The notes under the pieces were generated by a model that was not told where the DNA came from, searched no databases, and was given only the letters and a program-made list of their open reading frames with translations. Below, piece by piece: positions 1 through 64,000 of a stretch of 64,000 nt of DNA (its first letter is position 1; each line of letters begins with the position of its first letter). The translations under genes and the position numbers were made by a program. This DNA is from Synura sp. LO234KE (Eukaryota > Sar > Synurophyceae > Synurales > Mallomonadaceae): NCBI GenBank assembly GCA_015143735.1, contig VKHC01000001.1, positions 1 through 64,000 of the forward strand. The letters run 5' to 3'.

Positions 1-52
1 TTTTTTTTTTTTTTTACTCTTTTGCTAGCTGATTTACGCGTTTTTAATTTCA

Positions 53-117
53 TTTTGAATTACTCTTGAAGAAAACATATTACTTCAATACAATTTCATT
101 ATAAGAGTAATTCAAAA
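53..117. terminator. Stem-loop downstream of acsF
   Basis: Perfect 15-bp inverted repeat: arm 53-67 (TTTTGAATTACTCTT) pairs with arm 103-117. The 35-nt loop holds a smaller GAAG/CTTC stem. It lies 38 bases past the acsF stop codon on the minus strand, so it probably ends or stabilises the acsF transcript. The T run at 1-15 follows it in that direction only as A on the minus strand, so it is not a classical U-tract terminator. Confidence 0.5.
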
Positions 118-155
118 AATAGTAAAGTTTATACGATATTAAAAGATTAACGTGG

Positions 156-1202
156 TTAAACAGGATCTGCCCAAATATAATTTGTTTCAATAGCCGGTAT
201 TAAATAAAGTTGAACTAAATTCCAAGCCAGAGTTAAAATTGCCGGTAATTTTTTAAAAAATTTGAAAACAGATAAGGTCTCTTCTTTCTCAATGTCTATT
301 AAGATTTGATTTTGTTGAGAACATGCATCTAAAAGTGGAAAGAAATTGGGATGATCTAAATCATAAATAACTGGAAAAACTGTAGCTGAACTTTGATTTG
401 TTTTACGAATTACATGAATATCAAATTTTTTAGCATCTAATCCAATAGTTGAATAAAAATCTAAACGTTGTAAATCATTTAAATACATGGTAACAAAAAC
501 TGATAATAAAAAGAATTTTGACCACAGACGTGCTTCATATGTATTTAATAAAGGTTTTTGAGATTTAAGCAAAGCAGCAAAAAAATCACCATGTCTATTT
601 TCATCTTGACACCAACTTTCAAAAAAACGAAAAAGAGGATAAACTCGATATTTTGTATTTTTTTCTAAATGACGATAAATAGTAATATAACGCCAATATC
701 CAATTTTCTCTGATAAATATGTTGCATAGAAAATAAATTTTGGTGCAAAGAAAGTATATTTTCTAGTTTTTGTTAAAAAACCTAAATCTAACGAAACATT
801 AAAATCACTCATAGCTTTATTTAAAAAGCCTGCATGTCTTGCTTCATCACGTGACATAAACGAAAATCCTTCAGCTAATAAAGGATTATATTTTTTTAAA
901 TTTCGAGAGATTTCTTTATATAGAAGGAATCCAGAAAACTCAGCTGTACAAGAACGTTCTAAAAATTCTATAAAAATTTTTCGAGTCGCATTATCAAAAG
1001 AATCCCAACTTTTTAAAAATTCTTTATCACGAATAAAATGGTCTTTATTGTAATCCTTACGAAGTTCTTCGACAATACATTTAATTTCATCTAAGTTTGA
1101 ACTTATATCTAATTCAGAAATTTCTTTAAAATCTGTGGTATAAAATCGTGGTGTTAATAAAGTTTCTTTAGCTATTAATTTACTTTCAGTCATTGGTGTC
1201 AT
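156..1202 (-). CDS. acsF: Mg-protoporphyrin IX monomethyl ester oxidative cyclase (aerobic)
   Basis: AcsF is the membrane-associated di-iron oxygenase that closes the isocyclic ring of chlorophyll, turning Mg-protoporphyrin IX monomethyl ester into protochlorophyllide. The product is 348 residues, normal for the family. Di-iron ligand motifs are visible: a Glu near residue 88 in TAEFSGF, DEARH at about 119-123 and DENRH at about 200-204. The early [13 protein letters not shown] is also typical. The open frame extends to a TTG at 1229, but I prefer the ATG at 1202; a second ATG at 1193 is possible. It is divergent from trnC and close to ilvH. Red-lineage plastids keep this gene patchily, since many ochrophytes moved it to the nucleus. 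Confidence 0.95.
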
Positions 1203-1788
1203 AATTCTAAAAATAAGGTTTTTAAACAATTATTAAAATTTTCAAACTTTTTTCGGAAAAAAAGTTTTATAATTTATTATTAATATTATAATTTTTTTTT
1301 TAATGATTTTCAGAATTCATTTTCTATAATTCTAATTACCTATTTCGAAGTAAAAAATAAAGAAATTAAAGATTCTTTAAAAAGAAAAACTTAATCTTTT
1401 AATTCAATAAAATTTTTAAAGATTAAAAAAATACATAATTCATTTAATGAAATTCATATTCATTACTTACGGTATAATTGCTTATCTAAAAACTAAATAT
1501 AATCAGGAGAATAATTTTTGAAGATAACTTACCATGAACTAATTAAATAATTACACGTTTAATTTTATTTTGACATTAATTTAAGTATGGAATTTCAAAC
1601 TAGGTAAAAACTAGTTTATTCAGGATTGGATTAATTTAAATTTAATACAAATTTTAAATTTTATTAGTTTCTACTCTTTTTAATTAAATTCAGTATTTTA
1701 AAAAATATCAAAAAGAAATAAATTAATTTTTCTAAACTTTGAATTGGAATCAGATTCAATTTTTAGTATTATTAAATTAACAAAGAAA
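1203..1788. other. AT-rich intergenic region between acsF and trnC
   Basis: About 590 bases with no supported gene on either strand. It must hold the divergent promoters for acsF (minus) and the trnC-trnL pair (plus). A short inverted repeat (TTGAAT near 1739 and ATTCAA near 1754) lies just upstream of trnC, but I see no convincing -35/-10 pair at standard spacing. Confidence 0.5.
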
Positions 1789-1861
1789 GACGGTATCGCC
1801 AAGTTGGTTAAGGCATTGGATTGCAAATCCTAGATCCCCAGTTCGAATCTGGGTACCGTCT
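1789..1861 (+). tRNA. trnC-GCA: tRNA-Cys (GCA)
   Basis: Cloverleaf with acceptor GACGGTA paired to TACCGTC (1854-1860). The anticodon loop TTGCAAA carries GCA and the T arm contains TTCGAAT. No intron and no encoded CCA. It is followed after five bases by trnL(UAA), so the two are probably co-transcribed. Confidence 0.95.
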
Positions 1862-1866
1862 AAGAA

Positions 1867-2110
1867 GGGGATGTGGTGAAATGGTAGACACAACGGACTT
1901 AAAACTATTGAGCCAAACATAAATTGTTTGTGTAAGCTTTCAAATTCAGGGAAAGAAACAGCTTTTAACCCTGAGCCAAACATATTCAATATGTAGGTGC
2001 AGAGACTATACGGAAGCTACTTTAAAAAAAGTAAAGATATAGTCCAATTTTAAAAATTGAAAATCCGTTGACTAATAATGGTCGTGAGGGTTCAAGTCCC
2101 TCCATCCCCA
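1867..2110 (+). tRNA. trnL-UAA: tRNA-Leu (UAA), split by a group I intron
   Basis: The 5' exon 1867-1900 ends in CGGACTT and the 3' exon 2060-2110 starts AAAATCCG. Joined, they give a class II tRNA with acceptor GGGGATG/CATCCCC, D arm GGTGAAATGGTAGACAC and anticodon UAA. The intron sits after the first anticodon base, the ancestral position shared with cyanobacteria and many plastids. The gene is followed by convergent ilvH. Confidence 0.95.
1901..2059 (+). ncRNA. Group I intron (IC3-like) in trnL(UAA)
   Basis: Conserved group I core elements are visible in order: P/Q-like AATTCAGGGAAA near 1943-1954, Q' CCCTGAGCCAA near 1969-1979, R GTGCAGAGACTA at 1997-2008 and S AAGATATAGTCC at 2034-2045. 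The intron ends in the expected terminal G at 2059 before AAAATCCG. At 159 nt it is short, and there is no room for a homing endonuclease. TGAGCCAAACAT occurs twice (1909-1920 and 1972-1983), each copy followed by a small hairpin. Confidence 0.9.
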
Positions 2111-2130
2111 TTAAAATATATTAAATTGTA

Positions 2131-2637
2131 CTAAAGATTTTTTAAAAACTCAGTATTAATACCTAATTGTCGTTCTAAAGCAATTTTTCCAGTTCTAACA
2201 ATTTCTAAAATAAGATATCGTTTTAAAAGTTGCTGAATTGTTACAATTTTTCCAGGATCCCCCGTAACTTCAAGACTAATAGATTGATCTGAAAGATCTA
2301 CAACTTTTGCTTTAAAAATTTGTGCAATCTCAACAATTTCTGAGCGAGTAGAAGGTAAAGATTGAATTTTCATTAACATTAATTCTCTTTCTACACAAGG
2401 TAATAAAGTAATATCTTTAACTTCAATCACTTGAATAAGTTTATTTAATTGTTTAATCACTTGTTCAATAGACTGATTATCACCAGGAAGTACAATAATA
2501 ATTTTAGAAATCCCTAAAGTCTCGGTAGGTCCAACCGCAATAGATTCAATATTAAATCCTCGGCTAGAAAAAAGAGTTGAAATACGTGTTAATACACCAG
2601 GTTCATTAAAAACAGTAATTGCTAAAGTTTTTTTCAT
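2131..2637 (-). CDS. ilvH: Acetolactate synthase small (regulatory) subunit
   Basis: IlvH is the regulatory subunit of acetohydroxyacid synthase, the first common enzyme of valine, leucine and isoleucine synthesis. It binds the catalytic IlvB subunit and mediates valine feedback. The N-terminal ACT domain is clear (LAITVFNEPGVLTRISTLF, residues 4-22, with the GFNIESIAVG strand), followed by the usual C-terminal domain. From the ATG at 2637 the product is 168 residues. An upstream TTG at 2649 is in frame but unlikely to be used. Plastid copies are typical of red algae and a few red-derived algae; ilvB is not in this window. Confidence 0.93.
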   Translation of the reverse strand: MKKTLAITVFNEPGVLTRISTLFSSRGFNIESIAVGPTETLGISKIIIVLPGDNQSIEQVIKQLNKLIQVIEVKDITLLPCVERELMLMKIQSLPSTRSEIVEIAQIFKAKVVDLSDQSISLEVTGDPGKIVTIQQLLKRYLILEIVRTGKIALERQLGINTEFLKNL

Positions 2638-2839
2638 AAAAAAAGTCAACTAGAATAAATATTTTCATTAAATGAGAATCTTTCAATTTTTCATTTATTA
2701 TTTAATAATATCAAAAAAGTAGAGCATATCAAATTGATATTTCAAAATAAAGAAATGACTTATTAAAAGTTAAACTTTTTTCTTCATTATATTTAATATT
2801 TAAAATTCAATTTACAAAAAAAAGAAACTTTTTTTACTC

Positions 2840-2868
2840 TTGAATTTTCATCGTGACTATCTTATAAT
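2840..2868 (+). promoter_or_regulatory. Sigma70-type promoter for tsf
   Basis: A TTGAAT (-35, 2840-2845) and a perfect TATAAT (-10, 2863-2868) are separated by 17 bases, about 50 bases upstream of the tsf ATG at 2919. The spacing and -10 match the bacterial-type plastid polymerase consensus. Confidence 0.6.
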
Positions 2869-2918
2869 CATTATGTTTCCTAATTCTAAATTTAAACAAA
2901 CTTAAAAAACTTTCTTAC

Positions 2919-3536
2919 ATGAATATTACTTCGGAACAAATCAAAGAATTAAGAGAAAAAACTGGAGCAGGAATGTTAAATTGTAAAAATGCTCTTATTG
3001 AAAATAATGGAGATTTTACAAAAGCAATTGAATTTCTTCGTCAAAAAGGCTTAGCCTCTGCAGAAAAAAAAGTAACTCGACAAACAAAACAAGGAGTTAT
3101 TACAAGTTATATCCATACCGGATCAAAAATTGGGGTATTAATTGAAGTCAATTGTGAAACAGATTTTGTAGCACGTCGAACAGAATTTACCAATTTGGCT
3201 CGTACTTTAGCTATGCAAATTGCTTCTTCCAATTCAGTAAATTACATTTCTTTAAAAGATATTCCTCAAACAATTGTGGAAAGTGAACGTCGAATTGAAT
3301 CTGATCGTGACGATTTAAAGGACAAACCAGAAAAAATACGAGAATCTATTTTAAATGGACGTGTTGAGAAAAATTTAAAAACTTATACTTTATTAAATCA
3401 AGCTTGTATTAGGGATCCTAATTTAACAGTAGAAGAGTATATTAAAAACCATATTTCTTTATTAGGTGAAAATATTCAAGTGGGTAAATTTGTTAAATTT
3501 ATATTAGGTGAAGATAATGAAGAAAAAGGAGAGTAA
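2919..3536 (+). CDS. tsf: Translation elongation factor Ts
   Basis: EF-Ts exchanges GDP on EF-Tu (tufA is at 56.9 kb here). The product is 205 residues: an N-terminal UBA-like domain (TGAGMLNCKNAL, residues 16-27) and the core with the EF-Tu contact motif CETDFVAR near residue 79. It is shorter than bacterial EF-Ts (about 280), as is usual for plastid forms with a reduced core. In red algae tsf normally follows rps2; here rps2 is at 24.4 kb and tsf stands alone, convergent with petA. Confidence 0.95.
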   Translation: MNITSEQIKELREKTGAGMLNCKNALIENNGDFTKAIEFLRQKGLASAEKKVTRQTKQGVITSYIHTGSKIGVLIEVNCETDFVARRTEFTNLARTLAMQIASSNSVNYISLKDIPQTIVESERRIESDRDDLKDKPEKIRESILNGRVEKNLKTYTLLNQACIRDPNLTVEEYIKNHISLLGENIQVGKFVKFILGEDNEEKGE

Positions 3537-3571
3537 GAAACTTGAAAATCTTACCTTCCTTTAATTTTTAA

Positions 3572-4516
3572 TTAAAAATCTAATTCTGCTGCTTGAACTT
3601 TCTCAAATTGTTTTTTCTTAAAGACTAAAGCAGATTGACTTAAAATAATTGAAAAACAGAAAAGAATATAAGCATAGATTCTCCCTGGATTTTGCAGAAC
3701 AATTTCTGTTTCTGTTTGTCCAAATCCACCGACATTTGGATTTACAGTTAAAGGACTATCTTGTTGAATAATTTCATTTTCTTTCACCACAAGATCTAAT
3801 CCTTTAGGAATAACTTGAGTTTTTAACTCTCCTGAAGCCGATAGAATAGTAACCTGAATATCTTTTAAATTTGTTTGAATTTCTTGAATTTTACCCGATG
3901 TAATAGCTGTAAACAAATTATTATTTGTTTTTTCTCCACTTGGATAAATTTGACCACGTCCACGATTTGCTCCTACGTAAATAGGATATTTAATATAGTA
4001 AACATTTTTATTTTTTTCTGGATCTGGAGCTAAAATAGGAAATATTATTTCTTGATTTTTCTCACCATTTACTGGACCTACGACAAGAATATTTTCTTTT
4101 GTTTTACTATAAGGTGAAATATAAACCCCTTTTGTTTTAGCCACTAATTCTTTATCTAAACGTGTTTTTGGTGCCAATTGGAATCCTTCAGGTAAAATAA
4201 CAAGTGCACCTACGTTTAAACCACCTTTTTCACCTGTTCCTAAAATTTGTTTTTTAGACAAATCATAAGGGATTTTTACAACTGTTTCAAAAACAGTATC
4301 AGGTAAAACTGAAGTAGGTGCTTCAAATTCTGTTGGTTTTTGGGCTAAATGACAATTTGCACAAACAAGACGACCATTTGCTTCACGTGGATTTTCATAA
4401 GCTTGTTGAGCATAAATTGGGAATCCAAAACTTATAGACGGAGAAAAGAAAAAAAGAAAAGAAAAAAATGTTAAAAAATGGAAAAAAGAGGTTTTTAGTT
4501 TTAACTTTTGAATCAT
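3572..4516 (-). CDS. petA: Cytochrome f
   Basis: Cytochrome f is the c-type haem subunit of the thylakoid b6f complex and passes electrons to plastocyanin or cytochrome c6. The 314-residue precursor has a signal peptide ending near FGFPIYAQQAYENPREA (mature N-terminal Tyr is the axial ligand), the haem motif CANCH near residues 52-56, and a C-terminal anchor (YAYILFCFSIILSQSALVF). It is followed by tatC on the same strand, a neighbour pair seen in other red-lineage plastids. Confidence 0.97.
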   Translation of the reverse strand: MIQKLKLKTSFFHFLTFFSFLFFFSPSISFGFPIYAQQAYENPREANGRLVCANCHLAQKPTEFEAPTSVLPDTVFETVVKIPYDLSKKQILGTGEKGGLNVGALVILPEGFQLAPKTRLDKELVAKTKGVYISPYSKTKENILVVGPVNGEKNQEIIFPILAPDPEKNKNVYYIKYPIYVGANRGRGQIYPSGEKTNNNLFTAITSGKIQEIQTNLKDIQVTILSASGELKTQVIPKGLDLVVKENEIIQQDSPLTVNPNVGGFGQTETEIVLQNPGRIYAYILFCFSIILSQSALVFKKKQFEKVQAAELDF

Positions 4517-4565
4517 ATTTTATTAGAAAAAGTAAAAATTTGAAAAAATAAAAAATTTTTCACGA

Positions 4566-5273
4566 CTAAATTAGGATTTCTGTTTCAATTACAAAATTTT
4601 TAGTTCCCACAAGATAAGTGTAAAGATATAAAAAAATTCCAATAAAAATAAAATTAATTTGAGTTGGAATATCGACTGTTGGAGTAATCATAGCTGCTGC
4701 AACTATGACAAAAAAGTTAACAGTTTTCAAATTATTCGGCAAATAATTTGAATAAAACTCTTCATAAATTTTTCCTAAGGCTATAACCGGAATTTGAAAA
4801 ACCCACAGAACAGCGTAAACTAACGTTGTTTCAAGTTTTTGTAATTCTTCATAAATCCAAAATTCCTGAACAAAATTGAGAGGATTATATTGAAATAAAG
4901 ACTCAAGACCTATAGGTAATACACTTAAACAAGCAAAAGTAAAACCTAAATGAAATAATATTAAACTAATTTTTCCATCTTGAGATCGATTTAAACGACG
5001 TAAAGCTTTTAAACCTATTTTAAATTCTGCATCATCTTCCAAAGGTGCAATAAAAAGAAGTGTTGTAGTAATTGAAAGAAGAATAAAAGAACTTAAAATT
5101 AAACTAAAAAATAAACCTTGACGAAGTTGAAAAACTTTAAGTTCTACTAAAAAAGCTCGAAAAAAATCTTCAAATGGAAATGCTCCTAAAAGAGAAAAAA
5201 TAAATCTTTCTAGCCATGGAATTTGTAACCGGTAATAGGGATAACAGCGCAAGGATTTACTAAAATGGAACAT
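4566..5273 (-). CDS. tatC: Sec-independent (Tat) translocase subunit TatC (Ycf43)
   Basis: A hydrophobic 235-residue protein with about six membrane segments. TatC is the receptor of the twin-arginine export pathway in the thylakoid. The N-terminal FLVELKVFQLRQG resembles the TatC HLxELRxR region, and the last segments (AAMITPTVDIPTQINFIFIGIFLYLYTYLVG) match the conserved TatC TPxxDxxxQ region before the final helix. The sequence is divergent, but size, topology and position next to petA support the call. Confidence 0.82.
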   Translation of the reverse strand: MFHFSKSLRCYPYYRLQIPWLERFIFSLLGAFPFEDFFRAFLVELKVFQLRQGLFFSLILSSFILLSITTTLLFIAPLEDDAEFKIGLKALRRLNRSQDGKISLILFHLGFTFACLSVLPIGLESLFQYNPLNFVQEFWIYEELQKLETTLVYAVLWVFQIPVIALGKIYEEFYSNYLPNNLKTVNFFVIVAAAMITPTVDIPTQINFIFIGIFLYLYTYLVGTKNFVIETEILI

Positions 5274-5325
5274 TTAGTTTTCCCCTTTTAACAAACATTC
5301 AAAATAAAAAAGGAAAAACTACAGC

Positions 5326-5838
5326 TTATTTCAATTCTTTTATTGTAAGAATAACTTTTCTTAAAAATTCAACTTCTTGTTTTAATAATAAAAAACTTGT
5401 CGTTTTTAGCAATTCGTAAGAAACTGATTTTTTAATATTTTGTTCGTCTTTTATGGTTTGTTCTTCTTTTAAAAGAAGATTTGATTTTTGTTCATATTCT
5501 TTTGAGATTTGATCTAGTAACAGTTTGGTTTGTGAATTAATTTCAATAATTCGTTTTCCATATGCGTAGACAGCTGTTTCAATATCAGGATTTGGAAAAT
5601 TAGCTGAAATTTTATTTTTTGTTGAAACAACAAAAATCCCATCTTCAACTAAATATTTTCGAGTCTCAACTTTATTATCAAAATTAGTTTCAAATTCAAC
5701 TATATTATTTTCAATGGTTCCCATTAAATCTTGATGATCTGAAAAAATTTCTGCTATTCCACTTTTCAAATGAACTCGTATTTTGGTTGCTTTGGTTTGA
5801 AGAATACTTGACTCCGGTGTTGCTAAAGAAAATAACAT
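5326..5838 (-). CDS. atpE: Probable divergent ATP synthase epsilon subunit
   Basis: The 170-residue product (ATG at 5838) starts with FSLATPESSILQ. Further on comes a beta-rich stretch (SGIAEIFSDHQDLMGTIE, then KYLVEDGIFVVS) that follows the fold pattern of F1 epsilon: a glycine-rich turn, GH-like DHQDL, and a strand ending EDGIFVV. The C-terminal half is helical and charged. Epsilon inhibits and couples the ATP synthase rotor. The usual atpE location directly after atpB is empty in this genome. The protein is about 35-40 residues longer than usual. The assignment rests on pattern, not on clear identity. Confidence 0.55.
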   Translation of the reverse strand: MLFSLATPESSILQTKATKIRVHLKSGIAEIFSDHQDLMGTIENNIVEFETNFDNKVETRKYLVEDGIFVVSTKNKISANFPNPDIETAVYAYGKRIIEINSQTKLLLDQISKEYEQKSNLLLKEEQTIKDEQNIKKSVSYELLKTTSFLLLKQEVEFLRKVILTIKELK

Positions 5839-5936
5839 AATAAACAATCTGACAATAAAAAAATACGAAAAGAAAAAAGAAAAAAATTATTTCTTTCTTC
5901 AATGAATTTCGGTTCAAAATAAACTTTTGAATTTTT

Positions 5937-6905
5937 TTATTTATGGTAAAGAGTTACATTCTCATCTCCAATAATATTAATAAAATCTTCAGGCGTTAAA
6001 CAAGAAAAGTCAGCTAAATTTAAATTTATTAAATCTTCATATTTTAAACTACCTTGTCTAATTAATGAACTCTCTACTCTTGTGGCTTGATATGACAATA
6101 ACTGATTTAAAAAAATTTTGATGGTTCTTACATTTGCAAAAGTTGGAAATTTAACTAATTCTTTTAAGTAATGAATTAAGGCATCTAAACTTCCAGGAGC
6201 AAATTTATAACGATTTTCATTATTTAAAACAAATTTTGTAATTTCCGTTAATTCTTCTACCGTATAATCTTTGAAATTTACATGGTTTCCAATACGGGAA
6301 GAAACACCTGGATTACAGTTATAAAATGTTTCTAATTTTTCTTTAGGACCAGAAAAAATTAAAATTAAATCATCACGTTGATTTTCCATAACTTGTAATA
6401 ATAACTCAACTGCTTCAGAACCATAATCTCGTTCATTCTCCGGTTTATATAGATGATGAGCTTCATCAATAAAAAGAATTCCACCTTGAGCTTTTTTTAA
6501 TTGTTCTTTAGTTTTTGGAGCCGTATGTCCAACGTATTGACCTACTAAATCTTCACGTGTCACATTTGTTAAGTGACCTTTTGTTAAATAACCTAAATTT
6601 CGTAATACCAATGCTAATTTAGCAGCTACTGAAGTTTTCCCTGTTCCAGGTCTTCCTGTAAAAGACATATGAAGACTTGAATTTAATGTTCCAAGTTCTT
6701 GCAATTCCCGAATTCGGTCAAATAATAATACAGATGAAATTTCACGAACTCTTGTTTTAACATCTTGTAAACCAACTAATTCTTGATCTAACGTTGTTAA
6801 AATTTGTTCAATACCTGTTTTTACATAACAATCACGAATATCAATACCACCAGTTGTATTTGATAAAAAATCTTTTAAATTAATTGAATTTAATAGTTTG
6901 CACAT
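5937..6905 (-). CDS. cbbX: Red-type Rubisco activase CbbX
   Basis: CbbX is an AAA+ ATPase that removes inhibitory sugar phosphates from red-type (form ID) Rubisco by pulling on the RbcL C-terminus. The 322-residue protein shows Walker A GRPGTGKTS, Walker B GGILFIDEAHH, a sensor/arginine-finger region (NPGVSSRIGNHVNF), and a pore-loop region GHLTNVTREDLVGQYVG. It lies directly downstream of rbcL-rbcS on the same strand, matching its function. Confidence 0.97.
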   Translation of the reverse strand: MCKLLNSINLKDFLSNTTGGIDIRDCYVKTGIEQILTTLDQELVGLQDVKTRVREISSVLLFDRIRELQELGTLNSSLHMSFTGRPGTGKTSVAAKLALVLRNLGYLTKGHLTNVTREDLVGQYVGHTAPKTKEQLKKAQGGILFIDEAHHLYKPENERDYGSEAVELLLQVMENQRDDLILIFSGPKEKLETFYNCNPGVSSRIGNHVNFKDYTVEELTEITKFVLNNENRYKFAPGSLDALIHYLKELVKFPTFANVRTIKIFLNQLLSYQATRVESSLIRQGSLKYEDLINLNLADFSCLTPEDFINIIGDENVTLYHK

Positions 6906-6984
6906 ATTGAGTTTACCTTTAAAGATAAAAAATGACTAAATAATAAAAAAAGAAATTAAAAATAAAACTTACTTATATTAAAAG

Positions 6985-7013
6985 TGCATATCAACCATAT
7001 AAGGAGATATGCA
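6985..7013. terminator. Small stem-loop downstream of rbcS
   Basis: An 8-bp perfect inverted repeat, TGCATATC (6985-6992) and GATATGCA (7006-7013), with a 13-nt loop. It lies 33 bases beyond the rbcS stop on the minus strand and may define the rbcL-rbcS mRNA 3' end ahead of cbbX. Confidence 0.4.
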
Positions 7014-7045
7014 ATTTTAATACTTTGTCTAGTTTTTAATTAGTA

Positions 7046-7468
7046 TTAGTAACGAGTTGTTTCAGCGCTAGCTTGAACAGCATAACTTTGTAATGTATAA
7101 GCAATTCTTCTACCTTCTTGCTCATTACGAACAAGATAAAACCCTGGTTCAAATGATGGACGTTGAACAATGAAAGACATTGCTGTACTTTCTACACCAC
7201 GGGCATTATTAAAAGCATTGATTTTAATATATTGATTTGGGTATTGTTTACGAGCTTCATTTAACTCATAAAGAATAGCAGATGAGTCAGAAATATCAAA
7301 AAGAGGAAGACCCCACATTTCCCAATAACAGTTACGAGGATGAGGATCATCTGTATACTCAATAGAAACGGCATAGCCTTTTTTAATTGCGTATTCAATT
7401 TGTTTTTTAATTTGACTATCTGTTAAATCTGGTAATAATGAAAAAATACCTTGTGTAATTCTTGCCAT
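7046..7468 (-). CDS. rbcS: Rubisco small subunit (form ID)
   Basis: Small subunit of the red-type Rubisco hexadecamer in the stroma. The 140-residue product begins MARITQGIFSLLPDLTDSQI and has the extended C-terminus (YLVRNEQEGRRIAYTLQSY) that forms the beta-hairpin barrel of red-type enzymes. It lies about 100 bases after rbcL on the same strand, the standard operon in red-lineage plastids. Confidence 0.98.
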   Translation of the reverse strand: MARITQGIFSLLPDLTDSQIKKQIEYAIKKGYAVSIEYTDDPHPRNCYWEMWGLPLFDISDSSAILYELNEARKQYPNQYIKINAFNNARGVESTAMSFIVQRPSFEPGFYLVRNEQEGRRIAYTLQSYAVQASAETTRY

Positions 7469-7571
7469 AATAACTCCTTTACTTACTTTATTAAAATTTT
7501 GAAAAAGGTAAAACTCGTACTAAATACTTAAGATAAATAAAATTTGTAAATTCAAAAACAGATTAATTTAC

Positions 7572-9047
<1,476 letters not shown>

Positions 9048-9211
9048 TTAGCCTGTTTAAAATTTAGTACATTGGTCTCTTCAAAACTTAATTTAATAAT
9101 GTTTGAAGTACAAGATTTAGAAGTAAACAACATTCACTTCAACCTCATTTCTATCTTTTTTAAGTTCAATACTCAAAAAAGATAAAAATTAAAGGTAAAT
9201 AATGATGAAAT

Positions 9212-9898
9212 TTAACGAGAATAATATTCGACTACTTTTAGTTCATTGATTCGAACTAGAATATCTTTACGTTTTACAGTAGATAAAAAAGTTCCTGTTA
9301 ACGTATCACTTTGGACCTCTAAATGAGAAGGTAGTAAACTTTGAGAACGATATTTCGTTAAATTAATTCTTTTAATACGTCTTTGAATTAAAGTTCTTTT
9401 TTGTTGTTGAATTTGTAAATTTGTTCCAATTAGTTTTTTAGAATTTTCTTTTTCTCTAACAGTTAAAATATCACCTTCTTTACAAATAAATGAAGGAATA
9501 TTAATTTGTTTTTGATTAATAAGAATATGTCCATGATTAACTATTTGACGAGCACTTGGAATAGTTGGTGCAAAACCTAATCGATATAAAACGCAATCTA
9601 ATCTTGACTCTAATAATTGCAAAAGAATATTTCCAGTAGAACCAGTTTCACGCTTAGCTTGTTTGTAATAGGAAATTAATTGTTTTTCAGTAACTCCATA
9701 ATTAAAACGCAATTTTTGTTTTTCTAAAAGTCTTTCACAATAATCATCAGATAAAGATGATCGTTTTGTTTTTGTAAAAATAGGTTTTCCATGCTGACCT
9801 GGTGTTGTTGTTCGATTTTTAATTATTTTACGTGTTAATCCAGGTAAAAGCCCCAATCTTCTTATAATTCGTATTCTTGGACCGGTATATCTAGCCAT
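9212..9898 (-). CDS. rps4: 30S ribosomal protein S4
   Basis: Primary 16S rRNA-binding protein of the small subunit. The 228-residue product begins MARYTGPRIRIIRRLG and contains the S4 RNA-binding domain (RLDCVLYRLGFAPTIPSARQIVNHGHILINQ). The C-terminus carries a basic extension (LQIQQQKRTLIQRRIKRI) before the conserved end. Length is a little above the usual 200-210 residues. It stands alone upstream of rbcL. Confidence 0.97.
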   Translation of the reverse strand: MARYTGPRIRIIRRLGLLPGLTRKIIKNRTTTPGQHGKPIFTKTKRSSLSDDYCERLLEKQKLRFNYGVTEKQLISYYKQAKRETGSTGNILLQLLESRLDCVLYRLGFAPTIPSARQIVNHGHILINQKQINIPSFICKEGDILTVREKENSKKLIGTNLQIQQQKRTLIQRRIKRINLTKYRSQSLLPSHLEVQSDTLTGTFLSTVKRKDILVRINELKVVEYYSR

Positions 9899-10208
9899 TT
9901 TTTTTTTTTTTTGATCTAATCACCCTATGGAAATATCAATTAATATGAAAGGAGTCAAAATGTTTTTTGGTTTGAAAAAGTATTAGGTAGTATCTAACAA
10001 ATTTTCTCCTTTTTTTTAAAGCTATAAAAAGACATTAGATACAAAAAAGAAATCATTTTTAGGGGCACCTATTCTAGTTTACTTAACGCAAAAAATAGAA
10101 AGATTTAGGGAATTATTAAAAAAATTTATTCAACTTTTTGGGAAAAAGGTTAAGGTAGAATGTTTGGTAGAATCTTAATTTAATATTAAAATAATTAATT
10201 TATATTTT
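9899..10208. other. Intergenic region between trnH and rps4
   Basis: About 310 bases, AT-rich with several A/T runs. No ORF, tRNA or strong hairpin is supported. It should contain the minus-strand promoter of rps4; I see no consensus -35/-10 pair that I would defend. Confidence 0.4.
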
Positions 10209-10283
10209 GGGCGAACGACGGGAATCGAACCCGCGCATAGCGGAACCACAACCCGCTGCCTTAACCACTTGGCTACGCTCGCC
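10209..10283 (-). tRNA. trnH-GUG: tRNA-His (GUG)
   Basis: Read on the minus strand: GGCGAGCGTAGCCAAGTGG at the 5' end and acceptor 3' strand GTTCGCC with C discriminator. The anticodon is GTG in GGGTTGTGGTTCC. The extra 5' G opposite the C discriminator, the histidine identity element, is encoded. Confidence 0.95.
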
Positions 10284-10305
10284 ATTTAAAATGTCTTTTT
10301 CTTTT

Positions 10306-10377
10306 GTTAAATTTAGTTTAGACCTAATATACCATATTTGATTAAATAAGGTATATGAAGTCTAAACTAAATTTAAC
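10306..10377. terminator. Long hairpin overlapping the 3' end of the Clp-N gene
   Basis: Perfect 18-bp arms, GTTAAATTTAGTTTAGAC at 10306-10323 and its complement at 10360-10377. A second internal stem pairs ATATACC (10327-10333) with GGTATAT (10350-10356). The right arm contains the stop codon (10373-10375) of the minus-strand clpN-like gene. It likely forms the mRNA 3' end between that gene and trnH. Confidence 0.7.
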
Positions 10378-11377
10378 AAGAATATTTTCTTTTTATAGGC
10401 TTGGATTTCATGCTTCTAAAAGTATCATCAGAAATTAAAGTAAAAATATCGACTTCAAGAGCTGATTTAATTAGATTATTACGAAATAAACTTACACCAT
10501 AACGAAATTTAGCCTCATTTTCCATTAAATTTTCCAGTTCGTAATCAGATAGTTCTAAATTCATTAAATAAGCAAAATAATGTTGATTTTTGGGAATAGT
10601 TTTTTTAAGATTAAGCTCTTTTTTATAAAGTCGTTTCAATAATGAATAACGAAAAAGTAACCAATCTTTTTCTAAAGGCAAAAATTTTTTTATTAATCGA
10701 TTAGCCTTAGTTCGCTCTTCTTCCATTAAGGTAATCAAAAGAATTTCAGGACTAATAATCGGAGTTTGAAAACGCTCAATTGCATTTTGACTAGCTTTTT
10801 GAAAAATTTTATGAACTTCAAAAGAATAAGGTAAATCATATATAATTGGTTCTCTATTAAAAAAATAAGAATTTAATTTATTAAAAATCTTTACTTTTGA
10901 TAAAAGGAATTCAACAACTGATTTATTTTCGATTATTTCTTTTGAAGTAGATTCAAAAATGATAGTTGCAACTTTTTCTTGGTCTAGAGTAGATTCTTTT
11001 AAAAATTTTGTAATATCACAATTAGAGTAAAAAAAAGAAAGAAAAAGAAAATCTGTAGTAACTGCTTTTTGATTTGTTAATTGAGCCAAAAATTTGGCAT
11101 ATTTAGTAATTTTAAAGCTATCTAATGAAAAATAATCGTAATAGGTATTTAATGCTAATAAATAATCCAATGTACGATAAACTTGATTTCGTTTTCTTTT
11201 TTCAATTAAAATTTTTTCTTCTCTAGTTTTTAAATTGGGAATTAAATTATCTAGAGAATTCTGTTCGTAATTTACTTGTTCTTCTTTTTTCCAAAAAGAT
11301 AATTTTGTAAACTTCTCCAATATATTTTGGAAAATGACTAGGCTTTTGTTTTTGAAAGAATCTATTATTTGAATCAT
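10373..11377 (-). CDS. Free-standing Clp N-terminal-domain protein (ClpN-like)
   Basis: A 334-residue protein without an ATPase motif. Two regions resemble the paired repeats of the ClpC/ClpA N-domain: about residues 85-135 (KYAKFLAQLTNQKAVTTDF, then FLSFFYSNCDITKFL) and about 185-240 (EVHKIFQKASQNAIERF, ISPEILLITLMEEE, NRLIKKFL). The second fits the family pattern A-x-A, spEhlLlaLl, a-x-iL well. The clpC in this window (36.4 kb) lacks exactly this domain, so the two may work together in substrate and adaptor binding for the Clp protease. The first 60 residues are charged and not recognised. An independent function cannot be excluded. Confidence 0.65.
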   Translation of the reverse strand: MIQIIDSFKNKSLVIFQNILEKFTKLSFWKKEEQVNYEQNSLDNLIPNLKTREEKILIEKRKRNQVYRTLDYLLALNTYYDYFSLDSFKITKYAKFLAQLTNQKAVTTDFLFLSFFYSNCDITKFLKESTLDQEKVATIIFESTSKEIIENKSVVEFLLSKVKIFNKLNSYFFNREPIIYDLPYSFEVHKIFQKASQNAIERFQTPIISPEILLITLMEEERTKANRLIKKFLPLEKDWLLFRYSLLKRLYKKELNLKKTIPKNQHYFAYLMNLELSDYELENLMENEAKFRYGVSLFRNNLIKSALEVDIFTLISDDTFRSMKSKPIKRKYSC

Positions 11378-11575
11378 AAAAAAGTGATATAAAATAAAAA
11401 TTAAGTATTTAGTTTTGTTACTAGATCTAGCTTCGATATGTCAAGAAGAGATTTAAAATCTATTTTAAATTGGAAAAAGAAAAATGTCTAGTTTTACACA
11501 GCCCTTTCCTTAATGTTCAATATTTCTTATTATTCTTAAGAAATTTATTTTCATTTTAAAAAAAAAAAAGATCTT

Positions 11576-11980
11576 ATGAATACTATTCAACAATCAGACA
11601 TAAAAAATCCTGGAAAAAAAGATTTAATTCATTATGTCGAATCCAACTATTTGAAAAAAAGAACTGACAATAATTTTGATTTTTTTAATCTTAAAGTTGG
11701 TGATATTATTAGAATTGGATATTTAATTCCAGAAGGCGAAAAAGAAAGAACTCAATATTATCAAGGATTAATAATTGCTATAAAAAATCGTGGAATAGGA
11801 AAAAGTCTAATTCTTCGTCGAACAGTTCAAGGGATTGGAATTGAACAAGTTTTTATTCTAAATTCACCAAAAATCGTCTCAATTATAAAAAAACAAAGTT
11901 CCAAAGTTCGTCGTTCAAAACTCTACTTTATTAGAAAACTTCGTGGAAAATCGACGAGATTAAAAGTTAAAATTGAATAA
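11576..11980 (+). CDS. rpl19: 50S ribosomal protein L19
   Basis: Large-subunit protein at the 30S/50S interface. The 134-residue sequence has the L19 core: FNLKVGDIIRIGYLIPEG, RTQYYQGLIIAIKNRG, then SLILRRTVQGIGIEQVFIL and the end VRRSKLYFIRKLRGKSTRLK. It is convergent with trnI(CAU), whose 3' end lies one base beyond the stop codon. Confidence 0.96.
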   Translation: MNTIQQSDIKNPGKKDLIHYVESNYLKKRTDNNFDFFNLKVGDIIRIGYLIPEGEKERTQYYQGLIIAIKNRGIGKSLILRRTVQGIGIEQVFILNSPKIVSIIKKQSSKVRRSKLYFIRKLRGKSTRLKVKIE

Positions 11981-11981
11981 A

Positions 11982-12065
11982 AGCATCTGACTGGATTCGA
12001 ACCAGTGTTGTTCTTACGAAAATGGATTATGAGTCCACTGCCTTCAACCACTCGGCCACAAATGC
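11982..12065 (-). tRNA. trnI-CAU: tRNA-Ile (CAU) with an unusual long variable arm
   Basis: Minus strand: acceptor GCATTTG pairs with CAGATGC. The anticodon loop CTCATAA gives CAU and the T arm is ACTGGTTCGAATCCAGT. The acceptor (GCAT...ATGC) and CTCATAAT match plastid trnI(CAU), whose C34 becomes lysidine by TilS to read AUA. Unlike the common form it has a variable region of about 15 nt that can fold (TTC-GTAA-GAA), and a D arm (GGCCGAGTGGTTGAAGGC) like those of class II serine tRNAs. The Met elongator is the separate gene at 50457. Confidence 0.75.
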
Positions 12066-12073
12066 TAATTGGT

Positions 12074-12137
12074 TGGAGCTTGCGGGATTTGAACCCGCGT
12101 GCATTAACTTATATTAATGTCGAATCCAAAAAGCCCC
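12074..12137 (-). ncRNA. ssrA: tmRNA-like gene reduced to the tRNA-like domain
   Basis: Read on the minus strand it starts GGGGCTTTTTGGATTCGAC and ends CGCGGGTTCAAATCCCGC followed by AAGCTCCA. These are the 5' and 3' signatures of tmRNA: acceptor GGGGCTT/AAGCTCC with the G3-U70 alanine identity pair, the D-loop analogue TTTGGATTCGAC, and a 5-bp T arm. Between them, where tmRNA has about 300 nt of tag ORF and pseudoknots, there is only a hairpin CATTAA-TATAAG-TTAATG (helix P2 stub). Total 64 nt, no encoded CCA. It lies between atpB and trnI on the same strand. It may be a minimal functional RNA or a decayed gene. Confidence 0.75.
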
Positions 12138-12138
12138 A

Positions 12139-12166
12139 AAAAGTCGATTTTTAAAAATCGACTTTT
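12139..12166. terminator. Perfect palindrome between atpB and ssrA
   Basis: 28-base perfect palindrome AAAAGTCGATTTTT plus its complement, 17 bases past the atpB stop (minus strand) and one base before the ssrA-like 5' end. A likely atpB mRNA 3' end or processing signal; the flanking A/T runs fit a bidirectional terminator. Confidence 0.65.
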
Positions 12167-12183
12167 AATTTAAATTAAAAAAT

Positions 12184-13656
<1,473 letters not shown>

Positions 13657-13694
13657 TTAACCGTATTTCATCAAAGATTAAAAAACTCGTTTTT

Positions 13695-14204
13695 TTAAAG
13701 TTTAATTCGACGAGTTGTTTTTAACCAATTCCATGCTTCAATATAAGAATTTGGATCTAATTTTACAACTTTGGTCCAATAAAAAGTTGCTTTTTGAAGT
13801 AAAGATTCAGATAAAACAAAACATTGTTTTTCAGCAGCTTTAATTCCTTGATAATGATAAATTACAGCAATATTATTTAAAGCAGATGTAAATCGTGGGT
13901 TAATAAAAATCGAAAAATAATAATATTTTAAGGCTTTTAAATAGTCTCCATTTTTAGAATATATTAAACCAATATTATATAAAATAATACTTCTATCGTA
14001 TAAATCTTCTTCAATTTGTAAAGCTTGATAATAATTATTTAAAGCTTCTGCGTATTCACCTTCATCTTGAGCCGATAAACCATTAAGATAAAAAGAAAAA
14101 GCTCTCTTTTCTTGTTGACTTGCTGGGAAGACTCGTAAAAGAATATCTGCTAGAATTGTAAACGTTTTATCAATAAAATTATTATTACTTCTTGCTTTCC
14201 TCAT
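13695..14204 (-). CDS. ycf3: Photosystem I assembly protein Ycf3
   Basis: TPR protein needed to assemble photosystem I on the stromal face of the thylakoid. The 169-residue protein starts [23 protein letters not shown] and has three TPR units ([55 protein letters not shown]). No intron, unlike land plants. It follows rps18 on the same strand with two bases between them. Confidence 0.97.
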
Positions 14205-14206
14205 AT

Positions 14207-14539
14207 TTAAAGATTTACATTACAAATAAAAGGAATTAGCCCTAAAGCTCTGGATTTTCGAATTGCTTTTGCAATTTGGTGTTGTTTTTGCAAACTAATT
14301 TTTGTTTTTCGACGTGGGCGAATTTTTCCATATTTGGTTAAAAACGCTTTTAATAATTTAATATTTTTATAATCTACAATGTTGTGATATTTTTTTAAGA
14401 GAAATAAGTATTGTAAACTTTTTTTAAGTTTTTTTGGTTTTCTTGGTTTACTATTTGGATTTGATCGTAAACTTTGATTCCAATTTGTACGCTTTTTATC
14501 TGAATTTTGTGAAGTTTTTTTTTGATTCCAATAATTCAT
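14207..14539 (-). CDS. rps18: 30S ribosomal protein S18
   Basis: Small-subunit protein of the platform. The C-terminal half carries the S18 signature ([48 protein letters not shown]). The product is 110 residues against the usual 70-80. The extra length is a basic, low-complexity N-terminal tail rich in Asn, Ser, Lys and Trp-Asn. It is in an rpl33-rps18-ycf3 transcription unit. Confidence 0.95.
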
Positions 14540-14546
14540 TTTTAAT

Positions 14547-14741
14547 TTATTTAGTTTCTTTATGAATAGTATGCTTATTACAATAACGACAATATTTTGA
14601 AAGTTCTAATTTTTCAGATGTATTTCGTCTATTTTTTGTAGTAGAATATCGAGAAACACCTGGGGAACGCTTTTCGGTACTTTTACGACATTCAGTACAT
14701 TCTAATGTAATTAGAATTCGTGGTCCTTTGTTTTTTGCCAT
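14547..14741 (-). CDS. rpl33: 50S ribosomal protein L33
   Basis: Small large-subunit protein of 64 residues. It has the typical start [18 protein letters not shown] and the zinc-ribbon cysteines CTEC and CRYC, and ends [16 protein letters not shown]. It lies seven bases upstream of rps18, the conserved rpl33-rps18 pair. Confidence 0.97.
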
Positions 14742-14927
14742 AATGAAAAGATAAATAGAAAAATTAAAGTTTTTATTTTTTTATTAAAATACCCGAGAAA
14801 GTATATGGTATATATTATACCATAAATTTATTTTTTTTATAGTATAACAAATTTATTTAATAGAAGATTTTACATACTTATGTTATCTTATAAGTAAATT
14901 ATAAAATGTTAAAATTAAACATAAAAA

Positions 14928-15239
14928 ATGAATAAAAAACAAAAAAATCGAAAAATTCAAAAACAAACTAAGCGTAATCGTATGATCAATCGTAGATATA
15001 GTTCTACGGTAAAAACTTTATTGAAACTTTTTTTAAAAAAAATAAAAGAAATTTCTTTAGAAACTAATTCAAAAGAATCTGAAAGTTTTTCAGAAAATCT
15101 ATTTAATATCCGTAATAATTTATATAAGATTATTGATAAAGCAGTAAAAAAAGGTGTTTTACATAAAAATAATGCAGCTCATAAAAAAGCTAAAGTTCAT
15201 AAAACTTATAAAAAACTAAATCAAATTTTAAAAGTTTAA
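14928..15239 (+). CDS. rps20: 30S ribosomal protein S20
   Basis: 16S rRNA-binding protein of the small subunit, 103 residues and very lysine-rich. S20 features are the basic start MNKKQKNRKIQKQTKRNRMINRRY and the C-terminal DKAVKKGVLHKNNAAHKKAKVHK, which matches the family IDKAxxKGVIHKNxAARxKSRL pattern. It is the first gene of the plus-strand rpo-atp cluster and divergent from rpl33. Confidence 0.95.
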   Translation: MNKKQKNRKIQKQTKRNRMINRRYSSTVKTLLKLFLKKIKEISLETNSKESESFSENLFNIRNNLYKIIDKAVKKGVLHKNNAAHKKAKVHKTYKKLNQILKV

Positions 15240-15300
15240 ACTTTTAAAATTTGGTTTTTTAATTCTTTTCGAATTTGAAGTATACTAATGGAAACAATTA

Positions 15301-18300
15301 ATGAAATCAGAAAATGAAATTATGAACAATCTATTTGTAAATAATATTGGCGATTTGTCAGAATTACAACGAGCAAGCTTTTATCGTTTTTTAATTTCAG
15401 GAATTAGTGAAGAATTATTAAATTTTCCTAATCCTTTTTTTGCTAAAATTAAAGTTTTTGGAAAAAAAAAGACATCTTGTTTAATTTATTTCTATCCAAA
15501 TGAAATCAAATTAAAAGGACCAAATTTTAATTTAAATACTTGTATTCGGCGTGATTTAACTTATTCAATTCATTTTTTTATTCAAAGTGAATATTCTTAT
15601 TACCTGGATTCAAAAAATAAAATTGTTGGACAACATGAATTTTTAGATTTTTCAAATCTAGAAAATCCAACTTCTTTAATTTTTAAAAAAATACGCGTGA
15701 AACAAGATATTTTTTTTGGAGAAATTCCATTAATGACAGAGGAAGGTACATTTGTTATTAGTGGGTGTGAACGAATTGTTATTAGTCAAATTATTCGAAG
15801 CCCTGGAATTTATTTCCGAAAAGAATTTGGACTTACTAGAAAAATTAACTATACAGCAACAATTATTTCTAATAAAGGATTATGGACAAAAGTTTTTTTA
15901 GATACTAACACAGATAATACCTCTGTTTGTTTTACAAAAGATCGAATTTATTTGAAACTAAGCGATTTTCAATATAAAAAAACGCTCAATCGCGAAGAAA
16001 AAAAAATTCAAAAAAAAGATATTGAGGATACAAATAAACTTTTTATTTTAGATTTAATTAGTTTTTTTGGATTAAATCGCGAAGAAATTTCAGATAGTTT
16101 AAAATATCCACTCTATTTAACCGATCAACAAATTGGTAGAATTTTTGAAAAAAATGAAAAAGATTATTTAGCTTTTATTAAAAGTTTATTTTTAAATCAA
16201 CGTTCAGGATGTTTTTCAATCGGAGAAATTGGTCGTTATAAAATTAATAAAAAATTAGGATTAAATTTACCTAAAGAAATTACTTATCTAACAGCTCATG
16301 ATTTTCTTGGAATTATTGATGGTCTAATTGAACTGAAATATTATGATAAAATGAGTGACGATATTGATCATATTCAAAATAAACAAATTCGTTCTGTAGG
16401 TGAACTTTTACAAAATCAAATTCGAATTGGATTTTATCGTATAAAAAAGAGTTTATCACAAAAAACCTCATTTCCAAATTCAGAAAAATTAAATTTTGAT
16501 TTGGATTCCGCTTGGGAACCTGAAGATTGGATTTTAGATCCACGTCCTTTGACTAATGTAATTAAAGAATTTTTTAAAACAAGTCAACTTTCACAATATA
16601 TGGATCAAATCAATCCGTTAGCTGAATTAACACATAAACGAAGAGTTAGTGTTTTTGGTCCAAATGGGTTAAAACGAGATCATATTAGTACAGTTATTCG
16701 AGATATTCATCCAAGTCAATATGGACGCCTTTGCCCTATTGAAACCTCAGAAGGACAAAATGCCGGTTTGATTATGTCAATGGCTTTATATGGAAGAATA
16801 AATTCTTTAGGCTCAATTGAAACCCCTTATTTTTTATTTCAAAATGATAAAATTTTTTCAGAAAAAAGTCCCATTTATTTAAATCCAGAACAAGAATCGG
16901 ATATCCAAATTGCTTTTGGAGATTTAACAATAACTAAAAAAGGAAAAATTGAAAAAGAATATCTTTCAGTAAAAGATAATTACTTATTTTCAATGATGAA
17001 AAAACAAGAAATTCAATTATTAACAACCACAACTTTGCAAGTGGTTTCTTTAGCAACTGCTTTAATTCCTTTTTTAGAACATGATGATGCAAATCGAGCT
17101 TTAATGGGTTCCAATATGCAACGTCAAGCTGTTCCACTTTTATATACTCAAAAACCTTTAGTTGGAACAGGATTAGAAAGTGCAGCAATATTAGATTCAG
17201 GTTTAGTAATAAAAAGTTACTGTGAAGGAAAAGTTGTATTTTCTTCATCGAGTGTTGTTATCATTCAAGATTTTTTAAAACAAAAAATTACTTATTTTTT
17301 ACGTAAATATTCTCGTTCGAATCAAGAAACTTCGATTAATCAAAGACCAATTGTTTGGACAGGAGAAAAAGTATTTTCTGGTCAAATAATTGCTGATGGC
17401 CCAAGTACAAACGATGGAGAACTCTCGTTAGGTCGAAATTTACTTATTGGGTATATGCCTTGGGAAGGTTATAATTACGAAGATGCAATTATTTTAAGTG
17501 AAAGAATTTTGGTAGAAAATTGTTTAACGTCAATTCATATTGAAGAATGTGAAACTCAAATAACCTATGGAGTTTTAGGAAGTGAAAAATTAACAAATAA
17601 TTTACCTTATTTAACAAGTTATATTCAAAGACATTTAAATTCTGATGGAATTGTTAAAATAGGTTCGTATATAAAAGAACATGATGTTTTAGTAGGCAAA
17701 CTAACACCTTGTGAGGAAGATTCTTCTCCGGAAGCTAAATTATTACGTGCCATTTATGGAAAAAAAGAACCAAATCTTCAAGATACTTCTTTACGAGTTT
17801 CTCATGGAACCGAAGGAAGGGTAATTGATGTACGTATTATTTCCATGACAAATTTAAGTAAAGAAGAACTTTCATTTTCAACATCCTGTGAAATTATCCG
17901 AATTTATATTGCAAAAATGCGAAATTTACAAGTTGGTGATAAACTTGCAGGCCGTCATGGAAATAAAGGAATTATTTCTAGAATTCTTTCACGTCAAGAT
18001 ATGCCTTATTTACCTGATGGAACCCCATTGGATATTTTATTTAACCCTTTGGGTGTACCTTCGAGAATGAATGTTGGTCAAATTTTTGAATGTTTATTAG
18101 GTTTAGCAGGAGAAAAACTAGGAAAACGGTATAAAATTACCCCTTTTGATGAAGTCTATGGACATGAAGCTTCAAGAATTTTAGTTAATCAAAAATTAAA
18201 AGAAGCAGCTTTAAAAAATAATTTAGATTGGTTATTTAATACATATTCACCTGGAAAAATCTTTTTGCGTGATGGGCGAACAGGTGAATATTTTGATAAT

Positions 18301-18879
18301 CCAATTACAGTTGGAAAAAGTTATATTTTAAAATTAATTCATTTAGTTGAAGATAAAATCCATGCTCGAGCAACAGGTCCTTATTCAATGATCACCGAGC
18401 AACCCTTAGCAGGAAAATCGCAAAAAGGAGGGCAAAGATTTGGTGAAATGGAGGTTTGGGCTTTAGAAGCTTATGGCTGTTCAAATACTTTACAAGAATT
18501 ATTAACAATTAAATCAGATGATATCGATGGTCGAAATGATATGTATGAAGCTCTTTTAATGCAAAATAGAATTGAAAAACCCACACCTTCATTACCAGAA
18601 TCATTCATTGCTCTTATTCGTGAATTAAATGCACTTGGTCTTGATTTTTCGTTTAAAAAATTTTCTGGAGGTTTTCATTCTACGACAAATATTAAAGAAA
18701 TGGAAAAAGATCTTTTTTTTGAACTTGAAAATCGATTAAAATTACGAGCATTATTGGCTCGAAAAAAAGCAGAACATTTTTCAGAAACAATGACACTTGA
18801 TCAAAAGAATAAAAAATTTGAGTTTGAAAAAAACGAAGAAAAAAAACTTCTTTTTAAAAAATTTAAAACTCTTAGTTAG
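15301..18879 (+). CDS. rpoB: RNA polymerase beta subunit
   Basis: Beta subunit of the plastid-encoded bacterial-type RNA polymerase, 1192 residues. Conserved blocks include RRVSVFGPNGLKRDHIS, RDIHPSQYGRLCPIETSEGQNAG (rifampicin region), the DDANRALMGSNMQRQAVPL block, GYNYEDAI, KLAGRHGNKGIISRI, and the C-terminal QKGGQRFGEMEVWALEAYG. The start is taken at the ATG at 15301; a second ATG at 15322 would also fit. It is followed 25 bases later by rpoC1. Confidence 0.98.
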   Translation: MKSENEIMNNLFVNNIGDLSELQRASFYRFLISGISEELLNFPNPFFAKIKVFGKKKTSCLIYFYPNEIKLKGPNFNLNTCIRRDLTYSIHFFIQSEYSYYLDSKNKIVGQHEFLDFSNLENPTSLIFKKIRVKQDIFFGEIPLMTEEGTFVISGCERIVISQIIRSPGIYFRKEFGLTRKINYTATIISNKGLWTKVFLDTNTDNTSVCFTKDRIYLKLSDFQYKKTLNREEKKIQKKDIEDTNKLFILDLISFFGLNREEISDSLKYPLYLTDQQIGRIFEKNEKDYLAFIKSLFLNQRSGCFSIGEIGRYKINKKLGLNLPKEITYLTAHDFLGIIDGLIELKYYDKMSDDIDHIQNKQIRSVGELLQNQIRIGFYRIKKSLSQKTSFPNSEKLNFDLDSAWEPEDWILDPRPLTNVIKEFFKTSQLSQYMDQINPLAELTHKRRVSVFGPNGLKRDHISTVIRDIHPSQYGRLCPIETSEGQNAGLIMSMALYGRINSLGSIETPYFLFQNDKIFSEKSPIYLNPEQESDIQIAFGDLTITKKGKIEKEYLSVKDNYLFSMMKKQEIQLLTTTTLQVVSLATALIPFLEHDDANRALMGSNMQRQAVPLLYTQKPLVGTGLESAAILDSGLVIKSYCEGKVVFSSSSVVIIQDFLKQKITYFLRKYSRSNQETSINQRPIVWTGEKVFSGQIIADGPSTNDGELSLGRNLLIGYMPWEGYNYEDAIILSERILVENCLTSIHIEECETQITYGVLGSEKLTNNLPYLTSYIQRHLNSDGIVKIGSYIKEHDVLVGKLTPCEEDSSPEAKLLRAIYGKKEPNLQDTSLRVSHGTEGRVIDVRIISMTNLSKEELSFSTSCEIIRIYIAKMRNLQVGDKLAGRHGNKGIISRILSRQDMPYLPDGTPLDILFNPLGVPSRMNVGQIFECLLGLAGEKLGKRYKITPFDEVYGHEASRILVNQKLKEAALKNNLDWLFNTYSPGKIFLRDGRTGEYFDNPITVGKSYILKLIHLVEDKIHARATGPYSMITEQPLAGKSQKGGQRFGEMEVWALEAYGCSNTLQELLTIKSDDIDGRNDMYEALLMQNRIEKPTPSLPESFIALIRELNALGLDFSFKKFSGGFHSTTNIKEMEKDLFFELENRLKLRALLARKKAEHFSETMTLDQKNKKFEFEKNEEKKLLFKKFKTLS

Positions 18880-18904
18880 CTAATAAAAAATATTGAAAGT
18901 AAAA

Positions 18905-21061
18905 ATGGAAAAAAATTTGAAAAGTTTAGAAGAAATTAAAGAAGTTGAAAAAACTTTACTCAAATTAGGAAATTTAAATGCTTCTTTTGATTATTTACAA
19001 ATTCGAATTGCATCTCCAACTAGAATCCGTAATTGGTCAGAAAAAATATTACCTAGTGGCGAAGTAATTGGAGAAGTTTTACGTGGTGAAACGATAAATT
19101 TTCGTACTCATCAACCTGAATTAAATGGATTATTTTGTGAAAAAATTTTTGGACCTGTCAAAAATTGGAAATGTAAATGTGGAAAATATAATGGATATGT
19201 GCATGATAAGATTTGTGAAGATTGCCAAGTTGAAATTATTGAATCTCGAGTTCGTAGATATCGAATGGGTTATATTGATTTAACTTGTCCTATTGCACAT
19301 ATTTGGTATTTTAAAGGCGTACCAAATTATTTAAGTGTATTATTAAAATGTTTCTCCAACCAATTAAAGATTACACATCTTGAAGAAATTATTTATTTTC
19401 AAGAAGGAGAATACATTCTTTCTACACAAAATCCTCTTTATCCTTTTTTTCGAGCTCCGAAAACTGCAGAAGAAAATGAATTAGAAAATTTATTGGGTAA
19501 TCCTTTTGATCCAGATTACCTAGATCCTTTTAATAAACGAAAAGTTAAAAAACGTTGTGGTGCAGAAATTTTAAAATTAGCTTTAGAAAGCATTGATCTA
19601 AAAAAAGAAATTACAAAATCACGAGATTCTCTTATTCATTGTCATTTAGGACATTTTATCGATTCGGTTAATTTATCTGAAAAAGTACGTTTAGAAAATA
19701 AGACATTAATTCGTCGAATAAGGATTTTTGAAAGCTTTTTTGCAACGAAAACAAATCCAAGCTGGTTAATTTTAACAGTTTTACCTGTTTTACCACCTCA
19801 TCTTCGACCATTAGTTGAATTAGATAATGGTCGATTAGTTGCAGCTGATGTTAATGAAATTTATCGAATTATTTTGACGCGAAATGATCGATTATATGAT
19901 TTTTTCTATAATTTTATTCCACCTGATTTAATTACTCTTCATGGACGAAAATTATTACAAGAAGCTGTCGATTCTTTAATTGATAATAGTCGCTTAAGTA
20001 AAGAAAAAGCTCTTCATTTAAATAATAAAGCCTTAAAAAGTTTAACAGAAATTTTGGAAGGAAAACAAGGAAGATTTCGCCAATCTTTATTAGGAAAACG
20101 TGTGGATTATTCAGGTCGTTCTGTTATTGTTGTAGGTCCAACATTAAGATTAAATCAATGTGGTTTACCGTATGAGATGGCGAAAGAACTTTTTCAACCT
20201 TTTTTAATTAATGAAATATTAAAAACTAAAACTCAAATTGTTACTCAAAATACAAAGATTGCAAGACTAATTATTAAAAAAAATAAACCCTTTCTTTGGA
20301 GATTATTGGAATTTTTGACATTAAATCATGCAATTCTTTTAAATCGAGCACCAACATTACATCGTTTTGGAATTCAAGCTTTTGATCCTTTACTTGTTTT
20401 GGGTCAAGCCATTCATTTACATCCTTTAGTTTGTACAGGTTTTAATGCAGATTTTGATGGAGATCAAATGGCGATTCATGTTCCATTATATGAAGCGAGT
20501 CAATTAGAAGCTCGTACAATGATGAGACCTTCTTATAATGTTTTATCACCATCAAATGGTGAAGTAATTTTAAAACCAACACAAGATATGGTTATTGGGA
20601 GTTATTATTTAACCTTAATGATAAATAAAACTAAATTTTCACTTCAAAAATGGTTTAGTAATGAACAACAGGCTTTATCTGCATATTATCAAAAAAATTT
20701 GAGTATTCATACCAGTATTTTAGTTCGATATGATCAATCAAATTTTCAAATTAAGATGGAAAAAGATCATTTTGAGTTTATCGATTTAGAAAATAAATTA
20801 AAAACTTATCAGAAACCTATTTATATTCTTAAAGAATACAAAGTAGGGAAAAATATTAATAAATTCTATTGGATAACTACAATTGGGGTATTGATAGGTT
20901 ATTTAAATGAAGATAAAACATATAACTTTACTACTTTATTTTTAGAAACAACACCAGGAAGATTATTATTTAGTATTAATTTTAAAAATTCAATAAAAAA
21001 AAGACAAGATGGTTTTAACTCGAACTTTAACAAAAAAAAATTTAGAGAGCTTAGTTTCTGA
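18905..21061 (+). CDS. rpoC1: RNA polymerase beta' subunit (N-terminal part)
   Basis: Carries the catalytic centre of plastid RNA polymerase. Visible: the zinc ribbon CKCGKYNGYVHDKICEDC near residue 77, the bridge to beta (GKQGRFRQSLLGKRVDYSGRS), and the Mg-binding NADFDGDQM near residue 515. The ATG at 18905 gives 718 residues; an in-frame TTG at 18893 is less likely. The C-terminal tail after GRLLFSINF is extended and overlaps the start of rpoC2 by 53 bases in another frame. Confidence 0.97.
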   Translation: MEKNLKSLEEIKEVEKTLLKLGNLNASFDYLQIRIASPTRIRNWSEKILPSGEVIGEVLRGETINFRTHQPELNGLFCEKIFGPVKNWKCKCGKYNGYVHDKICEDCQVEIIESRVRRYRMGYIDLTCPIAHIWYFKGVPNYLSVLLKCFSNQLKITHLEEIIYFQEGEYILSTQNPLYPFFRAPKTAEENELENLLGNPFDPDYLDPFNKRKVKKRCGAEILKLALESIDLKKEITKSRDSLIHCHLGHFIDSVNLSEKVRLENKTLIRRIRIFESFFATKTNPSWLILTVLPVLPPHLRPLVELDNGRLVAADVNEIYRIILTRNDRLYDFFYNFIPPDLITLHGRKLLQEAVDSLIDNSRLSKEKALHLNNKALKSLTEILEGKQGRFRQSLLGKRVDYSGRSVIVVGPTLRLNQCGLPYEMAKELFQPFLINEILKTKTQIVTQNTKIARLIIKKNKPFLWRLLEFLTLNHAILLNRAPTLHRFGIQAFDPLLVLGQAIHLHPLVCTGFNADFDGDQMAIHVPLYEASQLEARTMMRPSYNVLSPSNGEVILKPTQDMVIGSYYLTLMINKTKFSLQKWFSNEQQALSAYYQKNLSIHTSILVRYDQSNFQIKMEKDHFEFIDLENKLKTYQKPIYILKEYKVGKNINKFYWITTIGVLIGYLNEDKTYNFTTLFLETTPGRLLFSINFKNSIKKRQDGFNSNFNKKKFRELSF

Positions 21062-24000
21062 AACCTTTCTTCAATTTGGAAATTTATCTTCATCCTCTTT
21101 ATTAGATTCCTTAAAACTTTTAGGTTTTTATTATGCCACAGTTGCGGGTATTTCAATTAATATTGAAGATTTAAAAACTCCGGACGTTAAAAAAACATTT
21201 CTAAAAAATGCTAATGAGGAAGTTAATTTAGTAAGTTTACAATGGCAACAAGGATTAATTTCTGATACTGAACGTTTTCAAAGTATCATGAATACATGGA
21301 ATGTTGCAACAGAAGCTTTAAAAAATCGAATCATTGATTATTATCAAAATTTTGATCCGACTAATAATTTATATATTATGGCTTTTTCGGGAGCTAGAGG
21401 CAATATGTCACAAGTTCGACAATTAGTTGGAATGCGTGGGTTAATGTCAGATCAAGAAGGTAAAATTATTGATTTACCAATTCAAACTAACTTTCGTGAA
21501 GGTTTAAGTTCAATTGATTATATTATTTCTTCATATGGTGCACGAAAAGGAATTGTAGATACGGCTTTAAAAACAGCGGATTCGGGTTATTTAACAAGAA
21601 GGTTAATCTATATTGCTCAAGATTTAGTTATTCGTGAACCTAATTGTGGAACAAAAAAAGGAATTTTATTTTTATTACATCAAAAGTCTGATATTAAAAA
21701 TCTTCTTGGTAGAAGTTTAATTTCTATTCAATCTTCTAAAAAATTTTCATTTTTAGTCGACAATTCTAATTTGCTTTTAACAGAATCTTTTTTAAACTCT
21801 TTAAAAAAGAAAGAAAATTCATTAATTTTAAATGTTCGTTCTTCTTTAACTTGTGATTCTAATAATTCGATTTGTCAGAAATGTTATGGTTGGGATTTAT
21901 CACAAAATCAATTAATTGGGTTAGGTGAAGCTATAGGTATTATTGCTGGTCAATCAATCGGTGAACCTGGAACTCAATTAACTATGAGAACTTTTCATAC
22001 TGGTGGTATTTTTACTGGTGAAATGAGTAATCAGATTTTAGCTCCTTTTTCTGGTAAACTCTTTATTCCAAAATTTCTAAAAACCCTGTATTCTCGAACA
22101 AATCGAGGTCAATTGGTATTAAAATTACAACAAGAATTATCATTAAAACTTCAAAATTGGAAAGGTTTAAAAGAAACAATTTCATTAAATGTAGGATCTT
22201 CTTTGTATCTTTCTTCTACAGGTTTTGTGAAAAAAGGTCAATTAATTGCAGAATCTTCACTTCATTCTTTAAATTCTGGGAAACGTCGTCTAAAACCAAT
22301 TTATACATTATTAGCCGGTGAAATTAAATATGAAAATATTATTGTTCGAACACTAAGTTATAATAATAGAACTTTAAAAATTAATCAAGAAAATGGTGTA
22401 ATTTGGATTACTTCGGGAAAAGTCTTAATTGTTCCAAAAGAAATTGAGTATCAATTCCAAAAAAATTTAAATGATAAAAAATCTTTTGGTAAATTAAAAA
22501 TAATTACTCCTTTTTCCGGATTTATTCAATCTTCAAATAATTTTATTCGAATTGTTAAAAATGATCAAATCCTTGAACTTGATTTAACAAGTATTTTACC
22601 AAAAGTACAAAATTGTTCAATAAAAATTTCCCTTTTTTTCCAAAATTATCAATATGTAGATGCACATACTGTTGTAGGTATTTTAGAATTTTATCCTTCA
22701 GAGAAAGGTATTATTTATTCAATACGTAAAAAAGTATCAACTCATTTTCAAGTACTTTTTTTTATTTTAGAATCAGATATTTGGAGATTACATTCAGATG
22801 AAATAACAAATTTTTCTTATTTACGTAATAAACCAACATACATTCGATCTGGTAACTTTCTTAATTTAACTACTCAATTTAGTCGTTCAGGTTTTTTTTT
22901 AAAAAAAGATGGATTTAATTTTGTTTTTCAAAAAGCAATTCCTATTTATTTAACACAAGGAACAATTCTTAATTATAAACAAGGTGATTTTGTGCTTGAA
23001 AAAAAAATTTTTGCAACTTTACGAATTTCTACTCAACAAACTGAGGATATTGTTCAAGGTTTACCTAAAATTGAAGAATTAATTGAAGCTCGAAAGCCAA
23101 AAAAAAAAGCCTGCCTTGCGTTAAAACCCGGAATTTTTTTAGATTTTTATCCTGAAGAAAATACATTTCTGAAGGAATTAAATGTAATTTTTACAAACAA
23201 AGGTATTTTTAAAGTAGGGAAAGAAATAGAAAATTCGGAAAAGCCTTTTCTTAGTAAAACCGAAAAAAGAAATATACAGGCAAAATTAGCCAAAAGAAAA
23301 CGAAAACATCAAATCTGTTTATTTTGTCAGAGTATTTGGTTTAAAAAAACTTTAATTTTATATAATCAAAAACCTTTTCATTTAATTCCTATTCCTAATT
23401 TTTTTAAGCTTTCTAAAAAAGATAATACAAAGACTGATAAAAAAAAATCAAATAATAAATATTTTCAGTTTGATCGAAGAGATGATGTTTCTATTTTTGG
23501 AAGAAAAAAACCTTCATCTTGGATAAAAGTTGAAAATGTTCAAAAACAAACAAATGAAATTTTTATAGCCAAATTTTTTAAGTTTCAAGAAGGAAAAGTT
23601 TTTCCATGGCTAAAAATAAAAAAAAATAAAAATGATTTTCTTTTTAAAAATCAAAAAAATGATTATTTAGTTAAAAGAAGTGATGGAAGTTTTTTTCTGT
23701 TAGAATCTGTAAGACCATTAAGTGAATATAAAATGAACTCCTCTTCTACCATTTTGTATAAACCGGGAACTTTTGTTGATATTGGAGAACCTTTAACAGA
23801 AGGTTTAATTGATGCACATGATTTATTAAATATTTTATTTAAATATCATTCTTTTTTAGATGGAATGGCAAAAGGAACTGAAAAAAGTTTAACAAAATTT
23901 CAATTACTTTTTACAAATTCGATTCAATCAATTTATCAATCGCAAGGAGTTAATATTGCAAGTAAACACGTTGAGATTATTGTAAAACAAATGACAGCTA

Positions 24001-24380
24001 AAGTTTTAATAAAAGAAAGTGGTGATACTCCATTTTTACCTGGTGAACTCATTCGTTTTTCTTTAGTTAAAGAAATTTGTAAAATTTTAGAGTTTAATGA
24101 ATCTACTCATAAATTACCCAAATATGAACCAATTTTATTAGCAACTACCAAAGCATCTTTAAGTAAAGATGGCTTCTTATCTGCAGCAGGCTTTCAAGAA
24201 ACAAAACGGGTATTAACAAAAGCTGCCATTGAAGGATCATTAGATTGGTTACGAGGATTGAAAGAGTGTATTATTATTGGTAGACTAATTCCTGCAGGGT
24301 CCACATTCTTAAATTATAAGAGTTATTTGGATAGTATCCATTTATTTAAAACGAAAAAAGAAAATTCCTTAAAAGATTAA
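21009..24380 (+). CDS. rpoC2: RNA polymerase beta'' subunit (C-terminal part of beta')
   Basis: Plastid and cyanobacterial beta' is split, and this is the C-terminal half (1123 residues). Conserved: GYYATVAGISI-like start (GFYYATVAGISINIEDL), trigger-loop region FSGARGNMSQVRQLVGMRG, the zinc site CDSNNSICQKCYG, GEAIGIIAGQSIGEPGTQLTMRTFHTGG, VQGLPKIEELIEARKPK, and a C-terminal FLSAAGFQETKRVLTKAAIEGSLDWLRGLKE. After ARKPK there is a long lysine-rich, poorly conserved stretch (about residues 700-920). It begins inside the end of rpoC1. Confidence 0.97.
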   Translation: MVLTRTLTKKNLESLVSETFLQFGNLSSSSLLDSLKLLGFYYATVAGISINIEDLKTPDVKKTFLKNANEEVNLVSLQWQQGLISDTERFQSIMNTWNVATEALKNRIIDYYQNFDPTNNLYIMAFSGARGNMSQVRQLVGMRGLMSDQEGKIIDLPIQTNFREGLSSIDYIISSYGARKGIVDTALKTADSGYLTRRLIYIAQDLVIREPNCGTKKGILFLLHQKSDIKNLLGRSLISIQSSKKFSFLVDNSNLLLTESFLNSLKKKENSLILNVRSSLTCDSNNSICQKCYGWDLSQNQLIGLGEAIGIIAGQSIGEPGTQLTMRTFHTGGIFTGEMSNQILAPFSGKLFIPKFLKTLYSRTNRGQLVLKLQQELSLKLQNWKGLKETISLNVGSSLYLSSTGFVKKGQLIAESSLHSLNSGKRRLKPIYTLLAGEIKYENIIVRTLSYNNRTLKINQENGVIWITSGKVLIVPKEIEYQFQKNLNDKKSFGKLKIITPFSGFIQSSNNFIRIVKNDQILELDLTSILPKVQNCSIKISLFFQNYQYVDAHTVVGILEFYPSEKGIIYSIRKKVSTHFQVLFFILESDIWRLHSDEITNFSYLRNKPTYIRSGNFLNLTTQFSRSGFFLKKDGFNFVFQKAIPIYLTQGTILNYKQGDFVLEKKIFATLRISTQQTEDIVQGLPKIEELIEARKPKKKACLALKPGIFLDFYPEENTFLKELNVIFTNKGIFKVGKEIENSEKPFLSKTEKRNIQAKLAKRKRKHQICLFCQSIWFKKTLILYNQKPFHLIPIPNFFKLSKKDNTKTDKKKSNNKYFQFDRRDDVSIFGRKKPSSWIKVENVQKQTNEIFIAKFFKFQEGKVFPWLKIKKNKNDFLFKNQKNDYLVKRSDGSFFLLESVRPLSEYKMNSSSTILYKPGTFVDIGEPLTEGLIDAHDLLNILFKYHSFLDGMAKGTEKSLTKFQLLFTNSIQSIYQSQGVNIASKHVEIIVKQMTAKVLIKESGDTPFLPGELIRFSLVKEICKILEFNESTHKLPKYEPILLATTKASLSKDGFLSAAGFQETKRVLTKAAIEGSLDWLRGLKECIIIGRLIPAGSTFLNYKSYLDSIHLFKTKKENSLKD

Positions 24381-24399
24381 AAAACTGAAAAAATTACTC

Positions 24400-25143
24400 A
24401 TGTCTGAAAAATTAAGTAAAAAAGAAATTGCTAAACAATATGTTAAAGCATCGGTTCATTATGGTCATCCTCCAAAGGAATGGAATCCAAAAATGGCGCC
24501 TTATATTCTATATGAAAAATACGGATATCATATTTTAGATTTAGTAAAAACGTCAAAACTCCTTCGTTTAGCTGGAAATATTTTACAAAAAAAAGCAGAA
24601 AAAGGTGGTAAATTTCTATTTGTAGGAACAAGTAAAATTGCAGCTTCTATCGTTGCAAAACAAGCAAAGCGTTGTGAGAGTTTTTATATTAATTATCGTT
24701 GGTTAGGAGGAATGCTAACAAATTGGTCCACTGTGCAAAAACAAATTGATCGATTAAAATTACTAGAGGAACAAGAAAAAGATGGTTTATTTGAAAATTT
24801 ATCTAAAAAAGAATTAAGTAAAAAAAAAAAAGAAATTGAAAAATTACGACGTCTTTTTAATGGAATAAAAAATATGGCTTCTTTACCAGATGTAATTATT
24901 TTTACCAATCAATTAAAAGATACATTAGCTATTCAAGAGTCTTTGCGTTTAGGGATTCCAACAATTTCAATTGTTGATACAAATTGTAATCCAGATTTAA
25001 TTCCATATCCAATTCCTGCTAATGATGATTCAAGTTCTTCAATAAATTTTATCTTAAATTATTTAGTGAATAGAATTCAGGTTGGGTATAATAATAGTGG
25101 AGAACATAATTTAACTGATTTAAATGAAAGTCTTAATTTTTAA
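24400..25143 (+). CDS. rps2: 30S ribosomal protein S2
   Basis: Small-subunit head protein, 247 residues. Family blocks: ASVHYGHPPKEWNPKMAPYI, KGGKFLFVGTSKIAASIV, YINYRWLGGMLTNWSTV, LPDVIIFTNQ, LGIPTISIVDTNCNPDLIPYPIPANDDSS. It follows rpoC2 by 19 bases and precedes atpI. The usual red-algal partner tsf is missing from this spot. Confidence 0.98.
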   Translation: MSEKLSKKEIAKQYVKASVHYGHPPKEWNPKMAPYILYEKYGYHILDLVKTSKLLRLAGNILQKKAEKGGKFLFVGTSKIAASIVAKQAKRCESFYINYRWLGGMLTNWSTVQKQIDRLKLLEEQEKDGLFENLSKKELSKKKKEIEKLRRLFNGIKNMASLPDVIIFTNQLKDTLAIQESLRLGIPTISIVDTNCNPDLIPYPIPANDDSSSSINFILNYLVNRIQVGYNNSGEHNLTDLNESLNF

Positions 25144-25260
25144 ATTTTTTTAATTTTCTATAAGAAATTTGTTTATTCTTTTGGTCCAAAAGAATAAAAT
25201 TTTTTCAATGTTTTGAAAAAGTTTTTATTTCTTAAAAAGTCATTCTTACCAGAAAACAAT

Positions 25261-25968
25261 ATGTTTACTTTTCTTTTATCTAATATCGAAGTTGGATCTC
25301 ATTTGTATATTAACTTTGGCGAAAATTTACATTTGCATGCAGAAACACTTATTATTTCAACTCTTGTAATTTTTTTAATTAGTGTTTTATTAATTGTTGG
25401 TGCAAGTAATTTAAATAAAAAACCTAACTCTTTACAAAATTTTCTCGAAGTTATTTATGATTTAGTAAAAAGCGTAGCAATTACGCAAATGGGTCCATCG
25501 TATTACTCACAATTTTTACCTTTTATTGCAACTCTTTTTCTTTTTATTTTAGGTGCAAATTGGGCAGGGGCTTTAGTTCCATGGAAAATTATTGAAATTC
25601 CAGAAGGAGAATTTGCTGCTCCTACAAATGATATCAATACAACAGCTTGTTTAGCTATTTTAACTTCTATTACTTATTTTGGAGCAGGTTTTAAGATTAA
25701 AGGAATTGGTTATTTTGCAAGATATATTAAACCAACACCTTTATTATTACCTATTAATATTATTGAAGATTTTACAAAACCACTTTCTTTAAATTTCCGT
25801 TTATTTGGAAATATTGTTGCTGATGAATTAACAGTAACAGTAATATGTTCGGTTGTTCCTCTTTTTATTCCTGTTCCAATTATGATACTTGGACTTTTTG
25901 CAAGTACTATTCAAGCCTTAATTTTTGCAACCTTAGCTTCAGCTTATATTGGAGAAGTGATTGAATAA
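25261..25968 (+). CDS. atpI: ATP synthase CF0 subunit a (IV)
   Basis: Proton-channel subunit of the thylakoid ATP synthase, 235 residues with five or six membrane helices. Conserved motifs: the helix with the essential arginine (PLSLNFRLFGNIVADELTV) and IQALIFATLASAYIGEVIE at the C-terminus. The frame extends upstream to a TTG at 25213, but the ATG at 25261 (MFTFLLSNIEVGSHLY) fits the family. Confidence 0.97.
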   Translation: MFTFLLSNIEVGSHLYINFGENLHLHAETLIISTLVIFLISVLLIVGASNLNKKPNSLQNFLEVIYDLVKSVAITQMGPSYYSQFLPFIATLFLFILGANWAGALVPWKIIEIPEGEFAAPTNDINTTACLAILTSITYFGAGFKIKGIGYFARYIKPTPLLLPINIIEDFTKPLSLNFRLFGNIVADELTVTVICSVVPLFIPVPIMILGLFASTIQALIFATLASAYIGEVIE

Positions 25969-25978
25969 AAGGTATTGA

Positions 25979-26273
<295 letters not shown>

Positions 26274-26275
<2 letters not shown>

Positions 26276-26338
26276 AAAAAGAGTTCCGCGATTTTCTGCT
26301 AAATATAAGAAAGTCAAAAGCGGAACTTTTTTTTTTTA
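26274..26338 (+). terminator. Intrinsic-type terminator after atpH
   Basis: The stem AGTTCCGC (26282-26289) pairs with GCGGAACT (26320-26327). It is flanked by an A run and followed by a run of 11 T, the layout of a rho-independent terminator. It sits between atpH and atpG, so it could attenuate the rest of the atp cluster relative to the highly needed c subunit. Confidence 0.7.
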
Positions 26339-26363
26339 ATTATTAAATAATAAACAGAAATCT

Positions 26364-26822
26364 ATGAGCTTGTTAGATACATTTATTTTAAGCAAAAGTG
26401 GATTATTCGATTTCGATCTCACTTTTTTTACTGAAACGGCTGAATTTATTTTCTTATCTTTTATTGTTACTTTTTTCTTTATTTCGCCAATTTCTAAACA
26501 ATTAGATGAACGCGCTGAATTTATAAATAAAAATTTACGCAAGTCCATGTTCTATATTACATATAGTTATGAAAAAATAATTTTTTCTGTTGGACTTTTA
26601 ACATCTGAAATTACAGAACTGACACGTCAAGTTAAACTATTGAAAACATACTCGTATGAAAATTTAGAAAACGAAGTTTTTATAGTGCAACAAGAAATCG
26701 GAAAACTTTTAAGTAAATTAAAAGGAGATCTTTCAATTCAATCTGCCTATTTGTTTTCAAATCTGCTGAATGAAGTTGTTTCTTTAAGTGATATGTTTTA
26801 TTCTAAAAAATTTAAAATATAA
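26364..26822 (+). CDS. atpG: ATP synthase CF0 subunit b' (II)
   Basis: Peripheral stalk subunit found in photosynthetic ATP synthases. The 152-residue product has one N-terminal membrane helix (TAEFIFLSFIVTFFFISPI) followed by the typical QLDERAEFINKNLRKS and a helical charged region. Position between atpH and atpF is canonical. The sequence is divergent after residue 60. Confidence 0.93.
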   Translation: MSLLDTFILSKSGLFDFDLTFFTETAEFIFLSFIVTFFFISPISKQLDERAEFINKNLRKSMFYITYSYEKIIFSVGLLTSEITELTRQVKLLKTYSYENLENEVFIVQQEIGKLLSKLKGDLSIQSAYLFSNLLNEVVSLSDMFYSKKFKI

Positions 26823-26843
26823 ATTTATTTTTTGATTGAAGTT

Positions 26844-27380
26844 ATGAATTGGAATTTTTTTTCATTTTTTTTAAGTGAGGAAGGAGAGAGTTTTTTACAA
26901 TTTAATCCGAATCTTTTAGAAACAAATCTCTTTAATATTTTAATCTTAATTGGGATTTTAGTTTATGCCAACAATGTTTCGTTTAGTGTTACATTACGTC
27001 AACGTCAAACCGAAATTATTCAAGCAATTGAAAATGCTCAAAATGATGTAGTCAATGCATCTAATTACTATTATGAAATTGAAAAAGGTTTGACACAAAG
27101 CTTATTTTGGCTACAAACATGGAAAGTTTTTTATCAAAAAGAAAAAATTGATATAATTGAAAGAAAGTATGAAATAATAAAAAAAGGATTAAAAGAGACT
27201 TTTTTAACTACTGATCTCCTTATTTCAACGTTAGAAAAAAAAGCTTTTTTATCTTTACAACGTTATGTTTTATATTTGACAGTTAGTACAATTTTACAAA
27301 GATTTTTAGTTTTAACGACTTTTGAACAATCCCGACTTATTGAATTAATTTTATTGAAATTAGGGGGGAATAAAAAATGA
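26844..27380 (+). CDS. atpF: ATP synthase CF0 subunit b (I)
   Basis: Second peripheral stalk subunit, 178 residues from the ATG at 26844 (an in-frame TTG lies at 26832). It has an N-terminal membrane helix (LETNLFNILILIGILVYANNVSF) followed by LRQRQTEIIQAIENAQ, the conserved start of the stalk helix. Its stop codon overlaps the atpD start (ATGA at 27377-27380), implying translational coupling. Confidence 0.95.
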   Translation: MNWNFFSFFLSEEGESFLQFNPNLLETNLFNILILIGILVYANNVSFSVTLRQRQTEIIQAIENAQNDVVNASNYYYEIEKGLTQSLFWLQTWKVFYQKEKIDIIERKYEIIKKGLKETFLTTDLLISTLEKKAFLSLQRYVLYLTVSTILQRFLVLTTFEQSRLIELILLKLGGNKK

Positions 27381-27982
27381 GTTTTCCAAAAAAAGCAGTA
27401 ACTACATATGCTAAATCTTTTTTCTTCACTATTCAAAATTTTCAACCAAAAGAAGAAAGAAGAGTTTTATTTGATGTCTCTAATGTTTATATAAGAGATG
27501 AATTTTCTTTTTTGCCCGATATTCATTCAATTGGTGAAGAATTAATTCTTTTACGTGCCATTCTGTTAAGTTCAGTTGTCATGAAAGATTATTTTAAAAA
27601 TCCCACTTATTCGGATAAACAAAAATTAAAATTATTATTTGTTATTTTTCCTGGACTAACTATTCCTGTAAAAGCTTTTTTAAAAATTTTAGCTGAACGA
27701 AGTGTATTAAATTTAATTCCTGAAATTGCTGAAGAATATGGAAAAATTTTATTAGACTTAAAAGGAATTCAGACAGTTAAATTAGTTGTTGCTAGTCCGC
27801 TAGATGAAAGTTATGGTGCTCTTCTACTTTCAACTTTAAAAAAAATTACAAAATCAAAAACTATCTTACTAAATGTTTTTCATAATCCGAAAATTCTAGC
27901 TGGATTTATTATTGAATATAAATCAGTTTTACTAGATTTAAGTATTTTAAAAGATTTTAGTCTATTAATTAATGAAGTTTAA
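27377..27982 (+). CDS. atpD: ATP synthase CF1 delta subunit
   Basis: Links the CF1 head to the peripheral stalk. The 201-residue product ends with the conserved region KTILLNVFHNPKILAGFIIEYKSVLLDLSILKDFSLL, which matches the OSCP/delta signature. The N-terminal six-helix domain is divergent. It is translationally coupled to atpF and 82 bases before atpA. Confidence 0.94.
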   Translation: MSFPKKAVTTYAKSFFFTIQNFQPKEERRVLFDVSNVYIRDEFSFLPDIHSIGEELILLRAILLSSVVMKDYFKNPTYSDKQKLKLLFVIFPGLTIPVKAFLKILAERSVLNLIPEIAEEYGKILLDLKGIQTVKLVVASPLDESYGALLLSTLKKITKSKTILLNVFHNPKILAGFIIEYKSVLLDLSILKDFSLLINEV

Positions 27983-28064
27983 TTAAAGATAAAAAATAAA
28001 ATTTAGACTTATTGCCTTACAGTAGATAATTCAAACCTAAAAATGATTAAGTAAAAAAGTAATT

Positions 28065-29576
28065 ATGAACAAAGTAAACCAATTAACTAATTTCGTCGAA
28101 AATAAGTTGAATGAATATACACAAACTACAACAAGAACAGCAGATGTTGGAGTTGTTTTACAAGTTGGAGATGGGATTGCCCGTATTTTTGGATTAGAAA
28201 ATGTTTCTTCGGGTGAACTATTAGAATTTGAAGATTTAACTCTTGGAATTGCTTTAAATTTAGAAACTAGTAATGTTGGAGCTGTACTTATGAGTACTGG
28301 ACGTACTATTATGCAAGGAAGTACAGTAAGAGCAACTGGAAAAATTGCTCAAATTCCAGTAGGAAATGAGTTATTAGGACGAGTTGTAGATGCTTTAGTT
28401 ACACCTATTGATGGAAAAGGAAGCATTTCAACAACAGAAACTCGTTTAATTGAGTCTTTGGCTCCCGGTATTATTGCTAGACAATCAGTTTGTGAACCTC
28501 TTCAAACTGGGATTGTTTCTATTGATGCAATGATTCCTATTGGACGAGGTCAACGTGAATTAATTATCGGAGATCGTCAAACAGGTAAAACATCAATTGC
28601 TTTAGATACAATTTTAAATCAAAAAGAAGAAAATGTTATTTGTGTTTATGTAGCCATTGGTCAAAAAGCTTCAACAGTTGCTCAAGCTGTAGATGTTTTA
28701 GCTGAACGTGGTGCTTTATCTTATTGTGTTATTGTTGCTGCGAATGCTAGTGATCCTGCAACGTTACAATATTTAGCTCCGTACACTGGTGCTAGTATTG
28801 CTGAATATTTCATGTATAAAGGAAAACATACGTTAGTAATTTATGATGATTTAACTAAACAAGCTCAATCTTATCGTCAAATGTCTTTATTATTACGTCG
28901 TCCACCTGGGCGTGAAGCTTATCCTGGTGATGTTTTTTATTTACATTCACGTTTACTAGAACGTGCGGCTAAATTAAATGATAGTTTAGGAGGCGGAAGT
29001 ATGACTGCACTTCCAATTGTTGAAACAGAAGCAGGGGATGTATCTGCGTATATTCCTACGAATGTAATTTCAATTACAGATGGACAAATCTTTTTATCAA
29101 AAGATCTTTTTAATTCCGGTATTAAACCTGCAATTGATGTAGGTATTTCGGTTTCTCGAGTAGGTTCTGCAGCCCAAATTAAAGCAATGAAGCAAGTTGC
29201 AGGGAAATTAAAATTAGAATTAGCTCAATTTGCAGAATTAGAGGCGTTTTCACAATTTTCATCAGATTTAGATAAAGCAACTTTACAACAATTGGCACGT
29301 GGACAAAGATTAAGAGAACTTTTAAAACAACCACAAAATTCTCCTAAATCAGTAGAACAACAAGTTGCTCTTATTTATGCGGGTACAAATGGCTATTTAG
29401 ATAAATATCCAGTTCCGGTTGTAACAAAATTTGTTAGTTTATTACAAGACTATTTAATAAATAAAGAAACTGAGTTTGTTTCTTTAATTAAAGAATCAAA
29501 AAAATTAACACCAGAAGCCGAAACAATTTTAAAAAATATTATTACTAAAGTAGATCAAGAAATATCTGCTCTTTAA
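28065..29576 (+). CDS. atpA: ATP synthase CF1 alpha subunit
   Basis: Non-catalytic nucleotide-binding subunit of the CF1 hexamer, 503 residues. It shows Walker [14 protein letters not shown] near residue 170, [12 protein letters not shown], the [29 protein letters not shown] block and the arginine finger region [13 protein letters not shown]. The last gene of the atp cluster; its stop codon overlaps the stop codon of convergent sufC. Confidence 0.99.
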
Positions 29577-30352
29577 AAAAATGTATTCTCTTCTTCGAAA
29601 GAAGAAGAGAATACATTTTGATATCCTTCTTTATTTAAAGTATTTATTAATTCTTTTTGTCCTGTTTTAATTATTTTACCATTGATCATAATATGAACAT
29701 GGGTTGGAGTTAAATAATCTAAAATTCGAGGATTATGAGTGATCACCAGAAGAGAAGATTTTGGACAACGATTTTCTAAAATAATCTCATAAATCATTTT
29801 AATTCCATCAATATCTAATCCAGAATCAATTTCATCTAATAAAATAAAATCCGGATTTAATAATAACATTTGTAAAATTTCATTTCGTTTTTTTTCACCC
29901 CCAGAAAAACCTTCATTTAAATTTCGATTTAAAAATTCGGTTTTCATTTTTAATTTTTTTAATAATTTTTGAGTTAATTCCATAAATTCTAAAGGATCTA
30001 ATTCCTTTAATTGAAAATATTTTTGTTTTTCATTATAAGCAAGTCGTAAAAAATCGAAATTAGTTACACCTGCAATTTCTACTGGGTATTGAAAAGCTAA
30101 AAAAAAACCTTCATGAGCTCTTTTTTCTGGTGTCATTTCTAAAAAATTTTTTTCTTTAAAAAAAATTTCTCCAAACTCAAGATTATAAGCTGGATGACCT
30201 GCTAAAATTTTGGATAAAGTGCTTTTTCCCGAACCATTTGGACCCATTAAGACATGAATTTCATTTTCTTGAATTTCTAATGAAAAATCATTTAAAATTA
30301 TTTTTTTTTCAATTGATGCTTTTAAATTTTGAATGTGTAAAAGTTGTTTCAT
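29573..30352 (-). CDS. sufC: Fe-S cluster assembly ATPase SufC (Ycf16)
   Basis: ABC-type ATPase of the SUF iron-sulfur assembly system; it forms the SufBC2D scaffold complex. The 259-residue product has Walker [17 protein letters not shown], the ABC signature [14 protein letters not shown], Walker [14 protein letters not shown] and the H-loop [10 protein letters not shown]. The last 12 or so residues ([11 protein letters not shown]) are coded by the hairpin shared with the atpA 3' end. sufB lies three bases upstream. Confidence 0.98.
29578..29619. terminator. 19-bp perfect hairpin with GAAA loop inside the sufC end
   Basis: Arms 29578-29596 and 29601-29619 are perfect complements, closed by a GAAA loop (TTCTTC-GAAA-GAAGAA at the centre). 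It begins one base after the atpA stop and lies fully within the last codons of minus-strand sufC. It can serve as the 3' end of atpA mRNA while coding for the SufC tail. Confidence 0.8.
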
Positions 30353-30355
30353 TAA

Positions 30356-31813
30356 TTAACCTACTGTTCCTTCTAATTTTAATGATAATAATTTATCTGC
30401 TTCTGTTGCAAATTCCATTGGTAAATTGGTAAAAACTTCTTTACAAAATCCACTAATTAACAAACTAATCGATTGCTCCATATTAATACCACGTTGTAAA
30501 AAATAAAATAATTGATCTTCACTTATTTTTGAAATCGTAGCTTCATGTTCTACAATTGATGTGGAATTTCGAATATCCAAATAGGGATATGTAGATGCCA
30601 TCGATGAGGAACCAATTAAAAAAGAATCACATTGGGAAAAATTTCTAGAAAATGAAGCGTTTGAATTCATTTTTACTAATCCACGATAAGAATTTTTAGA
30701 ATGACCACAAGAAATTCCTTTTGAAATAATTTTACTTTTTGTTTTTTTACCTAAATGAACCATTTTAGTACCTGTATCTGCTTGTTGATAATTATTCGTT
30801 AAAGCAACTGAATAAAATTGACCTGACGAATTTGTCCCAACTAAAATGCAACTTGGGTACTTCCAGGTAATAGCAGAGCCAGTTTCAACTTGGACCCACC
30901 TTACTGTTGAATTTTTTCCTAAACACATTGCTCGTTTTGTTACAAAATTATAAATTCCTCCAATTCCTTGTTCATTTCCACTATACCAATTTTGAATCGT
31001 AGAATAATTAACTTTGGCATTTTCAAAGGCGATAATTTCAACAATTGCTGCATGGAGTTGATTTGAACTAAATTGAGGAGCTGTACAACCTTCTAAATAA
31101 TTTAAAAAACTATTTTTTTCCGCAATAATTAAAGTTCGTTCAAATTGACCTGATTCTTTATCATTTATTCTAAAATAAGTCGATAAGTCTAAAGGACAAA
31201 TAGTATTTTGTGGAATGTAACAAAAAGAACCATCACTAAATACGGATGAATTTAGAGCTGCATAAAAATTATCATTAGGTGGTACAACAGAACCTAAAAA
31301 TTTATTAACTAAGTTTGGATAATATTCAATAGCTTCAGAAATTGAACAAAAAATAATACCTGATTTTGCTAATTTTTCTTTAAAAGTTGTAGCAATAGAG
31401 ACACTATCAAAAACAGCATCAATAGCAACATTTGATAATTTTTTTTGTTCATCTAATGAAATTCCTAACTTTTCAAATGTTTTTAAAATTTCAGGATCCA
31501 CCTCATTTAAAGAATTTAATTTTTTTTTTTTTTTTGGTTGAGAATAATATGTAATTTTTTGAAAATCAAAATCCTGAACTACTAAATTGGCCCAGTTAGG
31601 AAGATCCATGTTTATCCATTTTTTAAATGCCATTAATCGAAAATTTAAAATTGAGGCTGGTTCATTTTTTAGGCTAGAAATTAAAGAAATGGTTTCTAAA
31701 TTCAAACCCGACGGAAATTTTTCAGTTTCAATTGCTGTTTCAAATCCATATTTATAGGGTTGATTAAGAACCTGAGTAATTTCAAATTGTGTTTTTTTTT
31801 TGTTACCTGTCAT
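30356..31813 (-). CDS. sufB: Fe-S cluster assembly scaffold SufB (Ycf24)
   Basis: Scaffold subunit of the SUF machinery, 485 residues from the ATG at 31813 ([24 protein letters not shown]). The open frame runs 18 codons further upstream, but that part is unlike SufB. The conserved C-terminal beta-helix region is present ([36 protein letters not shown]). It is co-transcribed with sufC. Confidence 0.97.
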
Positions 31814-31912
31814 AAAAAAGTTAAAAAATTTGAAGAATTTATTTAAATTATATAAAATTAGATACAAAAATTCATAAAAGTCATTATTTTTGTATACTTA
31901 TGCTTTAAGAAA

Positions 31913-31995
31913 GGGTAAATGGCGAAATTGGTAGACGCATCACACTCAAAATGTGACAACAAATTGTTTTAAGGGTTCAAATCCCTTTTTACCCA
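31913..31995 (+). tRNA. trnL-CAA: tRNA-Leu (CAA)
   Basis: Class II tRNA: acceptor GGGTAAA pairs with TTTACCC. D arm GGCGAAATTGGTAGACGC, anticodon CAA in ACTCAAAAT, long variable arm, T loop TTCAAAT. Located between sufB and psbV. Confidence 0.95.
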
Positions 31996-32067
31996 AATTT
32001 GAATTTTTTTTAATCCTATAATAAAATGTGTGGTATATAGTTTTATTTTTAACTTAGTGAATTTTTT

Positions 32068-32550
32068 ATGAAACAAGTTTTTCAAAAGTTTCTTTTTTTT
32101 ATCAGTTTTATTTTTCTGTCTTTGACTTCTGTAAAAGCAATTGAATTAGATGATGCTATTCGTACAGTTCCTTTAAACTCTACAAAAAATGTAATTTTAA
32201 CACCTGAACAAGTTAAACGTGGAAAAAGACTTTTTATTAATACATGTAGTATTTGTCATGTAGGTGGAATTACAAAAACAAATCCAAATGTAGGATTAGA
32301 TAGTGAAGCTTTAAGTCTTGCAATTCCAACACGAAATAATATTGAAGGAATAGTTGATTATTTAAAAAATCCAACAACTTTTGATGGTTTAGAGTCAATT
32401 GCTGAAATTCATCCAAGTATTAAAAGTGCCGATATTTTTCCAAAAATGCGTACTTTAACGGAAGATGATTTATTTGCAATTGCTGGCCATATTTTAATTC
32501 AACCAAAAATTGTTGCAGAAAAATGGGGAGGTGGAAAAATCTATTATTAA
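32068..32550 (+). CDS. psbV: Cytochrome c550 of photosystem II
   Basis: Extrinsic lumenal haem protein that stabilises the oxygen-evolving manganese cluster in red-lineage and cyanobacterial PSII. The 160-residue precursor has a signal peptide (to about SVKA, residue 24), mature start IELDDAIRTVPL, haem motif CSICH and the characteristic C-terminus EKWGGGKIYY. Its stop codon lies within a hairpin. Confidence 0.98.
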   Translation: MKQVFQKFLFFISFIFLSLTSVKAIELDDAIRTVPLNSTKNVILTPEQVKRGKRLFINTCSICHVGGITKTNPNVGLDSEALSLAIPTRNNIEGIVDYLKNPTTFDGLESIAEIHPSIKSADIFPKMRTLTEDDLFAIAGHILIQPKIVAEKWGGGKIYY

Positions 32551-32568
32551 AAATTTAATAATAGATTT
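32537..32568. terminator. Hairpin over the psbV stop codon
   Basis: 13-bp perfect arms: AAATCTATTATTA at 32537-32549 and TAATAATAGATTT at 32556-32568. The left arm includes most of the psbV stop codon (32548-32550). Likely the psbV mRNA 3' end. Confidence 0.65.
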
Positions 32569-32675
32569 CCGTATTTTATGGATTCTTAAAAACTCAAGAA
32601 TCCATTTTGTAATTCCATTATTCAAAAAACAAATTTCTCTAAATTACATTTCTTTAATTTTTATAAAACTATAAA

Positions 32676-33044
32676 ATGGATACTTCATCTCCTTATCTTT
32701 TTATTTTTAATTTTATTCTAATTTGTTATCTTAATGTTCTTTTGTATGCTATTTTAGGGTTAAAAGTTTTTAGAGTACTTTGTTATTCGAAATTAACTTT
32801 TGATTGGTTTCCATTGATTAATCCGTATATTTGGCCACAATCCATTTTAACCTCTCTTACTCAACCTTATTTTAGATTTTGGTCTCGACTTTTACCTGCG
32901 ATTAATTTCGAAAAAAGTTCGGTTAGAATTTCTTCTTTGGTTGCCTTAGAAATTTTAAATTCTCTTCTATTTCTTTTTGTCCGAATTTCAAAACTTATTA
33001 TCTTGTTATTATTAGAAAATGAAAAACTTTTAAATCCTTTATAA
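32676..33044 (+). CDS. ycf19: YggT-family membrane protein Ycf19
   Basis: 122-residue protein with two hydrophobic regions (FIFNFILICYLNVLLYAILGL and LEILNSLLFLFVRISKLIILLLL). The centre, FDWFPLINPYIWPQSILTSLTQPYFRFWSRLLP, matches the YggT/Ycf19 pattern (sWfP-x-iNP...-l-t-P-l-xxxr-xiP). Its role is not settled; relatives affect thylakoid organisation. The C-terminus is divergent. Confidence 0.85.
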   Translation: MDTSSPYLFIFNFILICYLNVLLYAILGLKVFRVLCYSKLTFDWFPLINPYIWPQSILTSLTQPYFRFWSRLLPAINFEKSSVRISSLVALEILNSLLFLFVRISKLIILLLLENEKLLNPL

Positions 33045-33143
33045 ATTTTAAAAAATTGAATATAATATTAGCGAGTATTCGAAGTAGAAACTTGTTTCCT
33101 TTCTTTAGGAATCTATATTAGTTATTTCTCGATTTCAAAATTT

Positions 33144-33380
33144 ATGTTAAAAATTCGGTTAAAAAAATTAGGACGTAAAAAAAAACCATTTTATCGTATT
33201 GTTTTAATGGAAAATTTATCAAAAAGAGACGGAAAAAGTATTTTAGAATTGGGTTATTATGATCCTATTACCAAAGTTGTAAACTTTGATAAACTTACTT
33301 TATTTAAATATTTAAATTTTGGAGCTTATCCTACAGCTAGAGTTCGCCATTTAATTCTAAAAACAATTAAAGAAACTTAA
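33144..33380 (+). CDS. rps16: 30S ribosomal protein S16
   Basis: 78-residue small-subunit protein with the S16 pattern MLKIRLKKLGRKKKPFYRIV, LELGYYDPITK and FGAYPTARVRHLI. No intron. The stop codon (33378-33380) lies in a hairpin arm shared with the convergent groEL end. Confidence 0.97.
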   Translation: MLKIRLKKLGRKKKPFYRIVLMENLSKRDGKSILELGYYDPITKVVNFDKLTLFKYLNFGAYPTARVRHLILKTIKET

Positions 33381-33410
33381 ATCTAAAAACTTTTAGATTT
33401 AAGTTTCTTT
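33369..33410. terminator. 20-bp hairpin over the rps16 stop codon
   Basis: Perfect 20-bp arms 33369-33388 and 33391-33410 separated by two bases. It covers the rps16 stop codon and ends 10 bases from the groEL stop on the other strand. A likely shared bidirectional terminator. Confidence 0.75.
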
Positions 33411-33419
33411 TTATTAAAA

Positions 33420-34994
33420 TTATTCACTTGTAACAATGGTTGACACAAGAGATAATGAATTCCAAAAACTTGCTCGAATAACTTTAGCTGAATCAATTAA
33501 ACCTGTTTCAAAGGTATGAACTATTTCTTTTTCTAAAAAATTATAAGCATATGGATATCCTTTTTTTAATAAGGTTTCATGTAATAAAGAATATTTATTT
33601 TCATTATTTGTATTAATACATAATTGTTTAAATGGTGAAAGCAGTGCCTCCATAACAACAAAATTGGCTAGAATTTCTTCTCCAATTAGATTTACAGAAC
33701 CCCAATTTGATAGCTCTTCACGCATAAATAAATAGAAAGACCCTCCTCCAGGTAAAATACCTTCTTCTAAAGCAGAGCGAATACTTTGTAAAGCATTTTC
33801 AAGTTTTGTACGTTGTTCTTCAATTAGATATTGATTAGAAAAACCAATTTTTAATTTTGTTATATTGCCTGATAATCTAGCAATTCGTGTTTTAAAAATA
33901 GTTTTTTCGTAGTCAGTTTCACTATTTAATAATTCCCGATTTAATTCATTAATTCTTCGTTCACGCAAAAATTTAGAGAATTTTGAAACTAAAAATGTAC
34001 TTTTTTTACGATCAATAAAAACTTTCTCAGCATATCCTAAATCACTTATTTGAAAATTTTTTCGTACTTCTTTTATTTTAGAATCGGAAGGTAAATAATT
34101 GGAATGTGTTAATAAAGATAAATCTTCTAAAATATTTGTTTTTTGAAATTGAATACCGGTATATTTAACAACTACAACTTGAAATTTTTTTTGTAAATGA
34201 TTTAAAATTAAAGTTGAAAGAATTTCTTTTTTTATATCTTCTGCCACGATAACTAAAGGTCGATTTACGGATTTAACAAAATCAATAATATCTCGAATTT
34301 GATCAATTGATTCAATAGGATTACTTGTAACTAAGAGGTAAGGTTTTTCAAAAATAACTTGAAACTCTTTAAGGTTAGTTACAAAATAAGAAGAAGCAAA
34401 ACCTTTTTCTAATTCTATACCTTCAATAAATTCAATTTCATTTTGATCAGACATACTATCTTCTAATAAAATAAGTCCATCTCTTTTAAGATAAGAAATT
34501 GAGTTTTCTAATAGGCCAACTAAATCTGAATTTACTTTTTTTCCTAAACTTGTTTTTAATAAACCTAATAGTTGGTTTTTATTAGAAATAGGACTAGAAA
34601 ATTCAACAATTTTTTCTAAAAAGTAGGATGCAATTCGTTTTAAGCCATTACTTAAAAAAATAGCATTATAACCATTTTCTAAAAGTTTTAATGAATTCTC
34701 TAAAAGTTCACAACATAAAAGAATAGTTATAGTTGAACCATCTCCACATAAAAGACTTGTTTTTGAACTACTTTGTTGCAAAAGTTTTAATAAAATATTT
34801 GAATTTTTTAATGGAAATTCCAAAGAATTTAATAGAATTGAACCAGTACTTATAATTTTTAAATTTCCTTTCTCATTAGAAGAAATTCCATTTTTTCCAG
34901 TTGGACCTAAGGTAATTTGAATCGAATTTTTAATTTGGGCAAGAGTTTTAAAATGGATTTCTAATTGTTGAAAAAGGGAAAACTGTTGTTTCAT
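33420..34994 (-). CDS. groEL: Chaperonin GroEL (Cpn60), divergent
   Basis: 524-residue chaperonin subunit, member of the 60-kDa folding ring. The family skeleton is present: TLGPTGKNGIS (usual TLGPKGRNV), GDGSTITILL (usual DGTTTATVL), EGILPGGGSFYLF (usual GIVPGGGVAL) and the C-terminal region ending near SLVSTIVTSE. Many usually invariant positions differ, and the apical-domain block VAVKAPGFGDRRK is replaced by VVVKYTGIQFQKTN. The Gly-Met tail is absent. No groES is in the window. It probably still works, but evolves fast. Confidence 0.9.
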   Translation of the reverse strand: MKQQFSLFQQLEIHFKTLAQIKNSIQITLGPTGKNGISSNEKGNLKIISTGSILLNSLEFPLKNSNILLKLLQQSSSKTSLLCGDGSTITILLCCELLENSLKLLENGYNAIFLSNGLKRIASYFLEKIVEFSSPISNKNQLLGLLKTSLGKKVNSDLVGLLENSISYLKRDGLILLEDSMSDQNEIEFIEGIELEKGFASSYFVTNLKEFQVIFEKPYLLVTSNPIESIDQIRDIIDFVKSVNRPLVIVAEDIKKEILSTLILNHLQKKFQVVVVKYTGIQFQKTNILEDLSLLTHSNYLPSDSKIKEVRKNFQISDLGYAEKVFIDRKKSTFLVSKFSKFLRERRINELNRELLNSETDYEKTIFKTRIARLSGNITKLKIGFSNQYLIEEQRTKLENALQSIRSALEEGILPGGGSFYLFMREELSNWGSVNLIGEEILANFVVMEALLSPFKQLCINTNNENKYSLLHETLLKKGYPYAYNFLEKEIVHTFETGLIDSAKVIRASFWNSLSLVSTIVTSE

Positions 34995-35112
34995 ATCGTT
35001 TAGGTTAAAAATAAAAAGAAATAATAATACTACAAGTTTTTACCTTTAAATATAGTACTTTTTTTAAAGAAGTAAAAATTTTCAATTTGTGATAGATTTA
35101 TAGTATAAGAAA

Positions 35113-35186
35113 GGGCATGTAGCTCAGTGGACTAGAGCACGTGGCTACGAACTACGGTGTCGGGGGTTCGACTCCCTCCCTGCCCA
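35113..35186 (+). tRNA. trnR-ACG: tRNA-Arg (ACG)
   Basis: Acceptor GGGCATG against CCTGCCC, with one U-C mismatch at the sixth pair. D arm GCTCAGTGGACTAGAGC, anticodon loop CTACGAA giving ACG, T arm GGGGGTTCGACTCCCTC. Expected A34-to-I reading of CGN. Confidence 0.92.
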
Positions 35187-35210
35187 TCTTTTCTTTTTTA
35201 TTTTTAATTA

Positions 35211-35282
35211 TGGGATGTAGCCAAGTGGTAAGGCAATGGACTTTGACTCCGTCATTCGTAGGTTCGATCCCTCCCATCCCAG
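35211..35282 (+). tRNA. trnQ-UUG: tRNA-Gln (UUG)
   Basis: Acceptor TGGGATG pairs with CATCCCA; the U1-A72 first pair is typical of glutamine tRNA. The anticodon is TTG in ACTTTGACT and the T loop TTCGATC. It follows trnR by 24 bases. Confidence 0.94.
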
Positions 35283-35336
35283 TGTATTTATAGTAATATA
35301 ATTAATACTATATTTGGAAAACAAAAACTTTAATTT

Positions 35337-35726
35337 ATGAATGAAAAAATTAATAAAATGTTTGAATTACAATTTTATCCAAATCTTATAAAATTTAATC
35401 CACCTTTAATTCGATTAACTAAATCAATGAATGGGGAAACTGGTACTGCCACGCTTATATTTTTTCAATTTCAATTTCTAATTGAATTTAAAAAAGATTA
35501 TGAGTCTTGTTTAAAAAGTCTTATTTTTATTTCGGACAAAAAAAGTATTGAAACAACAGATATTACTTTATTTTTTCGTAATGGAAAACCTTTTTTTATA
35601 AAAGCAATTCTAGTATTAAAAAATCCAAAAGAATGGTTTTATTTTTTATATTTTATGAATCGTTATGCAAAACAAAATGAATTATCTTTTTTAGATGAAA
35701 GAAATAACTCTTTAAAATCTTTTTAA
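35337..35726 (+). CDS. psb28: Photosystem II assembly protein Psb28
   Basis: 129-residue protein with the Psb28 pattern: PPLIRLTKSMNGETGTATLIF (usual PDVRLTRSRDGxTGTATFxF), IFFRNGKPFFIKAILVLKNP (FVNGKPxxIEAxYxMxS) and EWFYFLYFMNRYAKQNELSF (EWdRFMRFMeRYAeeNGLxF). It binds PSII and RC47 assembly intermediates from the stromal side. Also called psbW or ycf79 in older annotations. Confidence 0.93.
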   Translation: MNEKINKMFELQFYPNLIKFNPPLIRLTKSMNGETGTATLIFFQFQFLIEFKKDYESCLKSLIFISDKKSIETTDITLFFRNGKPFFIKAILVLKNPKEWFYFLYFMNRYAKQNELSFLDERNNSLKSF

Positions 35727-36388
35727 TAGAATCAAAAATTAATTAAAATCTTTTATAAGACATTTAAATCTTTAATCTAAAAAGAAAAAATATAATTTTA
35801 TATATAATGATCTTGAAATATTAACGATTACTAATAACATATTACAATCGTTTTAAAAATCTTAAAAAATAATATAATTTTATTTATATAATTTTTACTC
35901 TCTTTCAAAATTGTTAATAGTTTTTTGACATAAATAAATTTTTACATTTTTTAACAAAATTTTTTAAGTGTAAATAACTTCTTATCTAATTTAAACTATT
36001 ATTTTAAATAATACTGTTTTATTTTTTACTTTTTCAATTTAAAATTTAAAACTATTAAATTATTTAATTTGATCTTAAATAAGAATCTTATCAAACTTTT
36101 AAACCTAAATTTAATTATTCTTTCAATTCCAAAAGAATAATGATTTGTTATTTTTAAGTCTAAATTTTTTCAGTTATTAGTAATAAATTTGAACTTAATG
36201 AAAAATAATAGATTTTTTTTATTAACTTAAAATTAATAAATTTATTCACTAAAAAAATTTTGAATACCCTAATACTCATTTTTCTAAAATTAATTTTCAT
36301 TTTTGTTAAAAATTAAAAACTAGGCTGTAGAAAACTCAAAAAGACTCTCAAGGAGAAGTAAATATTACTAAATTGCAATAATTTAAAA
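35727..36388. other. Long AT-rich region between psb28 and clpC
   Basis: About 660 bases with no ORF, tRNA or clear structured RNA that I recognise on either strand; one of the longest gaps in the window. A TTGACA at 35925-35930 has no good -10 partner. An AAGGAG-like sequence lies near 36349, about 35 bases before the clpC ATG, too far for ordinary ribosome binding. I see no RNase P RNA signature. Confidence 0.4.
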
Positions 36389-39300
36389 ATGTCTTTTTTT
36401 GAAGAGGAACGAACAGATGCTTTTTATGATCCTGATGAAGAAGAAAATCGTGGACCGGCTTTAGAAATTTATGGAACGGATATTACTGTTTTAGCTCGAC
36501 AAGGATTACTAGAAGAATGTTTTGGACGAGAAACCGAACTTTTAGAATTAATGGAAATTTTAGTTCGTCGTCAAAAAAATAATCCCGTTTTAGTAGGAGA
36601 TGCTGGTGTAGGAAAAACTGCAATTATTGAACTATTTGCAACCAAAATAGTTAAAAATTTAGTTCCTTTTGTTTTAGAAGGTAGAAGTATTGTAAGTCTA
36701 GATTTAGCTAGAATTGTAGCCGGTTCACGTTATCGAGGAGAATTTGAGTTACGCTTTCAACGAGTTATTGATGAAGTTATGGAAGAACCTCATATTATTA
36801 TTTTTATTGACGAAATTCATAATATTACCGGAACAGGTTCAGCCGAAGGTTCAATTGATGCAGCAAATATTTTAAAACCGGTTTTATCTAGAAGTGGATT
36901 TCAGTGTATTGGAGCAACAACAAATAATGAATATCAAAGAATTGAAAAAGATCCAGCCTTAAATCGTCGTTTTCAACCCATTCAAGTAAAAGAACCCTCA
37001 ATTTCAGATACAATATCAATTTTATATGGTTTAAGACCAAGTTTAGAATCTTTTCATAATGTTGTAATTTTACCAGGTGCCATTCATTTAGCAGCGACTC
37101 TAGCAGATCGTTATATTTATGATCGTTTTCTTCCTGATAAAGCTATTGATTTAATTGATAGAGCTGCGGCAAAAGAAGTAATTCGAATGACAAGTGTTAC
37201 TCAAGGTTCAGTTATTCAAAGTTTTGCCAATGCTTCGTTAATTGCGGTTGGAAGATTAAAATTAGAAGCTTTTCGACGTGGTGATATTATAGCTGAATAT
37301 ATTCTACAAGAAATTGAAAATTCTTATCGAAATTTTATTTTAACTTGGTTAGAAGAACCTCTTAGTATTCCGGATACTCCACCAGGTCTTGTAGTTTCAC
37401 CTGTTTCTGTAAAAATTTTTAATAAAATGAGAAATAGTGTTTTGAAGCGAGTTGATGAATTACTTTTTGCCTCATCCAATAATAGGTATAAAAAAGTTTT
37501 CACACGTCCACTTTTATCTTCTTCAAAAAATAAAGAAATTTTAGGAGAAATTACAGCGGCAATGGATAACGGCTTAGAAACACCTGTAAGTCTTTATCGT
37601 ATTTCTTTGATCTTATTTACATTATGGATTGAAAGAGAAGAGAACGCCATTGATTATGAAGCCAATAATTCAAGTGAAGAATATGAAATCATTTTACCTA
37701 TAAAAAATATTAAAACTTTAACTATACAAGATCTTTCAAAAATTTTCCTGAAATATTTAGTTAAAAATTTTGGTTACTTGAATCATATTAACTTACAAAA
37801 AGGAAAAAATTTAACATTTTCTAATCTATCTATTGAAGATTTCTTAGAAACGGATTTTGAAATACAAGAATCTTCAGAAGACTCATTACCTGTTTTACCA
37901 TTAAAAGAAGAGGTAGAAGAACCAGAAGGATCTGAACAAGATTTATCTGACAAAATTTTATCTGAAAAAGAAGAAAAAAAATTATTTATTTATAAAGAAT
38001 ATATAGATGGCTTAGAACCTTTAATTAGAAAAAGTCTAATTCAAAGTTTACAAGCTAGTGGTGGTATTCCTTTTGTAAAAGAAGATTTAGAAAATCTTTA
38101 TGCATTATTCGGTTTTTTAGATGGGGAAGAAGGAAAAAGTTATTTAGAAGATCTTGAAGATCCAGATTTACTTAAACGAGCTCGAGAACTTGGAGATTTT
38201 ACAGCTTTAAAAACAACTATTAATCAAATACAGGTTAATAATTTATTATCAAGTATGACTGGAATTCCGATTCAATCTATTTCAGCAGATGAATCAGAAA
38301 AATTGTTAAAAATAGAATCGGTTCTTCATCAACGTGTAATTGGTCAAGAAGAAGCTATTACTGCTATAGCAAAGGCTATTAGACGATCTAGATTAGGAAT
38401 TCAAAATCCAAATCGTCCTATTGCAAGTTTTTTATTTTGTGGTCCTACTGGAGTTGGAAAAACAGAGGTAACAAAAGCCTTGGCTGTTTCTATGTTTGGA
38501 AGTGAACAAGATATGATTCGTTTAGATATGTCTGAATTTATGGAAAAATTTACAGTTTCTCGTTTAATTGGATCTCCACCAGGGTATATTGGGTATGAAG
38601 AAGGTGGTCAATTAACAGATGCAGTTCGTCGAAAAGTTTATTCAGTTGTTTTATTTGATGAAATTGAAAAAGCGCATCCAGATATTTTAAATATCTTACT
38701 TCAAATCTTAGAGGATGGTCGTTTAACAGATAGTCAAAAACGTTTAGTACCTTTTGATAATACCGTTATCATTATGACATCTAATGCTGCTGCTGAAGAA
38801 ATTCAAGATATTATTAATAATACAAAAGAACAAACAGATATTGAAATTGAGGAATCAGAAAATAAAGAAAAAGAGGAAAAAGAAGAAAATTTAAGCAAGA
38901 AAAAAACAGAAACTGAATTGCTAAATTCAGATGCAGCTGAATTAAACGCCTTTTTCAGAAATCCAATCGAGACTGAAGAAGAAGAAGAAAGCTCTACAGA
39001 AAATCTTATGTTTAAAACTCTTAACGATAAATATTCGGGAAATATTGATTTCTTATTATCTTCAGTTAACGAAAATTTTTTCCTTGATCTTAAAGATAAC
39101 TTTAACACTAATCTAGCCTTTGCATCACGAGATTATGAACAATTGTCAGCTGCTGATGAAAAAATAAGAATAGATAGAGAAATTGAAGATTCAGATAAAG
39201 AAAGAAAACAAAAAGTAGTCGATAGCTTAAAATCGGCAGTTTCAGAAAAATTAAGTAATATTTTTCTACCTGAATTTTTAAATCGATTAGATGATATCAT

Positions 39301-39820
39301 TATTTTTCAACCTTTAAAATTGGAAGAATTAAGAAAAATTTGTGATATTATGGTTAAACAAGTAAGGGATCGCGTTAAATCTAAAAAAGTTAATCTTTTA
39401 GTTGATGATAAAGTTAAATTAAAGTTAACTCGTGATGGTTATAATCCAGCTCTTGGTGCTCGTCCATTAAGAAGATTAATTACAAAATATGTAGAAGATC
39501 TTATTTCTGAAAATTTACTAAGATATCCTTTAAATAAAAAATCACGTGTAATTCAAATTATTCTAGATATAGATGACATTATAAAAGTAAAAGATCCTCA
39601 GAATGATTCAGATCTAGAAATTATTGTTGAGCCCGAGGAATCACATTTTGATCAAGTTATTGATGACCAAGCCCAAGGGTATAAGGTTCGACTGAATGAA
39701 GATCCAAATAAAGAAATTCCTTCTCAACCACAATTAAAAAAATCTTCTTCTTCTAAAGATGTAAAAATTGTAAGACCACAAGTGCCAAAAAAACTGGATA
39801 CAATTGACAAAACGGATTAA
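36389..39820 (+). CDS. clpC: Clp protease ATPase ClpC lacking the N-terminal domain
   Basis: AAA+ unfoldase that feeds proteins to the ClpP protease in the stroma. The 1143-residue protein begins directly with the linker into D1 ([27 protein letters not shown]). There is no Clp N-domain, which normally fills about 150 residues. D1 has [10 protein letters not shown] and [10 protein letters not shown]; D2 has [47 protein letters not shown] and the C-terminal GARPLRRLI. The middle domain is replaced by divergent acidic sequence. D2 carries an acidic insert of over 100 residues after NAAAEEIQ, and a long tail follows the usual end. A separate Clp-N-like gene is at 10.4-11.4 kb. Confidence 0.96.
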   Translation: [1143 protein letters not shown]

Positions 39821-39840
39821 GAACAATTATACTAAAGAGA

Positions 39841-39867
39841 AAAGAGAAAGATTAAATCTTTCTCTTT
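39841..39867. terminator. Hairpin between clpC and trnF
   Basis: 13-bp perfect arms AAAGAGAAAGATT (39841-39853) and AATCTTTCTCTTT (39855-39867) with a one-base centre, 20 bases past the clpC stop and one base before trnF. A probable clpC 3' end. Confidence 0.65.
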
Positions 39868-39868
39868 A

Positions 39869-39941
39869 GCCAGGATAGCTCAGTTGGTAGAGTAGTAGTT
39901 TGAAGAACTTCGTGTCACCAGTTCAAGTCTGGTTCTTGGCA
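39869..39941 (+). tRNA. trnF-GAA: tRNA-Phe (GAA)
   Basis: Acceptor GCCAGGA pairs with TCTTGGC (one G-U). D arm GCTCAGTTGGTAGAGT, anticodon GAA in TTTGAAGA, T arm CCAGTTCAAGTCTGG. One T-T mismatch is seen in the anticodon stem. The 3' end abuts the dnaB stop region with one base between. Confidence 0.93.
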
Positions 39942-39942
39942 G

Positions 39943-41634
39943 TTATTTAAAATTTTGAAATTGTGTATAAGAAGGTGAAAATAATAATTTTGCTGTACCA
40001 AGAGGACCATTTCGATGTTTAGCTACAATAAATTCAGTAATTTGTGTATCAAGTTTATTCTCATTATAGTAATCTTCACGATAAATCATGATTACAATAT
40101 CTGCATCTTGTTCAATTGAATTATGAAAAAGGATATTGTTTAAAAGATAATTATGATAAATTGGAATAACTTTGTCATATACAAATTGGATTCCGTGGTA
40201 TTGAATATGTTGAACTTTTTGATAAAAAATTTTTTGAGAAGGTAATTCTATAGACTTTTGATCTTTTCGAAAATAACAAATTTCTGTTTTTGTTGAAATT
40301 TGAGAAATTTTAATCCAACCTTGCCGACTTAAAATTTTATGATTTGCAGTAATTTGAAATTTAAATCCATTTTGAAAAAAGATTAAAAAAGTTGGTTTAA
40401 GCCCTTTTATACGAAAAGGAATTTTTTTTGAAAAAGAAAGAATTTTTTCTGAATTCCAAGAATTATAGTTTGTTAATGAAAGTTGCTTTGGATTTCCTAA
40501 ACAACCACTTTCTCGTAAATCTGATAGCATAGGTCGCTTATTTATTCGAGATTCAACATTTCGACTTAATTGAGATAATAAAATGATAGGGATATTAAAT
40601 TCTTTTGCTAAAATTTTTAGACTTCGGGTCAAATAAGAAACTTCTTGAACTCGATTTTCCAATTTAAATGGAACTTTCATTAATTGAAGATAATCAATGA
40701 TAATTAAACCATTTTCATTATTATTTAGGAATATTTTTTGAATTTGAGCCCGAATGTCATTAATCGTTAAATTAGGATTATCATTAATATAGATAGGTAA
40801 TTCAGCTATTTTTTTCATGGATTTACTTAATTCTTTCCATTCATCAGAAGTCATTTTTTTTGACTTCAATCGATTATTATTAATTTTTGCATCGCTAGAG
40901 ATAAAACGATACATAATTTGTTCTCGTGACATTTCTAAACTAAAGATGATTAAAGGTATTTGATAATTTTCAACAATATTTTTTGCTAAATTAAGGGCAA
41001 AAGCTGTTTTCCCCATTGATGGTCTACCTGAAATTATAATTAAATCCGAGGGTTGAAAACCTTGAAGAATAGCATCTAAATCTTTAAAAGAGCTTTCGTA
41101 GCCAAATTTATCTTTCTTTGTTTTTTTAGATCTGATTTCTTCAAAAATTGTATCAATAATTTCAGTAGCAGTATAAATTTTTTTTAACTCTTTTTTTTGA
41201 TTAAGTTTATAAAGAGAGTCATTTAAGTTGGCTAAAATATCTTCAAAAGATAAAGTATTTTCAGAACTCCAATTTATAAGATTTTTTCCTAATTCAATTA
41301 CTAATCTTCGTAAATATTGTTCATTCACTGAATCGATAGAGTTTTCTAAATTAGAAAAAGGATCAAAATAATTAATAATTGAAATTAATTTTTTTGGACC
41401 TCCGATTTTTTTTAATATATTTCTATCATTTAATTTAGTAAGAATACTAGTTAAATTAATTGGGTTTCCTTTTTCTGAAAGCTCAATTAAAGTTTGATAG
41501 ATTAATTTATGTGGCTCATGATAGAATGCATTTTCTTTTAAAGTTAAAATTGTAGTTGGCAAAAAACTAGGATTAGTTAAAAGAATATTTAAAATACTTT
41601 GTTCGGCAATAAAATTATTAGGTAATTCCTTCAT
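39943..41634 (-). CDS. dnaB: Replicative DNA helicase DnaB with an in-frame intein
   Basis: DnaB unwinds DNA at the plastid replication fork. The N-terminal domain (NFIAEQSILNILLTNPSFLP) and the RecA-like helicase core (IIISGRPSMGKTAFALNLA Walker A; NGLIIIDYLQLMKV Walker B) are present. The core is interrupted after LRESG by a 128-residue intein and resumes SIEQDADIVIMIYRED. Without the intein the helicase is about 435 residues, normal for plastid DnaB. I take the ATG at 41634 as start; the frame extends to a GTG at 41649. Confidence 0.96.
   Translation of the reverse strand: MKELPNNFIAEQSILNILLTNPSFLPTTILTLKENAFYHEPHKLIYQTLIELSEKGNPINLTSILTKLNDRNILKKIGGPKKLISIINYFDPFSNLENSIDSVNEQYLRRLVIELGKNLINWSSENTLSFEDILANLNDSLYKLNQKKELKKIYTATEIIDTIFEEIRSKKTKKDKFGYESSFKDLDAILQGFQPSDLIIISGRPSMGKTAFALNLAKNIVENYQIPLIIFSLEMSREQIMYRFISSDAKINNNRLKSKKMTSDEWKELSKSMKKIAELPIYINDNPNLTINDIRAQIQKIFLNNNENGLIIIDYLQLMKVPFKLENRVQEVSYLTRSLKILAKEFNIPIILLSQLSRNVESRINKRPMLSDLRESGCLGNPKQLSLTNYNSWNSEKILSFSKKIPFRIKGLKPTFLIFFQNGFKFQITANHKILSRQGWIKISQISTKTEICYFRKDQKSIELPSQKIFYQKVQHIQYHGIQFVYDKVIPIYHNYLLNNILFHNSIEQDADIVIMIYREDYYNENKLDTQITEFIVAKHRNGPLGTAKLLFSPSYTQFQNFK
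40120..40503 (-). mobile_element. Mini-intein in DnaB (no homing endonuclease)
   Basis: The insert starts at Cys (codon 40501-40503) and ends in HN, followed by Ser of the C-extein (SIEQDADIV). This is the site used by other plastid and cyanobacterial DnaB inteins. Block B is clear (TANHKILSRQGWIKISQI) and so are blocks F and G (VYDKVIPIYHNYLLNNILFHN). There is no LAGLIDADG region, and the length is only 128 residues. Block A is weak: CLGNPKQLSL instead of the usual C-x-x-GDTLV-like start. Splicing is expected from Cys1, the block B His, the terminal Asn and Ser+1, all present. Confidence 0.88.
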
Positions 41635-41733
41635 TTTTTTAATATTCACTAATTTAAGTCAAGGGATTTGCTATTTTATAACAAGAATATTATACTAAAT
41701 ATGTTCCTATAAAATTTTATAAAAATTTTATTT

Positions 41734-41806
41734 GCGTCCTTAGTTCAGTTGGTAGAACGCAGGTCTCCAAAATCTGGTGTCGAGGGTTCGAGTCCTTCAG
41801 GGCGCG
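41734..41806 (+). tRNA. trnW-CCA: tRNA-Trp (CCA)
   Basis: Acceptor GCGTCCT pairs with AGGGCGC, with G discriminator. D arm TTCAGTTGGTAGAA, anticodon CCA in TCTCCAAAA, T loop TTCGAGT. It precedes rpl11 by about 50 bases. Confidence 0.95.
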
Positions 41807-41858
41807 CTTTTTAATGTGTGGTTTGAAAATATAGTTAATATAAAAAAACAAAAAACAA

Positions 41859-42290
41859 ATGGCCAAAAAAATTAAAGCTTTTGTAAAACTAGCTTTACCG
41901 GCAGGTAAAGCTACACCAGCTCCTCCTGTTGGACCTGCTCTAGGGCAGCATGGAGTAAATATTGCAGGTTTTTGTAAAGAATACAATGCAAAAACAGCTG
42001 AAAAGATTGGATTAATTATTCCAGTAAAAATAACAATTTATGAAGATCGTTCTTATAGCTTTGTTTTAAAATCACCTCCTGCTTCCGTTTTATTAGCTAA
42101 ATATGCTGCAATAAAAAAGGGTTCTGCTCAACCAAATAAAGAAATGGTAGGAAGTGTGAGTTTAGCTCAAATTATTGAAATAGCTAATATTAAAATGAAT
42201 GATTTGAATACAACAGATCTAGAGAAAGCTATCCTTATCATTAAAGGAACAGCAAAAAATATGGGAATTCAGGTTCAAATGCCTTCTTAA
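41859..42290 (+). CDS. rpl11: 50S ribosomal protein L11
   Basis: Stalk-base protein of the GTPase centre, 143 residues. Typical motifs: [47 protein letters not shown]-like ([20 protein letters not shown]) and the C-terminal GTAKNMGI. First gene of rpl11-rpl1-rpl12. Confidence 0.98.
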
Positions 42291-42313
42291 TTACAAGTAA
42301 ATCAAACTGAAAT

Positions 42314-43006
42314 ATGAAAAAAGAGTCTAAACGAAGTAAAACTTTAAAATCCCTGATTACAAAAGAAATTTATTCTATTGAAGAAGCAATTCCTTTATTA
42401 AAAAATTTAGGAACGGCAAAATTTATTGAATCTGCTGAAGCTCATATTTCATTAAATATTGATCCTAAATATGCTAATCAACAATTACGTACTAGTTTAG
42501 TTTTACCAAATGGAACGGGAAACAGTTTACGAATTGCTGTTTTAACAGAAAGTGATTATGTAACGGAAATGCTACAAAATGGAGCTAGTATTGCAGGTTC
42601 AGATGATTTAATTGAAGATATTAATAATGGTAAATTAAATTTTGATTTATTAATTACAACACCTCAGTTAATGCCTAAATTGGCTAAATTAGGTAAAATT
42701 TTAGGACCAAAAGGTTTAATGCCATCTCCGAAATCGGGAACTGTTACGCAGAATTTAAAAGATGCAATTAATGAATTTAAAAAAGGTAAAGTTGAATATC
42801 GAGCTGATAAAACAGGAATCGTTCATTTAAGTTTTGGAAAAACTTCTTTTTTAGAAAATGAATTAAAAGAGAATTTAGTTGCTGTTTATAATTCTTTAGA
42901 AAAAAATAAACCGAGTGGGGTTAAAGGAAAGTATTTTAAATCCTTTCACATTTGTACTACAATGAGTCCTTCCATTGCACTTGAATTAAATACATTTAAA
43001 AAATAA
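42314..43006 (+). CDS. rpl1: 50S ribosomal protein L1
   Basis: L1 stalk protein that controls E-site tRNA release, 230 residues. Conserved: [62 protein letters not shown]. It follows rpl11 by 23 bases in the bacterial order. Confidence 0.98.
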
Positions 43007-43093
43007 AGATTTCTTTTTTGAAAAGATTTTGTTATGATTTTCTTTAAAAGCTTTCAAAAGTAAAAAATAAGATTTAAAAAATTAGAAAAAACT

Positions 43094-43489
43094 ATGAGTA
43101 ATAAAATCCCTAATTTAATTGAGGAGTTAAAAAGTTTAACTCTTTTAGAAGCAGCTGAACTTGTGTCTGAAATTGAAAAAGTATTTGGAGTTGATACATC
43201 GATTTCAGTTTCAACTGCTAATATGAGTTTAGCATCAACACCGGTAGCAGCAGTTGTGGAAGCTGTTGAAGAAAAAACACAATTTGATGTAATTTTAGAT
43301 AGTGTTCCAGCTGATAAAAAAATTGCTATCTTAAAAATTGTTCGTAATGTTACTGGTTTAGGCTTAAAAGAATCGAAAGATATTGTAGATAATGTTCCTA
43401 AAGTATTAAAAGAAAGTATTTCAAAAGAAGAAAGTGAAACAATTAAAAAAGAAATCGAAGCTGCAGGTGGTAAAATTTTACTTAAATAA
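43094..43489 (+). CDS. rpl12: 50S ribosomal protein L7/L12
   Basis: Stalk protein that recruits translation GTPases, 131 residues. N-terminal dimer domain (LIEELKSLTLLEAAELVSEIE), a short hinge with Ala/Ser/Val, then the C-terminal domain (EKTQFDVILDSVPADKKIAILKIVRNVTGLGLKESKDIVDNVP). Convergent with acpP. Confidence 0.98.
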   Translation: MSNKIPNLIEELKSLTLLEAAELVSEIEKVFGVDTSISVSTANMSLASTPVAAVVEAVEEKTQFDVILDSVPADKKIAILKIVRNVTGLGLKESKDIVDNVPKVLKESISKEESETIKKEIEAAGGKILLK

Positions 43490-43504
43490 ATTTATGCACT
43501 TCTA

Positions 43505-43538
43505 TAAAATTAAAAAAGAAAAATCTTTTTTAATTTTA
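43505..43538. terminator. Hairpin between rpl12 and acpP
   Basis: 15-bp perfect arms 43505-43519 and 43524-43538 with a 4-base loop. The right arm contains the acpP stop codon (43536-43538, minus strand). Likely bidirectional. Confidence 0.7.
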
Positions 43539-43949
43539 TTCTTTTGGAGTTGGATATAACTCACCAATTTTTTGACGTTTTTCTAAAGCTTCGAAATCAG
43601 GTTCAATCTTAATAAATTCTTCCATTTTTCCTTCAATTCCAATTAAGACTTCATAAATAATATCAAAAAGATCTTCTACTAACTTAATTTGACCCAATTT
43701 ATCTGTAGGAACAACTGTACGTGTTGTTTGAGAAGCATTTTTAAACATTTCTTCAAGATACAAAAGCATTGCTACGATATCAACAGAATCCGCATCATAA
43801 TCTAAAACAAAATCAGATTCTAATGTAACTTCCGAACGAGCAATTTCGTCTAATTGTTTTGTTATTACTTCTACAATTACTTCAAATAATTCAGGAAAAG
43901 TTAATGATTTTAATTCCCAATTTTGTTTCCAACGTTTTAAAAAAGCCAT
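43536..43949 (-). CDS. acpP: Acyl carrier protein, extended form
   Basis: ACP carries growing acyl chains on a phosphopantetheine arm during plastid fatty acid synthesis. The core helix carries the attachment motif DADSVDIVAMLLYLEEMF (usual DSLD-x-VE), preceded by ESDFVLDY. The product is 137 residues instead of about 80. The N-terminus (MAFLKRWKQNWELKSLTF) and the C-terminal tail (EEFIKIEPDFEALEKRQKIG) are extra, and there is additional sequence after the motif. It may be a specialised carrier rather than the housekeeping ACP. Confidence 0.75.
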   Translation of the reverse strand: MAFLKRWKQNWELKSLTFPELFEVIVEVITKQLDEIARSEVTLESDFVLDYDADSVDIVAMLLYLEEMFKNASQTTRTVVPTDKLGQIKLVEDLFDIIYEVLIGIEGKMEEFIKIEPDFEALEKRQKIGELYPTPKE

Positions 43950-44034
43950 ATATCTTTTTTTTAATGTCCATCTTTTAATTCACTCTTTTACTTTTTATTT
44001 ATATTAAAAACTAGTTTATCAAGATTTAATTAAA

Positions 44035-44064
44035 TTGACAAAATTAAAGATATATTTATATAAT
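44035..44064 (+). promoter_or_regulatory. Consensus promoter upstream of trnP
   Basis: Perfect TTGACA (44035-44040) and perfect TATAAT (44059-44064) with 18 bases between, ending 24 bases before trnP. One of the cleanest bacterial-type promoters in the window. Confidence 0.75.
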
Positions 44065-44087
44065 ATTGTTCATATAGAGTACTTATA

Positions 44088-44161
44088 CGGGATGTAACGC
44101 AGTTTGGTAGCGTGTCTGCTTTGGGAGCAGAAAGCCACAGGTTCAAATCCTGTCATCCCGA
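44088..44161 (+). tRNA. trnP-UGG: tRNA-Pro (UGG)
   Basis: Acceptor CGGGATG pairs with CATCCCG. Anticodon TGG in CTTTGGGAG, T arm ACAGGTTCAAATCCTGT. It stands behind a consensus promoter. Confidence 0.95.
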
Positions 44162-44241
44162 TTTTTATTAAGTTTTAATTATGTTCTAGATTAAAGAGAA
44201 CTATTTTTCTAAACTTATAAATATATATTTATATATTGATT

Positions 44242-44313
44242 ACCCCCAAGGGAATTCGAATCCCTGTTACCTCCGTGAAAAGGAAGCGTCCTAGGCCACT
44301 AGACGATGGGGGC
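44242..44313 (-). tRNA. trnE-UUC: tRNA-Glu (UUC)
   Basis: Minus strand: acceptor GCCCCCA with TTGGGGG, anticodon TTC in CTTTTCACG, T loop TTCGAAT. Glutamyl-tRNA also starts tetrapyrrole synthesis in plastids through the C5 pathway. Confidence 0.95.
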
Positions 44314-44429
44314 TTCTATTTATTAATTTTTATAATAAAAGCATACCTTATTTCTTCTATTTTGTCAAGTTTTGAAAGTTAAGAAATAACTTCTTATATT
44401 ATTCTATAATCCTTTATTTTTTATTTAAA

Positions 44430-44816
44430 ATGTGTACTGAATTTTTTTTAGCTTTGCTTTATTTTAGTATTCTTTTTTGTGTTAATTTTTTTTTATTTCA
44501 AGTAGTAAAAAAAAATTGGAATCAAATTGCTTTTTTTTTAAAACAAATTCCTCTTTTTAAATATCTTAAGAAAAAAAAACCAAATAAAAATTTTTTTTTG
44601 TTATTTCAATTTTCAAATAAAGACATAGATATCAAAAATTTTTTCCTATTTAACAAATCCGAAATGTTTGTGAAAAAGGAAGATATCTTTTTTCTAGGAA
44701 ATCTATATAAATTTTGTTATTTTTCTTTAAAACAAAATAAAAATAAAGAAAGACTCTATTTTTTCTTAGTAGGAAATCAATATTTATCTTCTCAATTTGG
44801 GTCACCTGGGAATTGA
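44430..44816 (+). CDS. Unrecognised 128-residue ORF with one membrane segment
   Basis: I do not recognise this protein. It begins with an ATG and a hydrophobic segment (FFLALLYFSILFCVNFFLFQVV, residues 5-26), followed by a basic loop (FKYLKKKKPNKN) and a Phe/Lys-rich region. The frame has no stop until it runs 19 bases into trnK on the opposite strand, so the last residues (GSPGN) come from tRNA sequence. It lies between two minus-strand tRNA genes. The length is more than chance would usually give at this AT content, but the Phe/Lys bias equals that of poly-A/T-rich DNA. It may be a real, poorly conserved ycf or a spurious frame. Confidence 0.35.
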   Translation: MCTEFFLALLYFSILFCVNFFLFQVVKKNWNQIAFFLKQIPLFKYLKKKKPNKNFFLLFQFSNKDIDIKNFFLFNKSEMFVKKEDIFFLGNLYKFCYFSLKQNKNKERLYFFLVGNQYLSSQFGSPGN

Positions 44817-44869
44817 ACCCAGAGCTTATCAGTTAAAAGCCGAGTACTCTACCATTGAGTTAGTGACCC
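44798..44869 (-). tRNA. trnK-UUU: tRNA-Lys (UUU)
   Basis: Minus strand: acceptor GGGTCAC with GTGACCC, D arm AACTCAATGGTAGAGT, anticodon TTT in GCTTTTAAC, T arm CTGGGTTCAATTCCCAG. No intron or matK, as expected outside green plastids. Confidence 0.95.
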
Positions 44870-44940
44870 TTACAATCTCATTATAAGGGATATTTAGATT
44901 TTTAAGAGTGTATTAAAAGATGAAACCCTATTTTTCTTTC

Positions 44941-45039
44941 ATGAATTTTAACGTAATTAGTCAATTATTTTCTACTTTTATTATTGTTTCAATTGGTCCT
45001 GCCATTATTGCTTATTTAGCTTATAAAAAAGCCTTATAA
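44941..45039 (+). CDS. psb30: Photosystem II protein Psb30 (Ycf12)
   Basis: A 32-residue single-helix PSII subunit, too short for most ORF filters. The sequence (MNFNVISQLFSTFIIVSIG, then PAIIAYLAYKKAL) follows the Ycf12 pattern (N-x-x-V-x-xQL, GP-x-VI, C-terminal basic end). It lies upstream of psbB on the same strand. Confidence 0.85.
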   Translation: MNFNVISQLFSTFIIVSIGPAIIAYLAYKKAL

Positions 45040-45166
45040 TTTGATCGTTTTTAGTTATAATATAAATTAGACAGAAAATTTCAGAAATATGAGAATATAT
45101 AGATAGTTTGAATCAAGTGAGAATTAAGAAAAGATTTATTGAATTTAGTAAAAAAAAAAAAAAATT

Positions 45167-46696
45167 ATGGCTTTACCTTGGTACCGTGTTCATACTGTTG
45201 TACTCAATGACCCAGGAAGATTAATTGCTGTTCATTTAATGCATACTGCTCTAGTTTCAGGATGGGCAGGTTCAATGGCACTTTATGAATTAGCAATATT
45301 TGATCCTTCTGATCCTGTTTTAAATCCACTATGGCGTCAAGGTACGTTTGTTCTACCATTTATGGCGCGTCTAGGAATTACTGAATCTTGGGGTGGATGG
45401 ACAATTACTGGAGAAAGTTCGACAACTCCAGGAATTTGGAGTTTTGAAGGAGTAGCTTTAACTCATATTGTTCTTTCAGGACTTTTATTTTTAGCGGCAA
45501 TTTGGCATTGGGTATATTGGGATTTAGACTTATTTCAAGATCCACGTACAGGTGAACCGGCTTTAGATTTACCTAAAATTTTTGGAATTCATTTATTACT
45601 TTCTGGTTTTCTTTGTTTTGGATTTGGAGCTTTTCATGTAACTGGTTTATTTGGGCCTGGAATTTGGGTTTCAGATGCATTTGGATTAACGGGTCATGTT
45701 CAACCTGTTTTACCTTCTTGGGGACCTGAAGGTTTTAATCCGTTTAATCCAGGTGGTGTAGCTTCTCATCATATCGCGGCTGGAACTTTAGGAATAATTG
45801 CTGGAATTTTTCATTTAACAGTTAGACCTCCTCAAAGACTTTATCGTGCATTACGAATGGGTAATATTGAAACGGTTTTATCAAGTAGTATTTCTGCTGT
45901 CTTTTTTGCAGCTTTTGTTACATCAGGAACAATGTGGTATGGTTCAGCAACAACTCCAATTGAATTATTTGGTCCTACACGTTATCAATGGGATAGTGGC
46001 TATTTCCAACAAGAAATTGAAAGAAGAGTAGAAACTTCGATTCTTCAAGGAGTTTCTGAAACAGAAGCTTGGTCTCAAATTCCAGATAAACTAGCTTTCT
46101 ATGATTATATTGGAAATAATCCAGCAAAAGGAGGTCTTTTCCGTTCTGGTCCAATGAATAAGGGAGATGGAATTGCTGAAGCTTGGTTAGGTCACCCAAT
46201 TTTTAAAGATCGTGAAGGTCGTGAATTAACAGTACGTCGAATGCCAGCCTTTTTTGAAACTTTTCCTGTTATTCTTGTGGATAAAGATGGAATTATTCGT
46301 GCTGATATTCCATTCAGACGTGCCGAATCAAAATATAGTATTGAACAAGTAGGCGTTACTGTTAGTTTTTATGGTGGAAAATTGAATGGTCAAATTTTTA
46401 AAGATGCCCCAACTGTTAAAAAATTTGCAAGAAAAGCTCAACTAGGTGAAGTATTTGAATTTGATCGAACAAGTTTAGAGTCAGACGGTGTATTTAGAAG
46501 TAGTCCAAGAGGTTGGTATACATTTGGTCATGCCAATTTTGCTTTATTATTCTTTTTTGGTCATTTATGGCATGGTGCTAGAACAATCTTCCGTGATGTA
46601 TTTACTGGAATTGGTCCAGAAGTTACAGAACAAGTTGAATTTGGTGCATTTAGAAAACTAGGAGATAAAACAACTCCACGTAAAGGTAGTGTTTAA
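45167..46696 (+). CDS. psbB: Photosystem II CP47 chlorophyll protein
   Basis: Core antenna of photosystem II with six membrane helices and a large lumenal loop, 509 residues. It starts [19 protein letters not shown], contains many chlorophyll-ligand histidines and the conserved [30 protein letters not shown]. An A run directly precedes the ATG. Heads the psbB-psbT-psbH unit with psbN on the other strand. Confidence 0.99.
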
Positions 46697-46772
46697 AAAT
46701 TGAATTAGTAATTTGTTGTTTCAGTTATAAATGAAAACAACAAATTATATTTTATAAAAAGAAAAAAAATTT

Positions 46773-46871
46773 ATGGAAGCTTTAGTTTATACATTTTTAT
46801 TAATTGGTACCTTAATGGTTCTATTTTTTGCTGTATTCTTTCGTGACACACCAAAAATTATTCGTTCTTAA
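46773..46871 (+). CDS. psbT: Photosystem II protein PsbT
   Basis: 32-residue one-helix PSII subunit at the dimer interface: [20 protein letters not shown], then [12 protein letters not shown]. The sequence matches PsbT along its whole length. 76 bases after psbB. Confidence 0.96.
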
Positions 46872-46892
46872 TAAAGTTAGTTTAGTTTGCAT

Positions 46893-47027
46893 TTAATCTT
46901 CATCTTCTTCAAAAGGATCGATTAAATTTTCTGAACCTGGTCCAAAAGAACTATAAATAGTTAATATTGTTACACCGATTGCTAAAGAAGCAATTCCAAA
47001 GGCTAAAAGTGTAGTATCGAAATTCAT
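46893..47027 (-). CDS. psbN: PSII assembly factor PsbN
   Basis: 44-residue thylakoid protein needed for PSII reaction-centre assembly. It has one membrane helix (TLLAFGIASLAIGVTILTIY) and the signature SSFGPGSENLIDPFEEDED (usual FGxPSxxLxDPFEE). It is encoded opposite psbT and psbH, the conserved arrangement. Confidence 0.96.
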   Translation of the reverse strand: MNFDTTLLAFGIASLAIGVTILTIYSSFGPGSENLIDPFEEDED

Positions 47028-47078
47028 AAAAATAATTTTAAAAATTAAATTGACTTTTTTATTTGTATTAAAAAATCT

Positions 47079-47285
47079 ATGGCATTAAAAACTCGTTTAG
47101 GTGAAATTCTAAAACCTCTAAATATTGAATATGGTAAAGTAGCACCTAATTGGGGTACTACTCCAATTATGGCACTTTTTATGGGTTTTTTTTTAGTTTT
47201 CCTATTAATTATTCTTCAAATCTATAATTCTTCTTTAATTTTAGAAAATGTAGATGTTGATTGGAGCGCTTTGGAAAGTTCGTAA
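47079..47285 (+). CDS. psbH: Photosystem II protein PsbH
   Basis: 68-residue one-helix PSII subunit near CP47, with [52 protein letters not shown] in full agreement with the family. Its stop codon (47283-47285) lies in the left arm of a hairpin shared with psaE. Confidence 0.98.
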
Positions 47286-47317
47286 AAATGAAAAGAAAAA
47301 TTCTTTTCATTTTTACG
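47281..47317. terminator. 17-bp hairpin holding both psbH and psaE stop codons
   Basis: Perfect arms CGTAAAAATGAAAAGAA (47281-47297) and complement (47301-47317) with an AAA loop. The left arm carries the psbH stop (47283-47285, plus) and the right arm the psaE stop (47313-47315, minus). It acts in mirror image for both convergent genes. Confidence 0.8.
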
Positions 47318-47501
47318 AACTAATTACTTCAGCGAAGGAAAAATTATTTGTATTTGTTCCACTATAATTAACAGAATCAAATCGAACTACAATTGGATAA
47401 CGAATTACTTCGGATTTTTCGACACTAATTACTGTTCCTACTTTATTAAACCAATAAGATTCTTTCCTTAAAATCTTAACTTTTGCACCTTTTTTTAACA
47501 T
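47313..47501 (-). CDS. psaE: Photosystem I subunit IV (PsaE)
   Basis: 62-residue stromal SH3-like PSI subunit that helps dock ferredoxin. The sequence [20 protein letters not shown], then [21 protein letters not shown], is typical over its full length. Confidence 0.97.
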
Positions 47502-47700
47502 AAATTTCTTTAATAATATATTTCTTCTTTTAATATTTTTACTTAATATTATATTCCATTTAATTTCATTTTAGTAAAAGATTTTTTTATAATAAAAAAG
47601 TAATGTTTTGATTCGTTAAAATAAAAAAACAGAAAATTTCGTTTGATATTCTAAAAAAGGGAAATCAAGGCTTATTTTAAAATTCTTAATAAAAAAAAAA

Positions 47701-49431
47701 ATGAAAAATTTTGTACTTTTTTTAACTCTAGTCGAAAGAATAAAAACAATAGAATTAACAGATTTAACTGGAATCGGAAATTTTTTAAATGAAAAAAAAA
47801 GTGAAATAGAACTTTTAATTTTAGGGTTTCTTTTTTTTCTATTTTTAGTAGATAAATTCATTTCACGAGTTGAAATGGCATGGGATAATGACTTAGAAGA
47901 TACTGTTTATGATTCGCCTTTTGATTTTGAAGATCCATTTGCAGAATTTACTGGTTTAGATGAGAATATTGTTCAAGTTATTACAGATACTCAAATAACT
48001 TTTGCAGATGTCGCAGGAAACGAAGAAGCTAAAGAAGAATTAAAAGAAGTAATTCAATTTTTGACTAATCCTGATCAATTTGGAAAACTTGGGGCAAAAG
48101 TACCTAAAGGTGTATTACTTGGAGGTCCACCTGGAACAGGAAAAACCTTATTAGCAAAAGCTGTTGCTGGTGAAGCTGGTGTTCCTTTTTTAAAGGTTTC
48201 TGGTTCTCAATTTGTAGAGTTATTAGTTGGAGTAGGAGCTGCACGAGTCCGTGAATTATTTGAAAAAGCACGTTCAATGCAACCATCTATTGTTTTTATT
48301 GATGAAATTGACTCTATTGCAAGAACCCGATCTTTAAATAATAGTATGGGGGGTGGAAACGATGAACGTGAACAAACCTTGAATCAGATTTTAACAGAAA
48401 TGGATGGTTTTGAAGTAGATAGTGGAATTGTTGTTATGGCTGCTTCAAATCGAATTGATATTTTAGATCCAGCAATTAAAAGAGCAGGTCGATTTGATCG
48501 ACAAATTACAATTAATAATCCAAATTTAAAAGAAAGACAAGAAATTTTAAAAGTTCATATTCGAGGGAAAAAAGTAAGTCCTTTAGTTTCTTTGACACAA
48601 ATTGCTCAACGAACAATTGGTTTTTCTGGTGCAGATTTAGCTAATTTACTAAACGAAGCCGCAATTTTAGCTACCCGTAGACGAAAAAGCTGTATCACTA
48701 TGGATGAAATTAATTTAAGTATTGATCGACTTATTATTGGTTTAGAAGGAAAACAATTTTTACGTATAAAATCAAGGCAATTAACAGCATTCCATGAAAT
48801 TGGTCATGCTCTGTTAGGAAGTTTAATTAATGAAGAAGATGGACTTGAAAAATTATCTTTAGTTCCTCGTGGAGAGATGCAAGGAACGACTTGGATGACA
48901 CCTTCTTCAAGCCAATATAAATCACGAAATACTTTTATTAATGATATTTTGATTGGAATAGGTGGAAGAGCTGCAGAGGAGGTTTTGAATGGATCTAGTG
49001 AGTGTACAGTTAATGCTCAAAATGATTTAGCCCAAATTACAAGAACTCTTCGAACTATGATTTTACAATATGCAATGGCTCGATTACAAGAAATAAAACA
49101 AGAAGCTCAACAAAGAAACTTATTCCTTTTAGGAAGTGATGTAAAAACAGAACTCAATAATATTATTGATAATTTTACAACTAGTTTCATGGATATTATT
49201 TATTATGAAATTCTTTCATTTCTTAAAGTTATTCGTCCTGGAGGAGAACGTTTAGTCGACGAACTTATGGTATCTGAAGAATTAACAGCTAAAGAATTAA
49301 GAACTCTTGCTCGTGAATATATTTCAACTTTGAATTCTTTAGAACTTTTATATGAAAGTCGTAAATCTTCTTTATTTGATTTTCTTGTACCAGAATTTAA
49401 AAAATTTGTTTCTGAGACAGAACTAAATTAA
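47701..49431 (+). CDS. ftsH: ATP-dependent zinc metalloprotease FtsH, short N-terminus
   Basis: Thylakoid membrane AAA+ protease that degrades damaged D1 and other membrane proteins. Present: Walker [17 protein letters not shown], Walker [13 protein letters not shown], the [12 protein letters not shown] and the zinc motif HEIGH. The product is 576 residues, about 50 shorter than common plastid FtsH. Only one clear membrane segment is seen ([19 protein letters not shown], about residues 35-55), followed by an acidic linker ([20 protein letters not shown]); the usual first helix and lumenal domain are reduced. Confidence 0.97.
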
Positions 49432-49458
49432 AAAAAGGGTAAAATACCCTTTTTTTAA
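49428..49458. terminator. Hairpin holding both ftsH and psaJ stop codons
   Basis: 14-bp perfect arms TTAAAAAAAGGGTA (49428-49441) and TACCCTTTTTTTAA (49445-49458). The ftsH stop is at 49429-49431 and the psaJ stop (minus) at 49455-49457. The A and T tracts give a U-tract in both directions, a good bidirectional intrinsic terminator. Confidence 0.85.
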
Positions 49459-49583
49459 AAACTAGGAAAAGTTAATGGATCCGGATAAACATAATTAATG
49501 AACATTATAAAAGCTGACGTAATTCCTAACCAAGCAGTTAAAAGAACTGGGGCTGTTGAAAGATATTTTAAAAAAAAATTCAT
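49455..49583 (-). CDS. psaJ: Photosystem I subunit IX (PsaJ)
   Basis: 42-residue one-helix PSI subunit: MNFFLKYLSTAPVLLTAWLG, then ITSAFIMFINYVYPDPLTF. It follows psaF by 24 bases on the same strand, the usual psaF-psaJ pair. Confidence 0.97.
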   Translation of the reverse strand: MNFFLKYLSTAPVLLTAWLGITSAFIMFINYVYPDPLTFPSF

Positions 49584-49607
49584 AATTCAAATATTGGTTT
49601 TGATTGT

Positions 49608-50186
49608 TTAACGAGGTGATACAGTTACATCATCTTCTGCTGCAAGCAAATCTCCACTTGTTAATTCCTTCCAAGCTTCAACTGGCCATAAGAAACCAGA
49701 ATTCATTAATGTAATTGCAACTGGAACATTGATAATAATTTCATTTTCAAATGAATTTTCTGTTTGACTGGCATAACGAATATATTTTCTTCCTACCCAA
49801 CCAATCCAACCAGTGATATAAATAAATAATAACCCAGGTATTACAAATTCGTTTGCATGATCCCATTGACCACTTGCAATAATGCGAGGCAAACCTTCTT
49901 TTCCACAAAGTAAATTTGAACTTCCATAACGCGTGAATCGATTTTTTGTTTTTTCAATTTCATGAGTTAAAAATTTCGCTTCTTTACTATCAGGAGTATA
50001 AAGTTTTAGACGATTTTCCAGTTTCTTTACCGCTGTGTTTAAACGTTTTTGAAATGGAGCTGATTCTTTGCAAGGTGTTAAAGCACTAAAATCGGCTTTA
50101 ACTGGAGTTTGAAAGTTAAAAATAATTAAGCTAGAAAAAAGTAAAAAAAAGATTCTTTTTTTAATTGTTGTGAAAAAAGAAAACAT
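49608..50186 (-). CDS. psaF: Photosystem I subunit III (PsaF)
   Basis: Lumenal-side PSI subunit that docks cytochrome c6 or plastocyanin. The 192-residue precursor has a cleavable N-terminal segment (to about VKADFSALTPC), the lysine-rich donor-docking helix (FQKRLNTAVKKLENRLKLY), CGKEGLPRIIASGQWDHANEFVIPG and a membrane helix (FIYITGWIGWVGRKYI). Confidence 0.98.
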   Translation of the reverse strand: MFSFFTTIKKRIFFLLFSSLIIFNFQTPVKADFSALTPCKESAPFQKRLNTAVKKLENRLKLYTPDSKEAKFLTHEIEKTKNRFTRYGSSNLLCGKEGLPRIIASGQWDHANEFVIPGLLFIYITGWIGWVGRKYIRYASQTENSFENEIIINVPVAITLMNSGFLWPVEAWKELTSGDLLAAEDDVTVSPR

Positions 50187-50260
50187 AATAGATTTATTGT
50201 TTTGAGAAATTATTGCTAATAGATGTATATATATATTATTATAATAAAATATTTTATATA

Positions 50261-50334
50261 CGGGATTGACGGGGATCGAACCCGCAACTTCCGCCGTGAC
50301 AGAGCGGTGCTCTAACCAATTGAACTACAACCCC
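50261..50334 (-). tRNA. trnD-GUC: tRNA-Asp (GUC)
   Basis: Minus strand: acceptor GGGGTTG with CAATCCC and G discriminator, anticodon GTC in CTGTCACG, T arm GCGGGTTCGATCCCCGT. First of three minus-strand tRNAs between psaF and petD. Confidence 0.95.
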
Positions 50335-50339
50335 TAAAA

Positions 50340-50427
50340 GGAGAGAGAGGGATTCGAACCCTCGGTAGAAAAAATTTTCTACAAAAGATTAGCAATCTTA
50401 CGCGATAAGCCACTCCGCCATCTCTCC
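50340..50427 (-). tRNA. trnS-GCU: tRNA-Ser (GCU)
   Basis: Class II tRNA on the minus strand: acceptor GGAGAGA with TCTCTCC, anticodon GCT in ATTGCTAAT, long variable arm (GTAGAAAA paired with TTTTCTAC) and T loop TTCGAAT. Confidence 0.94.
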
Positions 50428-50456
50428 ATTTTGAACTTAAATTAAAAAATTAAAAA

Positions 50457-50530
50457 TGGCTCCGGCTGGAATTGAACCTGCGACCTAAGGCTTATGAGTC
50501 CCTCGCTCTAACCAACTGAGCTACAGAGCC
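50457..50530 (-). tRNA. trnM-CAU: Elongator tRNA-Met (CAU)
   Basis: Minus strand: acceptor GGCTCTG with CGGAGCC and A discriminator, D arm GCTCAGTTGGTTAGAGC, anticodon CAT in ACTCATAAG. The acceptor and D arm resemble the bacterial Met elongator (GGCTACGTAGCTCAG), not the initiator. The anticodon stem has a weak closing pair next to the loop. Confidence 0.85.
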
Positions 50531-50575
50531 ATCTTTAACTTTATGTTACAATAAAAAAGTAAATTTTTCTAATTT

Positions 50576-51058
50576 TTAAAAAAATCCTAAACTGATTGCC
50601 TTATCAATAGGCATAGCTGCACCAAATCCTAACCAAATAGCTACAAATGTCCCTACTAAAAAAACAATTGAAGCTACAGGTCGGCGGAAAGGATTTTGAA
50701 ATTTATTTACATTTTCAATAAAAGGAACTGTTAATAAACCTAAAGGAACAGCTGCCATTGAAGCTAAACCTATTAATTTATTAGGTAGAACACGAAGTAA
50801 GTTAAATGTAGGGAATAAATACCATTCAGGTAAAATTTCTAAAGGAGTAGCAAATGGATTTGCTTTTTCACCTAAGCCTGAAGGTTCCATTACAGAAAGA
50901 CCAATTACACATGCAAATGTTCCAAAAATAACAACAGGGAAAATATATAAAAGATCATTTGGCCAAGCAGGTTCCCCATAATAATTATGACCCATTCCTT
51001 TTGCTAATTTAGCTCTTAATTTTGGATCTGAAAGATCCGGTTTTTTAATAACAGACAT
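50576..51058 (-). CDS. petD: Cytochrome b6f subunit IV
   Basis: 17-kDa subunit corresponding to the C-terminal half of cytochrome b, 160 residues with three membrane helices. It starts [21 protein letters not shown] and has the Qo-site PEWY motif ([22 protein letters not shown]). It follows petB with 60 bases between. No intron. Confidence 0.99.
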
Positions 51059-51118
51059 AAATTTTATTTTTAAATTAAATATTAAAAGATTTCAAATTGA
51101 GAAAAATTGGGAATAAAA

Positions 51119-51766
51119 TTATAACGGTCCAGAAATTCCTTGTTTTCGAATCATTAAAAAATGAGCTAACATTAAAACAGCTGTAATTAATGGTAGAACA
51201 AAAGTATGTAAACTATAAAAACGAGTTAAAGTTCCTTGACCAACACTAACACCACCACGTAGTAATTCTACAAGACTACTACCTACAACAGGAATAGCAT
51301 CAGGTACTCCTGTAACAATTTTACATGCCCAATATCCAACTTGATCCCATGGTAATGAGTAACCTGTTACCCCAAAAGAAACCGTAACACTAGCTAAAAT
51401 TACACCTGTTAACCATGTTAATTCACGTGGTTTTTTAAATCCACCAGTTAAATAAACTCGAAACACATGTAAAATCATAACTAAAACCATCATACTAGCA
51501 GACCAACGATGAATTGAACGAATTAACCATCCAAAATTTACTTGTGTCATTAGGTATTCAATTGAAGCAAACGCATCTGCTACAGAAGGACGATAATAGA
51601 ATGTCATTGCAAAACCAGTAGCAACTTGTACTAAAAAACAAACAAATGTAATCCCACCAAAACAATAAAAAATATTAACATGTGGTGGAACATATTTACT
51701 TGAAATATCATCTGCGATAGCTTGGATTTCAAGACGTTCTTCAAACCAATTATAGATTTTTCCCAT
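51119..51766 (-). CDS. petB: Cytochrome b6
   Basis: Transmembrane di-haem subunit of the b6f complex, 215 residues, four helices. Haem-ligand histidines lie in [36 protein letters not shown] and in [27 protein letters not shown]; Cys35, which binds haem c_n, is in NIFYCFGG. No intron, unlike land plants. Confidence 0.99.
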
Positions 51767-51855
51767 AAACTTTAGTTGTTAAGAATTTGTAGTCACAATT
51801 GAGCACATAAGAATTTTTCATTCTTGTAATTTTTCTTTAATATTCAAAATATTTT

Positions 51856-51963
51856 TTAAATATTACTTGGATTACGTGAACTATCACTTGATAATAACCC
51901 AAAAACAGCAATCGTTATAAAAAAAAAGGCTGTAGTATAAACAAAAAGTTTTAATGCTAACAT
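51856..51963 (-). CDS. psbI: Photosystem II protein PsbI
   Basis: 35-residue one-helix PSII reaction-centre subunit: [20 protein letters not shown], then [15 protein letters not shown]. It matches PsbI ([22 protein letters not shown], RNP near the end). Confidence 0.95.
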
Positions 51964-52072
51964 TTCAATTTCTAAATTTTTTTTTACTCTTATTTACGAT
52001 TCAAAAATTAATTGAGTAGAAGGGGGAGGAGGGGTTTTTGAATTTTAACATTTAAGCGAAAACTAGCATTTT

Positions 52073-52363
52073 TTAAAAGTCTTCATTAAGTAAACGTCTA
52101 ATAATTTCTCGTTGTCTAATTAAAATCCAACAAAAAGAAAGAGTGATAAAAATAAGCAAAACCTGACTAAATAATAAAATAGGGTCTAATCTCCATCCAT
52201 GAATAAATAAAATTGAACTGTAAACTAAACCTAAGGTTGTAATAAAAATATCCCATTCACTAGCTAATTCTGGATTCACAAAACGGAGTGAATATAAACT
52301 CAACATAACAATCGCAAAAGTAACTCCTATAAGGAGTGCAGGTTCAACAATTATATTTATCAT
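52073..52363 (-). CDS. ycf66: Ycf66 membrane protein
   Basis: 96-residue hydrophobic protein with the Ycf66 pattern (VEPALLIGVTFAIVMLSLYSLRFVNPELASEWDIFITTLGLV, then ILFIHGWRLDPILLFSQ). Its function is unknown; it is patchily kept in plastids and cyanobacteria. It starts one base after the psbX stop on the same strand. Confidence 0.93.
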   Translation of the reverse strand: MINIIVEPALLIGVTFAIVMLSLYSLRFVNPELASEWDIFITTLGLVYSSILFIHGWRLDPILLFSQVLLIFITLSFCWILIRQREIIRRLLNEDF

Positions 52364-52364
52364 T

Positions 52365-52490
52365 TTAAACTTCCTCGCGACTAACAGGGTCTAATCGACT
52401 AACAAGAATAAGTGCAGCAGTAATAGGTAAGATTACAATAATGCTTCCTAAAAAAAGACTTCCTAAAAAATTTGATAATGATGGTGTCAT
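52365..52490 (-). CDS. psbX: Photosystem II protein PsbX
   Basis: 41-residue one-helix PSII subunit: [20 protein letters not shown], then [21 protein letters not shown]. The open frame continues upstream, but the ATG at 52490 gives the universal MTPSL start. Tightly linked to ycf66. Confidence 0.96.
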
Positions 52491-52548
52491 AAGTTCTTTC
52501 TCTAATATATATCTAATATTATATGTTACGTTAGAAATTAACTTAACT

Positions 52549-52896
52549 TTAATTTTTTGATAGAATTTGTTGATTTGAGGAAAATTCATTTGTGGATGTT
52601 AAGAATAACATGCAATGGCACTCTTTTCGTTCTCTCATTGGAACACAAGGGCAATTCCAATAGGCTAAACTAATTTCTTCAAATTTGTCATCATAATAGC
52701 GACAAGGACAAAGAGGAGCTCCAAAGATTTCTTTATTCTTGGTTAATCCTACTAAAACAGACTCAGTCACTTCTGGATCAATACAAAAAAAGGTATTTGT
52801 TGTTTTAGCATAATTTTCAGCAAATAATTTCATTGATTCTATCATTTTTGAATTGATTTTATTTGTCATTTGAAAATGTCTATTATTGTTATTCAT
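52549..52896 (-). CDS. ftrB: Ferredoxin-thioredoxin reductase catalytic (beta) chain
   Basis: FTR moves electrons from reduced ferredoxin to thioredoxins that switch Calvin-cycle enzymes on in light. The 115-residue protein contains all cysteine motifs that hold the 4Fe-4S cluster and redox disulfide: [29 protein letters not shown]. The start could also be the internal ATG at 52869 ([13 protein letters not shown]), closer to family length. Confidence 0.97.
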
Positions 52897-53021
52897 TTTT
52901 TATTCTCAAAATTCAGTTCTTAAACTTTTTAAAGAAGAACCAAACAAGAAAATTACTACGATTTTTTAGTTTGAAATTAAATTATAATAATAAGCTAATT
53001 AACAAACAGAGGTAACATTAC

Positions 53022-53132
53022 ATGATTGCTCCTTATTTTCCATCGATTCTTGTTCCTATAGTTGGGATTTTTTTACCTGGATTAGTTATGGTTGTTTTAT
53101 TTTTATATATTGAAAAAGAAAATGTGGAGTAA
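53022..53132 (+). CDS. psaI: Photosystem I subunit VIII (PsaI)
   Basis: 36-residue one-helix PSI subunit: MIAPYFPSILVPIVGIFLPG, then LVMVVLFLYIEKENVE. It fits PsaI (SYLPSILVPxVGLxxP...IExD). The coding end is part of a 63-base palindromic structure shared with the psbEFLJ operon end. Confidence 0.93.
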   Translation: MIAPYFPSILVPIVGIFLPGLVMVVLFLYIEKENVE

Positions 53133-53166
53133 AATTTTTACTTCACATTTTCTTTTTCAATATATA
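53104..53166. terminator. 31-bp hairpin at the psaI/psbJ convergent ends
   Basis: Outer arms 53104-53126 and 53144-53166 (23 bp) are perfect complements. The inner part 53127-53134 pairs with 53136-53143 (one G-T), leaving a single-base centre. It covers the last eight psaI codons and the stop (53130-53132), and ends five bases from the psbJ stop. Confidence 0.85.
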
Positions 53167-53171
53167 TTACT

Positions 53172-53294
53172 TTATAAAGAAGAACCTAATCCAGAATAAG
53201 AACCATAAATAAATAATCCTAAAATTGTTAAAACACCCATTCCACCTACTAGTGCAACAGCCCAAAGAGGAACACGTCGATTTGTATCTGCCAT
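53172..53294 (-). CDS. psbJ: Photosystem II protein PsbJ
   Basis: 40-residue one-helix PSII subunit: [20 protein letters not shown], then [20 protein letters not shown], matching PsbJ over the full length. Last gene of the psbE-psbF-psbL-psbJ operon. Confidence 0.97.
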
Positions 53295-53318
53295 AGTTTT
53301 GATTGAATAAAAGAAGAT

Positions 53319-53444
<126 letters not shown>

Positions 53445-53447
53445 CTA

Positions 53448-53579
53448 TTATCTTTGAATAAATTGCATTGAAGTAATGGCACCTAGAAAAAAAATAGTTG
53501 GAACGGCTAATGCATGAATAGCTAGCCAACGAAATGTAAAAATTGGATAAGCAACAGATCGATTAAAATTACGATTCAT
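53448..53579 (-). CDS. psbF: Cytochrome b559 beta subunit
   Basis: 43-residue haem-binding PSII subunit: [20 protein letters not shown], then [18 protein letters not shown]. The haem-ligand histidine is in [11 protein letters not shown]. Confidence 0.98.
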
Positions 53580-53597
53580 AATTGAAATAAGTTTTTT

Positions 53598-53843
53598 TTA
53601 TTTTAAATCTTCTAATTCTTGATTTACATTAAAACGTTCATTTGCTAATGGAACTTGTTGCCTATCTTGTGTAAAATATTCGTCAGGACGCGGAGTTCCA
53701 AAAACATCATAAGCTAAACCTGTACTAATAAATAACCAACCTGAAAGAAAAAGGGTTGGAATTGTAATACTGTGAATGATCCAATAACGAATACTTGTAA
53801 TAATATCTGTAAACGGACGTTCTCCTGTAGATCCACCAGACAT
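53598..53843 (-). CDS. psbE: Cytochrome b559 alpha subunit
   Basis: 81-residue haem-binding PSII subunit. It starts [21 protein letters not shown]; the haem-ligand histidine is in [18 protein letters not shown], then [16 protein letters not shown]. First gene of the psbEFLJ operon. Confidence 0.99.
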
Positions 53844-53914
53844 AACTTTACTTTTTGTGAGTCAAAACTCTTCTTTTGTCACTCCTTTTCAAGTTTGAGT
53901 TTGAATTTTTATAA

Positions 53915-53985
53915 AGCGGGCAGAGAGAATCGAACTCTCATAATCAGCTTGGAAGGCTGAAGTTTTACCACTAAACTATGCCCGC
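53915..53985 (-). tRNA. trnG-UCC: tRNA-Gly (UCC)
   Basis: Minus strand: acceptor GCGGGCA with TGCCCGC, D arm GTTTAGTGGTAAAAC, anticodon loop CTTCCAA giving UCC, T loop TTCGATT. No intron. Confidence 0.94.
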
Positions 53986-54033
53986 TAGATATAAATATAG
54001 AAACAACTCTTTTTTATTAGTACTTTTGTTTTA

Positions 54034-54585
54034 TTAAAGAATGACATTTTCTAATGGTACATTTAGAAAACGTGATAATTGAATAGCTTTTTTTTCAGTT
54101 TGACTCGGACTCATAAACATTTGAGCAGGAAATAAAGGAATTTCCCGTTTATCTTTTAAAACTAAAAAAATTGTACAACGAGGATTTAATCCTTGTTTCA
54201 TTAAAAATTTTAAATTTTTAATATTTTTAAATTCATAAGATAAAAAAAGACGTTCATTTTTTCCTGGAAATCCTAATCGAATAATTCGAATCAGATTATC
54301 TGTTTTTGAAAATTCATTATATCCGCTTCCAATATTCCATAAAATCGTTAAAAAAAGGTAAAAGGATAAACCAATTGCACCAGTTCCATAAAAAAGTAAT
54401 GCTATTCCTTGAGGAAAGAAAACAATTTCATTAGTATCAGTAATTTTTAAAAAATTTTGATGAAAATAACTTGAAAGCCCTGCTAAAAAAAATCCTAAAC
54501 CAGCAAAAAAAAGAATAAACATTAATAGAAAACTTCGAAGATTTCGTGCCCCAACAATATTTTCTCTTAGGATAGAGTCATTCAT
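54034..54585 (-). CDS. ycf4: Photosystem I assembly protein Ycf4
   Basis: 183-residue thylakoid protein scaffolding PSI assembly. It has the N-terminal VGARNLRSFLLMFILFFAGLGFFLAGLSSYF with two membrane helices (second near LLFYGTGAIGLSFYLFLTILW), and FFPQGIALLFYG, GSGYNEFSKT and PLFPAQ-like motifs of the family. Confidence 0.96.
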   Translation of the reverse strand: MNDSILRENIVGARNLRSFLLMFILFFAGLGFFLAGLSSYFHQNFLKITDTNEIVFFPQGIALLFYGTGAIGLSFYLFLTILWNIGSGYNEFSKTDNLIRIIRLGFPGKNERLFLSYEFKNIKNLKFLMKQGLNPRCTIFLVLKDKREIPLFPAQMFMSPSQTEKKAIQLSRFLNVPLENVIL

Positions 54586-54620
54586 AAAAGGATTTTTTGG
54601 ATAACTTAATGAGTTAAAAA

Positions 54621-54652
54621 TAAAAACAATTAAATTAATTTAATTGTTTTTA
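54621..54652. terminator. 32-base perfect palindrome over the petL stop codon
   Basis: TAAAAACAATTAAATT followed by its exact complement. It contains the last seven codons and the stop (54630-54632) of petL on the minus strand. Confidence 0.7.
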
Positions 54653-54725
54653 AGCCAATATACAATGCAGTAACAAGTCCAAATGTAAAGCTACATAAAA
54701 TTAAATAATCTAGAATTAAAGTCAT
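54630..54725 (-). CDS. petL: Cytochrome b6f subunit VI (PetL)
   Basis: 31-residue one-helix protein: MTLILDYLILCSFTFGLVTA, then LYIGLKTIKLI. It fits PetL, which ends ...LFxGLxKIxLI. It lies upstream of ycf4 on the same strand. Identity of such short proteins is less certain than that of the larger genes. Confidence 0.8.
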   Translation of the reverse strand: MTLILDYLILCSFTFGLVTALYIGLKTIKLI

Positions 54726-54851
54726 TTTTCAGTAAAGGATTAATAAATTTAAAAAATTTTTGATTTCTTTTACAAATATTATAGCGAAAAGAGTTTTCGA
54801 AGAACTATTATAATATATGTATAAAAATATAAAAACTTAAAAATCTTTTCT

Positions 54852-55340
54852 ATGGCAAATAACAGTCAGTCAACACTTTCCAAAAAAACTTTTGATGTAG
54901 TTGCACCTTTTAAAAATGATCCTTTTGTAGGTCATCTTTCAACACCAATTACGTCATCAAATTTAACACGAAGTTATCTTAGTTCATTACCAGCTTATAA
55001 GGCTGGATTATCTCCTTTATTAAGAGGAATTAATATTGGTTATGTTCATGGATATTTTCTTTTAGGGCCTTTTGTTAAATTAGGACCACTTCGTAATAGT
55101 GAAGTTGCTAATTTTGTTGGACTTGTTTCAACAATTAGTTTAATTATTATTTTGACAACAGCTTTATTAATTTATGGAGCTGTTAGTTTTTCGGATAATG
55201 AGGATACAAAGAAAAAAAGTATAATTGATTTTTTAACTCCCGAAGGTTGGTATCAATTTACATCAGGATTTATTGTAGGTGGTTTTGGGGGTGCTAGTGT
55301 TGCATATTTATTATTAAAATTTTTCTCTTTTGTTTTTTAA
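54852..55340 (+). CDS. psaL: Photosystem I subunit XI (PsaL)
   Basis: 162-residue PSI subunit needed for trimer or antenna docking. Conserved: [59 protein letters not shown], and a C-terminal [31 protein letters not shown] lies at 54809-54814, about 38 bases upstream. Confidence 0.98.
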
Positions 55341-55350
55341 AAAATAAAAA

Positions 55351-55419
55351 GAATGATTAAAAAAAAAAACGAAAGAAGAAATATAATATGATTTTTTCCT
55401 TCGTTTTTTTTTATCATTC
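55351..55419. terminator. Imperfect hairpin between psaL and cemA
   Basis: GAATGATT-(A run)-CGAA (55351-55373) can pair with TTCG-(T run)-ATCATTC (55400-55419) with a small bulge in the A/T part. The right arm contains the cemA stop (55414-55416). Long A and T tracts fit a two-way terminator. Confidence 0.5.
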
Positions 55420-56163
55420 ATTCATCTTATGATACGTTGAAACAATTGATGGAGAAATTCCATTTAAATGTTTAAAAATCCAATATTTGAATAAAGTATC
55501 TAATAACACTGGAAGAGTAGCTACAAATGAAAAAATAAAACCTCTTTCCTGAGGTAAACCAAAATGTTTTAAAAAATTTTCTAATACAATTTCCCATCCA
55601 TAAGAGGAATGAAAACCTACAAAAGTATCACTAAATAAAATTAATAAAAAAGCCTTTTTATCATCGGTAAGTTCAAAAAACTTAAATTTCCAGTTTTGTA
55701 AAAAAAGATTAAATTGATAACTATTTTTAAATACAATTGTAATTAAAAAAAGAAGTAGAAGGAAATCTCCAAAAATATTAAGAACTGTAAAAAGCGTTTC
55801 TTGATAATACTTATTAATAAGTTTTCTAGTTTTTATTAATAAATTTTTATATACTTTTTTCTTTAAATCTATATTTTTTTGTTTTATAAGATTCTTAGTA
55901 GAATCTAAAGCCTTTTTTTTTGTATTACTTGATTCACAGAATAAATCAAAAATAAATTTTCTTTTATAGTTTGAAAATTCTTTAATTGCTTTTTCTTTAT
56001 GAGAAAAATTTAAAAAAACAGGAAAATTAACTTTTTCCCAAATAAAATGAATTGTTGGTCCAAAAACAATATTTTTTATTAAATTGGTCGCAATTAAAAT
56101 TTTTAAAAAAGTTAATAAAATAAACTTTGTTCCTAAAAAAAAATCTTTTTTCTCTATTAACAT
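55414..56163 (-). CDS. cemA: Chloroplast envelope membrane protein CemA (Ycf10)
   Basis: Inner-envelope protein linked to proton extrusion and inorganic carbon uptake. From the ATG at 56163 it has 249 residues (the frame reaches a TTG at 56184). The C-terminal half is typical: LLLFLITIVFKN, KAFLLILFSDTFVGFHSSYGWEIVLENFLKHFGLPQ and the end FVATLPVLLDTLFKYWIFKHLNGISPSIVSTYHKMNE. Confidence 0.95.
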   Translation of the reverse strand: MLIEKKDFFLGTKFILLTFLKILIATNLIKNIVFGPTIHFIWEKVNFPVFLNFSHKEKAIKEFSNYKRKFIFDLFCESSNTKKKALDSTKNLIKQKNIDLKKKVYKNLLIKTRKLINKYYQETLFTVLNIFGDFLLLLFLITIVFKNSYQFNLFLQNWKFKFFELTDDKKAFLLILFSDTFVGFHSSYGWEIVLENFLKHFGLPQERGFIFSFVATLPVLLDTLFKYWIFKHLNGISPSIVSTYHKMNE

Positions 56164-56271
56164 TTTATTAAAAAATAGGTGCAAATTTATTGATTTGTAT
56201 TCTTACTTTTGTTAGATTTATGAATTGTGGTATATTATAATATAGAATTAAATAAAGAAAAGTGAACTATC

Positions 56272-56568
56272 ATGGTAAAAAAATACAAAGTTACATTAAT
56301 TGATGAAGGTGTTGAAACAGTCATTGAATGTGCTGAAAATAAGTATATTCTTGATGCTGCTGAAGAAGCAGGTATTGACTTACCTTATTCATGTCGTGCA
56401 GGATCTTGTTCTACTTGTTTAGGTTTAATAAAAAACGGTTCGATCGATCAAAAAGATCAAAGTTTTTTAGATGAAACTCAACTGGCAAAAGGTTTTGCTT
56501 TAACATGTGTTAGTTACCCTTTAAGTGATGTAACCGTTTTAACACATCAAGAAAGTAATTTATTCTAA
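56272..56568 (+). CDS. petF: Ferredoxin, plant-type [2Fe-2S]
   Basis: 98-residue soluble electron carrier from PSI to FNR, FTR and other enzymes. The four cluster cysteines are in [12 protein letters not shown] and FALTCVSYP. The stop codon (56566-56568) sits in the loop of a hairpin. Convergent with rps10. Confidence 0.98.
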
Positions 56569-56582
56569 TAAATTACTTTCTT
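56549..56582. terminator. 14-bp hairpin with the petF stop codon in its loop
   Basis: Arms AAGAAAGTAATTTA (56549-56562) and complement (56569-56582), loop TTCTAA holding the petF stop. It ends nine bases before the rps10 stop on the opposite strand. Confidence 0.75.
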
Positions 56583-56591
56583 TTAAGATTT

Positions 56592-56903
56592 CTATTTGTT
56601 TTCTATAATTTTTAAAGAACAAGAAACTCCAGCAGGTAATTCTGTTTTTAAAAGGATATCAATTGTTGAAGGAGATTTTGTTTCTAAATCAAGAAAACGT
56701 TTATAGAGTCTTAACTCAAAATGTTCACGTGAATCTTTATCAATATGAGGTGATCGAAGAACACAAAACCGTTTAATTTTTATAGGTAAAGAAACAATCC
56801 CTTTTAATTTGCAATCTGTTTGAATTAAAAGTTCACGTAATTGCTGAGAAGCTAAATCAATTAAATCATTATCAAATGCTTTAAAAAGAATACGAAATTT
56901 CAT
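56592..56903 (-). CDS. rps10: 30S ribosomal protein S10
   Basis: 103-residue small-subunit head protein: MKFRILFKAFDNDLIDLASQ, PLPIKIKRFCVLRSPHIDKDSREHFELRLYKRFLDL-like core (SLPIKIKRFCVLRSPHIDKD). Last gene of the str-type block after tufA. Confidence 0.98.
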   Translation of the reverse strand: MKFRILFKAFDNDLIDLASQQLRELLIQTDCKLKGIVSLPIKIKRFCVLRSPHIDKDSREHFELRLYKRFLDLETKSPSTIDILLKTELPAGVSCSLKIIENK

Positions 56904-56919
56904 AATATTATTTTATTAA

Positions 56920-58146
56920 TTATTCAATAATTTTAGTTACAAGTCCTGAACCTACCGTTCTCCCTCCTTCCCTAATAGCAAGACGCATTCCATTTTCGAT
57001 CGCAATTGGTGCAATTAATGCAATTTTCATAGTTACATTATCACCTGGCATAACCATTTCAATTTTTTCACCTTCAGAAGTAAATTCGACAATTTGGCCT
57101 GTTACATCAGTCGTACGAACATAAAATTGAGGTCTATATCCTTCAAAAATAGAAGTATGTCTTCCTCCTTCTTCTTTAGTTAAAATATATACTTCAGCCT
57201 CAAATTTAGTATGAGGATTAATAGAACCTGGTTTTGATAAAACCATTCCTCTTAAAACGTCTGTTTTTTGAACCCCTCTTAATAAAATTCCAATATTATC
57301 ACCAGCTAATCCTTTTTCTAATGTTTTTTGGAACATTTCTAATCCAGTAACTGTTGTAACTTTTGTTTCTCCTAATCCAACTAATTCAACGATATCACCT
57401 ACTGAAACTGAACCTCTTTCAATTTTTCCTGTTGCAACAGTTCCTCTTCCCGTAATAGAAAAAACATCCTCAATTGCCATTAAGAAAGGTTTATCAATTT
57501 CACGTTCTGGAGTTGGAATATAACTATCTACTGCATCCATTAAACTGAAAATTTTATCAACCCATTTATTTTCTCCTTTTTTAATTGTTGGATTGGCCAT
57601 TACAGCTTCAAGAGCTAATAAGGCAGAACCTGAAATAAATGGAATATCTTCACCTGGGTAATCATAACTTTGTAATAATTCACGTAATTCTAATTCAACT
57701 AATTCAAGTAATTCTAAATCATCTACTTGATCAGCTTTATTTAAAAATACTACTAATTTTTGTACTCCAACTTGACGAGCTAATAAAATATGTTCTCGAG
57801 TTTGTGGCATAGCACCATCTGCTGCTGAAACTACTAGAATAGCACCATCCATTTGAGCTGCTCCAGTAATCATATTTTTAACATAATCAGCATGACCTGG
57901 ACAATCTACATGAGCATAATGTCGAACTTCTGTTTCATATTCAACATGCGCTGTATTAATTGTAATTCCACGAGCTCTTTCTTCAGGAGCAGCATCAATA
58001 TCTTCATACTTTTTCAAAATAGCATTCCCTAAAGTAGATAAAGTAGCTGTAATTGCGGCTGTTAAAGTTGTTTTACCATGATCAACATGACCAATTGTAC
58101 CAATATTAATATGAGGTTTTGTTCTTTCAAATTTATCTCTAGCCAT
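56920..58146 (-). CDS. tufA: Elongation factor Tu
   Basis: GTPase that brings aminoacyl-tRNA to the ribosome, 408 residues. G1 [12 protein letters not shown]3 [13 protein letters not shown]4 NKADQ and the effector [14 protein letters not shown] are all present. Position between rps7 and rps10 is ancestral. Confidence 0.99.
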
Positions 58147-58547
58147 TTTTTTTTTTTTTATACTTCTATTTTTTTTTTTTTACTTTTGGCAATGTTTTTT
58201 AAAATAGACATTTTCTTTAATTAAAATTTTAATTGATTAGATAAAAAAATCTTAGTCTTTTTTTACTAAAAAATTATAAAATTATATTTAAAAGTATTTC
58301 CATTTTTTGAAACCAATTCCTTGAATTTATATCTAATAAATTTATTAATATTATTGAATATAAATTCAAGACTTTTTTTTAATTCTTTAATTAGCGTCTA
58401 TTTCTATATTAGAAATTCTAGAATTTCTAATATAGTTATCTATTTTTAACTTCTTTAAATTTTGGAGAGAATTTTTAAAAAAACATTAATAGAAATAAGT
58501 AGAATATAAATTTAAGTTATTAATTTGTTATATTTGTTTTCAATAGG
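58147..58547. other. Intergenic region between tufA and rps7 with two hairpins
   Basis: 400 bases without a supported gene. Two clear inverted repeats: a perfect 32-base palindrome CTATATTAGAAATTCT plus complement at 58404-58435, and 13-bp arms at 58320-58332 and 58358-58370, the latter followed by a run of eight T on the plus strand. In tufA orientation these lie upstream of tufA, so the rps7 transcript may end here and tufA be re-started or processed. Confidence 0.55.
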
Positions 58548-59015
58548 TTAACGAAATTGGGCAAAAGCTTTATTGGCTTCAGCCATTTTATGTGTTTCTT
58601 CTTTTTTTTTAATCGCATTTCCAAGTCCTTTAGCAGCTTCTAATACTTCATTAGCTAACTTTAAAGACATTCCTTTACCAGAACGCTTACGTGAAAATTC
58701 GACAATCCAACGAATAGCAATATTCGTTGAACGATATTTACTTAATAAAGTTGGAACTTGATAAGTTGCTCCTCCTACTCGTTTGGCTTTTAATTGAACA
58801 CGTGGACTTAAATTTCGAATTGCTTTTTCTAATAAAAGAATAGGATTTTGATTTGTTCGAAATTCAATAAATTGAAATGCTTTATAAACAATTCGTTTGG
58901 CTAAGCGTTTTTTTCCATTTTTAAGAATTCGATTTATTAGTAAACTAACTAAGAAATGGTCATATTTAGAATCCTGTTCTGGAAAACGTTTTTTGGTTGA
59001 TATTCTACGTGACAT
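58548..59015 (-). CDS. rps7: 30S ribosomal protein S7
   Basis: 16S rRNA-binding protein of the head, 155 residues: MSRRISTKKRFPEQDSKYDH, GKKRLAKRIVYKAF, VGGATYQVPTLLSKYRSTNIAIRWI and the C-terminal KKEETHKMAEANKAFAQFR. Confidence 0.98.
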   Translation of the reverse strand: MSRRISTKKRFPEQDSKYDHFLVSLLINRILKNGKKRLAKRIVYKAFQFIEFRTNQNPILLLEKAIRNLSPRVQLKAKRVGGATYQVPTLLSKYRSTNIAIRWIVEFSRKRSGKGMSLKLANEVLEAAKGLGNAIKKKEETHKMAEANKAFAQFR

Positions 59016-59027
59016 ATACTTTTTTTT

Positions 59028-59426
59028 TTATTTTTTCTTTCCTTTTACAACTCCAGCGACAGGTTTACGAGCTCCGTATTTTGAACGACCTTGTTGTCGA
59101 TCTTTTACTCCTGTACAATCAAGAGCACCACGAATAATTTTATATCGAACTCCTGGAAGATCTTTTACCCTTCCTCCTCGAATTAACACAATAGAATGTT
59201 CTTGTAAACTATGTCCTTCTCCAGGAATATACGCTGTAATTTCAAACCCTGAAGTTAATTTAACTCGGGCTACTTTTCGTATAGCTGAATTTGGTTTTTT
59301 TGGTGTTGTTGTATAAACCCGTATACAAATCCCTCTGCGTTGTGGACAAGCTTTTAAGGCAGGTGTTTTTGTTAAGTTACTACTTTTATTTCGATTTAAA
59401 CGAACAAGTTGTTGAATTGTTGGCAT
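59028..59426 (-). CDS. rps12: 30S ribosomal protein S12
   Basis: Decoding-centre protein, 132 residues: [76 protein letters not shown]. Intact single exon; no trans-splicing. Confidence 0.99.
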
Positions 59427-59431
59427 AATTT

Positions 59432-59668
59432 CTATTTTTTACTTATAAATTTTTGAGTTTGAAGATCTTTTCCATTATATTTCTTTTCAAATTTTTCAAC
59501 TCTTCCTTCTGTATCAATAATTTTTTGAGAACCAGTATAAAAAGGATGATTTCCTGACCAAATATCCACATACAATTCTTTTTTTGTTGTGCCAACTTCT
59601 AATACTAGTTTACCATCACAAAAAATTTTAGTTTCATACCATTCTGGATGTAAATCTTTTTTTGCCAT
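59432..59668 (-). CDS. rpl31: 50S ribosomal protein L31
   Basis: 78-residue large-subunit protein: [51 protein letters not shown]. It is the zinc-free type (no CxxC pair). Position ahead of rps12 is typical of red-lineage plastids. Confidence 0.96.
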
Positions 59669-59677
59669 ATTTTTAAA

Positions 59678-60070
59678 TTATCGTTTTGAATATTGTGAAG
59701 CTTTACGAGCTTTTTTTAATCCATATTTACGTCTTTCTTTGATTCGAGAATCACGACGAAGAAGTAATTTTTGACTTAAAATAAGTCGATATTCCGAATT
59801 TATTAAACATAAAGCTTTGGAGATAGCTAAACGAATAGCATCTAATTGTGAACTCATTCCCCCACCTTGAACTTTAATATCTAAATCATATTTATTATTT
59901 AAATCTACTAAGAGAAAAGGTTTTTTAAGAAAAGAATATTCCTCCTGACTTCCACAAAAAAAATCATCAAAACTTGTTTTATTTATTGTAAAAATTCCTG
60001 AACCTTCTTTAAGAAAAACTTTTGCTACGGATGTTTTTCGTTTCCCTATTCCTGTAATTATACCATTCAT
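59678..60070 (-). CDS. rps9: 30S ribosomal protein S9
   Basis: 130-residue protein: GIGKRKTSVAKVFLKEGSGIFTINK, VQGGGMSSQLDAIRLAISKAL, and the C-terminal tail DSRIKERRKYGLKKARKASQYSKR that touches P-site tRNA. Its ATG overlaps the rpl13 stop by four bases. Confidence 0.98.
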   Translation of the reverse strand: MNGIITGIGKRKTSVAKVFLKEGSGIFTINKTSFDDFFCGSQEEYSFLKKPFLLVDLNNKYDLDIKVQGGGMSSQLDAIRLAISKALCLINSEYRLILSQKLLLRRDSRIKERRKYGLKKARKASQYSKR

Positions 60071-60546
60071 ATTAGATTATTTTTATTTTGAATTGTTACT
60101 TGTTTCCAAGTTTGAGAAATATTGATTGATTCTTTAAGTTCTTTTGGTAAGTATTGTATACTTGGATCTACGTAAATATATAAACGTCTATAATACTCAC
60201 GCCCTAAAACACCTTTAGGTAACATTCCACGAATCGCATGTTCTAAAATACGTGTTGGTATACGATTTTGGAGTTGTTTAAAGGTTTCTTTTTTTAATCC
60301 ACCAGGACGTTTTGAATTACGATAATATAATTTTTGTTGTTCTTTTTTTCCTGTTATGTTAATTTTGGTAGCATTTGTAATTACTACAAAATTTCCTTGA
60401 TTTACACCAGGTGTAAAAAACGATTGTTCTTTACCACGTAGTAATTTACTAGCTTCGGTAGCTAAGCGACCTAAAGTTTTTCCAGTTGCATCAATGATAA
60501 ACCATTGAGGAACATGATATTGTTGTTTTGGAAATAATGTTTTCAT
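60067..60546 (-). CDS. rpl13: 50S ribosomal protein L13
   Basis: 159-residue protein: WFIIDATGKTLGRLATEASKLLRGK, GNFVVITNATKINITGKK, RIPTRILEHAIRGMLPKGVLGR. It overlaps rps9 (ATGA) and follows rpoA by 14 bases. Confidence 0.98.
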   Translation of the reverse strand: MKTLFPKQQYHVPQWFIIDATGKTLGRLATEASKLLRGKEQSFFTPGVNQGNFVVITNATKINITGKKEQQKLYYRNSKRPGGLKKETFKQLQNRIPTRILEHAIRGMLPKGVLGREYYRRLYIYVDPSIQYLPKELKESINISQTWKQVTIQNKNNLI

Positions 60547-60560
60547 AAAAGCAGATGTTT

Positions 60561-61322
60561 TTAATACTTTTTTATTTTATCTGATGAAATTGAAAAAAAA
60601 TCTGAATTAAATAGTAAAGGGTAAAATAGTGTAAGTAAAAGCTTTAAAGATTCTTGTAAACTTCGTTTTGGTGTAATACTTCCGTTGGTCCAGATTTCAA
60701 AAAGTAAAGATTCTCTAATTTTTCCTTTAGTATCATGAATTAATTTTATTTTATAATTAACTCTTTTAATAGGCATAAATAATCCATCAATTATTAAAGT
60801 TGAAGGATTATTTCCAACAGGTTTTTCTAAATATAATTTTCGTCTTTCTTCCGTTAATTGATATCCTTTACCATTTTCAATATCAATTTCAATAAAAATC
60901 TCACTTGTATCAATTAATGTTCCAATATATTGATTGGGATTCAAAATTTGAATTGTATTTTTCGGAAATTGAAACATCCCTGCGGTTAAAATTAAAGGTC
61001 CTTTTTGATGTAAAAAACCTTGAATTGAAATTTTTTTATTAAATTCTTGAAAAGAATAGCCACTTTTTAAAACAATTTCTTTTAAATTTAATATAATTTC
61101 TAAGATATCTTCACGTAAACCCGGAATTGTAGAAAATTCATGTTTTAAATTATTAATTCTAACCCCAACAATAGAAAATCCTGTTAAATCTGATAATAAA
61201 GTTCGTCGTAAAACATTTCCAAGAGTAATACCTTGTCCAATTTCTAATGGTTCAATTAGAAAACAACCATAATGGGTATTATCTTTTTCAATAAAATTTT
61301 CAATACATGTTATTGTACTCGT
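60561..61322 (-). CDS. rpoA: RNA polymerase alpha subunit, ACG start and no C-terminal domain
   Basis: Alpha dimer seeds assembly of the plastid-encoded polymerase. The frame is open from a TAG just upstream of the Shine-Dalgarno to the stop at 60561 and codes for the whole alpha N-terminal domain: STITCIENFIEKDNTHYGCF, PLEIGQGITLGNVLRRTLLSDL, VRINNLKHEFSTIPGLREDILEIILNLKEIVLKS, DGLFMPIKRVNYKI, EIWTNGSITPKRSLQESLKLL. No ATG precedes these conserved parts. ACG at 61320-61322, seven bases after GGAGGG, sits where relatives have the initiator Met (five residues before CIE). The protein is 253 residues; the alpha-CTD is missing. The first in-frame ATG (60977) would remove half the domain. Confidence 0.88.
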   Translation of the reverse strand, partial: TSTITCIENFIEKDNTHYGCFLIEPLEIGQGITLGNVLRRTLLSDLTGFSIVGVRINNLKHEFSTIPGLREDILEIILNLKEIVLKSGYSFQEFNKKISIQGFLHQKGPLILTAGMFQFPKNTIQILNPNQYIGTLIDTSEIFIEIDIENGKGYQLTEERRKLYLEKPVGNNPSTLIIDGLFMPIKRVNYKIKLIHDTKGKIRESLLFEIWTNGSITPKRSLQESLKLLLTLFYPLLFNSDFFSISSDKIKKY

Positions 61323-61329
61323 AAGTTTT

Positions 61330-61336
61330 CCCTCCT
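61330..61336 (-). promoter_or_regulatory. Strong Shine-Dalgarno of rpoA deciding a non-ATG start
   Basis: Minus-strand AGGAGGG at 61336-61330, complementary to the 16S 3' end, seven bases before ACG (61322-61320). It lies between the rps11 stop and the rpoA frame and supports initiation at ACG, or at AUG made by C-to-U editing. Confidence 0.65.
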
Positions 61337-61350
61337 ATTTTTATATTTTT

Positions 61351-61728
61351 TTAAAGTCTTCTTTTCTTTGGTGGACGACAACCATTATGAGGAATAGATG
61401 TTTTATCTTCAATTGATAAAATATTTAATCCCGCAGATTTTAATGCTCGAACAGATGTCTCTCGACCATTACCTCGGCCCTTAATCACAATTTCAATTTT
61501 TTCCATTCCTAATTCCAATGCTTTTAAAGCTGCATTTCGAGCTGCTGTTTGAGCCGCAAATGGAGTATTTTTTCGAGCTCCTTTAAATCCTGAACTTCCA
61601 GATGAAGACCAACAAATTGTATTTCCTAATAAATCACTAATGGTTACCAAAGTATTATTAAAAGTGGTTTTAATACTTGCAATTCCTACTGCAACCACTT
61701 TTTTTTGTTTTTTTTTTTGTTTTACCAT
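61351..61728 (-). CDS. rps11: 30S ribosomal protein S11
   Basis: 125-residue platform protein: [60 protein letters not shown], and the end [14 protein letters not shown]. Conserved order rps13-rps11-rpoA. Confidence 0.98.
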
Positions 61729-61738
61729 ATTTCAGTTG

Positions 61739-62104
61739 TTATTTCTTTTTAATATATAAACTTTGACGTCTCGATGTTCGATTATTTGTTCGGGTGCGTT
61801 GTCCACGAACAGGTAAACCTTTTAAATGTCGTCTTCCACGGAAGGAATTTATATCAATAAGACGTTTAATATTTAAACTAATTAAACGCTTTAAATCACC
61901 TTCTAATTTAAATTCTTCAGTTTCAAGTAAATCTCGTAAAGATGAAATATTTTCTTCTTTTAAATCGGAAACTTTAATATTGGGATCAATTTTTAATTTT
62001 TCTAAAATTTTTTTAGATGTTGGAATTCCAATCCCATAAATACATGTTAAAGCAACATAAATTTTTTTTTTATTAGGTAAGTTATTGCCTAGTATTCGAG
62101 CCAT
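61739..62104 (-). CDS. rps13: 30S ribosomal protein S13
   Basis: 121-residue head protein: MARILGNNLPNKKKIYVALT, CIYGIGIPTSKKILEKL, GRRHLKGLPVRGQRTRTNNRTSRRQ. Confidence 0.98.
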   Translation of the reverse strand: MARILGNNLPNKKKIYVALTCIYGIGIPTSKKILEKLKIDPNIKVSDLKEENISSLRDLLETEEFKLEGDLKRLISLNIKRLIDINSFRGRRHLKGLPVRGQRTRTNNRTSRRQSLYIKKK

Positions 62105-62111
62105 AAATTTT

Positions 62112-62225
62112 TTAACCTTGACGTTGTTTATGTTTTGGATTAATACAGATTACCAAAATTCTACCATGTCGTTTAATAATACGACAATTAACACATAATT
62201 GTTTCACAGATGGACGTACTTTCAT
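62112..62225 (-). CDS. rpl36: 50S ribosomal protein L36
   Basis: 37-residue zinc-ribbon protein: [20 protein letters not shown], then [17 protein letters not shown]. The C-x2-C ... C-x4-H ligands are intact. Located between secY and rps13 as in bacteria. Confidence 0.97.
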
Positions 62226-62249
62226 ATACAGATTAAGTTGAATATCAAA

Positions 62250-63542
62250 TTAAATTTTTGAAGTTTGTGTAAAATTTTGTAATAGACCTTGGAGTGTTCG
62301 TTGAATTTCATATGCAACACCAGTCATAATCATTAATGATGAAAGATTTAATTCAATTAAAAAAGAGTTTGCCAGATAAGGTTTTAATAAATCATAAAAA
62401 AATAGAATTAAACATATAAAAATACCTCCTAAAAGTGACGTAGAACGGACAATATTTGAAAGATATGAAGTTGTTTCTTTCCCTGGACGAACCATTAAAA
62501 TAGAAACTGATGCTTTTCTTAATTGTTCTGATATTTTTTCAGGATCCCAAAAAACGTTAGTATAAAAATAATTAAATCCAATAATTAATAAGTAAAACAA
62601 AATAGAAATTAAACTTGTTAAATTTAAATTTGTAAAAAAAGTTTGAATGAAATATGAAATAAATGGAATAAAATTTGATGCAATTATTATCGGAAAAATA
62701 CCTGCTTGATTATAACGAATAGATAATCCATTTTCTTTAAAATCTTCTTTTTTTAAGTTTGCTGAAATTTTGGAATCTTCAAGATTTTCTAGAAAAACCA
62801 ATTGCCTTGCTGAAACGACATCAATATTAAATCGTATCAGTTGGGATAAACAAATTAAAAAAATGATAAAAAAGAAAAGAAAAATGTCTAATATTAATGT
62901 TAAATTTGTTGGAGAAGAATTTAAAACTACACTCCAATCTTTATTAAATAAACTATTAAAGCTATTAATACAAATAAGAATCGAAGTTCCTCCTCCAATT
63001 CCTTTTTTATCAATTAAATTACTTAACCAAAGAATAATTAATGCTCCTGTTGTTAATTCTAAACTTAACAATCCTAAATACAAAAATTGATTAATATAGA
63101 TATATGGTTTTAGATAAATAAGAAAAAAAAAACTTTGAAGAATTGCAAAAATAAATGTTGCTCCTTTTTTGTAATAATTAATTTGTCGTCGACCAAATTC
63201 ACCTTCTTCAGTTTGTAATTTTTCAAGAGTGGGAAAAATAGTTACCAATAAATCTATCAAAATAGAGGCATTTATATATGGAATAATTCCTAATGAAAAA
63301 GGACTAAGTAATGTAACTCCTCCTCCTCCACCTGAATACATCATTAAAAGTTGACCAATTGAAGTATTTTTATTTAAATTCAAAAAAGTTTCTCGAAGTG
63401 CCTCTTGATCAATACCTATTAAAGGTATGGTATTGGCAAATCGATAAATATAAACTAAAAGCAAAGTCCAACCTATTTTTTTAGTTATTTGGACTGGATT
63501 TTTAAAATTTAAAAAAATATTTTTATCTAAAATTTTAAACAT
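62250..63542 (-). CDS. secY: Preprotein translocase subunit SecY
   Basis: Central channel of the thylakoid Sec translocase, 430 residues with about ten membrane helices. Conserved: RFANTIPLIGID, LGIIPYINASILIDLL, LEKLQTEEGEFGRRQINYYKK, GIGGGTSILI, FSIRYNQAGIFPIIIAS-like (LSIRYNQAGIFPIIIASNFIPF), RPGKETTSYL. One base after the rps5 stop. Confidence 0.97.
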   Translation of the reverse strand: MFKILDKNIFLNFKNPVQITKKIGWTLLLVYIYRFANTIPLIGIDQEALRETFLNLNKNTSIGQLLMMYSGGGGGVTLLSPFSLGIIPYINASILIDLLVTIFPTLEKLQTEEGEFGRRQINYYKKGATFIFAILQSFFFLIYLKPYIYINQFLYLGLLSLELTTGALIILWLSNLIDKKGIGGGTSILICINSFNSLFNKDWSVVLNSSPTNLTLILDIFLFFFIIFLICLSQLIRFNIDVVSARQLVFLENLEDSKISANLKKEDFKENGLSIRYNQAGIFPIIIASNFIPFISYFIQTFFTNLNLTSLISILFYLLIIGFNYFYTNVFWDPEKISEQLRKASVSILMVRPGKETTSYLSNIVRSTSLLGGIFICLILFFYDLLKPYLANSFLIELNLSSLMIMTGVAYEIQRTLQGLLQNFTQTSKI

Positions 63543-63543
63543 T

Positions 63544-64000
63544 TTAAAAACCTTTCATTATTTTATCATAAAAAAATTGTTTACGAACAGATTGATATTT
63601 TCCTAATTCAACTTTTTCATTTAATAAATTTAATGCCAGAATTGTAGCTTTAGCATTGTTTAAAATATTGCTTGAGCCAAATTGTTTTGCTAAAATATTT
63701 TGAATACCTGCTAATTCTAATACTGTTCGAACAGATCCCCCGGCAATAACACCTGTTCCTTTGGCCGCAGGTCGTAACATAATACTACAGGCACCATATG
63801 ATGCTTGGATAACATGAGGAACTGAATCTTTAAAAGTTAAAGGCACATTAATTAAATTCTTTTTTCCATTTAAAATAGCTTTAGTAATAGCAATATTAAT
63901 ATCATCGGCTCGGCCAATTCCAACTCCAACTTTTTTTTTATTATCTCCTATAATTACTACTGCTCGAAAAGTTAACTTTTTACCACCTTTTACTACTTTA
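63544..64000 (-). CDS. rps5: 30S ribosomal protein S5 (5' end outside the window)
   Basis: C-terminal 152 codons of S5; the gene runs past the window edge. Visible: KVVKGGKKLTFRAVVIIGD, VGVGIGRADDINIAITKAI, NVPLTFKDSVPHVIQASYGAC, MLRPAAKGTGVIAGGSVRTVLELAGIQNILAKQFGSSN. The frame is open to 64000, so what looks like a start at 63846 is an internal GTG. Confidence 0.97.
   Translation of the reverse strand, partial: KVVKGGKKLTFRAVVIIGDNKKKVGVGIGRADDINIAITKAILNGKKNLINVPLTFKDSVPHVIQASYGACSIMLRPAAKGTGVIAGGSVRTVLELAGIQNILAKQFGSSNILNNAKATILALNLLNEKVELGKYQSVRKQFFYDKIMKGF

Follow-up and report, generated by a model that had tools for sequence, protein, structure and literature searches.

A plastid tmRNA gene reduced to its tRNA-like domain, with a proposed role in untagged ribosome rescue

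A tmRNA is defined by the union of a tRNA-like and an mRNA-like part. Does a 64-nt gene on the minus strand of an ochrophyte plastome fragment, just downstream of atpB, belong to the tmRNAs although one of these parts is missing, and what might such an RNA do? The fragment, hereafter the window (the whole 64-kb stretch that was analysed), carries cemA (PF03040), dnaB (PF03796) and ClpC.

Identity and anatomy of the gene

We find that positions 12,074–12,137 are a plastid tmRNA gene (ssrA) reduced to its tRNA-like domain (TLD), as the first-pass annotation had read it. The features of the locus are as follows, with the basis of each call in brackets where it applies.

12,184–13,614, minus strand: atpB, upstream of ssrA
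12,139–12,166: perfect 28-bp palindrome between atpB and ssrA, 1 nt from the 5' end of ssrA, with a 12-bp stem and a loop of 4 nt
12,074–12,137, minus strand: ssrA, a tmRNA gene of the TLD-only form; mature RNA of 64 nt, not counting the added CCA (RF00023, model R1, fold)
12,131–12,137, minus strand: P1 acceptor stem, 5' strand GGGGCUU, with G3 at 12,135 (fold)
12,120–12,130, minus strand: D-arm-like segment of 11 nt, UUUGGAUUCGA, a tmRNA signature (Rfam alignment, model R1)
12,102–12,119, minus strand: P2 stub, a 7-bp hairpin CAUUAAU-AUAA-GUUAAUG in place of the tag ORF and pseudoknots (fold)
12,082–12,098, minus strand: T-arm GCGGG-UUCAAAU-CCCGC with a 5-bp stem (Rfam alignment, fold, model R1)
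12,075–12,081, minus strand: P1 acceptor stem, 3' strand AAGCUCC; U70 at 12,077 pairs with G3, the alanine identity pair (fold)
12,074, minus strand: discriminator A73 (sequence)
11,981–12,066, minus strand: tRNA with a CAU anticodon, 7 nt downstream of ssrA (ARAGORN)

Read on the minus strand from 12,137 to 12,074, the gene is GGGGCUUUUUGGAUUCGACAUUAAUAUAAGUUAAUGCACGCGGGUUCAAAUCCCGCAAGCUCCA. The tmRNA signatures that the first-pass annotation had noticed, in normal order, are confirmed by the sequence and by the RF00023 match: GGATTCGAC and GGAUUCGAC are intact, and the D-arm-like segment contains GGAUUCGA. The 7-bp acceptor with its G3-U70 pair is likewise recovered in the predicted fold (12,135 with 12,077), in which all pairs of P1, P2 and the T-stem are formed. 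The P2 stub is present, but its dimensions had been given as 6 bp with a 6-nt loop, and the predicted hairpin has 7 bp and an AUAA loop of 4 nt; the earlier version is the same hairpin minus its closing U-G pair. A linker of 3 nt lies between P2 and the T-arm. CCA is not encoded at the 3' end, where the next bases are ACC.

The tag ORF and pseudoknot region is indeed missing. The strands of P2 are separated only by the 4-nt loop, with no tag reading frame (resume and stop codon) between them, and the fold of the 64-nt RNA contains none of the pseudoknots PK1–PK4. The lack of a tag reading frame defines the published 'standard, no CDS' tmRNA form (~60–80 nt), and the gene conforms to it, with contiguous 5' and 3' TLD halves in normal order and no CDS. 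A canonical tRNA was ruled out: the RNA has neither a D-stem nor an anticodon arm, and ARAGORN calls no tRNA at the site. ARAGORN does not call the ssrA gene either.

The tmRNA model of Rfam, whose use had been suggested in the first pass, matched positions 12,071–12,137 at 52.9 bits (RF00023, E = 5.5e-18 in the 64-kb window; curated cut-off 47). The match spans the full model of 374 positions with the mRNA-like domain deleted (310 positions), and the result was repeated on a 3-kb locus and on the whole assembly, where it was the sole match above the cut-off. For very short sub-stretches, cmscan returned a partial match at 20.0 bits, or none above the cut-off. We attribute these weaker scores to the way Infernal's filters and bands handle a model with so many deleted positions; RF00023 on three longer sources and an unfiltered search with our own model agree on the site. 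Our covariance model (R1) was built from four phage TLD-only RNAs and run with filters off; it was limited to P1 and the T-stem because MAFFT misaligned the P2 strands (out of register). In the window, its top match was 12,074–12,137 (42.7 bits, E = 2.9e-8), followed by an ordinary tRNA (E = 0.02). A TLD descriptor found one site (in two registers) in the real window and had 0 matches in 100 dinucleotide shuffles. The minimum free energy is -21.7 kcal/mol versus -12.2 for shuffles (z = -3.65), and 0 of 200 shuffles were as stable.

In the assembly, which is incomplete, neither a second copy nor a full-length tmRNA scored above the RF00023 cut-off. Among the weaker RF00023 matches, the ones inspected fall on ordinary tRNAs.

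Published relatives and phage counterparts

The first-pass annotation knew of no plastid example, but the form has been described. The March 2025 update of the tmRNA database reports two plastid tmRNAs of Mallomonadaceae that are CDS-less, ~65 bp long, and nearer other ochrophyte plastid tmRNAs than tRNAs (PMC11915505); in the NCBI taxonomy, this family includes Mallomonas and Synura. The plastid TLD-only form is already published, and the present gene is a further member. What is added here is probably a further species, together with a more detailed anatomy and a likeness to several phage TLD-only RNAs. Likened by the published description, our gene agrees with the two sequences in plastid location, order or family (by gene content), size, standard order and absence of a tag CDS. 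No ssrA is mentioned in the paper on Synurophyceae plastomes (PMC6330437), and an earlier study found the gene in eustigmatophytes and not in the chrysophyte Ochromonas (PMC5133447).

The standard ochrophyte plastid tmRNAs of eustigmatophytes, diatoms and brown algae have a homologous TLD, and their genes also lie in a tRNA-rich region. However, they encode a tag, whereas the ssrA described here has no mRNA-like domain. Few or no pseudoknots occur in plastid tmRNAs (PMC3985003). The tag-less mitochondrial tmRNAs of jakobids and oomycetes (RF02544) are likewise organelle-encoded, without tag frame and pseudoknots, and are expected to partner with SmpB. They differ in being mitochondrial, of alphaproteobacterial ancestry, and often permuted and in two pieces; their model, also suggested in the first pass, had no match at E ≤ 1 across the assembly.

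We scanned IMG/VR for GGATTCGAC with a tmRNA-type T-arm close behind. The scan gave ten stretches, eight of which (L009–L015 and L017) reach the RF00023 cut-off:

L009:3,079–3,140: phage TLD-only tmRNA
L010:1,583–1,645, minus strand: phage TLD-only tmRNA
L011:188–266, minus strand: phage TLD-only tmRNA, same sequence as L017
L012:3,633–3,711, minus strand: phage TLD-only tmRNA
L013:1,394–1,472: phage TLD-only tmRNA
L014:3,496–3,557, minus strand: phage TLD-only tmRNA
L015:375–453: phage TLD-only tmRNA
L017:3,380–3,458: phage TLD-only tmRNA, same sequence as L011

All eight are 62–79 nt long, score 47–76 bits with RF00023 and have G3-U70. Large tRNA arrays surround three of them, and phage-type genes (Erf-like annealing protein, RecE-like exonuclease, clamp loader, RNA ligase/tail-fibre attachment, terminase) lie around L009, L010 and L017. 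As a phage precedent in the literature, we found mycobacteriophage DS6A alone. The plastid RNA, DS6A and the phage TLDs (L009, L010, L012–L015 and L017) have in common a standard-order P1, GGATTCGAC, a short P2, a T-arm, G3-U70 and no tag ORF. For instance, L009 repeats the plastid layout of an 11-nt segment and a 3-nt linker, with a P2 of 6 bp and a GCAA loop. These phage RNAs are convergent with the plastid form. They differ in being phage-borne and in that the host has its own tmRNA, so that an interfering role is possible; they may be phage-made competitors for SmpB or the A-site.

For covariation, an alignment of seven phage loci with the plastid RNA and two weak matches was fitted to the model structure. 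In P1 and the T-stem, 95% of the cells are paired, and 17 two-sided changes compare with 5.4 in shuffles and ≤4 in slid controls, although the fitted alignment biases such counts toward structure. Because the stems covary across the aligned loci, the P1/T fold of the model is well supported, and the plastid RNA retains all of it.

In IMG/VR, an ochrophyte TLD-only pattern had 0 matches and a search via AtpB yielded no plastid relatives; in phage genomes, every BLAST match to the 64-nt sequence spanned less than half of it. Pattern matches in GTDB looked by eye mostly like tRNA fragments or chance. Of the two taken further, L023 scored a weak 22.5 bits, and L025, from a Clostridia MAG, carries two identical tandem tmRNA/tRNA-like elements (L025:673–760 and L025:790–880; GGATTCGAC ... 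GTGGGTTCAAATCCC ... CCCCACCA) with no Rfam match at 1e-4.

Proposed function and alternative explanations

We think it probable that the gene is a synuralean plastid ssrA that lost its whole mRNA-like domain, had P2 resealed as a short hairpin, and works in untagged ribosome rescue. The first-pass annotation had offered three functional options: an alanylated RNA that releases stalled ribosomes with no tag added, part of a two-piece RNA, or a decaying gene kept by atpB-trnI processing. We infer that the first fits best.

In tmRNA, G3-U70 directs AlaRS, SmpB replaces the anticodon half, and EF-Tu delivers Ala-tmRNA-SmpB to stalled ribosomes (PMC3985003). In the plastid, RNase P and RNase Z would excise the transcript between atpB and the CAU tRNA, CCA would be added, and AlaRS would charge the RNA via G3-U70. 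SmpB, nuclear-encoded in related algae, would stand in for the missing anticodon half, and EF-Tu would bring Ala-TLD-SmpB to those plastid ribosomes that have stalled at the end of an mRNA, where the nascent chain would be transferred to the alanine. No tag would be added because there is no resume codon, and either a release-factor-like hydrolase or drop-off together with peptidyl-tRNA hydrolase would complete the release.

An engineered TLD in which the 5' 25 nt and the 3' 34 nt are joined by UUCG has been crystallised with SmpB (PDB 2CZJ; PMC3985003), and the plastid RNA is nearly identical to it in design. Tag-less mitochondrial tmRNAs co-occur with SmpB (PMC7050145, PMC11915505), and plastid-targeted SmpB is known in several ochrophytes, including the eustigmatophyte Nannochloropsis (PMC4131195). 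SmpB (PF01668) had no match in the assembly, which also lacks tubulin, so that this negative is uninformative. That a ~65-bp form is also reported from the same family (PMC11915505) argues for retention under selection. More broadly, it is possible, and we propose it tentatively, that SmpB-dependent rescue by an alanylated TLD alone, untagged and in one step of peptide acceptance and drop-off, evolved independently in synuralean plastids, some mitochondria and phages.

Counting against the rescue reading, a TLD-only, DS6A-like RNA acts as an inhibitor of tmRNA in E. coli, in chargeable and unchargeable form alike (PMC4131195), so a TLD alone need not rescue. The plastid RNA could instead form a TLD-SmpB complex without rescue and act as a competitor or regulator of the ribosome A-site or of SmpB use, as proposed for the DS6A TLD; the strong inhibition of tmRNA by the DS6A-like molecule perhaps works by titrating SmpB (PMC4131195). 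Phages do carry convergent TLD-only RNAs. However, we consider a competitor quite unlikely, as no full-length tmRNA was found in the assembly to compete with and the plastid gene has retained G3-U70 and the discriminator A, which mere titration would not need. Decay, with the tRNA-like fold kept solely as a processing mark between atpB and the tRNA that follows, is also unlikely. With atpB ending 46 bp upstream and the tRNA beginning 7 bp downstream on the same strand, the position of the gene would suit such a remnant, and the missing coding part amounts to a large lesion. Yet P1 and the T-stem keep 12 of 12 pairs, GGAUUCGAC, G3-U70 and A73 are likewise intact, and P2 is neatly resealed; the adjacent tRNA would itself supply a processing site, and other members of the family are reported to have this form (PMC11915505), whereas the genuine ssrA pseudogene of Carsonella lost every conserved region (PMC4131195).

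A split tmRNA, with an mRNA-like domain encoded elsewhere and joining in trans, is highly improbable. Two-piece tmRNAs exist (PMC3985003), and the search covered 74 kb of plastome plus an incomplete assembly in which the plastid 16S rRNA was not found. But two-piece tmRNAs, as far as known, have a permuted layout that is broken within the loop of the mRNA-like domain, and here the two TLD halves are contiguous, stand in normal order and are joined by a perfect, closed P2 hairpin, which leaves no joint. The assembly also holds no second RF00023 match above the cut-off. A deletion produced by sequencing or assembly error is hardly credible: the gene is seen as one copy in one assembly, but a hairpin with perfect pairing remains at the site of the deletion, and the two other ~65-bp Mallomonadaceae sequences were reported independently (PMC11915505).

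If the plastid RNA does act in untagged rescue, a TLD-only form with all recognition elements intact would separate ribosome release from protein tagging, and which half of tmRNA is kept by selection becomes testable. The plastid offers a clearer case than the phages do, with no full-length tmRNA found for the RNA to interfere with.

Neighbourhood and plastome

The gene starts 46 bp after atpB, on the same strand. The palindrome between them is possibly the 3'-end hairpin of atpB, and on the opposite strand it is terminator-like. The downstream CAU tRNA, labelled Met by ARAGORN, may be the AUA-reading tRNA-Ile; its variable region (UUCGUAAGAACA) is unusually long, and its D-arm is Ser/Leu-like.

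Gene content (cemA with dnaB, a clpN-like ORF, acsF) points to a Synura/Mallomonas-like plastome. Among ochrophytes, cemA occurs only in Synurophyceae, and within this class dnaB occurs only in Synura and Mallomonas (PMC6330437). The acsF-like ORF, together with an ilvH-like one, was identified by reading the ORFs of the window, and we take a 334-aa ORF without a Pfam match as clpN-like. The gene order clpC-trnF-(dnaB)-trnW-rpl11-rpl1-rpl12-trnP agrees with PMC7511666. The species is probably different from those of the five published Synurophyceae plastomes, because GC is 27.7% over the 64-kb window and 37.5–42.4% overall in those plastomes (PMC6330437).

No mitochondrial tmRNA was found by Rfam above the cut-off, and no RF02544 match, on a 29.6-kb contig of the same assembly (C13; L031–L033) that looks mitochondrial, with a bacterial-type SSU rRNA, cob, and cox-like and nad-like ORFs. 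The dnaB gene (39,943–41,649, minus strand) seems to contain a small intein-like insertion of ~130 aa, from ..LRESG|CLGNP.. to ..LFHN|SIEQDAD... PF14890 matches this insertion weakly (22.2 bits, below the curated cut-off), and the Synurophyceae plastome paper mentions no intein (PMC6330437). The cemA gene lies at 55,414–56,184 on the minus strand; its presence in Synurophyceae is a possible lateral transfer from green algae (PMC6330437).
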